DNA from: Bacteroidia bacterium
GTDB taxonomy: Bacteria; Bacteroidota; Bacteroidia; Bacteroidales; Prolixibacteraceae
DNA: 40,727 nt
Assembly: GCA_026391295.1 (NCBI GenBank)
Contig: JAPLDS010000023.1
Coordinates: 36,923 to 77,649 of the forward strand
Direction of reading: 5' to 3'
This document shows positions 1 through 40,727 of this stretch, in pieces. How positions within the stretch are numbered: position 1 is the first letter of the stretch; each line of letters starts with the position of its first letter. The notes beneath the pieces were generated by a model. That model saw nothing but the letters and a program-made list of their open reading frames with translations. It was not told the origin of the DNA and searched no databases. The translations under genes and the position numbers were made by a program.

Positions 1-1
1 G

Positions 2-409
2 CCCTATATGCAACCACTTTTTGATAACCTCGCTGTTATAAAGAGATGCTTTGCACACAACAGTGCCGAATACAAACAAATAGAAGACCTAAAGAAAGAT
101 GAACGCCTAGTGATTAGTCCACTAGCCTTTATTCGAGGTCGAAGCCTTTCGAATTGTTTTTTCATCATCGATGAAGCGCAAAACCTAACTCCACATGAAG
201 TGAAAACAATTATCACCAGAGCTGGAGAAGGGACCAAGATGATCTTCGCTGGAGATATTCAACAAATTGATTCACCTTACTTGGATATGCAGTCAAATGG
301 GTTAGCCTACCTCACCGATCGGATGAAAGGGCAAGATATTTTTGCGCATATCAACTTAGTAAAAGGTGAACGAAGCTACCTTGCTGAGCTTGCCAGTAAC
401 CTACTTTAA
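2..409 (+). CDS. PhoH-like ATPase, C-terminal part (5' truncated by window edge)
   Basis: The reading frame is open from the first bases of the window and ends at 409, so only the last ~135 residues are seen. The fragment opens with [10 protein letters not shown], a stretch usual in the PIN-plus-PhoH (YlaK-type) group, and contains a Walker B segment FFIIDEAQN followed by [15 protein letters not shown] and the sensor-like segment FAGDIQQID. PhoH proteins are cytoplasmic P-loop ATPases linked to RNA metabolism; with an N-terminal PIN domain they may act as an RNA helicase-nuclease. The Walker A motif and any PIN domain lie outside the window, so the domain layout is inferred. The next gene (ppnP) follows after about 50 bp in the same direction. 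Confidence 0.85.
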
Positions 410-458
410 ATTCAAAACCATCAAATAGAATAATTTAAAAATCACAAAAAAAGTAAAC

Positions 459-740
459 ATGTTAAAAGTAAACGAGTATTTTGGAGGAAGCGTAAAATCA
501 ATCGCAGTCGAGAATGAAGAAGGAGTTGCAACCATCGGTGTTATGGAAGCAGGTGAATATGAGTTTGGAACCTCTTCGGTGGAGATCATGACCATCACTG
601 GAGGAACCTTAGATGTTATGCTACCGGGCGAAACACAGTGGACAAGCTATCCCAAAGGTGGCGTATTCAATGTAGCTAAAGATGTAAAATTCAAAGTTAA
701 AGCAAAGGCGCCAGTCGCTTACCATTGTCAATATAAATAA
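459..740 (+). CDS. ppnP: pyrimidine/purine nucleoside phosphorylase
   Basis: The 93-residue product matches the whole length of the PpnP (YaiE, DUF1255) family, a small single-domain cupin that phosphorolyses several purine and pyrimidine nucleosides to base plus ribose-1-phosphate in the cytoplasm. Visible family features are the opening LKVNEYFGGSVKSIA, the central GEYEFGTSSVEIMTITGG segment and the end APVAYHCQYK. The ATG start at 459 lies about 50 bp after the PhoH-like gene, and the next gene starts only 7 bp after the stop, so it may be co-transcribed with it. Nothing unusual was seen. Confidence 0.9.
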   Translation: MLKVNEYFGGSVKSIAVENEEGVATIGVMEAGEYEFGTSSVEIMTITGGTLDVMLPGETQWTSYPKGGVFNVAKDVKFKVKAKAPVAYHCQYK

Positions 741-747
741 CGTATCA

Positions 748-2055
748 TTGAAAAATTACGATCTAGTCATTGTTTTTGGAATCCTCCTAACCATCGTTGC
801 AAAACATTCGATTGGGCAGACTACCGTAATTGATCAAAAATTTCATACCTCAACAACTTGTTCGATCCCTTTAGCAGGCAATTGTTGGGTAGAACAAACT
901 TCAGTTGACACAACAGAATTTATAGCTAGTTCAGGACTTAGTGGCTGGAAAAATCCAGCCACTAAACTGAATATCTATTTCAGTTGTTCGAAGGGCACTA
1001 AACTTGAACTCGCACTTCGCATAAAAGTCCCATCTGGCAAATCAGCCCTTAAATATTTGCTAAATGGAGATAGCAAAAAAATCGCAATTAGTAATACAGA
1101 CTTTACAATTTTAACGCTGGGAAGTTTTACTTTTCAGAATGGTGGCTATCAAAAGTTAACTATTCAAGGACTCACAAAAACAGGATCAACATTTGGTGAA
1201 ATAAGCGACGTAGTGGTAAGTGGCAATTTAGAGGGCATCCATTATGTCAAAGATGATTTTTATTGGGGCCGACGCGGTCCTTCAGTACACCTAAGCTATG
1301 CCATGCCGCCACACGAAGAGGCCATTTGGTTCTACAACGAAGTAACAGTCCCCAAATCAAACGATGTAATCGGCTCCTATTTTATGGCGGCAGGGTTTGC
1401 AGAGGGTTATTTTGGTATTCAAGTGAATTCAGCCTCTGAGCGGAGGATCTTATTCTCAGTTTGGAGTCCATTCAAAACAGACAATCCCAACGCCATACCT
1501 GAGGACCAGAAAATAAAGCTGCTTAAGCGTAGTCCCTCAGTATATGCAGGGAATTTTGGAGATGAAGGATCGGGAGGACAGAGTTATTTGCGCTTCAATT
1601 GGAAAGCTGGTGTACCCTATCGATTTTTGCTCAAAGGAGAACCTTCAACTAACAACTCTACCGATTTTACAGCTTATTTCTTTGCCCCAGAGATTAATAA
1701 ATGGCAAATTATAGCCTCCTTTAATCGTCCAAAGACAACCACCACCTTAAAAAGAATTCACTCGTTTCTAGAAAATTTCATCCCAGAGAATGGCAATCTC
1801 TCGCGATCTGCAATTTACTCTAATCCATGGATTCACACGATAAAAGGGAACTGGTTGCCCATAACAAAAGCTAAATTCACTGCCGACGCCACTGCCAGAA
1901 AAGGGGCACGAATTGACTATATTGGTGGGAAGGCAAAGGGTGGATTTTATCTAAAAAATTGCGGGTTCTTTAATTCCGGCATAAGTATAGATAGCTGGAT
2001 AGAGAATTCTGAAATTGGAAAAGCTCCAGAAATAGATTTTAAGGCATTACCGTAG
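748..2055 (+). CDS. exported DUF3472 domain-containing protein
   Basis: This is a 435-residue protein with a hydrophobic signal peptide at the N terminus (YDLVIVFGILLTIVA, likely cleaved after IGQ). Residues from about 165 to 340 carry the DUF3472 pattern: DDFYWGRRGPSVHLSY, then WFYNEVTVP, then YFMAAGFAEGYFGIQVNS and a later RFNWKAGVPYRFLL segment. The first ~140 residues look like the DUF5077-type beta domain often fused to it. Function is unknown; such proteins are exported, often sit near carbohydrate genes in Bacteroidota and are suspected glycan-binding or glycan-processing proteins. The start is a TTG 7 bp after the ppnP stop; no ATG in frame gives a complete signal peptide. Confidence 0.75.
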   Translation: MKNYDLVIVFGILLTIVAKHSIGQTTVIDQKFHTSTTCSIPLAGNCWVEQTSVDTTEFIASSGLSGWKNPATKLNIYFSCSKGTKLELALRIKVPSGKSALKYLLNGDSKKIAISNTDFTILTLGSFTFQNGGYQKLTIQGLTKTGSTFGEISDVVVSGNLEGIHYVKDDFYWGRRGPSVHLSYAMPPHEEAIWFYNEVTVPKSNDVIGSYFMAAGFAEGYFGIQVNSASERRILFSVWSPFKTDNPNAIPEDQKIKLLKRSPSVYAGNFGDEGSGGQSYLRFNWKAGVPYRFLLKGEPSTNNSTDFTAYFFAPEINKWQIIASFNRPKTTTTLKRIHSFLENFIPENGNLSRSAIYSNPWIHTIKGNWLPITKAKFTADATARKGARIDYIGGKAKGGFYLKNCGFFNSGISIDSWIENSEIGKAPEIDFKALP

Positions 2056-2121
2056 TTTCAGGATCAAGAAACTAGATAATTTGACAACAAACTAGCTTTA
2101 AAGTCAATAAAAATAAAACGC

Positions 2122-2129
2122 TATTTTTG
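2122..2129 (+). promoter_or_regulatory. putative Bacteroidota -7 promoter box for the IMPase gene
   Basis: TATTTTTG fits the TAnnTTTG -7 consensus of the Bacteroidota housekeeping sigma factor. No TTG is found at the ideal -33 distance. It lies only 10 bp before the IMPase ATG, so the transcript would be almost leaderless. Confidence 0.45.
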
Positions 2130-2139
2130 TAAAAAAAAC

Positions 2140-2955
2140 ATGAATCTCGAAAAACTCTGCACCGAAGTACAAACCATTGCTAGGACTACAGGCGCATTTA
2201 TCGCCGGTGAGCGTAAGAAATTTACCATCAAAGATATTGAAGTCAAGGGTAAAGCTAATTTTGTGTCCTATGTCGATAAACAAGCCGAGATTCAGATCAT
2301 TGAAAAACTCAGAGAACTGCTACCTGATTCTGGCTTTATAGCCGAGGAGGATACGACTGAACGAACTTCCGACAACTATCAGTGGATTATTGATCCGCTA
2401 GATGGGACAACAAATTTCATTCATGGTTTGCCTCCATACGCGGTAAGCATTGCTCTAATGGAGGGAACGGAATTGGTTATAGGAGTTGTTTATGAGATCA
2501 CTCAAAACGAATGCTTTTACGCCTGGAAAGGAAGTAAGGCCTATATGAATGGCGAGGAGATCAAGGTCACCAATGCAGCGACAACGACAGATGCTTTAGT
2601 TGGAACTGGATTTCCTTATTCAGCCATGGATACCTTAGATATCTTCATCGCATCGATGCGATATTTTATGTTACATTCACATGGACTAAGGCGCTTAGGA
2701 TCGGCAGCAACAGATTTAGCTTATGTGGCAGCTGGACGCTTTGAAGCTTTTTACGAACACGGTTTAAAACCTTGGGATGTAGCCGCTGGTGCATTAATCT
2801 TAAAGCAAGCTGGCGGTATGGTTTCTGACTTCAATGGCACGGATGGATTCATTTTCAATGGTGAACTGGTTGCGTCAAATGGAGCGTATTACGATGAATT
2901 CTATTCTATAATTCATCAATATTTTGTTGAAAACAAAGATATCGGAAGTCAGTAG
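2140..2955 (+). CDS. inositol monophosphatase family protein
   Basis: The 271-residue protein has the usual length of the IMPase (SuhB) family, cytoplasmic Mg2+-dependent phosphatases that dephosphorylate inositol-1-phosphate or related sugar phosphates. The metal-binding residues are all present: the acidic pair in GFIAEED (Glu69/Glu70), the DPLDGTTNF motif (Asp85, Asp88) and the C-terminal PWDVAAG (Asp213). It is followed by a truncated acyltransferase whose open frame begins inside the last codons of this gene (from 2931), a sign of a past deletion at the border. The phosphatase itself appears full length. True substrate is not readable from the sequence; a CysQ-like role is less likely. 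Confidence 0.9.
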   Translation: MNLEKLCTEVQTIARTTGAFIAGERKKFTIKDIEVKGKANFVSYVDKQAEIQIIEKLRELLPDSGFIAEEDTTERTSDNYQWIIDPLDGTTNFIHGLPPYAVSIALMEGTELVIGVVYEITQNECFYAWKGSKAYMNGEEIKVTNAATTTDALVGTGFPYSAMDTLDIFIASMRYFMLHSHGLRRLGSAATDLAYVAAGRFEAFYEHGLKPWDVAAGALILKQAGGMVSDFNGTDGFIFNGELVASNGAYYDEFYSIIHQYFVENKDIGSQ

Positions 2956-3059
2956 TTCGAGAAAATCTAGCCAACTCATTCCCACAAAAGACAAAGCAGG
3001 AGCGATTAGAGATCGAGAAGAGGTTCTTTCGTCATTTTTGTGATTCATTTATTGAAACG

Positions 3060-3701
3060 TTGTATTTTGATCGTATCGCCTTAGAGGAAGCAAGAAGCGT
3101 TGTGCGTTACACCAATGCTGATCTGCTAAATAAATACATGGATCAAGGTCGTCAAGTGATTGTGATCTTAGGTCATTATAACAATTGGGAGTGGAATGCT
3201 AATTGGTCGTTACACTCGCCACATCGATTCTATCCGATCTATAAAAAGCTGAAAAATGCAAACTTCGAGAAGTTTTATTACAACCTAAGAAGTCAGTTTG
3301 GAGCAATACCAACCGAGCGAGCTGAAACATTTAGACAATTAATCTCCGATCATCAAAATGGGATCCCGTCGATGTCTGCCTTTTTATTTGATCAGACACC
3401 ACGAGTTTATGAGATACAACATTGGGTTAATTTCTTAAATCAAGATACTCCAGTCATCCTAGGCGCTGAAAAAGTGGCACAAAAAGTAAATGGAGTGGTA
3501 GTTTTTATGCATTCACGTAAAATTAAAAGAGGTCAATACGAAGGTGAATACGAGCTCATTACTGACCAAGCAAAAGATTCACCTAAATTTGAAATTACCG
3601 ATAAGTGCATGGCTTTATTAGAGCAGCAAATCAATGACCGGCCTGAATTTTGGTTATGGTCGCACAAACGGTGGAAACATACCAGAGAAGACGTTCAATA
3701 A
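3060..3701 (+). CDS. lysophospholipid/lipid A acyltransferase, N terminus missing
   Basis: The product belongs to the LpxL/HtrB-like lysophospholipid acyltransferase family, inner-membrane enzymes that add acyl chains to lipid A or other lipids. The catalytic HX4E motif is present in GHYNNWEW (His39, Glu44), and the C-terminal PEFWLWSHKRWK is typical of the family. Homologous sequence continues upstream of the TTG at 3060 in the same frame back to 2931 (YRKSVVRENLANSFP, then FFRHFCDSFIET), but a TGA at 2928-2930 closes the frame. No ATG, GTG or TTG exists between 2931 and 3059. The N-terminal membrane anchor and the first ~35-40 residues are therefore lost. The gene may be a pseudogene, or may make a shortened protein from the TTG. 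Confidence 0.65.
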   Translation: MYFDRIALEEARSVVRYTNADLLNKYMDQGRQVIVILGHYNNWEWNANWSLHSPHRFYPIYKKLKNANFEKFYYNLRSQFGAIPTERAETFRQLISDHQNGIPSMSAFLFDQTPRVYEIQHWVNFLNQDTPVILGAEKVAQKVNGVVVFMHSRKIKRGQYEGEYELITDQAKDSPKFEITDKCMALLEQQINDRPEFWLWSHKRWKHTREDVQ

Positions 3702-3713
3702 GCACTCGATCCT

Positions 3714-4772
3714 ATGAAGTTATCAATTGTCATCTTAAACTGGAATGGGCGTGCCCACCTCAAGCAGTTCCTTCCCTCAGTTGTAACTCATTCGAATTTC
3801 GACTGGGTTGAGATCGTTGTGGCGGATAATGGCTCAACCGATGACAGCTGTGCCTTAATTGAACATGAATTTCCAACCGTCAAATTAATTCGACTGTCTG
3901 AAAACTACGGTTTTGCAGGCGGCTATAACCTAGCATTAAAAGAGAATAAAGCTGATTACCTGCTACTCCTCAATTCAGATGTAGAGGTCACCGAAAATTG
4001 GCTAAATCCATTGGTCACGCTGATGGATCAAGATCCCAAAACTGGTGCTTGTCAACCAAAAATCCTCTCCTTAAAATCCCCTGCCCATTTTGAATATGCA
4101 GGTGCCTCGGGTGGTTTTATCGATCGGTTAGGATATCCGTTTTGCAGAGGAAGAATTATCAATCATCAAGAAGAGGATCTGGGTCAATACAACGATTCCA
4201 CAGAAATTTTCTGGGCCAGTGGGGCGGCTATATGTATTCGCGGCAGCCTGTGGCATGAGGCACAAGGGTTTGATCCAAATTTCTGGGCCCATATGGAAGA
4301 GATTGATTTTTGCTGGCGGATCAAAAACTTAGGATATAAAATCCAAGTAGAACCTGCAACTATTGTATATCATTTAGGGGGTGGAAGTCTAGCCTACGGC
4401 AGCACCCAGAAAATCTACCTAAACTTTCGGAACAATCTTTTCCTACTCTACAAAAATCTCGCTCCTGGCAAGCTACTAAAAACACTGACTACCAGAATGA
4501 TACTCGACGGTATGGCTGCCATTCAATTTTTGCTAACAGGTCAGTTCAGAGCAGTATTCAGTGTCCTAAGAGCTCATGCCGGATTTTATAAAAGTCTGAA
4601 ACGATTAAAAAAACAGCGAAAATCGCTAGCCGAAACTTGTGTAAAAACAAATCATCCAGAGATCTATCGTGGCAGTCTGATTTACGACTTCTTCATAGCT
4701 CGAAAAAGGACTTTCTCTGTCTTGAAATTTCATTCTTCAAAAGCGGCTAAGACCGAAAAAAACAACGCTTAA
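3714..4772 (+). CDS. glycosyltransferase family 2 protein
   Basis: The 352-residue protein has the GT-A fold of family 2 glycosyltransferases. Residues 1-10 form the first beta strand (KLSIVILNW), the nucleotide-binding ADNGSTDDS lies at 37-45, and the DXD-like LLLNSDVEV metal site has Asp89. The later HMEEIDFCWRIKNLGY segment matches the acceptor/catalytic ED region. It is closest in pattern to the rhamnosyltransferase-like WbbL group, which transfers a sugar from a dTDP- or UDP-sugar onto a lipid-linked or cell-surface glycan. The gene starts 13 bp after the acyltransferase stop, so the two are probably one transcript concerned with the envelope. Exact sugar unknown. Confidence 0.88.
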   Translation: MKLSIVILNWNGRAHLKQFLPSVVTHSNFDWVEIVVADNGSTDDSCALIEHEFPTVKLIRLSENYGFAGGYNLALKENKADYLLLLNSDVEVTENWLNPLVTLMDQDPKTGACQPKILSLKSPAHFEYAGASGGFIDRLGYPFCRGRIINHQEEDLGQYNDSTEIFWASGAAICIRGSLWHEAQGFDPNFWAHMEEIDFCWRIKNLGYKIQVEPATIVYHLGGGSLAYGSTQKIYLNFRNNLFLLYKNLAPGKLLKTLTTRMILDGMAAIQFLLTGQFRAVFSVLRAHAGFYKSLKRLKKQRKSLAETCVKTNHPEIYRGSLIYDFFIARKRTFSVLKFHSSKAAKTEKNNA

Positions 4773-4801
4773 ATCAAAAACTGTTCCAAAACTATTCGAT
4801 T

Positions 4802-5344
4802 ATGCGAATCACAAAAGAAAATACAAGCGCCGTATTTATTGACATTCAAGAGAAGCTAGTCCCAGTGGTGAACGAGAAGAAGGCGCTGCTGGAGCATATT
4901 CAAATTTTGCTGCAAGGCTTGCAGGTTTTAGAAATCCCACTTGTATTTACACAACAATACACCAAAGGATTAGGGGAAACCTTAGCGCCGCTAAAAAGCT
5001 TAACATCTAATTTTTCGGCAATTGAAAAAACTGATTTTAGCTGTTATGGGTCGGATGAGTTCAGGGAGTTCCTGCGCACCAATAAGAGTAAACAAGTTAT
5101 ACTATGTGGAATTGAGGCTCATGTTTGTGTTTTACAAACAGCCATTGACCTTAAAGAGGCAGGCTTCACCCCTATCGTCATTACAGATTGTATTTCCGCA
5201 CGCTCATCAGCAAATGTCGAAATAGCCCTCGAACGACTTCGGCATGAGCAGATCATGACCTCTGGATACGAATCGATCCTCTTTGAGTTAACCAGAACAT
5301 CGCAATCCGAATCTTTTAAAGCGATATCCAGGTTAGTGAAATAA
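4802..5344 (+). CDS. isochorismatase-like cysteine hydrolase
   Basis: The 180-residue protein is a single isochorismatase-like hydrolase domain of usual length. The catalytic triad of the family is present: Asp14 in VFIDIQEKL, Lys76 in IEKTDFSCY and Cys109 in CGIEAHVCV, with the conserved cis-peptide region between them. It resembles the YcaC-like group, for which the natural substrate is mostly unknown; amide or ester hydrolysis is expected. It is cytoplasmic because no signal peptide is seen. The gene begins 30 bp after the glycosyltransferase and is followed by the remnant of a peptidase gene. Confidence 0.85.
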   Translation: MRITKENTSAVFIDIQEKLVPVVNEKKALLEHIQILLQGLQVLEIPLVFTQQYTKGLGETLAPLKSLTSNFSAIEKTDFSCYGSDEFREFLRTNKSKQVILCGIEAHVCVLQTAIDLKEAGFTPIVITDCISARSSANVEIALERLRHEQIMTSGYESILFELTRTSQSESFKAISRLVK

Positions 5345-5373
5345 TTCCGTTAAAACATCGAAAGTTGCTAAAA

Positions 5374-5655
5374 ATGAAAAAACTTCTCGTACTTCTAATC
5401 ACATTAACAGTCCAGGTAATCGCGGTGCTCAAAATGATTACGATGAAGTCGAACGGTTAGGTGTTTCGGTGAAGGGCAAGATTGTAATTGTGAAGTATGA
5501 CCTTAGTATGGCGTAAAAAAGTTGCCTAATATACGACAAGCCATCGAGCAACTTAAATGAAAAGAAGCACAGAAAATAGTGAGATCAAAAGGCAGACTTT
5601 GCAAGCTTACGACCAACAACTTAAGGCTGCACTTGCTATTATCAACACGAAATAG
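5374..5655 (+). pseudogene. decayed M28-family (PA-domain) peptidase remnant
   Basis: Three short pieces in different frames look like the leftovers of one exported metallopeptidase gene. Piece one (ATG at 5374) reads as a signal peptide, MKKLLVLLITLTVQ. Piece two (about 5424-5513, another frame, TAA at 5514) reads NDYDEVERLGVSVKGKIVIV, the hallmark of the PA domain in glutamate-carboxypeptidase-like M28 enzymes. Piece three, ending with the TAG at 5653, reads AYDQQLKAALAIINTK and resembles the C-terminal tail of the same family. The metal-binding catalytic core is absent. A full gene of this family would be about 1.5 kb or longer, so most of it has been deleted and the rest frameshifted. The assignment rests on the PA motif and is fairly secure; the tail is tentative. 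Confidence 0.6.
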
Positions 5656-5750
5656 CTCCAACAACTCTTAATGATTGTTCTTTTCGGCAAAGAAAGCCTT
5701 GAAAAATTATGTAATATTGCGTGTACAAACGACTAAATAGAATTAAACCG

Positions 5751-6764
5751 ATGAGATTACTCTTTTTACTTCTCCTTCCATTAGGATTAATGGCTCAGCC
5801 CTCGAATGAATCATCTTCAGGCTCAGCGAAAGCGATGACTTTTGTTAAATCGCTAAATGAGGTACAACAAAAAAAGGCTGTCTTTGCCTTCGAAAATATG
5901 AACCGTTACGAATGGCATTTCCTTCCGGCAGCGATGGTGGCTAGAACGGGTATTGCCGTGAAAGACTTAGATAGTCTTCAAAAAGAGAACGTGCATCACC
6001 TTTTGCAAAGTTATTTAAGCAAAGAGGGCTACACAAGAAGTAAGAACATTATGGATTTCGAATATTTATTGAAAGAGATGCAACCTCAAAATGCAAATCG
6101 AATTCCTGAAAACTATTCCATCTCGATCTATGGAACTCCATGTCAAGATAGTATCTGGGGATTCAAATTCAGTGGTCATCATCTAGCTCTTAACTTTACG
6201 ATCGTGAAAGACAAAATTGGTTTCGCCCCATTTTTCTTCGGCGCATATCCAGCTGAGGTTAAGGAGGGTGCTAAAAAGGGGACTAGACTGCTTAAAGACC
6301 AAGAAGATTTTGGCTTTGAGTTGATCCATTCCTTTACACCAGAGCAAATGGAGAAGGCAATCTTTCAATTAAAAGCATTTACAGAGGTGGTGACAACAAA
6401 CTCTCAAAAAGTTGGTCCAATGGAGCCTGTAGGTATTTTTGCAAGCGCCATGAATCCAGAACAAAAAATTATTCTAAACAAGGTTATTGCTGCTTATCTC
6501 CTTTCGATGCCTAACGCTCTAGCAAATGCCCGAATTAAGCGAATTGCAACAGAGGATATGAATACGATTCGATTTGGTTGGGGTGGAGAAACTGAACCTG
6601 GCAAGCCACATTATTACCGTATTCAAGGCAAAACATTTCTGATTGAATTTGACAATACCCAAGATAATGCGAACCATGTCCATACGGTATGGCGTGATTT
6701 CAATGGTGATTTTGGGGCTGACTTATTACGTGAACACTATCACAACTCTAAGCACCACCTCTAG
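5751..6764 (+). CDS. exported DUF3500 domain-containing protein
   Basis: This is a 337-residue protein with a signal peptide (MRLLFLLLLPLGLMAQ). I chose the ATG at 5751 over the upstream GTG at 5721 because it gives a normal signal peptide. DUF3500 signatures are present: the central IWGFKFSGHHLALNFTI, the AYPAEVKEG segment, and near the end the pattern YYRIQG, IEFDNTQDNANHVHTVWRD and GDFGADLL. The family is exported and of unknown activity; the conserved His and Asp residues suggest metal binding, but this is inference. It follows the decayed peptidase and lies 22 bp before the pirin gene, with which it may share a transcript. Confidence 0.82.
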   Translation: MRLLFLLLLPLGLMAQPSNESSSGSAKAMTFVKSLNEVQQKKAVFAFENMNRYEWHFLPAAMVARTGIAVKDLDSLQKENVHHLLQSYLSKEGYTRSKNIMDFEYLLKEMQPQNANRIPENYSISIYGTPCQDSIWGFKFSGHHLALNFTIVKDKIGFAPFFFGAYPAEVKEGAKKGTRLLKDQEDFGFELIHSFTPEQMEKAIFQLKAFTEVVTTNSQKVGPMEPVGIFASAMNPEQKIILNKVIAAYLLSMPNALANARIKRIATEDMNTIRFGWGGETEPGKPHYYRIQGKTFLIEFDNTQDNANHVHTVWRDFNGDFGADLLREHYHNSKHHL

Positions 6765-6786
6765 TCAAGTATTTTAGAGAAATCAA

Positions 6787-7806
6787 ATGATATTTAACAC
6801 GCCAATTCTTAGTATTAAGCCACTTGGCTTTATGTGGCCGACGACGAATCCATTTCTTTTCTGTGCGCATCATCGTGATCTTTATCCAGCAGGCAATGAG
6901 AAGATGGGGCCAGCAGCATCGCTGTCAGGTAGGGATATTGGGCAAGACTTCACACCTAAAGATGGTTGGCGGATGTATCACGGACAAGAGATACCAGGAT
7001 TTCCAGTCCATCCGCATCGAGGGTTTGAAACAATAACGATTGTCAAGGAGGGATTTGTCGATCACTCTGATTCGCATGGTCAAGCGGGTCGTTTTGGACA
7101 AGGCGATGTGCAGTGGATGACGGCAGGATCAGGGCTTCAACATTGTGAGATGTTCCCTTTGCTGAACCAGGATGGTCCAAACACGACAGAGTTATTTCAA
7201 ATCTGGCTAAACATGCCGAAAGCCAATAAGTTTGCAGCTCCCTATTATAAAATGTTATGGTCAGAAGAGATCCCTAAACAGGTCTTTAAAGATGAAAATG
7301 GAAAAACTTGTGAGGTTACACTAATTGCTGGTTCCTTGGATGGTATGGAAGCTTTGCCTAATGCCCCCGATTCATGGGCTTCTAATCCGGAACATGAAGT
7401 AGTAGTCTGGACGATTAAATTAGAGCCAGGAGCTATTTTGAATTTACCTTCTGCAAGTGATCAAGTGAATAGAACGCTCTATTTTCATGTTGGAAATTCA
7501 TTACTAATCAATCAAACGAAAGTCGACTCTGGTCATGCCATATCGGTAAAACCTAACCAGACTATTCAGCTAGAAAATGGAGATTCAGAGGCTCATCTAC
7601 TTCTTTTACAAGGTAAGCCAATCGATGAGCCAATTGTGCAATATGGACCATTTGTGATGAATTCAAGAGGTGAAATCCAAGAAGCCTTTGAGGAATACAA
7701 TGCAACGGAATTTGGCGGATGGCCATGGCCTAGCAGAGAGATGGTTCACCCGCGCGAAAAAGGGCGATTTGCAAAATACCGCGATGGCTCAGAGGAGATA
7801 AGATAA
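6787..7806 (+). CDS. pirin family protein
   Basis: The 339-residue product is a bicupin of the pirin family. The N-terminal cupin carries all four expected metal ligands: His75 and His77 in HPHRGFET, then His119 and Glu121 in LQHCEMF, with the same 44-residue spacing as in characterised pirins. Some pirins oxidise quercetin with O2 while others bind protein partners; which applies here cannot be told. It is longer than the ~230-residue short pirins and has the C-terminal pirin_C domain ending in a region rich in FGGWPWP. No signal peptide, so cytoplasmic. ATG at 6787 follows the DUF3500 gene closely. Confidence 0.9.
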   Translation: MIFNTPILSIKPLGFMWPTTNPFLFCAHHRDLYPAGNEKMGPAASLSGRDIGQDFTPKDGWRMYHGQEIPGFPVHPHRGFETITIVKEGFVDHSDSHGQAGRFGQGDVQWMTAGSGLQHCEMFPLLNQDGPNTTELFQIWLNMPKANKFAAPYYKMLWSEEIPKQVFKDENGKTCEVTLIAGSLDGMEALPNAPDSWASNPEHEVVVWTIKLEPGAILNLPSASDQVNRTLYFHVGNSLLINQTKVDSGHAISVKPNQTIQLENGDSEAHLLLLQGKPIDEPIVQYGPFVMNSRGEIQEAFEEYNATEFGGWPWPSREMVHPREKGRFAKYRDGSEEIR

Positions 7807-7910
7807 CCCTTATAGGTTTTAAAACCCAAACCTGGTTCAACTTCCAAAATAGTTTACGAAGGAAATTGCCTTAAATTTTTCACTAAGGGAGAAATAGTTC
7901 CCAATTGCAC

Positions 7911-7940
7911 TTGTCTATCACCAAGTAAATCTTATTTTTG
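7911..7940 (+). promoter_or_regulatory. Bacteroidota sigma-ABfr type promoter before the oxidoreductase
   Basis: TTG at 7911-7913 and TATTTTTG at 7933-7940 are separated by exactly 19 nt, matching the -33/-7 consensus (TTG-N19-TAnnTTTG) known for this phylum. The ATG of the Gfo/Idh/MocA gene lies 42 bp downstream. This is the cleanest promoter in the window and argues that the start is the ATG at 7983, not the TTG at 7938. Confidence 0.75.
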
Positions 7941-7982
7941 TTACCCTATATTAAAAACTTCCAAACAAATCAATCAACTAGT

Positions 7983-9254
7983 ATGGATAAAAATTCCCCA
8001 AATCGTAGAACATTTCTAAAAGCATCAGCTGCAGCAGCTGCAGGAATTATGATTATTCCACGTCATGCCCTTGGTGGACCAGGAGTTATTGCACCGACCG
8101 ACCAGCTGACTAAAGCTATAATTGGTACCGGAGGAATGGGACGCGGTCATATTCAATATGAAGGAACAAAAGTTGTGGCTATTTGCGATGTCGACAAAAA
8201 ACATCTTCAACTAGCTAAATCATTAATTCCAAATGATGTAGCTACATTTCATGATTATCGCGAACTATTGCTTCGCCCTGAGATTGATATTGTACATATC
8301 GCAACACCTCCTCACTGGCATGGTCTAATGGCTATTGAAGCTGCTCGCGCAGGAAAAGATATCTGGTGCGAAAAACCAATGACTCGTACCATTGGTGAAG
8401 GACAACGTGTTGTTGAGGAGGTTAATAAACATGGTCGGATGTTCCGCTTAAACACGTGGTTCCGATTTAAAGATAATTTCTATGGTTTAGGAACCGATGT
8501 TAAACCATTGAAAAAAGTGATCGAGAGTGGAATATTAGGATGGCCTTTAAAGGTTACCGTAAGTGGAATTACAGGTTTCGACTGGAAATTCTACTGGCGT
8601 GGTGAGACCAACCTATCTCCAGAACCAATTCCAGAAGAGTTAGACTATGATTTCTGGTTAGGTCCTGCACCCCATCGTCCATATAATGCAAAACGTGTAC
8701 ATACAAACTTCCGCGGATATTGGGATTATGATGGTGGTGGATTAGGAGATATGGGTCAACATTACCTCGATCCAGTGCAATACTTCCTTGGAAAAGACAA
8801 TACTAGCCCTGTAAAAATTGAAGTGGATGCTCCACAACAACACGAGGATGCAGTTGGCGTATGGCGTAGAATTGAATACACCTATGCTGATGGCTGCAAG
8901 ATAATCCTTGACGGCGAAAACAAAGATAAAGATGCTGCTTATATCGAAGGACCTCATGGAAAGATCTTCAAAGGATTTGAATCTACCATTCCAAATATTA
9001 AACAGTTTATCGAAACACTTCCAGATCCAGAACCACGCATTACAACGTTCTCTGAATCTGTAAGAACAAGACAAAAATTTGCCCTAAATGAGATGAACGG
9101 ACACCGTTCATGTACCTTAGTTAACATGGGTATTTTAGCTATTAGACTAGGACGCACATTGAATTTCGATCCTGACAAACAAGTGTTTATCGACGACGAG
9201 GCAGCAAATCGCTTAATCCATCAGCCGATGAGAGCACCTTGGACAACCATTTAA
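7983..9254 (+). CDS. Tat-exported Gfo/Idh/MocA family oxidoreductase
   Basis: This is a 423-residue NAD(P)-dependent sugar oxidoreductase with an N-terminal twin-arginine signal (NRRTFLKASAAAAAG), meaning it is folded with its cofactor and then exported. The Rossmann glycine motif is IGTGGMGRG (about 48-55), the conserved EKP lies in CEKPMTRT, and the catalytic-region motif GGGLGDMGQHYLDP contains the usual Asp and His. Exported members in Bacteroidota oxidise glycosides at C3 to give 3-keto sugars. It forms a likely operon with the DUF1080 protein 73 bp downstream, the family that cleaves such 3-keto glycosides. I start at the ATG because it lies just after the promoter and begins right at the Tat signal. 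Confidence 0.9.
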   Translation: MDKNSPNRRTFLKASAAAAAGIMIIPRHALGGPGVIAPTDQLTKAIIGTGGMGRGHIQYEGTKVVAICDVDKKHLQLAKSLIPNDVATFHDYRELLLRPEIDIVHIATPPHWHGLMAIEAARAGKDIWCEKPMTRTIGEGQRVVEEVNKHGRMFRLNTWFRFKDNFYGLGTDVKPLKKVIESGILGWPLKVTVSGITGFDWKFYWRGETNLSPEPIPEELDYDFWLGPAPHRPYNAKRVHTNFRGYWDYDGGGLGDMGQHYLDPVQYFLGKDNTSPVKIEVDAPQQHEDAVGVWRRIEYTYADGCKIILDGENKDKDAAYIEGPHGKIFKGFESTIPNIKQFIETLPDPEPRITTFSESVRTRQKFALNEMNGHRSCTLVNMGILAIRLGRTLNFDPDKQVFIDDEAANRLIHQPMRAPWTTI

Positions 9255-9327
9255 TTTTTCATTAACCATTAATATATCTTAAACGATATCCTAAACCAGC
9301 AGGTAAAGGATTTAAACCATTAATATA

Positions 9328-9783
9328 ATGAACAAAATTTTTAATTCTCTTGTATTAGCCTTGACTTTAATGCTAGTTTCAACTAGTCTTCAAGCGCAAG
9401 AAAACAGAACAATTACGACAAAGATTGCCGACTTAATGGCTCAGATGCCTTCTAGCAATCTTCAACTACGTGACAAACTAGCTGAAGAAGTCATCGCTCT
9501 TGGGAGTGATGGTTTCCAACAAATGGCTGAAAAAATGACTCCATCTGGAAAAGGTGACAATTCAGCTCTTGTGTTTGCTATAAACGGTCTAACTCGATAT
9601 GCGAGCCAACCTGGCAAAGAGGCAGCTCGTAGCTTTGCTGAATCAGCATTTATTACTGCATTAGGAAAAGCTTCTGATGCTGAAGTAAAAGCCTTTCTTA
9701 TTCGTCCATTAAAATTGATTGGTAAAGACAAAGCGGTATCAGCTCTTGCAATGCATTGCCTAGAGCTGAAGGGTCTTGCTTAA
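9328..9783 (+). CDS. HEAT-repeat/DUF1080 protein, N-terminal fragment before a frameshift
   Basis: This 151-residue piece has a signal peptide (MNKIFNSLVLALTLMLVSTSLQAQ) followed by alpha-helical HEAT-like sequence. It stops at the TAA at 9781-9783, but the helical repeats carry straight on in the -1 frame (9756-12638). The two pieces clearly form one gene of about 1,100 codons broken by a net one-base loss between 9751 and 9783. If the break is real, this exported fragment lacks all catalytic domains. It starts 73 bp after the oxidoreductase gene and is probably co-transcribed with it. A sequencing or assembly error is equally possible. Confidence 0.8.
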   Translation: MNKIFNSLVLALTLMLVSTSLQAQENRTITTKIADLMAQMPSSNLQLRDKLAEEVIALGSDGFQQMAEKMTPSGKGDNSALVFAINGLTRYASQPGKEAARSFAESAFITALGKASDAEVKAFLIRPLKLIGKDKAVSALAMHCLELKGLA

Positions 9784-12638
9784 CCACTATCACAAGATCT
9801 TTAGGGGTTCTTCAGGTAACTGAAGCTAATGCAACAATCTTAAAAAGCATTAATTCTGAAAATCAAAACCTTAAGCGTGTTTCATTGGCTGCATTAGCAT
9901 CTATCGCTTCTGCTGACTCCTATGGACCATTATTAAATGCGGCAAAAGCTGCTGGATTTGTCTATGAGCCTTCGAATGCAACAGCTGCATTCTTGTCATA
10001 TGCAAACCGTTTAGGTGAGACTGGCAACTTGACTTTATGTACTAAAGCTTGTGACGAATTGATCAATAGCTGTCAATCTGCAGCTCAATTGCACACCAAA
10101 TCTTCTGCACTAAGTACCTATATGCATTTCTTTGAAAACGAAGCTCAAGCCAAATTGCTTAATGCATTTGACAATAGCGACAAGCCATTTAGATTTGCGG
10201 TACTAAACTTAGCAGCAAAAAGTAAGGCGGCATCAGTTAAGGCTTGGATTACAAAAGCCTCAAAAGCGAAGCCAGAACAACAAGCTGAAATAATTGAGAT
10301 GTTAGGTAAGAAAGGGGATCTTTCTGCTGAATCGTTTATTAAAAAACACTTTAAAAGTAAATCAGAGGTAGTTAGTGAGGCCTCTATTTTAGCCTATAGC
10401 AAGCTGAAGGGCAAAGATGCAATTGCAGAGCTTTCAACCTTACTAAGTAAAGGAACTTCACCAAACGCTACAACAAAAGCATTGATGTCATTAGTTGACA
10501 GCAAAGGGCTCGACCAACTAGCTCAGTCCTTAGATAAAGCACCTGAAAAAGCAAAGAGTGAAATCATCACCATTATTGGAGCTAAATCTGGCAAACAATA
10601 CTTTGATCAAATTTACAAATACACCCAAAGCACAAATGCAGCGATTCAAACAGCCGCTTATGGTGCGATGAAAAACACAGCCTCAGCAAAAAACTACGAT
10701 CAACTGTTGAAACTGTTGTATGCCACTGATGACAAGGATAAAATCAAAAGTATTCAGGAGGCTATTGTGAATGCCGCTGCTGAAATCCCAGACAAAAATG
10801 CTCAGACTGCACCTTTGTTGGCAAAAATTGAATTAACCACAAACATCGTACGCATTACTGAAATACTACCGAGCCTTGGAGGGGCTAAAGCATTAAAAGC
10901 GATGAAGAATTTAATTCGCTCAAAAAATGCAGCCGACCATGATGCAGCCTTCACTGCTCTACTCGCTTGGAAAGATCAGGAAGCCTCTAATACGCTTTAT
11001 GAGCTAAGTAAAACCCTTACTGGATCAGAAATTTCTAGTGCTATAACTAGCTATGTTCGTCAGATTAAGAGCTCAAAATTACCGGATGATCAAAAGCTTT
11101 TGCAATACCGCAAAATCTTGCCTTATGCAACTGACAAAAAAGACAAACAACTTTTAGTTGGATCATTAGGTCAAGTAAAGACTTTCTTATCATTAGTAAC
11201 GGCTGCATCTTATTTAGACAATCCAGATGTTAAAGAAGAGGCTACTTCAGCTGTCATGACTATTGCATTACCTTCTGGAGGTAAAAAAGGTCTATCAGGC
11301 GTGACAGTCCGAAATGCCTTAAACAAAGCACTAAGCAGCTTAGGAGGCAGTGAAAGCGAATACGACAGAACAAGAATTCAAAACTACCTTGACGAGATGT
11401 CTTATGAAGATGGTCTTACCCCTATGTTTAACGGCAAAGATTTGACCGGCTGGCAAGCGCTAGTTGGAAATCCAATAACACGAGGAAAAATGACCCCTGA
11501 AGAGCTTGCAAAGAAACAAGCTGAGGCAAACTCAAAACTAGGAAGCAATTGGGTTGCTAAAGATGGTACGATCAGTTTCAATGGGGCTGGCGATAACCTT
11601 TGCTCTGTAAAGAAATATGGTGATTTTGAGATGGTCGTTGACTGGAGAATAACAAAAAAAGGAGATAGCGGAATCTATCTACGTGGTACTCCGCAAATCC
11701 AAATCTGGGATACGTCGCGTGTAGAAGTAGGTGCTCAGGTGGGTTCAGGTGGATTATACAACAACAAGAAAAATCGTGCTACACCACTTAAAGTTGCAGA
11801 CAATCCAGTTGGAGAATGGAATACCTTCAGAGTTCGAATGATTGGCGAAAAAGTTACTGTTTACCTAAATGGGGAGTTAGTCGTTGATAATGTTACTCTA
11901 GAAAACTATTGGGATCGCGCGAATCCAATCTTCCCTAAAGAAGCTATCGAATTACAAGCACATGGTACGGACCTTGCTTTCCGTGATATCTACGTTCAAG
12001 AGTTAAACAATGAAGAATATGTTGTTCCTGCAGAGGAAGCAAAAGAAGGATACAAAGCACTATTCAATGGTAAAAACTTTGAAGGATGGACAGGAAATCT
12101 AATTGATTACCATGCTGAGAATGGAGAAATTGTGCTTCACGTAGACGATGGCCCATCGCATGGAAACATTTTCACTGCTGATGAATACGGAGATTTCAGT
12201 ATCCGATTTGAGTTCCAATTAACTCCGGCGGCGAATAATGGCCTTGGAATACGTGCACCTTTAAAAGGAGATGCTGCCTACCAAGGTATGGAAATACAAG
12301 TCTTAGATAATGAAGATCCTGTTTATGCAAATCTTGCACCTTACCAATACCACGGATCTGTTTATGGTATCCTTCCAGCAAAAAGAGGGTTCTTAAAACC
12401 ACTTGGACAATGGAATACAGAAGAGGTTGTTGCAAAAGGGAACAAAATTAAAGTCACCCTTAATGGAACTGTAATCTTAGATGGAGACATTAAAGAGGAT
12501 GCAAAAAATGGACCTTTAGATCATAAACCACATCCTGGCCTGTTCAACGCAAAAGGACATATTGGTTTCTTAGGTCATGGATCGATTGTTAAGTTTAGAA
12601 GTATCAGATTAAAAGACTTGACAAAAAAGAAAAAGTAA
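9756..12638 (+). CDS. HEAT repeats plus two DUF1080 (3-keto-glycoside hydrolase) domains, main fragment
   Basis: This frame continues the gene at 9328 after a -1 shift. Residues ~1-540 are alpha-helical HEAT-like repeats rich in Ala, Lys and Ser. Residues ~550-755 form a first DUF1080 domain (opens with LTPMFNGKDLTGW, contains GDSGIYLRG and QIQIWD, ends ELQAHGTDLAFRDIYV). Residues ~765-955 form a second one (opens YKALFNGKNFEGW, contains NNGLGIRAP and GMEIQVLD, ends GHIGFLGHGSIVKFRSIRL). DUF1080 (PF06439) members hydrolyse 3-keto glycosides, so the partner oxidoreductase upstream would make the substrate. Without the upstream signal peptide this part would not be exported. The TTG at 9756 is only the edge of the open frame and is probably not a real start. 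Confidence 0.85.
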   Translation: MPRAEGSCLTTITRSLGVLQVTEANATILKSINSENQNLKRVSLAALASIASADSYGPLLNAAKAAGFVYEPSNATAAFLSYANRLGETGNLTLCTKACDELINSCQSAAQLHTKSSALSTYMHFFENEAQAKLLNAFDNSDKPFRFAVLNLAAKSKAASVKAWITKASKAKPEQQAEIIEMLGKKGDLSAESFIKKHFKSKSEVVSEASILAYSKLKGKDAIAELSTLLSKGTSPNATTKALMSLVDSKGLDQLAQSLDKAPEKAKSEIITIIGAKSGKQYFDQIYKYTQSTNAAIQTAAYGAMKNTASAKNYDQLLKLLYATDDKDKIKSIQEAIVNAAAEIPDKNAQTAPLLAKIELTTNIVRITEILPSLGGAKALKAMKNLIRSKNAADHDAAFTALLAWKDQEASNTLYELSKTLTGSEISSAITSYVRQIKSSKLPDDQKLLQYRKILPYATDKKDKQLLVGSLGQVKTFLSLVTAASYLDNPDVKEEATSAVMTIALPSGGKKGLSGVTVRNALNKALSSLGGSESEYDRTRIQNYLDEMSYEDGLTPMFNGKDLTGWQALVGNPITRGKMTPEELAKKQAEANSKLGSNWVAKDGTISFNGAGDNLCSVKKYGDFEMVVDWRITKKGDSGIYLRGTPQIQIWDTSRVEVGAQVGSGGLYNNKKNRATPLKVADNPVGEWNTFRVRMIGEKVTVYLNGELVVDNVTLENYWDRANPIFPKEAIELQAHGTDLAFRDIYVQELNNEEYVVPAEEAKEGYKALFNGKNFEGWTGNLIDYHAENGEIVLHVDDGPSHGNIFTADEYGDFSIRFEFQLTPAANNGLGIRAPLKGDAAYQGMEIQVLDNEDPVYANLAPYQYHGSVYGILPAKRGFLKPLGQWNTEEVVAKGNKIKVTLNGTVILDGDIKEDAKNGPLDHKPHPGLFNAKGHIGFLGHGSIVKFRSIRLKDLTKKKK

Positions 12639-12683
12639 GATCTAACAAAAAAACAAAAAGGTATTCACAGAAAACCTTCTCTC

Positions 12684-12725
12684 TTAAGCCACTTTTTTAG
12701 TATGTTCACTGAAAAAGTGGCTTAA
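12684..12725. terminator. inverted repeat, probable transcription end after the DUF1080 gene
   Basis: TTAAGCCACTTTTT at 12684-12697 pairs perfectly with AAAAAGTGGCTTAA at 12712-12725, giving a 14-bp stem and a 14-nt loop. It lies 46 bp after the DUF1080 stop and 30 bp before the next start. The T tract after the stem is weak (TTTG), so termination efficiency is uncertain. Confidence 0.5.
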
Positions 12726-12755
12726 TTTGATTAATAACTAGATAATAAATACAAG

Positions 12756-13865
12756 ATGAGCTCAGAAACGACAACGCTTTCGGCACAATCAAGAATCCAA
12801 TCCATTGACTTTTTCAGGGGTTTTACCATGTTTATGCTTATTGGAGAATTTTCAGGGTTTCTTGGGACATTAAGTAATCCATTCTTTGAAGGGACATTTA
12901 TCAGCGCCATAGGCGAGCAACTTGATCATGCCGAATGGATTGGGCTTCATTTCTGGGATCTTATTCAGCCATTTTTCATGTTTATCGTTGGTGTTGCAAT
13001 GCCATTTTCGATGACAAAGAGGTGGAACAATGGTGAAACTTGGCCTTCAACCTTGCGTCATGCAGCTATTCGGTCTGTCTCCTTGTTATTTCTTGGTTGG
13101 GCCCTCTATTGTATTGGACCTGGAAAAATAACTTTCCGATTTACGAATGTCTTAGCACAGCTATCAGTAACCTACTTTATTGCCTTCTTACTCTTACGCA
13201 AGACTGTAAAATGGCAGCTAATTGTCTCATTCGCGTTAATCCTTCTCGCTGATTTACTTTATCGCTTCTGGCCTGTAGAAGGGTTTAATCAACCTTTTAC
13301 CCCGGATCAGAATTTCGGATCGTGGTTTGATCTTGCCCTTACTGGACGACTAGGTGGTGGCCATTGGGTTTCCTTTAATGCGATCGCAACATCAGCCCAC
13401 ACTATTTGGGGGGTGCTGGCCGGAATGATTTTAATGAATGAATGGACACCTAAAAAAAAGATACAGACATTATTACTAGCTGGACTAGCAGGACTTGTTA
13501 TCGGTTACGGTTTAAGTCCCTTCACTCCTATCATTAAGCATATCTGTACGAGCTCATTTGTTTTTGTAAGTGGTGGATGGTGCCTTATCGCGATGGCCTT
13601 TTCGTATTGGTTTGTGGATATAAAAGGGTACAAAAAATTTGCACTTTTCTTTGCCATAATAGGCATGAATCCATTGTTTATTTACTTCTTTGCGCATACC
13701 AACGGAACTAATTGGGTTAGCTCGCTTGTTAAGCCCTTTGTAAATTTACTTTTTGGATCATTCGGTGAGTTGCCGAGTCAGATGGCGCAATCCATGACAG
13801 TTTGGATGGCGATGTGGGGAATTTGTTATTTCCTTTACAAGCGAAAAATATTTATTCGATTATAG
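12756..13865 (+). CDS. DUF5009 (NagX/HGSNAT-like) membrane protein
   Basis: The 369-residue protein has about ten hydrophobic segments. It shows the marks of the DUF5009/DUF1624 family: SIDFFRGFTMFMLI at the start and DHAEWIGLHFWDLIQPFFMFIVG in the second segment. In the animal relative HGSNAT a histidine is acetylated and the acetyl group moves across the membrane to glucosamine ends; bacterial NagX members are found in N-acetylglucosamine gene sets and are proposed transporters or acyltransferases. Here the neighbours include a sodium:solute symporter and a GH20 enzyme, which fits an amino-sugar role. That role is inference. A hairpin upstream separates it from the DUF1080 operon, and the next gene follows after 16 bp. 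Confidence 0.82.
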   Translation: MSSETTTLSAQSRIQSIDFFRGFTMFMLIGEFSGFLGTLSNPFFEGTFISAIGEQLDHAEWIGLHFWDLIQPFFMFIVGVAMPFSMTKRWNNGETWPSTLRHAAIRSVSLLFLGWALYCIGPGKITFRFTNVLAQLSVTYFIAFLLLRKTVKWQLIVSFALILLADLLYRFWPVEGFNQPFTPDQNFGSWFDLALTGRLGGGHWVSFNAIATSAHTIWGVLAGMILMNEWTPKKKIQTLLLAGLAGLVIGYGLSPFTPIIKHICTSSFVFVSGGWCLIAMAFSYWFVDIKGYKKFALFFAIIGMNPLFIYFFAHTNGTNWVSSLVKPFVNLLFGSFGELPSQMAQSMTVWMAMWGICYFLYKRKIFIRL

Positions 13866-13881
13866 TTAACACGATTAGATT

Positions 13882-14775
13882 GTGAAAAGTAAGATTAAGA
13901 AAATAACCATCAACTTATTAAAACTAGGTGTTTCAGTAGGTGCAATTTGGTGGGTCCTATCGAAAATATCCTTCAAAGAGGTATTAGGTGTATTTTCGGC
14001 TGCAAACTTCTACTATTTAGCAGCAGCATTTGTATTGCTATTCATCTCTTTTATTTTTTCGGCTTTTCGACAAAACCTATCCTTTCGAAATACAGGAGCG
14101 AACCTCTCGCAGGCATTAAACATTAAGCTTTTTTGGCTGGGCATGTTCTATAATTTATTTCTTCCAGGAGGTATAGGCGGTGATGGATACAAAGTTTACT
14201 TAGTCAATAAATACCGAAAAAATGGATTAAAAAAGAATATTGGCACAATGCTCGTTAACCGCATTGCCGGTCTAGTAGCCATTGGCATGATAACCATCGT
14301 ACTATATTACCTCTCGGGTTTACATCTTTCTTATGGCAAGCAAGTTTGGATTTTAATTCCATTGCTTTACCTATTTTATCTAGTGGTCCTAAAATACTTT
14401 TTCAAGAGCTTCCTGAATATCCATGCTGGGTTGTTCTGGTGGTCTTTAGCTCTACAAACAATGCAGTTTATTTCGGCTATTTTTATCCTTTATGCCTTTC
14501 ATCAAACGACCGATATTTTTGATTATTTATTTTTATTTTTCATCTCGGCTATTGCCACAGCATTGCCAATAACCATTGGGGGCATTGGAGCACGCGAAAT
14601 GGTTTTTCTTGTTGGTGCAAAAATGTTAGGTCTTAATAATGAACTCTGTATCGCACTAAGTCTTATGTTTTTTCTTCTCTCTGCCATAATCTCCTTTGGA
14701 GGATTATATTGGGTTTTTCTACCTCCATTTCGGAAAGAAACTGAACCAACCGAGTCGACAGAAATTACAAACTGA
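13882..14775 (+). CDS. UPF0104 / LPG synthetase transmembrane-region family protein
   Basis: This 297-residue integral membrane protein has seven to eight hydrophobic segments and belongs to the lysylphosphatidylglycerol synthetase transmembrane-region family (UPF0104, flippase-like). Typical segments are LFWLGMFYNLFLPGGIGGDGYK and, near the end, ALPITIGGIGAREM. Stand-alone members lack the soluble aminoacyl-transfer domain and are thought to move or handle lipids; the substrate is unknown. The start is a GTG at 13882 (MKSKIKKIT), 16 bp after the DUF5009 stop. It may simply be carried in this operon without sharing the pathway. Confidence 0.8.
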   Translation: MKSKIKKITINLLKLGVSVGAIWWVLSKISFKEVLGVFSAANFYYLAAAFVLLFISFIFSAFRQNLSFRNTGANLSQALNIKLFWLGMFYNLFLPGGIGGDGYKVYLVNKYRKNGLKKNIGTMLVNRIAGLVAIGMITIVLYYLSGLHLSYGKQVWILIPLLYLFYLVVLKYFFKSFLNIHAGLFWWSLALQTMQFISAIFILYAFHQTTDIFDYLFLFFISAIATALPITIGGIGAREMVFLVGAKMLGLNNELCIALSLMFFLLSAIISFGGLYWVFLPPFRKETEPTESTEITN

Positions 14776-14846
14776 GAAACACACCTGTTCAAGTTTAAAT
14801 GGATAGTTATGAAAAAAATTAAGCCAAGATCTATCCGACCAAGCCT

Positions 14847-16196
14847 ATGCTAAAATATATCATCATTGCTGTGTACCTTGTTTCAATGCTCATCATTGGA
14901 ATGATCTCAGCCAGAAAAATAAAATCTGAAGACGACTATTTTGTTGCAGGAAGACGAGGCAATATCTGGCAAATAACCGGCTCATTATTAGCTACAATCC
15001 TTGGAAGTTCAGCTATTTTAGGAACCGCTGATTTAGCATTTACACAAGGCTGGGCAGCCTCATGGCTCCTATTTTGCGCCGCTATTGGTCTTTTCTTTCT
15101 AGTCCCACTTTCTAAATTCGTTAGACGACAAGATAAAATTACCTTACCACAGATGATTGGTGAATATTACGGTTCAGAGGCCAAAATCGTATCGTCAACC
15201 ATTATTGCAATTGCTTGGATTGGTATAATTGCAGCGCAAATTATTGGGGCAGCCAAAATCATGACCGGCTTTACAGGTTTAAACTATAGCATCGGAGTCT
15301 GGGGTGCTGGAGCAATATTTATCTTTTATACCATAATAGGTGGGCAAATTTCAGTCTTAAAAACAGATCTATACCAATCGATACTCATTATTGGTGGGAT
15401 CATAATGACAGCTATCTATCTTCTGCTAAAAGAACCGGTGTCACCACTAACCCTTACAACACTTAACTTTCCTTTTAATGAAGGATTCCAGCCATTCGAC
15501 TTAGTTATTCTTTTACTCACCTACTCCACCGCTTTTGTTGTTGGACCAGATATCTATACCCGATTATTTTGTGCAGAAAATGAGCAGATAGCTAAAAAAA
15601 GTGTTCTTATCAGCGCCTTTATCCTTATACCTTTCTCGCTCTGCATAACATTTTTAGGAGTTTACTCAGCTTATAAATTTCCAGAAATAAGCCAACAGAA
15701 AGGATCGGCTCTAATACCCGTTATGTTGGCGAACTTGCCTGAATGGGGTATTGGCATACTCGTTGCAGCACTCCTTTCAGCCGTTATGTCCACAGGATCT
15801 ACAACTTTACTGACAGCATCTACGATCATTAGCGATCCCTTATCAAAAGGGCTAAACCAAAAAGGAGCAGTTACTAAGACGAAAATTATCATGCTCTTGA
15901 TGGGAGTTTTAAGCATCACACTAGCCCTTAGCGTACAGTCCATTATCCAATCGTTACTCATTGCCTTAGCCATGTTTTCAGGAGCCTTTATTATCCCAAC
16001 TATTGCTGGGATATTTGGCTATAAAACCAGTAAAATAAGAAGTAGCTCAGCCATGATAATCGGAGGAGTTGTAGCCGTTTGCGGAAAAATATGTTGCGTA
16101 AACCACCTGAACAACATTGGCAATTGGCTAATAATCATCGGTTTCATCTTGAACGCAGCGATTCTTTTTAGTCCAAAACCAACTAAAAATAATTAA
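14847..16196 (+). CDS. sodium:solute symporter family protein
   Basis: The 449-residue protein has about 13 membrane segments and the pattern of the SSS family (LeuT fold): the N-terminal YLVSMLIIGMISARK, then DDYFVAGRR, then GSLLATILGSSAILGTADLAF in the first core helix and ALLSAVMSTGSTTLLTAS in a later core helix, where Ser and Thr residues usually help bind Na+. It imports an unidentified solute with sodium. Lying between a NagX-like protein and a GH20 enzyme, it may carry an amino sugar or related product, but substrate cannot be predicted from sequence alone. The GH20 gene begins 42 bp downstream and appears to have its own promoter. Confidence 0.87.
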   Translation: MLKYIIIAVYLVSMLIIGMISARKIKSEDDYFVAGRRGNIWQITGSLLATILGSSAILGTADLAFTQGWAASWLLFCAAIGLFFLVPLSKFVRRQDKITLPQMIGEYYGSEAKIVSSTIIAIAWIGIIAAQIIGAAKIMTGFTGLNYSIGVWGAGAIFIFYTIIGGQISVLKTDLYQSILIIGGIIMTAIYLLLKEPVSPLTLTTLNFPFNEGFQPFDLVILLLTYSTAFVVGPDIYTRLFCAENEQIAKKSVLISAFILIPFSLCITFLGVYSAYKFPEISQQKGSALIPVMLANLPEWGIGILVAALLSAVMSTGSTTLLTASTIISDPLSKGLNQKGAVTKTKIIMLLMGVLSITLALSVQSIIQSLLIALAMFSGAFIIPTIAGIFGYKTSKIRSSSAMIIGGVVAVCGKICCVNHLNNIGNWLIIIGFILNAAILFSPKPTKNN

Positions 16197-16201
16197 TTTC
16201 A

Positions 16202-16209
16202 TACCTTTG
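16202..16209 (+). promoter_or_regulatory. putative -7 promoter box before the GH20 gene
   Basis: TACCTTTG matches TAnnTTTG and lies 29 bp before the GH20 ATG, a usual leader length. There is no TTG at the ideal -33 position. It suggests GH20 can be expressed apart from the symporter gene. Confidence 0.5.
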
Positions 16210-16238
16210 TATCTCAGAAATAATAAATCAAAAAAGCA

Positions 16239-17867
16239 ATGAATCTGCGCCCATCCTTAGTAATCCTTGTCACCATCTTGCTCCTATTCTCATGCAAAGA
16301 TGCTCCTATAAGGCCAGTCATTCGGATCATTCCACTTCCAGCTCAATCGGCAGATGTAGACGAGATCTATACCCTTGAAAGTAGTACGCGTATAGAGATA
16401 AACAATGATAGTGATCAGCTGCGTAAAATTGCAAAGTACCTAAGTAATCACATTGAGACATATTTTGGATTATCAAATGACATAATCATCTCTGAATCAA
16501 AAGACAAGAAAGCAATATTTTTAAAGCTTGACGAGAACTTAAAAATTGGAAAAGAGGATTATCATCTCAATGTGCAATCCAATGGAATTATTATAGAGGC
16601 TTCATCTCCAAATGGTCTTTTTTATGGGGTACAGACGCTAATACAGCTAATGCCAGCAGTACCTAAAAAGCTTACTGCGGTAAACATCCCCGGAGTTGAG
16701 ATTAATGATACACCACGTTTTGCTTGGAGAGGACTCCAACTTGATGTGAGTCGTCATTTTATGCCCAAAGATTTCATGCTAAAATACTTAGATGAAATGG
16801 CATTGCATAAACTAAACACCCTTCAATGGCATCTAACCGACGACCAAGGATGGAGAGTTGAGATCAAAAAATATCCCCGACTTACCGAAATTGGATCAGT
16901 GCGAAATAAAACAATCATAGGACATATTAATAATTCATATAGTTCAGATACATTATCAGTAGGAGGCTATTATACTCAAAACGACATACGTGATATCGTC
17001 GCCTATGCGAAAGAGCGTTATATCACCATTGTGCCTGAAATAGCAATGCCTGGTCATTCTCTTGCTGCTTTGGCAGCCTATCCAGAATTAGGTTGCACAG
17101 CATCAAATTACGAAGTAGCTTCAAGATGGGGACAATTCAGTGATGTCTTTTGCCCTGGGAAGGAGACAACCTTTAGCTTTATAAAAGAGGTTGTTCAGGA
17201 GATGGCTCCTTTGTTCCCTGGTAAATATTTTCACGTTGGAGGTGCCGAATGCCCAGAGACTAGATGGGAGAAATGTTCGCAATGCCAACAAAGAGTGGAA
17301 AGTGACAGCTTAGAAACGTCACATAGTCTTCATGGGTACTTTAGTAAGCGAGTGAGCGAAATAGTACATGCGGCCGGAAAAGAAACAGCTGAGTGGGATG
17401 ATGTTTTGCAAGACTCTACTGTTTCAAAAGGAGTTATTATAACTTGGCATGGCGAAGATGGAATTATTAAGGCTACAAAAAGAAATAATCAAACAGTGGT
17501 ATCTCCTGGAAGATTTTACAATTTCGATCAATATCAAAACAATCCAAAAGAAGAGCCACTGGCTATTGGGGGCCTTATAACACTTGAACAGGTCTATAAT
17601 TTCGAACCAATACCAAAAGATTTATCGGTACGTGACTCCAGAAACATCATTGGTGTTCAAGCAAACCTATGGACGCCCTATATGAAAACGCCTATGGTTG
17701 TAGAATATATGACCTTTCCTCGCGCCGCCGCTTTAGCTGAGGTGGGATGGTCACCAAAAGAGAGTCGAAACTACGTTTGGTTTATGAAAAGAATGCAGTT
17801 TCAGATTAAACGATATGAGGCAGAAAAGATAACCTACAGCAAGGCTGAATTTAAAGTAGCGCTTTAA
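16239..17867 (+). CDS. GH20 beta-hexosaminidase-like lipoprotein with altered active site
   Basis: The 542-residue protein has a lipoprotein signal (LLLFSC, Cys19), a GH20b-like N-terminal domain (~25-155) and a GH20 TIM barrel (~160-510) starting at RFAWRGLQLDVSRHFMP. GH20 enzymes remove terminal GlcNAc or GalNAc using the substrate's own acetamido group. The overall motifs are clear (LQWHLTDDQGW, PGHSLAALAAYPELGC, VEYMTFPRAAALAE), and the acid/base Glu337 is present. Three usually conserved positions differ: the acidic residue of PEI[DE]MPGH is Ala269, the Asp of HVGGDE is Ala336, and the Glu of the WTE motif is Pro480. These residues normally tune the acid, orient the acetamido group and bind O4/O6. 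The protein may be inactive, a binder, or have another specificity. Confidence 0.88.
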   Translation: MNLRPSLVILVTILLLFSCKDAPIRPVIRIIPLPAQSADVDEIYTLESSTRIEINNDSDQLRKIAKYLSNHIETYFGLSNDIIISESKDKKAIFLKLDENLKIGKEDYHLNVQSNGIIIEASSPNGLFYGVQTLIQLMPAVPKKLTAVNIPGVEINDTPRFAWRGLQLDVSRHFMPKDFMLKYLDEMALHKLNTLQWHLTDDQGWRVEIKKYPRLTEIGSVRNKTIIGHINNSYSSDTLSVGGYYTQNDIRDIVAYAKERYITIVPEIAMPGHSLAALAAYPELGCTASNYEVASRWGQFSDVFCPGKETTFSFIKEVVQEMAPLFPGKYFHVGGAECPETRWEKCSQCQQRVESDSLETSHSLHGYFSKRVSEIVHAAGKETAEWDDVLQDSTVSKGVIITWHGEDGIIKATKRNNQTVVSPGRFYNFDQYQNNPKEEPLAIGGLITLEQVYNFEPIPKDLSVRDSRNIIGVQANLWTPYMKTPMVVEYMTFPRAAALAEVGWSPKESRNYVWFMKRMQFQIKRYEAEKITYSKAEFKVAL

Positions 17868-17886
17868 CGAGGTATTACATATTATT

Positions 17887-17923
17887 AAAAAAGGCTGCAT
17901 CAATATTGATGCAGCCCTTTTTA
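17887..17923. terminator. bidirectional intrinsic terminator between convergent genes
   Basis: A perfect 24-nt palindrome, GGCTGCATCA...TGATGCAGCC at 17893-17916, is flanked by six A on the left and CTTTTT on the right. It lies between the stops of the GH20 gene (+) and the coiled-coil lipoprotein gene (-) and can end transcription from both sides. Confidence 0.85.
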
Positions 17924-17940
17924 TACTAGTCCTATGCTAT

Positions 17941-18822
17941 TTATTTTGCGACTATAACTAAGACTTTAGATGCACTCCAAAACTCTTTAGCATTCAGAAT
18001 AATAATTTTTTCTACTGAGTTAGTCCCTTCCAACTTATAAGAACCTGTTGGATGAGTAGTCAGTATGGTAACTTTCTTTTTCAAAACTGGAATCTCATTC
18101 ACCTTGGTAATATCCACTCTGGTAAAATCGGCCATATTAAGATCGGCTAGCACATTTTTCGTACGACCAATTCCAATAAAACCACCAGCTCCAGTAATAA
18201 TTTTTTTATCCTTTAGCTCCCGATTGGTGCCAATAACATAATAAGCAGTATTCAAGGCTTCCGTCTTAGCATCAATATCAGCTTGCTTTTTCTGGTTCTC
18301 AGCACTTAAATTACTAACATTCGTCTTTAGGTTAGAAACTTTCACATTTAAATCCTTAACCTCAATATTCATTTTACCAAGCTCTTCAGATAGTTGTGCG
18401 ATCTGCGTGTTCTTCTCATCAATCGACTTATTTAAGTTATTGATCATTTTCTGAAGCTCAGCAACATGACGATTCGACTTACTTAACTTAGCGGTAAGAT
18501 CAGCGACTAACTTTCTATTTTTCTGAAGTAAATCATAGATATAGGCGATATCACTTTTAATCTGTTCCTTACGAGAACTCTGCACTTCACCCGATTTAGT
18601 GCTCATGGAGATAACTCGTTCAACCCGTTTAATAGAATCTAAATTAGCTTCAACCTCGTTAAAAGTGGCAACAAACTCAGAGATATTCGAATCTTTATCA
18701 GATCCAACAGCTCTTAAGCTATCATTTTGCGCTTTAAGACGAGCAACTTCAGCTTTCCGGTTATCGCAACTGTAGAAGGAAACAAGAAATGGAATCATCA
18801 AGATATAGCAAAGCTTTTTCAT
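17941..18822 (-). CDS. coiled-coil lipoprotein of unknown function
   Basis: The 293-residue protein starts with a lipoprotein signal (LVSFYSC, Cys19). Residues ~20-45 and ~95-195 are strongly heptad-like, with many Lys, Glu, Leu and Asn, and should form long coiled coils. The C-terminal ~90 residues form a compact beta-rich domain (ELKDKKIITGAGGFIGIGR, then the HPTGSYKLEGTNSVEKIIIL segment). Proteins of this build are common in Bacteroidota and are thought to lie in the periplasm anchored by lipid; their function is not known. It lies downstream of the ABC-F gene on the same strand, 75 bp away, and could be read through from it. Confidence 0.75.
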   Translation of the reverse strand: MKKLCYILMIPFLVSFYSCDNRKAEVARLKAQNDSLRAVGSDKDSNISEFVATFNEVEANLDSIKRVERVISMSTKSGEVQSSRKEQIKSDIAYIYDLLQKNRKLVADLTAKLSKSNRHVAELQKMINNLNKSIDEKNTQIAQLSEELGKMNIEVKDLNVKVSNLKTNVSNLSAENQKKQADIDAKTEALNTAYYVIGTNRELKDKKIITGAGGFIGIGRTKNVLADLNMADFTRVDITKVNEIPVLKKKVTILTTHPTGSYKLEGTNSVEKIIILNAKEFWSASKVLVIVAK

Positions 18823-18896
18823 AATTTTTAAATTTTAAATTAATTTACTTTAAAACTAAAGGAAAATGGTGGCAAACAGAAATATATTACAGATTA

Positions 18897-20552
<1,656 letters not shown>

Positions 20553-20560
20553 TTAATGCG

Positions 20561-20568
20561 CAAAGGTA
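20561..20568 (-). promoter_or_regulatory. putative -7 promoter box for the ABC-F gene
   Basis: On the minus strand the sequence reads TACCTTTG, matching TAnnTTTG, 50 bp upstream of the ABC-F ATG at 20510. No TTG is found at the -33 distance; a long run of T (minus strand) lies just upstream. Confidence 0.45.
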
Positions 20569-20657
20569 GCCAAAAAAAAATTCAAACCTCCTATATTGAT
20601 TATCAGTAAAATAGAATCTTTAGCACCCTTGAAAATCGGTGAATATCGAGAACTATT

Positions 20658-21443
20658 TTAGGTAATTATAAACTGATCAGCATCCTTATCGACCGGAAAC
20701 TTAACTCTAAAATCGTCGAGTGCCGATTTAGACAAGTCAAAAAGCAATATCCGAGAGTCGAGATTAGTCACCGGTGCAACTAGTTCTCCCCTTGCATTTA
20801 CCAGTTGACTATCTCCTGCATAAATAGTACCATTTCCGTCAGTACCCAACCTATTTACCCCAGCCACATACACTTGATTTTCAATTGCTCTAGCACGAAG
20901 TAAAACATTCCAAACCTCACGTCGTGGGGCTGGCCAATTCGCCACAAAAACCATTAGATCAATATCAGACTTATTTCTGCACCATACTGGAAAACGAAGG
21001 TCGTAACAAATAAATGGTGCTATCCGCCATCCTAAATATGAAATAACCACCCGACGAGCACCCGGTTTTAAGAGATTAGATTCTCCACCTATTGAAAACA
21101 AATGACGTTTATCGTAAAATGAGCGATCTCCTTCTGGGGTAACAAATACGAAGCGGTTGAAGTATTGATCGCCTTCGTGAATAAACAGACTCCCGCCGAG
21201 AGCAATTTTAGTTTTAATAGAAAGTTCAAGCAGCCAGGTTACTGTTGGCCCTTGCATATTTTCAGACAATGGCTCAATGGCATTTGTAAATCCAGTGGTA
21301 AATGTTTCAGGAAGGAATACAACATCTGCCTTGCCAACTAAGGAAAAGATTAATAGCTCAAAATTCAGTCTATTCTGAATGGGATCCTCCCATATTAAAT
21401 CCTCTTGAATAAGTGCAACCTGAAGATTCGCTATCTGTTTCAT
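20658..21443 (-). CDS. nitrilase-superfamily amidohydrolase (omega-amidase type)
   Basis: The 261-residue protein contains the complete nitrilase-fold triad: Glu46 in FLPETFTTGF, Lys112 in FYDKRHLFSIGGE and Cys146 in FICYDLRFPVWCRN. The last segment, with YDLRFPVW after the nucleophile, is typical of YafV-like omega-amidases, which hydrolyse alpha-ketoglutaramate or alpha-ketosuccinamate to keto acid plus ammonia in metabolite repair. No signal peptide, so cytoplasmic. The gene starts 8 bp after the stop of the PlsC-like gene upstream, so they form an operon, though the two functions seem unrelated. Confidence 0.87.
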   Translation of the reverse strand: MKQIANLQVALIQEDLIWEDPIQNRLNFELLIFSLVGKADVVFLPETFTTGFTNAIEPLSENMQGPTVTWLLELSIKTKIALGGSLFIHEGDQYFNRFVFVTPEGDRSFYDKRHLFSIGGESNLLKPGARRVVISYLGWRIAPFICYDLRFPVWCRNKSDIDLMVFVANWPAPRREVWNVLLRARAIENQVYVAGVNRLGTDGNGTIYAGDSQLVNARGELVAPVTNLDSRILLFDLSKSALDDFRVKFPVDKDADQFIIT

Positions 21444-21451
21444 TAGATCAA

Positions 21452-22012
21452 TTAATCAAGACCATCGCCAAAAACAAAATTCTTGGGGTGTTTGCCAACC
21501 ACTCCCCTTTGCTTGTACCATTTCTTTACCGTTAGCATATCGGCAGCTAAATCATCTGTTAGCACCATCGGCTCAACGATTCCGACCTCTTTTCTACCCC
21601 AATCAAATACGGCAAAAAAGACTGGGACATTAGCAGCCCTGGCTATGGTATGAAAACCGCCCTTCCATTTTGTTGTAGGCTTACGTGTACCCTCAATGGC
21701 AATAGCAAGATGCATCACTTCGCGCTTCTCAAACTCAGAAACAATTTGCTTCACTAAGCTTGCTCCTTTTGACAAATCTAATGGAATAGCTCCCATATAG
21801 TTAAGAACATATTTAGCGGGAAAGAAGAAGAATTTTTTATTGACTATAATACTCGATTTTCCACCAATAGAATTGTAAAAAAGCCAAGAGATCACAAAAT
21901 CCCAAATAGAAGTATGGGGCACCCCTAAAACGATGCATTTAGGCACCGGAGCTAGACCACTAATCGTTTTCCAACCCGTAATCCACAATAAAAATTTTGA
22001 AATATACCTCAT
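21452..22012 (-). CDS. PlsC-like 1-acyl-glycerol-3-phosphate acyltransferase family protein
   Basis: This short (186-residue) acyltransferase has the HX4D motif in VPHTSIWDF (His33, Asp38), a hydrophobic N-terminal segment, and the EGTR motif in AIEGTRKPTTKWKGGF that binds the phosphate. These are blocks I and III of the PlsC/LPLAT fold. It lies at the inner membrane and transfers an acyl chain to a glycerolipid or related acceptor. It is shorter than typical PlsC (~240) and resembles the compact members common in Bacteroidota, so its acceptor is uncertain. It is first in an operon with the omega-amidase gene. Confidence 0.82.
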   Translation of the reverse strand: MRYISKFLLWITGWKTISGLAPVPKCIVLGVPHTSIWDFVISWLFYNSIGGKSSIIVNKKFFFFPAKYVLNYMGAIPLDLSKGASLVKQIVSEFEKREVMHLAIAIEGTRKPTTKWKGGFHTIARAANVPVFFAVFDWGRKEVGIVEPMVLTDDLAADMLTVKKWYKQRGVVGKHPKNFVFGDGLD

Positions 22013-22030
22013 CGCGCATATTGTTTAAAA

Positions 22031-22038
22031 CAAAAATA
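22031..22038 (-). promoter_or_regulatory. putative -7 promoter box for the PlsC-like/amidase operon
   Basis: The minus strand reads TATTTTTG here, 18 bp before the ATG at 22012. It matches TAnnTTTG, but no TTG is seen at the -33 distance. Confidence 0.45.
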
Positions 22039-22086
22039 GTCACTAAGTGCTAAAATAGTTACCTATTAGCGAAAATTTATTGCCAA

Positions 22087-23337
22087 TTAAGAGGAATGTG
22101 TAAACAATGGCATCAACAACAGGATGATCGAAAGAACCACTAAAACAGTCACTGCTGACCATCCGATAAGATTATTAAACCAATTATTCACATATTTACC
22201 CATGATTTTCTTATTGTTAACTAACAAGATCATGCACACCAAAACCACCGGAAGTAACACCCCATTTATAACTTGGGTCCAAAGTGATATTTTGATTAGC
22301 GGTGCATTAGGAATCAAAATAATAGCTGCTCCAACAATCAGTATTCCAGTATAAAGAACATAGAATTCTTTTGCTTCATCCCATTTCTTGTCAATGCCAG
22401 CTTCAAATCCGAATGCTTCGCAGACGTAAAATGCTGTAGCCAAAGGCAAAATTGTGGCCGAAAATATGGAAGCAATGAATAGCCCGAAAGCAAAAAGCTG
22501 CGAGGCAAAAGCTCCAGCAAGAGGCTTTAAAGCTAAAGCTGCATCCTTCGCTTCGTTAATTTGTATCCCATTCTCATGCAAAGTTGAAGCACAAGCCACC
22601 ATGATAAAGAATGCCACAACCACCGTGGCAATGCAGCCCACCACAATATCAATTAATGAATATTTATATTGATTCATTTTCAACCCCTTTTCTATGACTG
22701 ATGACTGCATATAAAACTGCATCCAAGGGGCAATGGTCGTTCCAATGATACCAATAATCATAGCCAAGCTTTGGGTATTTAGTTCTATTTGAGGATGCAA
22801 CACCGCTTGACCAATCTCACCCCAATGTGGTTTTCCCATTAAGGCCGAAACAACATACATCAATAAGGAGACGCTAAACAGCAAGAAAATACGTTCTGCA
22901 ATTTTATACGTCCCTTTAACGACCAAAAACCAAATTAAAAAACCAACTATTGGGACGGAGATATACTTATTCACTCCAAAGACCTCCATACTACCAGCAA
23001 CACCTGCAAATTCAGTCGTCGTATTCCCAATATCGGCAATTAGTAAACCAATAAAAATAAAGAATGTAATCTTAACACCAGCATTTTCACGAATTAGATC
23101 TGCAAGCCCTTTACCAGTAACAATTCCCATGCGGGCATTCATCTCCTGGATAACGACTAACACAATAAAAGAGGGTATTAATGTCCAAATCAGATTATAG
23201 CCATACACAGCAGCAGCCACAGAATAGGTTGTTATTCCGCCAGCATCATTGTCCACACTACCAGTGATAATTCCTGGCCCAAGGATGGCAAGAAAAATCC
23301 CAAGCCTCTGAAAAAATGTCTTTTTATTCTTAATCAT
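22087..23337 (-). CDS. Nramp-like divalent metal transporter, probably Mg2+
   Basis: The 416-residue protein has about 11 membrane segments with the Nramp (LeuT-like) layout. The canonical DPGN metal-binding motif of segment 1 is replaced by SVDNDAGGITTYS (Asp29-Gly34). The methionine-containing MPH motif of segment 6, needed for transition metals, is replaced by TIAPWMQFY (201-209). Loss of that methionine is a mark of the Nramp-related magnesium transporters. The gene lies 10 bp downstream of an MgtE_N/CBS protein, a magnesium-sensing module, which supports Mg2+ as substrate. That is inference; Mn2+ cannot be excluded. I therefore do not use the symbol mntH. Confidence 0.88.
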   Translation of the reverse strand: MIKNKKTFFQRLGIFLAILGPGIITGSVDNDAGGITTYSVAAAVYGYNLIWTLIPSFIVLVVIQEMNARMGIVTGKGLADLIRENAGVKITFFIFIGLLIADIGNTTTEFAGVAGSMEVFGVNKYISVPIVGFLIWFLVVKGTYKIAERIFLLFSVSLLMYVVSALMGKPHWGEIGQAVLHPQIELNTQSLAMIIGIIGTTIAPWMQFYMQSSVIEKGLKMNQYKYSLIDIVVGCIATVVVAFFIMVACASTLHENGIQINEAKDAALALKPLAGAFASQLFAFGLFIASIFSATILPLATAFYVCEAFGFEAGIDKKWDEAKEFYVLYTGILIVGAAIILIPNAPLIKISLWTQVINGVLLPVVLVCMILLVNNKKIMGKYVNNWFNNLIGWSAVTVLVVLSIILLLMPLFTHSS

Positions 23338-23347
23338 ACCTAATCCG

Positions 23348-24616
23348 CTACTTATTTGTACGACGTTTCTTAATTAAATCCTCAATAACGTCGTCAATAA
23401 CAACCATTCCTTTGAGAACATTCTTCTTATCGACAACAGGAATTGCCAAAAGATTATATTTCGATACGATCTCAGCGATCTCGTTAATTTTCTGATAATC
23501 AATTAAATGAACTGGCGAAGGCTTCATAATTTGTTTTAATTGCAAATCAGGAGCTGAAACAACCACGTCGCGAATAGAGAAGGTTGCGATTAAGACTTCT
23601 TCCTCATCAATCACAAAGAAGTTATATAAAGTTTCGAAATCTGGCTGACTGGTCCGAAGTTCGTTAAGCACCTCTTCAATGGTCGTATTTTCACTAAAAG
23701 ATAAATACTCTGATGACATAATACTTCCCACCGTATGATCAGGATAAACCAAGAGTTCGCGAACTTCTTGAGAGGTGTCTTTCTCCATCTCATTAAGCAA
23801 TAATTCGGCCTTATCATCCTCTAAGGCATCTAAGATATCAGCAACCTCATCGGCAGGCATTTTATCCAATACGTCTGCAGCTTTTTCAATAGAAAGGCTT
23901 TCTAGAATAAGAAGCTGTGTTTCGGTATCAAGTTCTTCCATTACATCAGCAGCCTTCTCCTCATCCAAGGCAGAGAATACTTCAGCACTGGCCTTTCGGC
24001 CAAGATCCTCAATGATATCTGCTAAATCGGAAGGATGGAGAGTTTGTAGCTTAGCGTAGCTCTTTGAAAGCTTAATATTTAGATTGGAAAAATCGATGGT
24101 CTCTACATCTTCCCAAAGAATAAACTTAGCGGGGATAGTTCCTCCGAAGAGGCTAACAATAGACTTCAAAGGTTTTACGATTCCAATTCTACGTAACAAA
24201 CCTTCAATACCAATATCAACAGCTACAGCAAAGGTTCCGCTATTGATTGTGACTAAACGAACATCATTTACACGCACTAGCTTACGGCCATTCAGATCCA
24301 CAATCTGATTATCAAGAACAGCCTCAACTAAATAAAGGCTATGATCAATCTCCTCCCGTGAAAGATCAACCAATTGATCGCAAATGATTCGTAACTTCCC
24401 ATTCTCCTTCTCGACATGAAAATTTTGAAAAGAATAGAAAACTTCCGCTTTAGTGGTCTTTAATTTAATCCCTTTAACAACAGGATGACCTGTGGGATAA
24501 TTGGATGAATCGGCATCTACTAGGAGATCTTTTACAACACCAAGAAAAATACCATTGGGATCAGAAACTTTCTGACCAATGACCCGGCTTAAATAAAATG
24601 TGGTGATTGATGTCAT
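23348..24616 (-). CDS. PRC-barrel / MgtE_N / CBS domain protein (Mg2+ sensor-like, no channel)
   Basis: The 422-residue protein has two PRC-barrel-like segments (~5-80 and ~90-165), an MgtE N-terminal superhelical domain (~195-290, with repeated DLADIIEDL, KAADVMEEL, KAADVLDKM, EVADILDAL units) and a pair of CBS domains (~295-415). In MgtE channels these last two domains sense cytosolic Mg2+ and gate the pore. Here the pore is absent; instead the next gene is an Nramp-like transporter. It probably controls that transporter in a magnesium-dependent way. The start is the ATG at 24616, 5 nt after AAGGAGG; the GTG two codons upstream overlaps that sequence and is unlikely. Confidence 0.85.
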   Translation of the reverse strand: MTSITTFYLSRVIGQKVSDPNGIFLGVVKDLLVDADSSNYPTGHPVVKGIKLKTTKAEVFYSFQNFHVEKENGKLRIICDQLVDLSREEIDHSLYLVEAVLDNQIVDLNGRKLVRVNDVRLVTINSGTFAVAVDIGIEGLLRRIGIVKPLKSIVSLFGGTIPAKFILWEDVETIDFSNLNIKLSKSYAKLQTLHPSDLADIIEDLGRKASAEVFSALDEEKAADVMEELDTETQLLILESLSIEKAADVLDKMPADEVADILDALEDDKAELLLNEMEKDTSQEVRELLVYPDHTVGSIMSSEYLSFSENTTIEEVLNELRTSQPDFETLYNFFVIDEEEVLIATFSIRDVVVSAPDLQLKQIMKPSPVHLIDYQKINEIAEIVSKYNLLAIPVVDKKNVLKGMVVIDDVIEDLIKKRRTNK

Positions 24617-24744
24617 GAGCACCTCCTTGATTTTGGGATATTACAAGGAGCGCAAACGTAGCTTAACGATCCCTTGATATCAGGTTAATAAAATTATATC
24701 CGTAGGGCCTTCGTCCATTTATGCAATGATTATGGTTTGCTTGG
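24617..24744 (-). promoter_or_regulatory. structured leader with Shine-Dalgarno-sequestering hairpin
   Basis: The leader of the MgtE-like/Nramp operon is about 120 nt. In the mRNA, CUCCUUG (24650-24644) can pair with CAAGGAG (24629-24623), seven base pairs with a 14-nt loop. The right arm contains most of the AAGGAGG Shine-Dalgarno sequence in front of the ATG. Strong Shine-Dalgarno sequences are rare in this phylum, so this points to control of translation. No known magnesium or manganese riboswitch was recognised upstream. Confidence 0.45.
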
Positions 24745-24752
24745 CAAAAGTA
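24745..24752 (-). promoter_or_regulatory. putative -7 promoter box for the MgtE-like/Nramp operon
   Basis: The minus strand reads TACTTTTG, matching TAnnTTTG, about 130 bp before the ATG at 24616. The nearest TTG upstream is at a 23-nt spacing rather than 19. It places the hairpin leader inside the transcript. Confidence 0.45.
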
Positions 24753-24860
24753 GGGTTTTTGTATTAAGAAAAAAACAATAAGAGAGGTATAATTGTAAAC
24801 ATTTCGTTAAATGAGTCTTATAATAAGAAAAGAATCTTACTTAAACATCAGACTAAAAAC

Positions 24861-26966
24861 CTAACTAATTGATCCCCAATTTAAATGATTCTTTCGTAAG
24901 GCTATTAATTGCTTTCTTAAAATTTCGTTTTGGGTTTGATCTAAAGATGGGTCTGCCGACAGGATTGACTCAGCAATATCTCTAGCATATTGAAGTATCT
25001 GACCATCCTTTGCTAGGTTGCTAATTTTTAAATCAAAAGCTATTCCACTCTGCTGCGTTCCTTCAATATCACCTGGACCCCGCAACCTCATATCCACTTC
25101 AGCAATTTCAAATCCATCATTTGTAGAAACCATCGTCTCGATACGTTTCCGACTTTCGGCGCTTAACTTAAAGCCGCTCAGAAGCACGCAATAGGACTGT
25201 TCAGCTCCTCTACCTACACGACCTCTGAGTTGATGAAGCTGAGATAATCCAAATCGCTCGGTGCTTTCAATAATCATCACAGAAGCATTGGGCACATCAA
25301 CTCCTACCTCAATAACTGTTGTTGCGACAAGAATCTGCGTCTCGCCATTTTTAAATCGTTGCATCTCCTGATCTTTCAGTGCAGGCTTCATCTTCCCATG
25401 CACCATGCTAATCGAATAATCAGGAGCAGGAAAGACTTTGGTGACTTGCTCGAATCCCATCTCTAAATTTTTATAATCCAGTTTTTCCGACTCAGAAATT
25501 AATGGATATACAATATAGATTTGCCGACCTTGAGCAATCTCTTTGCGAATAAAGTCATAAGTCTCCGCCCGTTTATTCTCAAAATAATGAACTGTATTTA
25601 TCGGTTTCCGACCAGGAGGAAGTTCATCGATCACGGAGACATCCAAATCACCATAAACTGTCATAGCCAACGTTCGAGGAATAGGCGTGGCAGTCATCAC
25701 TAGCACATGAGGAGGGATATAATTCTTGCGCCATAAACGAGCACGTTGTGTGACACCAAAACGATGCTGCTCATCAATAACCACAAGTCCAAGCGACTTA
25801 AACTGCACAATATCCTCCAGTAAAGCATGTGTTCCAACCAATATATTTAAGCTCCCATTTAATAACTCTTCATGGATAATAGCGCGATCAGATTTCTTTG
25901 TCGATCCAGTTAGCAATTTAAGATTGACCTTCATCTCACCAAGAAATTTTTGAATGGACGAAAAATGTTGATTTGCCAAAATCTCAGTAGGAGCCATTAA
26001 ACAACACTGGAAACCATTATCTAAAGCAATTAACATCGACATCAAGGCCACCATGGTTTTACCACTTCCTACATCCCCTTGTAAAAGGCGATTCATCTGT
26101 CTGCCCGTGCCCATATCTTTACGAATCTCTTTCACAACGCGCTTTTGAGCACCGGTAAGATCAAATGGAAGATGATCGTAAAAAAAATCGTTAAAATTAG
26201 ATCCAACACTCTGAAAAACATGACCTTTAAACTTCTTATGCCGATCTTCTTTCAGATGAAGGAGCTTAAGCTGTATATAAAATAACTCTTCAAACTTTAG
26301 TCTATACTCTGCCTGTTTTAATGCTTGCGGTGAATTTGGGAAATGGATATTTATCAGGGCCAATTCAAGGCTCATCATACCTAGTTTTTGAACGAGCCAA
26401 GCAGGCATCGACTCCATGATTGAACCCTTAACCAGCTGAAGAGCTACATATTGATATTTTAGAATGTTACGAGAGTGGATAAAGTTATTTTTCAGCCGTT
26501 CCGAAGTATTGTAAAATGCCTGACTAAAACCTGTTTGTTTGGAGACTTCAACATTAGACTCATCAATTTCGGGATGCACAATACTAAATTGACTATTGTA
26601 GGCTGTCGGTTTGCCAAACACAATATATTCAATTCCAGCTTTTACCGTCTGACTCACAAACTTTATCCCTTGAAACCAAATAAGCTCAAGAATTCCTGTT
26701 CCATCAGTAAAATAAGCTACTAACCGTTGATTACGACCGACGCCTAAAAGTTCCATCCCAGTGATTCGCCCTTTAACTTGAATATAGGGCAAGTCAGAGC
26801 TAATCTCTTTAATAAGATAAAACTTAGTCCGGTCAACATACTTATACGGGAAACAGTAGATTAAATCAGCCAACGTAAAGACTTTCAGCTCCTGATTTAG
26901 AATTAAAGCTTTACGAGGGCCAACTCCAGGTAGAAATTTTATCTCTTGTGAAAGTATTCCAGACAT
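24861..26966 (-). CDS. recG: ATP-dependent DNA helicase RecG
   Basis: The 701-residue length is usual for RecG, a monomeric DNA translocase that regresses stalled replication forks and processes branched recombination intermediates. The N-terminal wedge (OB) domain (~55-130) is followed by superfamily 2 motifs: Walker A GDVGSGKT (297-304), motif II VVIDEQHRFGV, motif III MTATPIPRTLAM, and motif VI QLRGRVGRG. The C terminus has the RecG-typical LRGPGDIEGTQQSG segment and its extension. The ATG at 26966 gives the normal start. It is transcribed away from the methyltransferase-like gene with 91 bp between them. Nothing unusual. Confidence 0.97.
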   Translation of the reverse strand: MSGILSQEIKFLPGVGPRKALILNQELKVFTLADLIYCFPYKYVDRTKFYLIKEISSDLPYIQVKGRITGMELLGVGRNQRLVAYFTDGTGILELIWFQGIKFVSQTVKAGIEYIVFGKPTAYNSQFSIVHPEIDESNVEVSKQTGFSQAFYNTSERLKNNFIHSRNILKYQYVALQLVKGSIMESMPAWLVQKLGMMSLELALINIHFPNSPQALKQAEYRLKFEELFYIQLKLLHLKEDRHKKFKGHVFQSVGSNFNDFFYDHLPFDLTGAQKRVVKEIRKDMGTGRQMNRLLQGDVGSGKTMVALMSMLIALDNGFQCCLMAPTEILANQHFSSIQKFLGEMKVNLKLLTGSTKKSDRAIIHEELLNGSLNILVGTHALLEDIVQFKSLGLVVIDEQHRFGVTQRARLWRKNYIPPHVLVMTATPIPRTLAMTVYGDLDVSVIDELPPGRKPINTVHYFENKRAETYDFIRKEIAQGRQIYIVYPLISESEKLDYKNLEMGFEQVTKVFPAPDYSISMVHGKMKPALKDQEMQRFKNGETQILVATTVIEVGVDVPNASVMIIESTERFGLSQLHQLRGRVGRGAEQSYCVLLSGFKLSAESRKRIETMVSTNDGFEIAEVDMRLRGPGDIEGTQQSGIAFDLKISNLAKDGQILQYARDIAESILSADPSLDQTQNEILRKQLIALRKNHLNWGSIS

Positions 26967-26990
26967 AAAAACAAACTTACATGAAAAATA

Positions 26991-26998
26991 TAGCTTTG
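26991..26998 (+). promoter_or_regulatory. putative -7 promoter box for the methyltransferase-like gene
   Basis: TAGCTTTG matches TAnnTTTG, 59 bp before the ATG at 27058. There is no TTG at the ideal -33 position. The site lies in the divergent region shared with recG. Confidence 0.4.
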
Positions 26999-27057
26999 CA
27001 AACTACTCAATTGAGCTTATTGTTTGTTTACTACTTTTACAACATAAAAACAGGGAT

Positions 27058-27813
27058 ATGAAGTATCGTTTAACAAGCTATTGGAACCATTTTAAAAAGG
27101 CAAAACATAGAGGTGGGCACGGCATTCACTCTCCATTTTTATTTCGGCTTATCACCGAAGTGATTGAAAGCAAAACTGCTCATCCTGATTATAGCCTATT
27201 AAAACAATTAGATTCCAAATCACATCTTCACTTAATAGCAGATAAAACGATACAAACTACTGAACCTAAAGATCAAAAAGATAGCAGAAGGATCCTAAAA
27301 GGGCTTCGCAAAATTGATCTACCAATGCGCTATCGGAAATTAATTTATCGACTAGTTTTAGAATTCAAGCCTACAGCAGCAATATATTTTGGACCGACAC
27401 TTGGTCATAACCTAGCTGCCATGGCTTTAGGTAGCAAGAATATGCCTGTGTACCACTCTGATTGCCATTTACCATATGGCTCTTATTCCGAAATGACCCT
27501 AACAGTGGCTCATATCAACACTGTTTCAAGGATACAAAACGATGCACAGCCTCCCATCAAACCAGAGTTCATCGTTATCAATCATCCCAACGAACCTAAA
27601 ATCGCTCTGCATCGAATCGAGGAGCAACTTAACGATCCGGGGAAAAATGATGTGCTGGTCTTAATTGGAATCCATAAATCAACGGAGATAAATCAGGTTT
27701 GGCAAGACCTCATTTTAAACCAAAAAGTTCATGTCACACTGACTCTTTTCAACCTTGGAATTGCCCTCTTTAGAGACAAATCACAAAAGGAAAATTTCGA
27801 GTTGAAATTCTAA
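27058..27813 (+). CDS. SAM-dependent methyltransferase-like protein, motif I altered
   Basis: The 251-residue protein begins YWNHFKKAKHRGGHGIHSPFLFRLI, a conserved opening of a Bacteroidota family annotated as class I SAM-dependent methyltransferases. After it (~105-125) comes the motif I region AAIYFGPTLGHNLAAMAL; in active relatives this reads close to ELGTSLG with an acidic residue before the glycine loop. That acidic residue is missing and the later motifs are poor, so it may be inactive or highly diverged. No signal peptide. Its neighbours (recG, efflux operon) say nothing about its function. The family link rests on the N-terminal block and is moderately sure. Confidence 0.6.
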   Translation: MKYRLTSYWNHFKKAKHRGGHGIHSPFLFRLITEVIESKTAHPDYSLLKQLDSKSHLHLIADKTIQTTEPKDQKDSRRILKGLRKIDLPMRYRKLIYRLVLEFKPTAAIYFGPTLGHNLAAMALGSKNMPVYHSDCHLPYGSYSEMTLTVAHINTVSRIQNDAQPPIKPEFIVINHPNEPKIALHRIEEQLNDPGKNDVLVLIGIHKSTEINQVWQDLILNQKVHVTLTLFNLGIALFRDKSQKENFELKF

Positions 27814-27978
27814 GGGAAACAACCTCCGTTAACGTACAAGTATGGGATTAATCAATTCTATTCGTATATTTACAACTTTAATTGAGGCAGTAAATAAACT
27901 TGAAATTAGGTTTACAAATTAAGGTTTAAGTTATTAGAAATTTTTGCCTTGAAGCATTCAGATGTTCATTCAAGAAAT

Positions 27979-29328
27979 ATGAGTAGAAAGCGAGTATTTA
28001 TAATTGTTGGAATTGCAATCTTAGCAATTTTATTTGTAGCTATTAACAGCCGTAAACATGTTGGTGAGGAAGCTATAACCTGCAATGTTTTACAAGGACC
28101 GATAGAGGTTAAAATTCACACTTCCGGGCAGCTTAAATCGGAAAACTCTTTAAATATAGTTCTGCCAGAAGTTCTTAACAGTCAGAACATTCGCGTTTAC
28201 GACATCAAAATAACAGATCTTGTCGAAGAGGGAACTGTAGTTGATTCGGGTCAGTACATTGCCACCCTCGACCACAAAGTTATTGAGGAAGTTTTAACGG
28301 CTGCAAGACTAGACTTAGAGACAGCAAACACTGTTATTGAAGATGCAAAACTAGACACCAATGTTTATTTAAGCAATTACAGAGACCTTATCGTCAACTC
28401 TCAGGCTGATGTAGAGGAACAAAAGATCGTTTTAGCAGAATCAGTTTACGAATCTCCTTCTGTGATTAAAAAGGCTCAAATGGACCTGACTAAAGTAGAG
28501 CGAAAGCTGGAAGGAAACATCAAAGGGCTAGAGATGCGTATCCGTCAATTAAGCTCTCAGATGGAACGACGAAACATCGACCAACGACTGAAAAAGAAAC
28601 GTGTTGATGATTTATTAAAACTCTATGATGCTTTAACCATTAAGGCCCCAAAGCCTGGCATGGTGCTTTATGCGAAAGATCGATATGGAGTTAAGGTGCA
28701 AGTAGGATCTGTATTAACGCCTTGGAATGCCGTTATCACTACGCTTCCAGACATGACCAAATTAATCTCTGAAACGTTTGTCAATGAGATTGATATAGCT
28801 AAAATTAAAATTGGTCAAAAAGTTACCTTAACCATTGATGCCTTCCCTGGGAAAGAGTTAAAAGGAGAGGTTATAACGGTTGCAAATATTGGCCAACCGA
28901 TGCCTCGAAGTGATTCAAAAGTGTTTGAAGTTGGCATTCGTGTATTTGGCAGTGATAGGGATCTTAAACCGGCCATGACTACGGGTAATTTAATTCAGAC
29001 TGGATCGTATGACAATAAGCTATATATTCCATCGGAAGCTGTTTTCGAAACTGACTCCACCAAATTTGTATACTTAAAGAAGGACAAAATAATCAAACAG
29101 ATTGTTGATCTTGGCGATGATAACGATAACTATACGATCGTTAACAAGGGGCTAGAAAAGGGGCAAACAATTTTATTAATCGAACCAGAAAAGATTGATG
29201 AAATTCAAACCATTGGATGGGAAATCTACAAAGAGCAGCTTGAAAAGCAAAAACAGATTAAAGATCGAGAGAGTCTCTCTACAGAAACGACTCGAGCTGA
29301 TTCATTGAAAAATGCAAAAAAGATTTAA
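27979..29328 (+). CDS. periplasmic adaptor subunit of tripartite efflux system (HlyD/MacA type), first copy
   Basis: The 449-residue protein has one N-terminal membrane anchor (RVFIIVGIAILAILFVAI), then a barrel-sandwich half, a long helical hairpin (~90-215), the second lipoyl half (LTIKAPKPGMVLYAK), a beta-barrel (KIGQKVTLTIDAFPG) and a membrane-proximal domain. It links an inner-membrane ABC transporter to a TolC-like channel. The ATG at 27979 is preferred over the TTG at 27949, which would add ten residues before the anchor. It is first in the operon; 28 bp separate it from the permease. The protein is recognisably related to the second adaptor at 32222, for example in a shared VYESP block. 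Confidence 0.87.
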   Translation: MSRKRVFIIVGIAILAILFVAINSRKHVGEEAITCNVLQGPIEVKIHTSGQLKSENSLNIVLPEVLNSQNIRVYDIKITDLVEEGTVVDSGQYIATLDHKVIEEVLTAARLDLETANTVIEDAKLDTNVYLSNYRDLIVNSQADVEEQKIVLAESVYESPSVIKKAQMDLTKVERKLEGNIKGLEMRIRQLSSQMERRNIDQRLKKKRVDDLLKLYDALTIKAPKPGMVLYAKDRYGVKVQVGSVLTPWNAVITTLPDMTKLISETFVNEIDIAKIKIGQKVTLTIDAFPGKELKGEVITVANIGQPMPRSDSKVFEVGIRVFGSDRDLKPAMTTGNLIQTGSYDNKLYIPSEAVFETDSTKFVYLKKDKIIKQIVDLGDDNDNYTIVNKGLEKGQTILLIEPEKIDEIQTIGWEIYKEQLEKQKQIKDRESLSTETTRADSLKNAKKI

Positions 29329-29356
29329 AGCCTAAGATCTAAAAAAGTCTGTATTC

Positions 29357-30727
29357 ATGAAATTAAAAGCCTATTATAAACGTTATTCCTACAATGTTCT
29401 AATTGCAGTGGAAGCGATATTTGCGAACAAAGTAAAATCACTTTTAACAGCACTGGGAATTATTTTTGGGGTGGCAGCAGTAATAAGCATGTTAGCGATT
29501 GGAAATGGTGCAGAGCAAGAGATTTTGGATCAAATTAAAATGGTAGGTGTTAATAACATCATTATTACCCCTATTCTTCAAGCCGATCAAGCCAGTGCAA
29601 ATGATACTAAAACCACTGCAGCTTCTGAAGGGAATCAGCTGAACGGAAGCAAGAAAAAGTTCTCCAAGGGGCTGACAATGCTTGATGCAGAAGCGATTAA
29701 ACAGATCATACCTTCGGTACAAGATGTTTGTCCGATCATCACCTTTAATTACAATGCCATTCTGAACGATATTAGCAGTCCGATCAAGCTAGATGGGACA
29801 GACAATACCTACTTCGACCTTTTTGATATAAAGTTAGAAAGTGGCACCCTCTTTCACCAATCACACCTCAATGAAGGTCGACCCGTTTGCATCATTGGAA
29901 ACAATGTTAAAAACGTATTCTTTAATCAGGAAGAGCCCGTAGGAAAATATATAAAATGCGGACAAATCTGGCTTCTTGTAATCGGAGTTATTGAAAGACG
30001 AAATTTTGCAGGCAATAGCAGTGGCACCATGGCCATTAGCAGCACAGACAACAGCATTATCATTCCAGCCAAAACGATGCTACTCCGTTTTAGAAACAGA
30101 GGATTAATTAGAAGTGACGAGGTCAAACAGGCGAGCTTAGCTAGCAATTCAAATACCCCGGCTGCCAGAACACTCGACAATAATCAACTTGACAAAATAA
30201 TTGTTCGTGTTAAAGAGACAAGTCAATTAACCGCAACGGCTAAAATCGCTGGAAATATGCTTATTCGTAAGCATAATAAAATTCAAGACTTTGACATTAG
30301 TATTCCTGAATTATTGCTTAAACAGCAACAGAAGACTAAAAACATATTTAACATAGTCTTGGGAGCAATCGCAGGGATTTCACTCATCGTTGGTGGGATT
30401 GGAATTATGAATATTATGTTGGCCTCTGTAATGGAACGGATCCGAGAGATTGGAACAAGACAAGCGATTGGGGCCTCTCGAAAAGATATCGTTTTCCAAT
30501 TTTTATCTGAATCAACCTTAATTAGCGTTGCTGGTGGAATTTTAGGAATTATCCTTGGAGTAGCTTTATCAAAGATTATTCAAACGATGTTTGACATAAA
30601 AACCATCATCTCTATATTCTCCATTTTCGTTTCATTTGGAGTCTCCGTGTTTATCGGAATTATCTTTGGTTATTTACCGGCCAAAAGAGCCGCTGAAAAA
30701 GACCCTGTTGAATCATTAAGACAATAA
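29357..30727 (+). CDS. MacB-type ABC transporter permease
   Basis: The 456-residue protein has one membrane segment near the N terminus (~25-45, with AIFANKVKSLLTALGIIFGVAAVISML), a periplasmic core domain (~50-320) and three C-terminal membrane segments within an FtsX domain (~330-450, GGIGIMNIMLASVMERIREIG). This is the MacB topology but without the fused ATPase, which is encoded separately at 33545. MacB-like transporters use mechanotransmission to push substrates such as macrolides, peptides or toxins from the periplasm through TolC. It lies between the first adaptor and the TolC gene (10 bp). Confidence 0.92.
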   Translation: MKLKAYYKRYSYNVLIAVEAIFANKVKSLLTALGIIFGVAAVISMLAIGNGAEQEILDQIKMVGVNNIIITPILQADQASANDTKTTAASEGNQLNGSKKKFSKGLTMLDAEAIKQIIPSVQDVCPIITFNYNAILNDISSPIKLDGTDNTYFDLFDIKLESGTLFHQSHLNEGRPVCIIGNNVKNVFFNQEEPVGKYIKCGQIWLLVIGVIERRNFAGNSSGTMAISSTDNSIIIPAKTMLLRFRNRGLIRSDEVKQASLASNSNTPAARTLDNNQLDKIIVRVKETSQLTATAKIAGNMLIRKHNKIQDFDISIPELLLKQQQKTKNIFNIVLGAIAGISLIVGGIGIMNIMLASVMERIREIGTRQAIGASRKDIVFQFLSESTLISVAGGILGIILGVALSKIIQTMFDIKTIISIFSIFVSFGVSVFIGIIFGYLPAKRAAEKDPVESLRQ

Positions 30728-30737
30728 GTTGCCAATT

Positions 30738-32225
30738 ATGAATCGCATATTATTTTTAGTTTCAGTTCTTCTCTTCTCAATTACAGCTCAGGCTCAAGAG
30801 AACACCATGAAACTGACCTTAAAAGACGTCATAGATCAAGCCACAAAGCAGTCTATAGACGCATTTAAGCAGCAAAACATGTATTTAGCAAGCTATTATG
30901 CTTTTAAATATTATCGTGCCGACAAGCTCCCTTTCTTATCTGTTGGTGCCAACCCTTTTTCTTATAGCAATTCTATTAGGCAGGATTATGTGCCACAAGA
31001 TCAGACCTGGCAATATAGTGAGCAAAAGAACATCACCTCAAGCACCTCATTAAAATTGAATCAGAATATTGGTTTAACTGGGGGTAGTCTTTCATTAAGC
31101 TCGGATCTAGGAATGGCCAAAAACTTTTTCGGATCAAAACTTACCACCTTTTCTGCAAACGCTATTGGGATTGGTTACACACAAAGAGTAAACGGCTACA
31201 ATAGTATGCGATGGAAATCAAAGATAGAGCCGTTGAAATTTGACATGGCGAAGAAAGGGTTTATTCAATCGAAAGAAGATATTTCTATAAAAGCGACCAC
31301 GAAGTTTTTCACCTTAGTAGATGCACAAAGTGAGATTAAGATTGCGAAAACAAATCTTGCAAATTCGGATACACTTTATCAGATTGGAAAGGGAAGATAT
31401 CAAGTAGGCACTGTTACGCAGGATGAATTATTAAATTTCGAGCTTAACTTAATGAATGCCAAACTTGCTTTAATTAAATCGAACCAGGGATTAGTTAGAG
31501 CTAGATCAGATCTTAACTCTTTTTTAGGATTTGATAAAGAAACAATCGTGGAATGTGTAATTCCAACAACCATTTCGAAATACTTACAAATTGGAACCGA
31601 CGAAGCGATTCAAAAATCAATGAATAATAATCCAAGCATCATTTCTCAAAACGAACGATTATTAGAAGAGGACAATAATGTTAGTTTGGTAAAGGCAAAA
31701 AATGGACTTAGTGCTGACGTAAGTGTATCTGCGGGGTTAAATCAGACAGGCTTAGCTGTTTCGAATGCCTATCAAAACCCTAATAAATTTCAAAACATTG
31801 CCATCGTAGGTTTATCTGTTCCAATTATCGATTGGGGCAAAAGAAGAGGTCAGATTTTGATGGCCAAATCCAATAGAGAGGTGGTTGTAAATAGTATCAA
31901 ACAAGAGCGTATTGACTTTGAGCAGGCCGTAGTTATGAATGTGATGGAATTTAACCTGCAAGCAAATCAAGTTTTAAATTCGGCTCGAGCAGATACCATT
32001 GCACAGCTAGGATTTGATGTTACCATGCGACGCTTTAAAATTGGCAAACTTGATGTAACAAAACTAAATCTAGCACGCAACGATTTGGAGAACGCTAAAA
32101 GAGCCTATATTAGTTCCTTACGCAAATACTGGATCTCCTACTACCTGATAAGAGAACTAACCTTATATGATTTTGAACAAGGAGTAGATCTAACTGCTGA
32201 TTTTGATAAAATCATTAATCAATGA
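30738..32225 (+). CDS. TolC family outer membrane efflux protein
   Basis: The 495-residue protein has a cleavable signal peptide (MNRILFLVSVLLFSITAQAQ) and two repeats of the outer-membrane efflux domain (~25-235 and ~270-480), each with long helices for the periplasmic tunnel and short strands for the barrel (for example TSLKLNQNIGLTGGSLSL). The ATG at 30738 was chosen over the TTG at 30729. The stop overlaps the start of the second adaptor by 4 bp (ATGA), so translation of the two is likely coupled. It forms the exit duct of the efflux complex. Confidence 0.93.
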   Translation: MNRILFLVSVLLFSITAQAQENTMKLTLKDVIDQATKQSIDAFKQQNMYLASYYAFKYYRADKLPFLSVGANPFSYSNSIRQDYVPQDQTWQYSEQKNITSSTSLKLNQNIGLTGGSLSLSSDLGMAKNFFGSKLTTFSANAIGIGYTQRVNGYNSMRWKSKIEPLKFDMAKKGFIQSKEDISIKATTKFFTLVDAQSEIKIAKTNLANSDTLYQIGKGRYQVGTVTQDELLNFELNLMNAKLALIKSNQGLVRARSDLNSFLGFDKETIVECVIPTTISKYLQIGTDEAIQKSMNNNPSIISQNERLLEEDNNVSLVKAKNGLSADVSVSAGLNQTGLAVSNAYQNPNKFQNIAIVGLSVPIIDWGKRRGQILMAKSNREVVVNSIKQERIDFEQAVVMNVMEFNLQANQVLNSARADTIAQLGFDVTMRRFKIGKLDVTKLNLARNDLENAKRAYISSLRKYWISYYLIRELTLYDFEQGVDLTADFDKIINQ

Positions 32226-33460
32226 GCTATTTCAGACATCACAAGAAAAAGATTGCACTTGCCAGCATTGGTTTAATTATCCTTGTTACGCTAGCTGCTT
32301 ACTTTCTAAAAAGTAAACCTGCTGAAAATTATTACAAGGTTAAACGGGAGAATTTCGAATCAATCATTGCGTGTAAAGGGGAAATTCAAAGTGAAAAATC
32401 AACCCTAATAACGATTCCTGAGATCTTTGGAGATGTAACCTTAGAACTATACGAGTCACGAATCAAAGACTTAATACCGGAAGGATCGATAGTCAAGCAA
32501 GGCGATTATGTCGCGCTACTTGACCAAGGAACGATCAAGCAGTACAAGGAGGCCAACGAGGAGATTCTTAAAAAGGAGGCATTTGAACTTACAGACTCTA
32601 AGATAGATAGTGCGGTAGACCTTGTTGCACTGCGTCAGGATCTTGAACAATTCACCTTCGATGTGAAAGTAAAGAAAATTGAGCTAGAACAATCTGTCTA
32701 TGAATCGCCTGCCTATCAGCGCAAAGCAGCAATGGCCTACGAAAGAACTTCAATGCTGTATGACGAAAAGTATCGCGCCTATCTTATTCTTCAAAAATCA
32801 CTACGCATACGAATACAAAGAGATGAAGAGGTTATCCGAAAGTTAAGACTTAAGGACAAGAACTACGGGATAGCTTTTGAACAAGCCAGGATCAAAGCGC
32901 CAAAAGATGGAATGTTAATTTACGGAAGAACATTTGGTCGAAGCGGACCTAGAAAAATAACTATTGAAGCAATGGTAAGCATGCATAGTCCAACCATTGC
33001 TACCTTACCCGAATTATCTGTTTTAAATTCGGAAACCTATGTGGAGGAGATTTACATCTCAAAAATTAAAATTGGCGACAGTGCAAGAGTATTTGTAGAT
33101 GCGCTAAAGAACGAGCAACGTATTGGAGTTATTTCCAGTATATCCAATGTAGGGCAAGAGATGGTAGGTTTCGACTCTAAGGTATTCAAGGTAAATATTC
33201 GTATAGCGAGTGAGAAAAACAAAATAAAGCCAGCAATGACTACCAACAATGAAATTATTATTGCCAAAGAATCTAATGTCCTAGTCATTCCGCGCACTGC
33301 ACTTATATTAGAAAATGGGAAGTCATTTGTAATCACAAAAGGTTTTGGAGAAAATCGCAAAAAAGAAGTTATTGCAGGGACTAAAAGTGACAAACAAGTT
33401 GTGATAAAAAGCGGATTAATGGATGGGGAGTTAATTTTACTTAACAGACCTGAGCTATAA
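32222..33460 (+). CDS. periplasmic adaptor subunit of tripartite efflux system, second copy
   Basis: The 412-residue protein has an N-terminal anchor (KKIALASIGLIILVTLAAYFL), a split barrel-sandwich (IACKGEIQSE and ARIKAPKDGMLIYGR), a helical hairpin of about 120 residues and a beta-barrel (KIGDSARVFVDALKNEQ). It resembles the adaptor at 27979 in layout and in blocks such as VYESP, KIKIG, DSKVFKV and KPAMTTNN, so the two are old paralogues. The ATG overlaps the TolC stop. The C-terminal part of the first copy continues further. Two adaptors in one operon could form a mixed hexamer or serve two complexes. Confidence 0.87.
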   Translation: MSYFRHHKKKIALASIGLIILVTLAAYFLKSKPAENYYKVKRENFESIIACKGEIQSEKSTLITIPEIFGDVTLELYESRIKDLIPEGSIVKQGDYVALLDQGTIKQYKEANEEILKKEAFELTDSKIDSAVDLVALRQDLEQFTFDVKVKKIELEQSVYESPAYQRKAAMAYERTSMLYDEKYRAYLILQKSLRIRIQRDEEVIRKLRLKDKNYGIAFEQARIKAPKDGMLIYGRTFGRSGPRKITIEAMVSMHSPTIATLPELSVLNSETYVEEIYISKIKIGDSARVFVDALKNEQRIGVISSISNVGQEMVGFDSKVFKVNIRIASEKNKIKPAMTTNNEIIIAKESNVLVIPRTALILENGKSFVITKGFGENRKKEVIAGTKSDKQVVIKSGLMDGELILLNRPEL

Positions 33461-33517
33461 TCATTCATAGAATTTAGCAGAAGAAATTTAAGGTATCATT
33501 ATCAAGGTCATTTTTTG

Positions 33518-33525
33518 TAGATTTG
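33518..33525 (+). promoter_or_regulatory. putative -7 promoter box before the efflux ATPase gene
   Basis: TAGATTTG matches TAnnTTTG, 20 bp before the ATG at 33545, in an 84-bp gap that is the longest inside the efflux operon. No TTG at the -33 distance; internal promoter is possible but unproven. Confidence 0.35.
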
Positions 33526-33544
33526 TAAAAGCTAGAACGAAAGA

Positions 33545-34243
33545 ATGGAAAAATTAATTGAGCTACATGATATTGTTAAAAACTACCAGGTCGGTACTCA
33601 AGCCGTTTTGGCTTTGCGCTCTGTATCTCTAGATATCATAAAAGGAGATTATGTGGCGATCATGGGGACATCAGGATCTGGGAAATCAACCTTAATGAAT
33701 ATCATTGGATGCCTTGATACGCCAACCTCAGGCACTTACACGCTTAACAGCAAAGATGTAAGCATGTTAAATGATGATCGATTAGCTGAAATCCGGAATA
33801 CCGAAATAGGATTTGTTTTTCAAACGTTCAATCTTTTACCACGATATTCAGCTCTTGAAAATGTGATGTTACCACTAGTATATGCTGGTGTTGACAAAGG
33901 AGAGCGAATTAAGTTGGCGACTGAAAAGCTAAATAGTGTTGGTTTAAGTGATCGAATGGAGCATAAGCCCAATGAATTATCAGGTGGTCAGCGACAGCGT
34001 GTAGCCGTTGCCAGGGCTCTTATCAATACGCCATCCATACTTTTGGCAGATGAGCCTACGGGAAACCTCGATTCCAAGACTTCGGAAGAGATCATGAAAC
34101 TTTTTGCTGCAATACATGCTGCGGGAAACACGATTATTTTAGTAACCCATGAGGAAGACATTGCCATGCATGCTCATCGTATCATAAAACTTAAGGATGG
34201 TGAAATAGCCTCTGATCTGATCAATAAAAACCCAATTTATTAA
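33545..34243 (+). CDS. ABC transporter ATP-binding protein (MacB/LolD type)
   Basis: The 232-residue protein is a complete ABC ATPase: Walker A GTSGSGKS (41-48), Q-loop VFQTFNLLP, signature LSGGQ (145-149), Walker [13 protein letters not shown] and the H-loop histidine in LVTHEED. It is of the MacB/LolD/FtsE class and most likely energises the permease at 29357. It is separated from the second adaptor by 84 bp and followed after 18 bp by the cobalamin adenosyltransferase gene. Attached at the end of the efflux operon. Confidence 0.93.
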
Positions 34244-34261
34244 CTTTAAATTTTTAGAATA

Positions 34262-34807
34262 ATGCGTGTTTATACTCGTACTGGTGATGATGGAACTACA
34301 GGATTAATTGGCGGAACGCGAGTTAAGAAATACGATCTAAGATTAGAAGCCTATGGGACAGTTGACGAATTAAATTCCTGGATTGGATTAGTTCGTTCCC
34401 AAGACCTTAAAGAGGGAGACTCAAGTGATTTAATTGAGATACAAAACAACTTATTTGTCATTGGAGCTTTGCTTGCCACAGATTCAAGCAAAGCTAAAAC
34501 CATACCTAATTACGATTCCATAACTAATCACATAAAAATCCTTGAAAATAGGATGGATCAAATTTTAGATAGCTTACCTCCGTTAACAAATTTTCTGTTA
34601 CCAGGCGGTAACAATGCTATTTCATACTGCCATCTTGCGCGCACAGTATGCAGAAGAGCAGAAAGAAGAACCTATCAGCTTTCTGCAGAAATTGCTGTAC
34701 CAGAACCAATCTTAAAATATTTAAATCGACTATCCGATTACCTATATGTGCTGTCACGTAAAATAGCTCAAGACAGCGGGATAGAAGAAATTCCATGGAA
34801 ATCGTAA
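34262..34807 (+). CDS. cob(I)yrinic acid a,c-diamide adenosyltransferase (PduO type)
   Basis: The 181-residue protein is a PduO-type (MMAB-like) ATP:corrinoid adenosyltransferase, which transfers the 5'-deoxyadenosyl group of ATP to cob(I)alamin to make coenzyme B12. Diagnostic segments are the N-terminal ATP-binding VYTRTGDDGTTGLIGG, the following YGTVDELNSWIGL, and RTVCRRAERR in the C-terminal part, with the family's Arg and Glu. The expected length is matched. It lies 18 bp after the efflux ATPase gene and so may be co-transcribed, but no functional link is obvious. Confidence 0.95.
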   Translation: MRVYTRTGDDGTTGLIGGTRVKKYDLRLEAYGTVDELNSWIGLVRSQDLKEGDSSDLIEIQNNLFVIGALLATDSSKAKTIPNYDSITNHIKILENRMDQILDSLPPLTNFLLPGGNNAISYCHLARTVCRRAERRTYQLSAEIAVPEPILKYLNRLSDYLYVLSRKIAQDSGIEEIPWKS

Positions 34808-34894
34808 AAAAATAACGGTTTAGTTTTTATTTTATAAAAATAAGTGTTAAAATCGCGCTTTAGGAAAAGTATACTAAAATCTTAAACATAAAAT

Positions 34895-35116
34895 ATGTAC
34901 TGGACATTAGAATTAGCCTCTAAACTAGAAGATGCACCTTGGCCTGCCTCAAAAGATGAGTTAATCGATTTTGCCATCCGATCAGGCGCTCCATTGGAAG
35001 TAATTGAAAACCTGCAGGAAATGGAAGACGAAGGGGAAATTTATGAATCAATCGAAGATATCTGGCCTGACTATCCGAGTAAAGATGATTTCTTTTTTAA
35101 CGAAGATGAATACTAG
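34895..35116 (+). CDS. DUF2795 domain-containing small acidic protein
   Basis: The 73-residue protein is strongly acidic (many Glu and Asp), opens with MYWTLELASKLEDAPWPASKDELIDFA and contains EVIENLQEMEDEGEIYESIEDIWPDYP, both typical of the DUF2795 family. Family function is unknown. The conserved small helical domain is usual for Bacteroidota, and the length is right. An intrinsic terminator begins 25 bp after its stop, so this gene ends the transcript. Confidence 0.85.
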   Translation: MYWTLELASKLEDAPWPASKDELIDFAIRSGAPLEVIENLQEMEDEGEIYESIEDIWPDYPSKDDFFFNEDEY

Positions 35117-35123
35117 GTAATTA

Positions 35124-36734
35124 CTAGTTCAAATTAGATGATGCAGGTTTTTTTACAGAACCTGCATTTTTTTTACGCTTTTCATCTATTGGATAGAGGT
35201 CATTTGCATTCCTTGGTCTTTCAGTGTCGCGCCAGATAAAACCATCTAACTTTTTATCCTCAGGCTTAATCTCCAACAATGGGATGGTCCGTCCTTCAGG
35301 CTTGGGATAGAATCGGATACTATCAATATGATTATCTGTAAGATGGAGCTTTATCTTACTACTTAATAGTTTATTCATACCCGAATTACGATTGTTTTCC
35401 CTCAAGTAATATAGCGTCTGAGCATTTCCGTTAACATCAGCTACTCTAAGCTTATTATTGAATATCTGACCAACGATTAGTTTCCCAGAGATTTGATTGA
35501 AAAGTAGCGAATCCTCAGACATCACAATAAAAGCATTACCCTCTAGATTTGCAATACTTGGATCGGGTGTCTTAGAAGCAAATTGTATTTTCTCTGCGGT
35601 CATTTGGTTTTTTTCTGACCAAATAATTGGATCATAAAACATATACATAGTAGAATCGATCATTCTATAACTAAGAGAATCACATCTACCCTGCAAATCC
35701 TTCTTATGAAATCTAACATTACGAAAGGCTAAAAAATATTTACCATCCTGTTGTTTCGTTGTTGCTGTATCAGGTTTAGTTCGAAGCGTATCAGCATGCA
35801 TATAAAGGGTATCCTTTTTGCCATATTGAATAAACATCGCCGAATCAGTAACAAAGGCAAGCTTAGAATTTTCATTATATATCCCAAATTTCCCCTTAAT
35901 AACAACATGATTAGCAGTATCCGTAAGTGTCACACGATGGCGACCACGACCGTTTCCACTTTTACGATCGTAAAAAAGAGTGTCCCCTTCCAGTACTTGT
36001 GATTTATTCGTAATTTTTGAGGAACGATAAAGTTCTGCAATATTTTTACGAGTATCATACCACCCTCGTTCGGAATAAAGTACGCCATCTTTGTTTGTCC
36101 CTTTAATGGTTGTAGGACCTACAATAAACGCTTTCTCCATTTCACTATTATATTTTAATGTATCGGCTCTCAACACAAAATCCTTATTGATAAGAACCAC
36201 TGAATCTTTAAAAAACATCAAGTTCTCATTTGAATAATAGCGCCCAATAACACTAGTAAGAACGTTCGTTGTATCCACAATCTTACCATTGTGATTGTAA
36301 TACCCGACATTCGAGCCAAGATCAAAATCCATAGCATCTGTAGTCAGCGTAATAGATTTGTCTATAAGCTTAACATTATGAACAAATCGAGCCATGCGAG
36401 TATCGCCATTGTAGAACATCTTATCGCCATACAGATGAAGTGTATCACCTTGAATAATATGGACATGACCAAAGGCGTCAAATCTATTACTATCGTTATA
36501 GGAATAAGCACTATCACAAAACATCAGTGCTTGATTGTGCCGAAATCTCACATTGCCTAAAAGGCGTTGAGCATTGGCAATTATTGCGGTGTCATAGGTA
36601 TATAAGTCAGCATTTTCAATATCAACCTTCCTCTTCTTTCTTCCATCTTGAGGCTGTGTGGCTTGAATAAAAAACAAGCCAGCAACAACAAAAATGATTA
36701 AAGGATAAATACCAACTTTAAATGATCGTCTCAT
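35124..36734 (-). CDS. OstA-like (LptA-type) exported protein
   Basis: The 536-residue protein has an N-terminal signal/anchor (VGIYPLIIFVVAGLFFIQA) and a long series of beta-strand repeats of the OstA/LptA fold from about residue 40 to 480, with recurring units such as YSYNDSNRFDAFGHVHIIQGDTLHLYGD and LTLTTDAMDFD. LptA-type proteins form the periplasmic bridge that carries lipopolysaccharide to the outer membrane; the long Bacteroidota form has more repeats than E. coli LptA. The tail is basic and rich in Lys, Ser and Asn. It is co-directional with the SurA-like gene 35 bp upstream, which fits envelope biogenesis. Its last ~16 codons overlap a terminator used by the convergent DUF2795 gene. 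Confidence 0.85.
   Translation of the reverse strand: MRRSFKVGIYPLIIFVVAGLFFIQATQPQDGRKKRKVDIENADLYTYDTAIIANAQRLLGNVRFRHNQALMFCDSAYSYNDSNRFDAFGHVHIIQGDTLHLYGDKMFYNGDTRMARFVHNVKLIDKSITLTTDAMDFDLGSNVGYYNHNGKIVDTTNVLTSVIGRYYSNENLMFFKDSVVLINKDFVLRADTLKYNSEMEKAFIVGPTTIKGTNKDGVLYSERGWYDTRKNIAELYRSSKITNKSQVLEGDTLFYDRKSGNGRGRHRVTLTDTANHVVIKGKFGIYNENSKLAFVTDSAMFIQYGKKDTLYMHADTLRTKPDTATTKQQDGKYFLAFRNVRFHKKDLQGRCDSLSYRMIDSTMYMFYDPIIWSEKNQMTAEKIQFASKTPDPSIANLEGNAFIVMSEDSLLFNQISGKLIVGQIFNNKLRVADVNGNAQTLYYLRENNRNSGMNKLLSSKIKLHLTDNHIDSIRFYPKPEGRTIPLLEIKPEDKKLDGFIWRDTERPRNANDLYPIDEKRKKNAGSVKKPASSNLN
35141..35174 (+). terminator. intrinsic terminator lying inside the 3' end of the opposite gene
   Basis: ATGCAGGTT (35141-35149) pairs with AACCTGCAT (35159-35167) and is followed at once by a run of T to 35174. 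It ends transcription coming from the DUF2795 gene (+). The whole element lies within the last codons of the OstA-like gene on the minus strand. Confidence 0.85.
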
Positions 36735-36769
36735 TTTGATTGAAGCTATAAACTAGACTAGATCCAAAT

Positions 36770-38146
36770 CTATTTCTTCCAAGATTTAAGTTTGAAATTA
36801 CAGTTAGCGTAGGAATCATCAACATGAATATAGGTCTTTGCTTGCTGCTTATCAATCCATTTACGAAAAGTTTCTTCCTTCTTTTTTGCTAAAAACATCT
36901 CACTAAGTCTTTGATAATCGTCTTGCATATTTGCCTTATGCGACTTCGTTTTATTGTTAAGTTTTATAACCTTATAAACTTGTCGCTGCTTATCATCAAG
37001 AGTTAAAAAAGGTCGAGAAGTCTCTCCTACATTCATTGTTGCAATAACCTTACTCACATCTGGATCAATCTCTGACAATTCAAATTTGGCAGAACCGTTT
37101 CGCTGAGAAGTAACCAATCCTCCATTATTGCGAGTATTCTTATCAGAGGAATACATATAACATGCCTGTTCCCAAATCATCTTTCCCTTCCTCACAAAAT
37201 CAGCTACACTATCAATCTTATTTTTTGCATTCTCAAGTTCCTTCGGATCAATTTTAGGTCGAATTAAAATATGACGACACTTGATTTTTTCACCTTTACG
37301 ATCAATTAATTGAATGATGTGATAACCAAATTCACTACGGACAACTTTTGAAATTTGATTTGGCTTTAAATTGAAAGCCTCAGTAGCAAAAGTCTGGTCC
37401 AACATGGCCCGACCAACATAATCCATCTCTCCCCCATTTCTAGCTGATCCTGGATCTTCAGAATACATAATGGCTAAGGTCGCAAAATTATCTCCATTAT
37501 CTATTCGCTTTTTAAACTCCCTAAGCTTAGCTTTAACTTCTAAATCTTGCTTCTCAGTAATGCTAGGCAACATGGTAATTTGAGCATATTCAAGCTGTGA
37601 TCCAATTTCTGGAATATCTTTTGATGGCAATGCTTTGAAAAACTGTCTTACTTCAGAAGGTGTTACAGTAACCTTAGAGATAATTTTAGTCTGCATCTGC
37701 TCTGTCTTGAGCTGTTCCTTAATGGTTTCGCTCATTTCAGCTTTAAGCTGCATAATTGGTTTACTAAAATATTTTTCAACCTCTTTTTCAGAACCAATAT
37801 TTTCAATGAAATAGTTCAACCGACGATCCATCTGTTGATTAATTTGATTGTCGGTCACAACAATTAAAGTATCTAATTCGGCTTCAGCAAGCAATAGCTT
37901 CTGCTCTAGTAACTGCTCCAAGATGGCACATTTTACATCCCCTTGAAGATTAATCCCCTGAGCTGCATTTTGAATCACTTGAGTCTCAATATCAGACTTT
38001 AAAATTGGGTTACTACCAACAACAGCCAGAACCTGATCAATAACCTTATCTTGAGCCACTAAAATAACCGGAGACAGGATTAAGACAACAACGACAAGAA
38101 AATTTATTATGCGAATTTTAATCATTTTATAAAACTTATAAATCAT
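36770..38146 (-). CDS. SurA-like periplasmic peptidyl-prolyl isomerase
   Basis: The 458-residue protein has a signal peptide (IINFLVVVVLILSPVILVAQ) and a SurA N-terminal chaperone region (~35-165, VIDQVLAVVGSNPILKSDIE). Two parvulin (PpiC) domains follow, about 175-275 (FATLAIMYSEDPGSARNGGEMDYVGR, then FGYHIIQL) and 280-385 (CRHILIRP, then NNGGLV). SurA escorts outer-membrane proteins. The second domain is shorter and may be less active. Start ATG at 38146; the inner ATG at 38125 (MIKIRIINF) would also give a good signal peptide. It is upstream of the OstA-like gene in a likely envelope operon. Confidence 0.88.
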   Translation of the reverse strand: MIYKFYKMIKIRIINFLVVVVLILSPVILVAQDKVIDQVLAVVGSNPILKSDIETQVIQNAAQGINLQGDVKCAILEQLLEQKLLLAEAELDTLIVVTDNQINQQMDRRLNYFIENIGSEKEVEKYFSKPIMQLKAEMSETIKEQLKTEQMQTKIISKVTVTPSEVRQFFKALPSKDIPEIGSQLEYAQITMLPSITEKQDLEVKAKLREFKKRIDNGDNFATLAIMYSEDPGSARNGGEMDYVGRAMLDQTFATEAFNLKPNQISKVVRSEFGYHIIQLIDRKGEKIKCRHILIRPKIDPKELENAKNKIDSVADFVRKGKMIWEQACYMYSSDKNTRNNGGLVTSQRNGSAKFELSEIDPDVSKVIATMNVGETSRPFLTLDDKQRQVYKVIKLNNKTKSHKANMQDDYQRLSEMFLAKKKEETFRKWIDKQQAKTYIHVDDSYANCNFKLKSWKK

Positions 38147-38896
38147 ATTGTAATTTGAAACGGATGGATCAATTTATCTTTTTAAATAATAATCGTTTGA
38201 AAATTTTAATTCAAGCTCAAATTTCCAGACAATTAAAATCAAAATTTTTAGTTCGATATAAAAAAAATAAAGGTTCCTTCTCCCCGATTATTATGAACTC
38301 ATTAATAGTTGCAAGATAGTATTTGTTCTCGTGAGATAATTCAATAAAATGATTTCCTTTTCACCTTACCTGAAAACAAGCAAAAGTCATTGATTTTCTG
38401 AAACTTAAAAACATTAAATCAAGCAAAAATAGTGTTATGCAATGATATCAAAGCGCCAAATAAAAACTAAATCGATACAATTACATTCGCGATTTACATC
38501 TAAAGCGTTCAATCAGTGATCTAGATGGCATCATTTAGCTCACAATCTACACAACCCCAAAAGTGACTTAATCCAATTCAAAACAAAAGCCACCTCTTTT
38601 TAAAATCTCTTAATCAAAGAGACTAAAAAAATGTAATCCGAAGTTTCAAAAAAAACTATCAGAAGGTTAGGAAGGTCAAATTTACCTCAAATAAGCGAGA
38701 AAAATGCATGGGCATCTAAAATCAACAATTGCGATTAGCATTCACATTTCTTTTATAAAAAGAGTAGTTGAAGCAGAAGATATGACCACTGTATTTAAGA
38801 AAGGTAAAATCGAACAAGGGACAAATAATTAAACAACTATTTAATGATTTAGAATAACTTTACGGAGAGAATAAAATTTGCCTTTTTTAAGCACTA
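38147..38896. other. 750-bp AT-rich non-coding region between divergent surA-like and recQ genes
   Basis: No convincing gene, tRNA or long repeat is visible here. It should hold promoters for both flanking genes. A minus-strand TATTTTTG (complement at 38424-38431) with TTG at a 17-nt spacing is the best promoter candidate towards the surA-like gene, giving a leader of about 280 nt. A 42-codon open frame at 38704-38832 resembles nothing known to me. A small inverted repeat near 38608-38624 (CTCTTAATCAAAGAG) is probably chance. Confidence 0.6.
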
Positions 38897-40727
38897 ATGA
38901 GTATATATCAGCAATTATTAAAACAATATTGGGGTTATAACGAGTTCCGACCTCTCCAAGAAGAGGTTATCCGATCGGTTGCAGACCAAAAAGATACACT
39001 TGCTTTAATGCCAACTGGAGGTGGAAAATCGATTACATTTCAGGTATATGGACTTTCTACCGATGGAATATGCCTTGTTGTTACGCCATTAATTGCGTTA
39101 ATAAAAGATCAGGTAGAGAGTCTTAGAGCAAAAAATATTAAAGCTCTCTCGATCTATTCGGGAATGTCAGCCCGCGAAATCGACATCACCTTAAACAATG
39201 CGATTTACGGAGATTATAAATTTCTATATATCTCGCCAGAACGTTTAGCATCGGATAAATTTAGAGATTTTCTGATCCGTATGAAAATAAACTTAATTGC
39301 CGTTGATGAGGCCCATTGCATCTCTCAATGGGGATATGATTTTAGACCTTCATACTTAGCTATTTCCGACTTAAGAGTACTTTTTCCCACAATACCCATC
39401 CTCGCATTAACAGCTACAGCAACACAAAAAGTAGTTGAAGACATTCAAGACAAGCTTTTGTTCAAAACAAAGAACGTACTGCAGAAAAGCTTCCAACGCG
39501 AAAACCTGACTTACCTCGTGCGGGATAAAGAAGACAAAATCGGTTACCTTCTTGAAACCATAAAAAAAGCGAAAGGCACTGGGATCGTATATGTTAGAAG
39601 CCGAAAAAAAACGAAAGAAATTGCGCAACTTCTAATTGCCGAAGGGATTAAAGCTGACTATTATCATGCTGGGCTACCCTCTGAAATCAGGAATCAGAAG
39701 CAAGACAATTGGATGAATGGAACCTCTCGTGTGATTGTATCAACGAATGCATTTGGTATGGGAATTGACAAGCCAGATGTTAGATTTGTAATTCATCTAG
39801 ATCTCCCTGACTCATTGGAAGCCTATTTTCAAGAAGCAGGCAGAGCAGGTAGAGATGAGAAAAAGGCGGTCGCCGTATTACTTTATAACAATTCCGACAA
39901 ACGGAGACTACATAAAATGGTTACCGATTGTTTTCCTGAGCAGAAGGTTATTCAATCGATCTATCAAGCATTAGGAAACTACCTTATGGTAGCAATTGGA
40001 AGCGGAAAAGGAGCCATCTTTAGTTTTAGAATCGAAGACTTTTCCAAAAAATTTAAATTCCAAATTAATTCGGTTTACCACAGTCTAAAATTACTTGAAA
40101 GACAAGGCTACGTCTCTTATATTGAAAATGTAGATAGCCGCTCCAGAATTCTTTTTACAATTAGACGTGATGATTTATATAAGGTCCAATTAAACAACAA
40201 TGACCTTGATTTATTTATAAAGCTAATCCTTCGGTCATATACTGGGGTATTTAATGATTTTACCTATATCGACGAAGCATTATTGGCGAGGCGATCCAAT
40301 GCAACAAGCGAGCAAATTTACGAGCAGCTTAAGTTTCTAGCCCAACAAAAGATTATCGACTATATCCCAGCCAAAAAAGTACCGATGTTGATTTTTGAAA
40401 CAGAAAGGATTGAACAATCTAGAATCCATATCAGTCAAGAGAATTATAGCCATCGTAAAGTTAAATATCAAGAGCAAGTAGAGGCCGTTTTGAATTATGC
40501 TTCAAAAGACGACCAATGTCGAAGTGTAGTTTTATTGGCCTACTTTGGACAATTGAACGCTAAATCCTGCGGAAACTGCGATGTATGTATGGGTGATCAT
40601 CAATCTGGATTAAAAGTCTCCGAATTCGAAAGAATTTCAAAAGAGATACTCGTGCTGCTTGAACAAAAGCCCTACCCCATTGACAAAATCATCTATCTGC
40701 TAAATGACTCAGAATCAAATATTACAA
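38897..40727 (+). CDS. recQ: ATP-dependent DNA helicase RecQ (3' end cut by window edge)
   Basis: The frame is open from the ATG at 38897 to the last base, giving 610 visible residues. Motifs of RecQ-type helicases are in order: motif 0 FRPLQEEVI, Walker A GGGKS (41-45), motif II VDEAHCISQWGYDFRP, motif III LTATAT, motif V FGMGIDKPDVRFVIH, motif VI QEAGRAGRDE. The zinc-binding domain is intact (CRSVVLLAYFGQ, then CGNCDVC). RecQ unwinds DNA 3' to 5' in recombination and replication repair. The sequence after the zinc motif continues with the start of the C-terminal region, so any HRDC domain lies beyond the window. It was missed by stop-to-stop gene calling because it has no stop here. Confidence 0.95.
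   Translation, partial: MSIYQQLLKQYWGYNEFRPLQEEVIRSVADQKDTLALMPTGGGKSITFQVYGLSTDGICLVVTPLIALIKDQVESLRAKNIKALSIYSGMSAREIDITLNNAIYGDYKFLYISPERLASDKFRDFLIRMKINLIAVDEAHCISQWGYDFRPSYLAISDLRVLFPTIPILALTATATQKVVEDIQDKLLFKTKNVLQKSFQRENLTYLVRDKEDKIGYLLETIKKAKGTGIVYVRSRKKTKEIAQLLIAEGIKADYYHAGLPSEIRNQKQDNWMNGTSRVIVSTNAFGMGIDKPDVRFVIHLDLPDSLEAYFQEAGRAGRDEKKAVAVLLYNNSDKRRLHKMVTDCFPEQKVIQSIYQALGNYLMVAIGSGKGAIFSFRIEDFSKKFKFQINSVYHSLKLLERQGYVSYIENVDSRSRILFTIRRDDLYKVQLNNNDLDLFIKLILRSYTGVFNDFTYIDEALLARRSNATSEQIYEQLKFLAQQKIIDYIPAKKVPMLIFETERIEQSRIHISQENYSHRKVKYQEQVEAVLNYASKDDQCRSVVLLAYFGQLNAKSCGNCDVCMGDHQSGLKVSEFERISKEILVLLEQKPYPIDKIIYLLNDSESNIT

Follow-up and report, generated by a model that had tools for sequence, protein, structure and literature searches.

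In GH20 enzymes, substrate-assisted catalysis requires an Asp that holds the acetamido group of the substrate (PMC8098473), and in SpHex this residue is one of nine that make up the -1 subsite: Arg162, Asp313, Glu314, Trp344, Trp361, Tyr393, Asp395, Trp442 and Glu444 (PMC8098473, Table 3). In VhGlcNAcase, replacement of this Asp by Ala lowers kcat/Km 848-fold, and loss of the Glu of the WxE motif, taken alone, costs 3-fold (PMC8098473). The same Asp has been replaced in SpHex D313A/N (1m03, 1m04), VhGlcNAcase D437A (6ezt) and Bt4394 D335N (7dvb), each a single laboratory change. We found no natural GH20 pseudoenzyme in the open-access literature searched. In another family, Bacteroidales pseudo-GH18s (BT1284 and a GH18-like protein of B. 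faecium) likewise combine a glycosidase fold with replaced catalytic residues, and their activity is impaired; BT1284 showed no measurable binding to the high-mannose glycans tested (PMC11180146), so that a lectin role cannot be taken for granted in the GH20 pseudoenzyme candidate described below.

The candidate is encoded within a stretch of 40,727 nucleotides that was analysed as a whole (the window) and comes from an uncultured Bacteroidia genus:

16239..17867, plus strand: GH20-fold lipoprotein with a degenerate active site, a pseudoenzyme candidate, 542 aa (Pfam, AF2, Foldseek).
16239..16295, plus strand: lipoprotein signal peptide with lipobox Cys19 (LLLFSC-KDAP), read from the sequence; Cys at residue 19 in 15/15 orthologues.

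The frame opens with ATG and holds no internal stop. Its catalytic (beta/alpha)8 domain matches Pfam GH20 (PF00728) over residues 161-506 (1.3e-111, 373.7 bits against a gathering score of 22.3), and a GH20b domain (PF02838) lies N-terminal to it at residues 28-157 (1.1e-19). The AF2 model is a confident GH20 fold (pLDDT 87.9, pTM 0.89) that matches GH20 structures, including those of the engineered Asp mutants, across 515-530 columns; its top Foldseek match is BT0459, a beta-hexosaminidase of B. thetaiotaomicron (6q63, TM 0.89, rmsd 1.8 Å), followed by Bt4394. BT0459 is 41% identical over 515 columns, has the same GH20b-GH20 order, and aligns ungapped at the EI.PGH, GG.EC and W motifs, whereas it carries D, D, Y and E opposite A269, A336, N428 and P480 and has about 230 extra C-terminal residues. 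A first-pass annotation made from the letters alone had described an open frame with well-kept fold motifs, and both points hold.

To compare active sites, SpHex numbers were paired with positions in this protein through motifs common to the alignments, and each position was followed through the 15 orthologues of the genus and through 12 orthologues of two sister genera, g7 and g8:

16752..16754, plus strand: Arg172 (SpHex Arg162), kept in 15/15 orthologues.
17043..17045, plus strand: Ala269 (codon GCA) replacing the Asp/Glu of PEI[DE]MPGH; orthologues A 3, G 3, E 9; sisters E 12/12.
17055..17057, plus strand: His273 (VhGlcNAcase His373 by motif; SpHex His250 equivalent), kept in 15/15 orthologues.
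17244..17246, plus strand: Ala336 (codon GCC) replacing the Asp of HxGGDE (SpHex Asp313); A 13 and T 2 of 15; D in 12/12 sisters and 40/40 genus paralogues.
17247..17249, plus strand: Glu337 (codon GAA), the acid/base position (SpHex Glu314); E 9 and D 6 of 15, with at least five switches in the clade.
17394..17396, plus strand: Trp386 (SpHex Trp344), wall of the -1 subsite, kept in 15/15 orthologues.
17445..17447, plus strand: Trp403 (SpHex Trp361), wall of the -1 subsite, kept in 15/15 orthologues.
17520..17522, plus strand: Asn428 replacing the Tyr of Y-[FL]-D (SpHex Tyr393); N 15/15; Y in 12/12 sisters, 94/94 canonical GH20s and 40/40 genus paralogues.
17526..17528, plus strand: Asp430 (SpHex Asp395), kept in 15/15 orthologues.
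17529..17531, plus strand: Gln431 replacing His, an invariant clade-specific switch; Q 15/15, H in 12/12 sisters.
17670..17672, plus strand: Trp478 (SpHex Trp442), kept in 15/15 orthologues.
17676..17678, plus strand: Pro480 (codon CCC) replacing the Glu of WxE (SpHex Glu444); P 5, Q 8 and A 2 of 15; E in 12/12 sisters.

The three substitutions reported at first pass (Ala269, Ala336, Pro480) are thus real, as the codons and the BT0459 alignment attest, and a fourth first-shell change, Asn428 for Tyr, had been missed although it is clade-wide. Of the residues that mark a functional GH20, the Asp-Glu pair of HxGGDE, the Tyr of Y-[FL]-D and the Glu of WxE are broken, and the Arg, the Trp wall and the equivalents of Asp395 and His250 persist in every orthologue; Asp202 is also retained. 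By the SpHex inventory five of the nine -1 subsite residues remain (R172, W386, W403, D430, W478). The loop at 421-430, which carries Asn428, has a mean pLDDT of 68 here vs 89 in the sister protein modelled with the same alignment rows, a difference that gives at most a hint of a remodelled loop.

Among 18 genomes of the genus, 15 carry exactly one orthologue (59-96% identity to the window protein), including all 11 of high quality; the three that have none are incomplete assemblies (64, 78 and 82%), in one of which the contig stops inside the neighbouring symporter gene. Asp336, Tyr428 and Glu480 are replaced in all 15. The proposal that the three substitutions first noticed are shared by a clade beside symporter genes is therefore borne out at 336 and 480 and fails at 269, where the acid is lost in 6 of 15, Ala being confined to the three nearest species, with Gly in three others and Glu in the remaining nine. 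Engineered mutants differ from this pattern in carrying one change each, against three first-shell changes fixed genus-wide here.

Across the family (140 genomes, 23 genera) close relatives occur in just two other genera, g7 and g8, whose orthologues (L022, L023, L104-L113; 47-52% identity) all have the canonical D, E, Y and E (12/12); g7 includes two co-orthologues in each of G141 and G142 (L104, L106, L112, L113), all with the canonical site. A further 40 GH20s of the same genus keep D336, E337 and Y428 without exception. Four of the genus paralogues (L240-L243, in G010, G005, G009 and G012) have W-S-H instead of W-x-E with the D-E pair intact, and these possibly act on a different substrate class. 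G[GA]DE was present in every relative found outside the clade. A scan of 395 genomes from the class with [FIL]H[IV]GG[AT][DE], a pattern that admits Ala and Thr replacements only and was run without counting the GH20s it sampled, recovered this gene alone, its 25 other matches being non-GH20 proteins.

The positions replaced in every orthologue all belong to the first shell of the -1 subsite. Across 94 canonical GH20s, conservation reaches 95% or more at 59 positions. The 15 orthologues leave 46 of these untouched throughout, and 336, 428 and 480 are the sole ones that differ in every orthologue; three random picks from the 59 all land among the eight first-shell positions in 56 of 32509 cases (chance ~0.002), where it should be noted that the canonical set was selected by G[GA]DE, which makes D336 and E337 100% conserved by construction, and that Y428 and E480 were not selected for.

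In the tree the 15 orthologues form one clade (support 100/100) whose stem measures 0.5 changes per site, with g8 as its sister (100/95) and g7 next out. Given this placement, the simplest history puts the loss of D336, Y428 and E480 on the clade stem. We infer that the loss arose once, on the stem of the genus, and that positions 267 and 269 eroded, and 337 alternated between Glu and Asp, only later: within the clade 267 changed at least four times, 269 three times, and the Glu/Asp switch at 337 took place at least five times.

The gene order around the clade members was compared with that in g7 and g8. The neighbours in the window are:

12756..13865, plus strand: NagX/HGSNAT-like membrane acyltransferase, a usual but inconstant neighbour (NF046061, 134 bits, below the cut-off of 480); 12/14 assessable loci.
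13882..14775, plus strand: flippase-like LPG_synthase_TM membrane protein, constant second upstream neighbour (Pfam 9.3e-30); 15/15 loci.
14847..16196, plus strand: SSS sodium/solute symporter, constant upstream neighbour (Pfam SSF 5.9e-30); adjacent in 15/15 loci.
17941..18822, minus strand: Cbp1-family lipoprotein, convergent downstream neighbour (NF052320, 269.9 bits); 11/12 assessable clade loci.

The order flippase-like gene, SSS, GH20 is retained in 15/15 loci; the nearest PDB sequence to the symporter is 5nv9, a putative sodium:solute symporter (2e-9). An ABCF gene lies beyond Cbp1 downstream, and the intact GH20 of g8 likewise faces Cbp1 (L129, L132) and ABCF, from which we take the clade and g8 genes to occupy the same locus. 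Upstream the two part ways: g7 and g8 have SSS elsewhere than GH20 (SSS is paired with the flippase-like gene in g7, and NagX with the flippase-like gene in g8), and their GH20s lack the SSS and flippase-like neighbours and have an aspartokinase-like gene upstream. In L128-L133 (g7, g8) the intact GH20 is divergent from an upstream block that we named by eye as aspartokinase-like and methionine-biosynthesis-like. Since SSS lies elsewhere in both sister genera, catalysis appears to have been lost on the same stem on which GH20 arrived behind SSS, and this coincidence of loss and relocation is our one piece of evidence for a functional link with the symporter. The NagX/HGSNAT-like protein was considered as the key partner, following a suggestion made at first pass of a link to unusual amino sugars, and was set aside: it is missing in 2 of the 14 assessable loci, occurs as several divergent copies per genome, and is paired in g8 with the flippase-like gene and not with GH20.

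We consider the protein to be probably a GH20 pseudoenzyme that can no longer perform acetamido-assisted hydrolysis and has been retained in a non-hydrolytic role, a reading drawn from sequence comparison. Group-wide loss of catalytic residues under purifying selection, one mark of such proteins, is seen here in 15/15 orthologues, with dN/dS of 0.044 and 0.048 against the two nearest genomes; the other mark, lack of activity, is argued from published single mutants. The same changes led the first-pass annotation to offer two possibilities, another substrate or mechanism and a sugar-binding pseudoenzyme, and the second fares better, with sugar binding as a possible activity.

The first of these, a still glycoside-active enzyme of altered chemistry, is unlikely though it is the best of the rivals. 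Its substrate would lack the 2-acetamido group, and the acid at 337 would act with Asp202, His273 and Asp430, perhaps on 3-keto or plain hexosides. GH20s mutated at one residue still show residual activity, and these changes might be compatible with a different substrate. Position 337 is acidic in 15/15 orthologues (Glu in 12/12 sisters), and this, together with the retention of His273, Asp202, Arg172 and Asp430, is more than an unconstrained pocket would keep and counts against a pseudoenzyme; the three kept Trp and the newly invariant Asn428, Gln431 and Asp392, in or beside active-site motifs, also agree with continued chemistry. The emphasis that was first placed on an intact Glu337 must nonetheless be given up: the residue is Asp in 6 of 15 and interchanges repeatedly among close relatives, which would not be expected of a working acid/base and which favours a non-catalytic function over new chemistry. 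Nor is any new conserved carboxylate apparent as a nucleophile, although the clade-specific switches include Asp392 and Glu450, whose geometry might allow it.

The hexosides would be made by the products of the 3-keto genes (Gfo/Idh/MocA and 3-keto-disaccharide hydrolase) that lie upstream in most loci, but G003 and G008 lack these genes beside the locus, and in the window they are broken. The 3-keto-disaccharide hydrolase/HEAT gene there is split into two overlapping frames (9328-9783 and 9756-12638) and lacks about 27 codons of the 1137-codon frame present in a close relative, G016 (L114), which may be either a real disruption or an assembly error. The Tat-signal Gfo/Idh/MocA oxidoreductase (window 7938-9254) is 87-98% identical in the genus members that have it at the locus, which makes it one of the most highly conserved in the cluster.

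Weak residual hexosaminidase activity, reduced yet adequate for the niche, is quite improbable. The fold and GH20b are intact, and a loss of the Glu480 type costs only 3-fold in VhGlcNAcase; a loss of the Asp336 type costs 848-fold, and here it is joined by loss of Tyr428 in all 15 species. With Asp, Tyr and Glu gone together, ordinary hexosaminidase activity is very likely absent, and the original argument that the substitutions speak against ordinary GlcNAc cleavage is upheld and strengthened. The same species moreover own other GH20s with an intact D-E pair (five in the window's own genome, all with GGDE).

Decay to a constraint-free pseudogene is very improbable. It might explain the active-site drift at positions 200, 267, 269, 337, 385 and 388 and the place of GH20 near the bottom of its cluster in conservation (59-63% identity vs 66-94% for most neighbours), but dN/dS near 0.05 contradicts it, as do the open frame in 15/15 orthologues, the full retention of 46 of the 59 family-conserved positions, and the kept promoter box and signal peptide. 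By the Nei-Gojobori method, for which dS above about 1 is unreliable, other clade pairs with estimable dS gave dN/dS of 0.04-0.11, and intact GH20 paralogues of the same genomes gave 0.042-0.095. An artefact of sequencing, assembly or alignment, to which apparently metagenome-assembled genomes of many contigs might be prone, can be dismissed, because 14 further genus genomes share the loss at 336 and 480, and the same three sites are changed, to differing residues and in ungapped motifs, across 15 genomes of 59-96% identity.

Returning to the pseudoenzyme reading, we asked where the protein would act and how it is transcribed. After Cys19 the orthologues have C-K-[DE]-[A/P/Q], with a single acidic residue in 14/15 (C-E-K-P in L018), and they lack the lipoprotein export signal K-(D/E)2, although the signal may differ in this genus. 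In Capnocytophaga, K-D alone is insufficient for efficient surface display (PMC5080379). The lipoprotein is for these reasons more likely to face the periplasm from the outer membrane, and a surface glycan-binding role was rejected on the weakness of the export signal. No SusC/SusD domain occurs in the scanned window proteins around the gene; SusC/SusD-like genes are apparently upstream in G003 (L119, by eye). Signals flanking the gene are:

16202..16209, plus strand: Bacteroidota-type -7 box TACCTTTG (TAnnTTTG), 37 nt before the ATG; box in 13/15 orthologues.
17893..17923, plus strand: terminator hairpin GGCTGCATCA-ATAT-TGATGCAGCC followed by a T run, read from the sequence (-20.7 kcal/mol).

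The box, TAnnTTTG being what we take to be the Bacteroidota -7 consensus, stands 36-37 nt ahead of the ATG in these 13 orthologues (about 0.04 expected per 65 nt) and is kept though the surrounding sequence diverges. This suggests that the GH20 gene can be transcribed alone, from its own box, and it makes obligatory co-transcription with SSS harder to argue.

As we picture it, an ancestral GH20 would have lost D336, Y428 and E480 once, on the genus stem, after which 267 and 269 eroded and 337 alternated between Glu and Asp; the remodelled pocket (Asn428, Gln431, Asp392) would then bind a ligand without cutting it, perhaps on behalf of the adjacent SSS symporter. The parts of this picture differ in strength. 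The kept R172, W386, W403, W478 and D430, with the three newly invariant residues, suggest a pocket that may still be in use, and the chance that it binds a ligand seems to us about even. Partnership with the symporter is possible but doubtful. More tentative still, and on balance unlikely, is the fullest version, in which a periplasmic ligand-binding lipoprotein converted once on the stem serves SSS, its former -1 pocket holding a sugar without a 2-acetamido group.

The GH20 pseudoenzyme candidate is real and lineage-wide, neither an artefact nor a single-genome oddity, and any function beyond the loss of hydrolysis is putative. Judged by its GH20 profile match alone, the clade protein would be misannotated as an active hexosaminidase. 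Orthologues with a complete site (in g8 beside the same genes) and the three first-shell losses in 15 species form a clean before-and-after pair, on which the loss of catalysis by a glycosidase and its recruitment to a different role can be put to the test.
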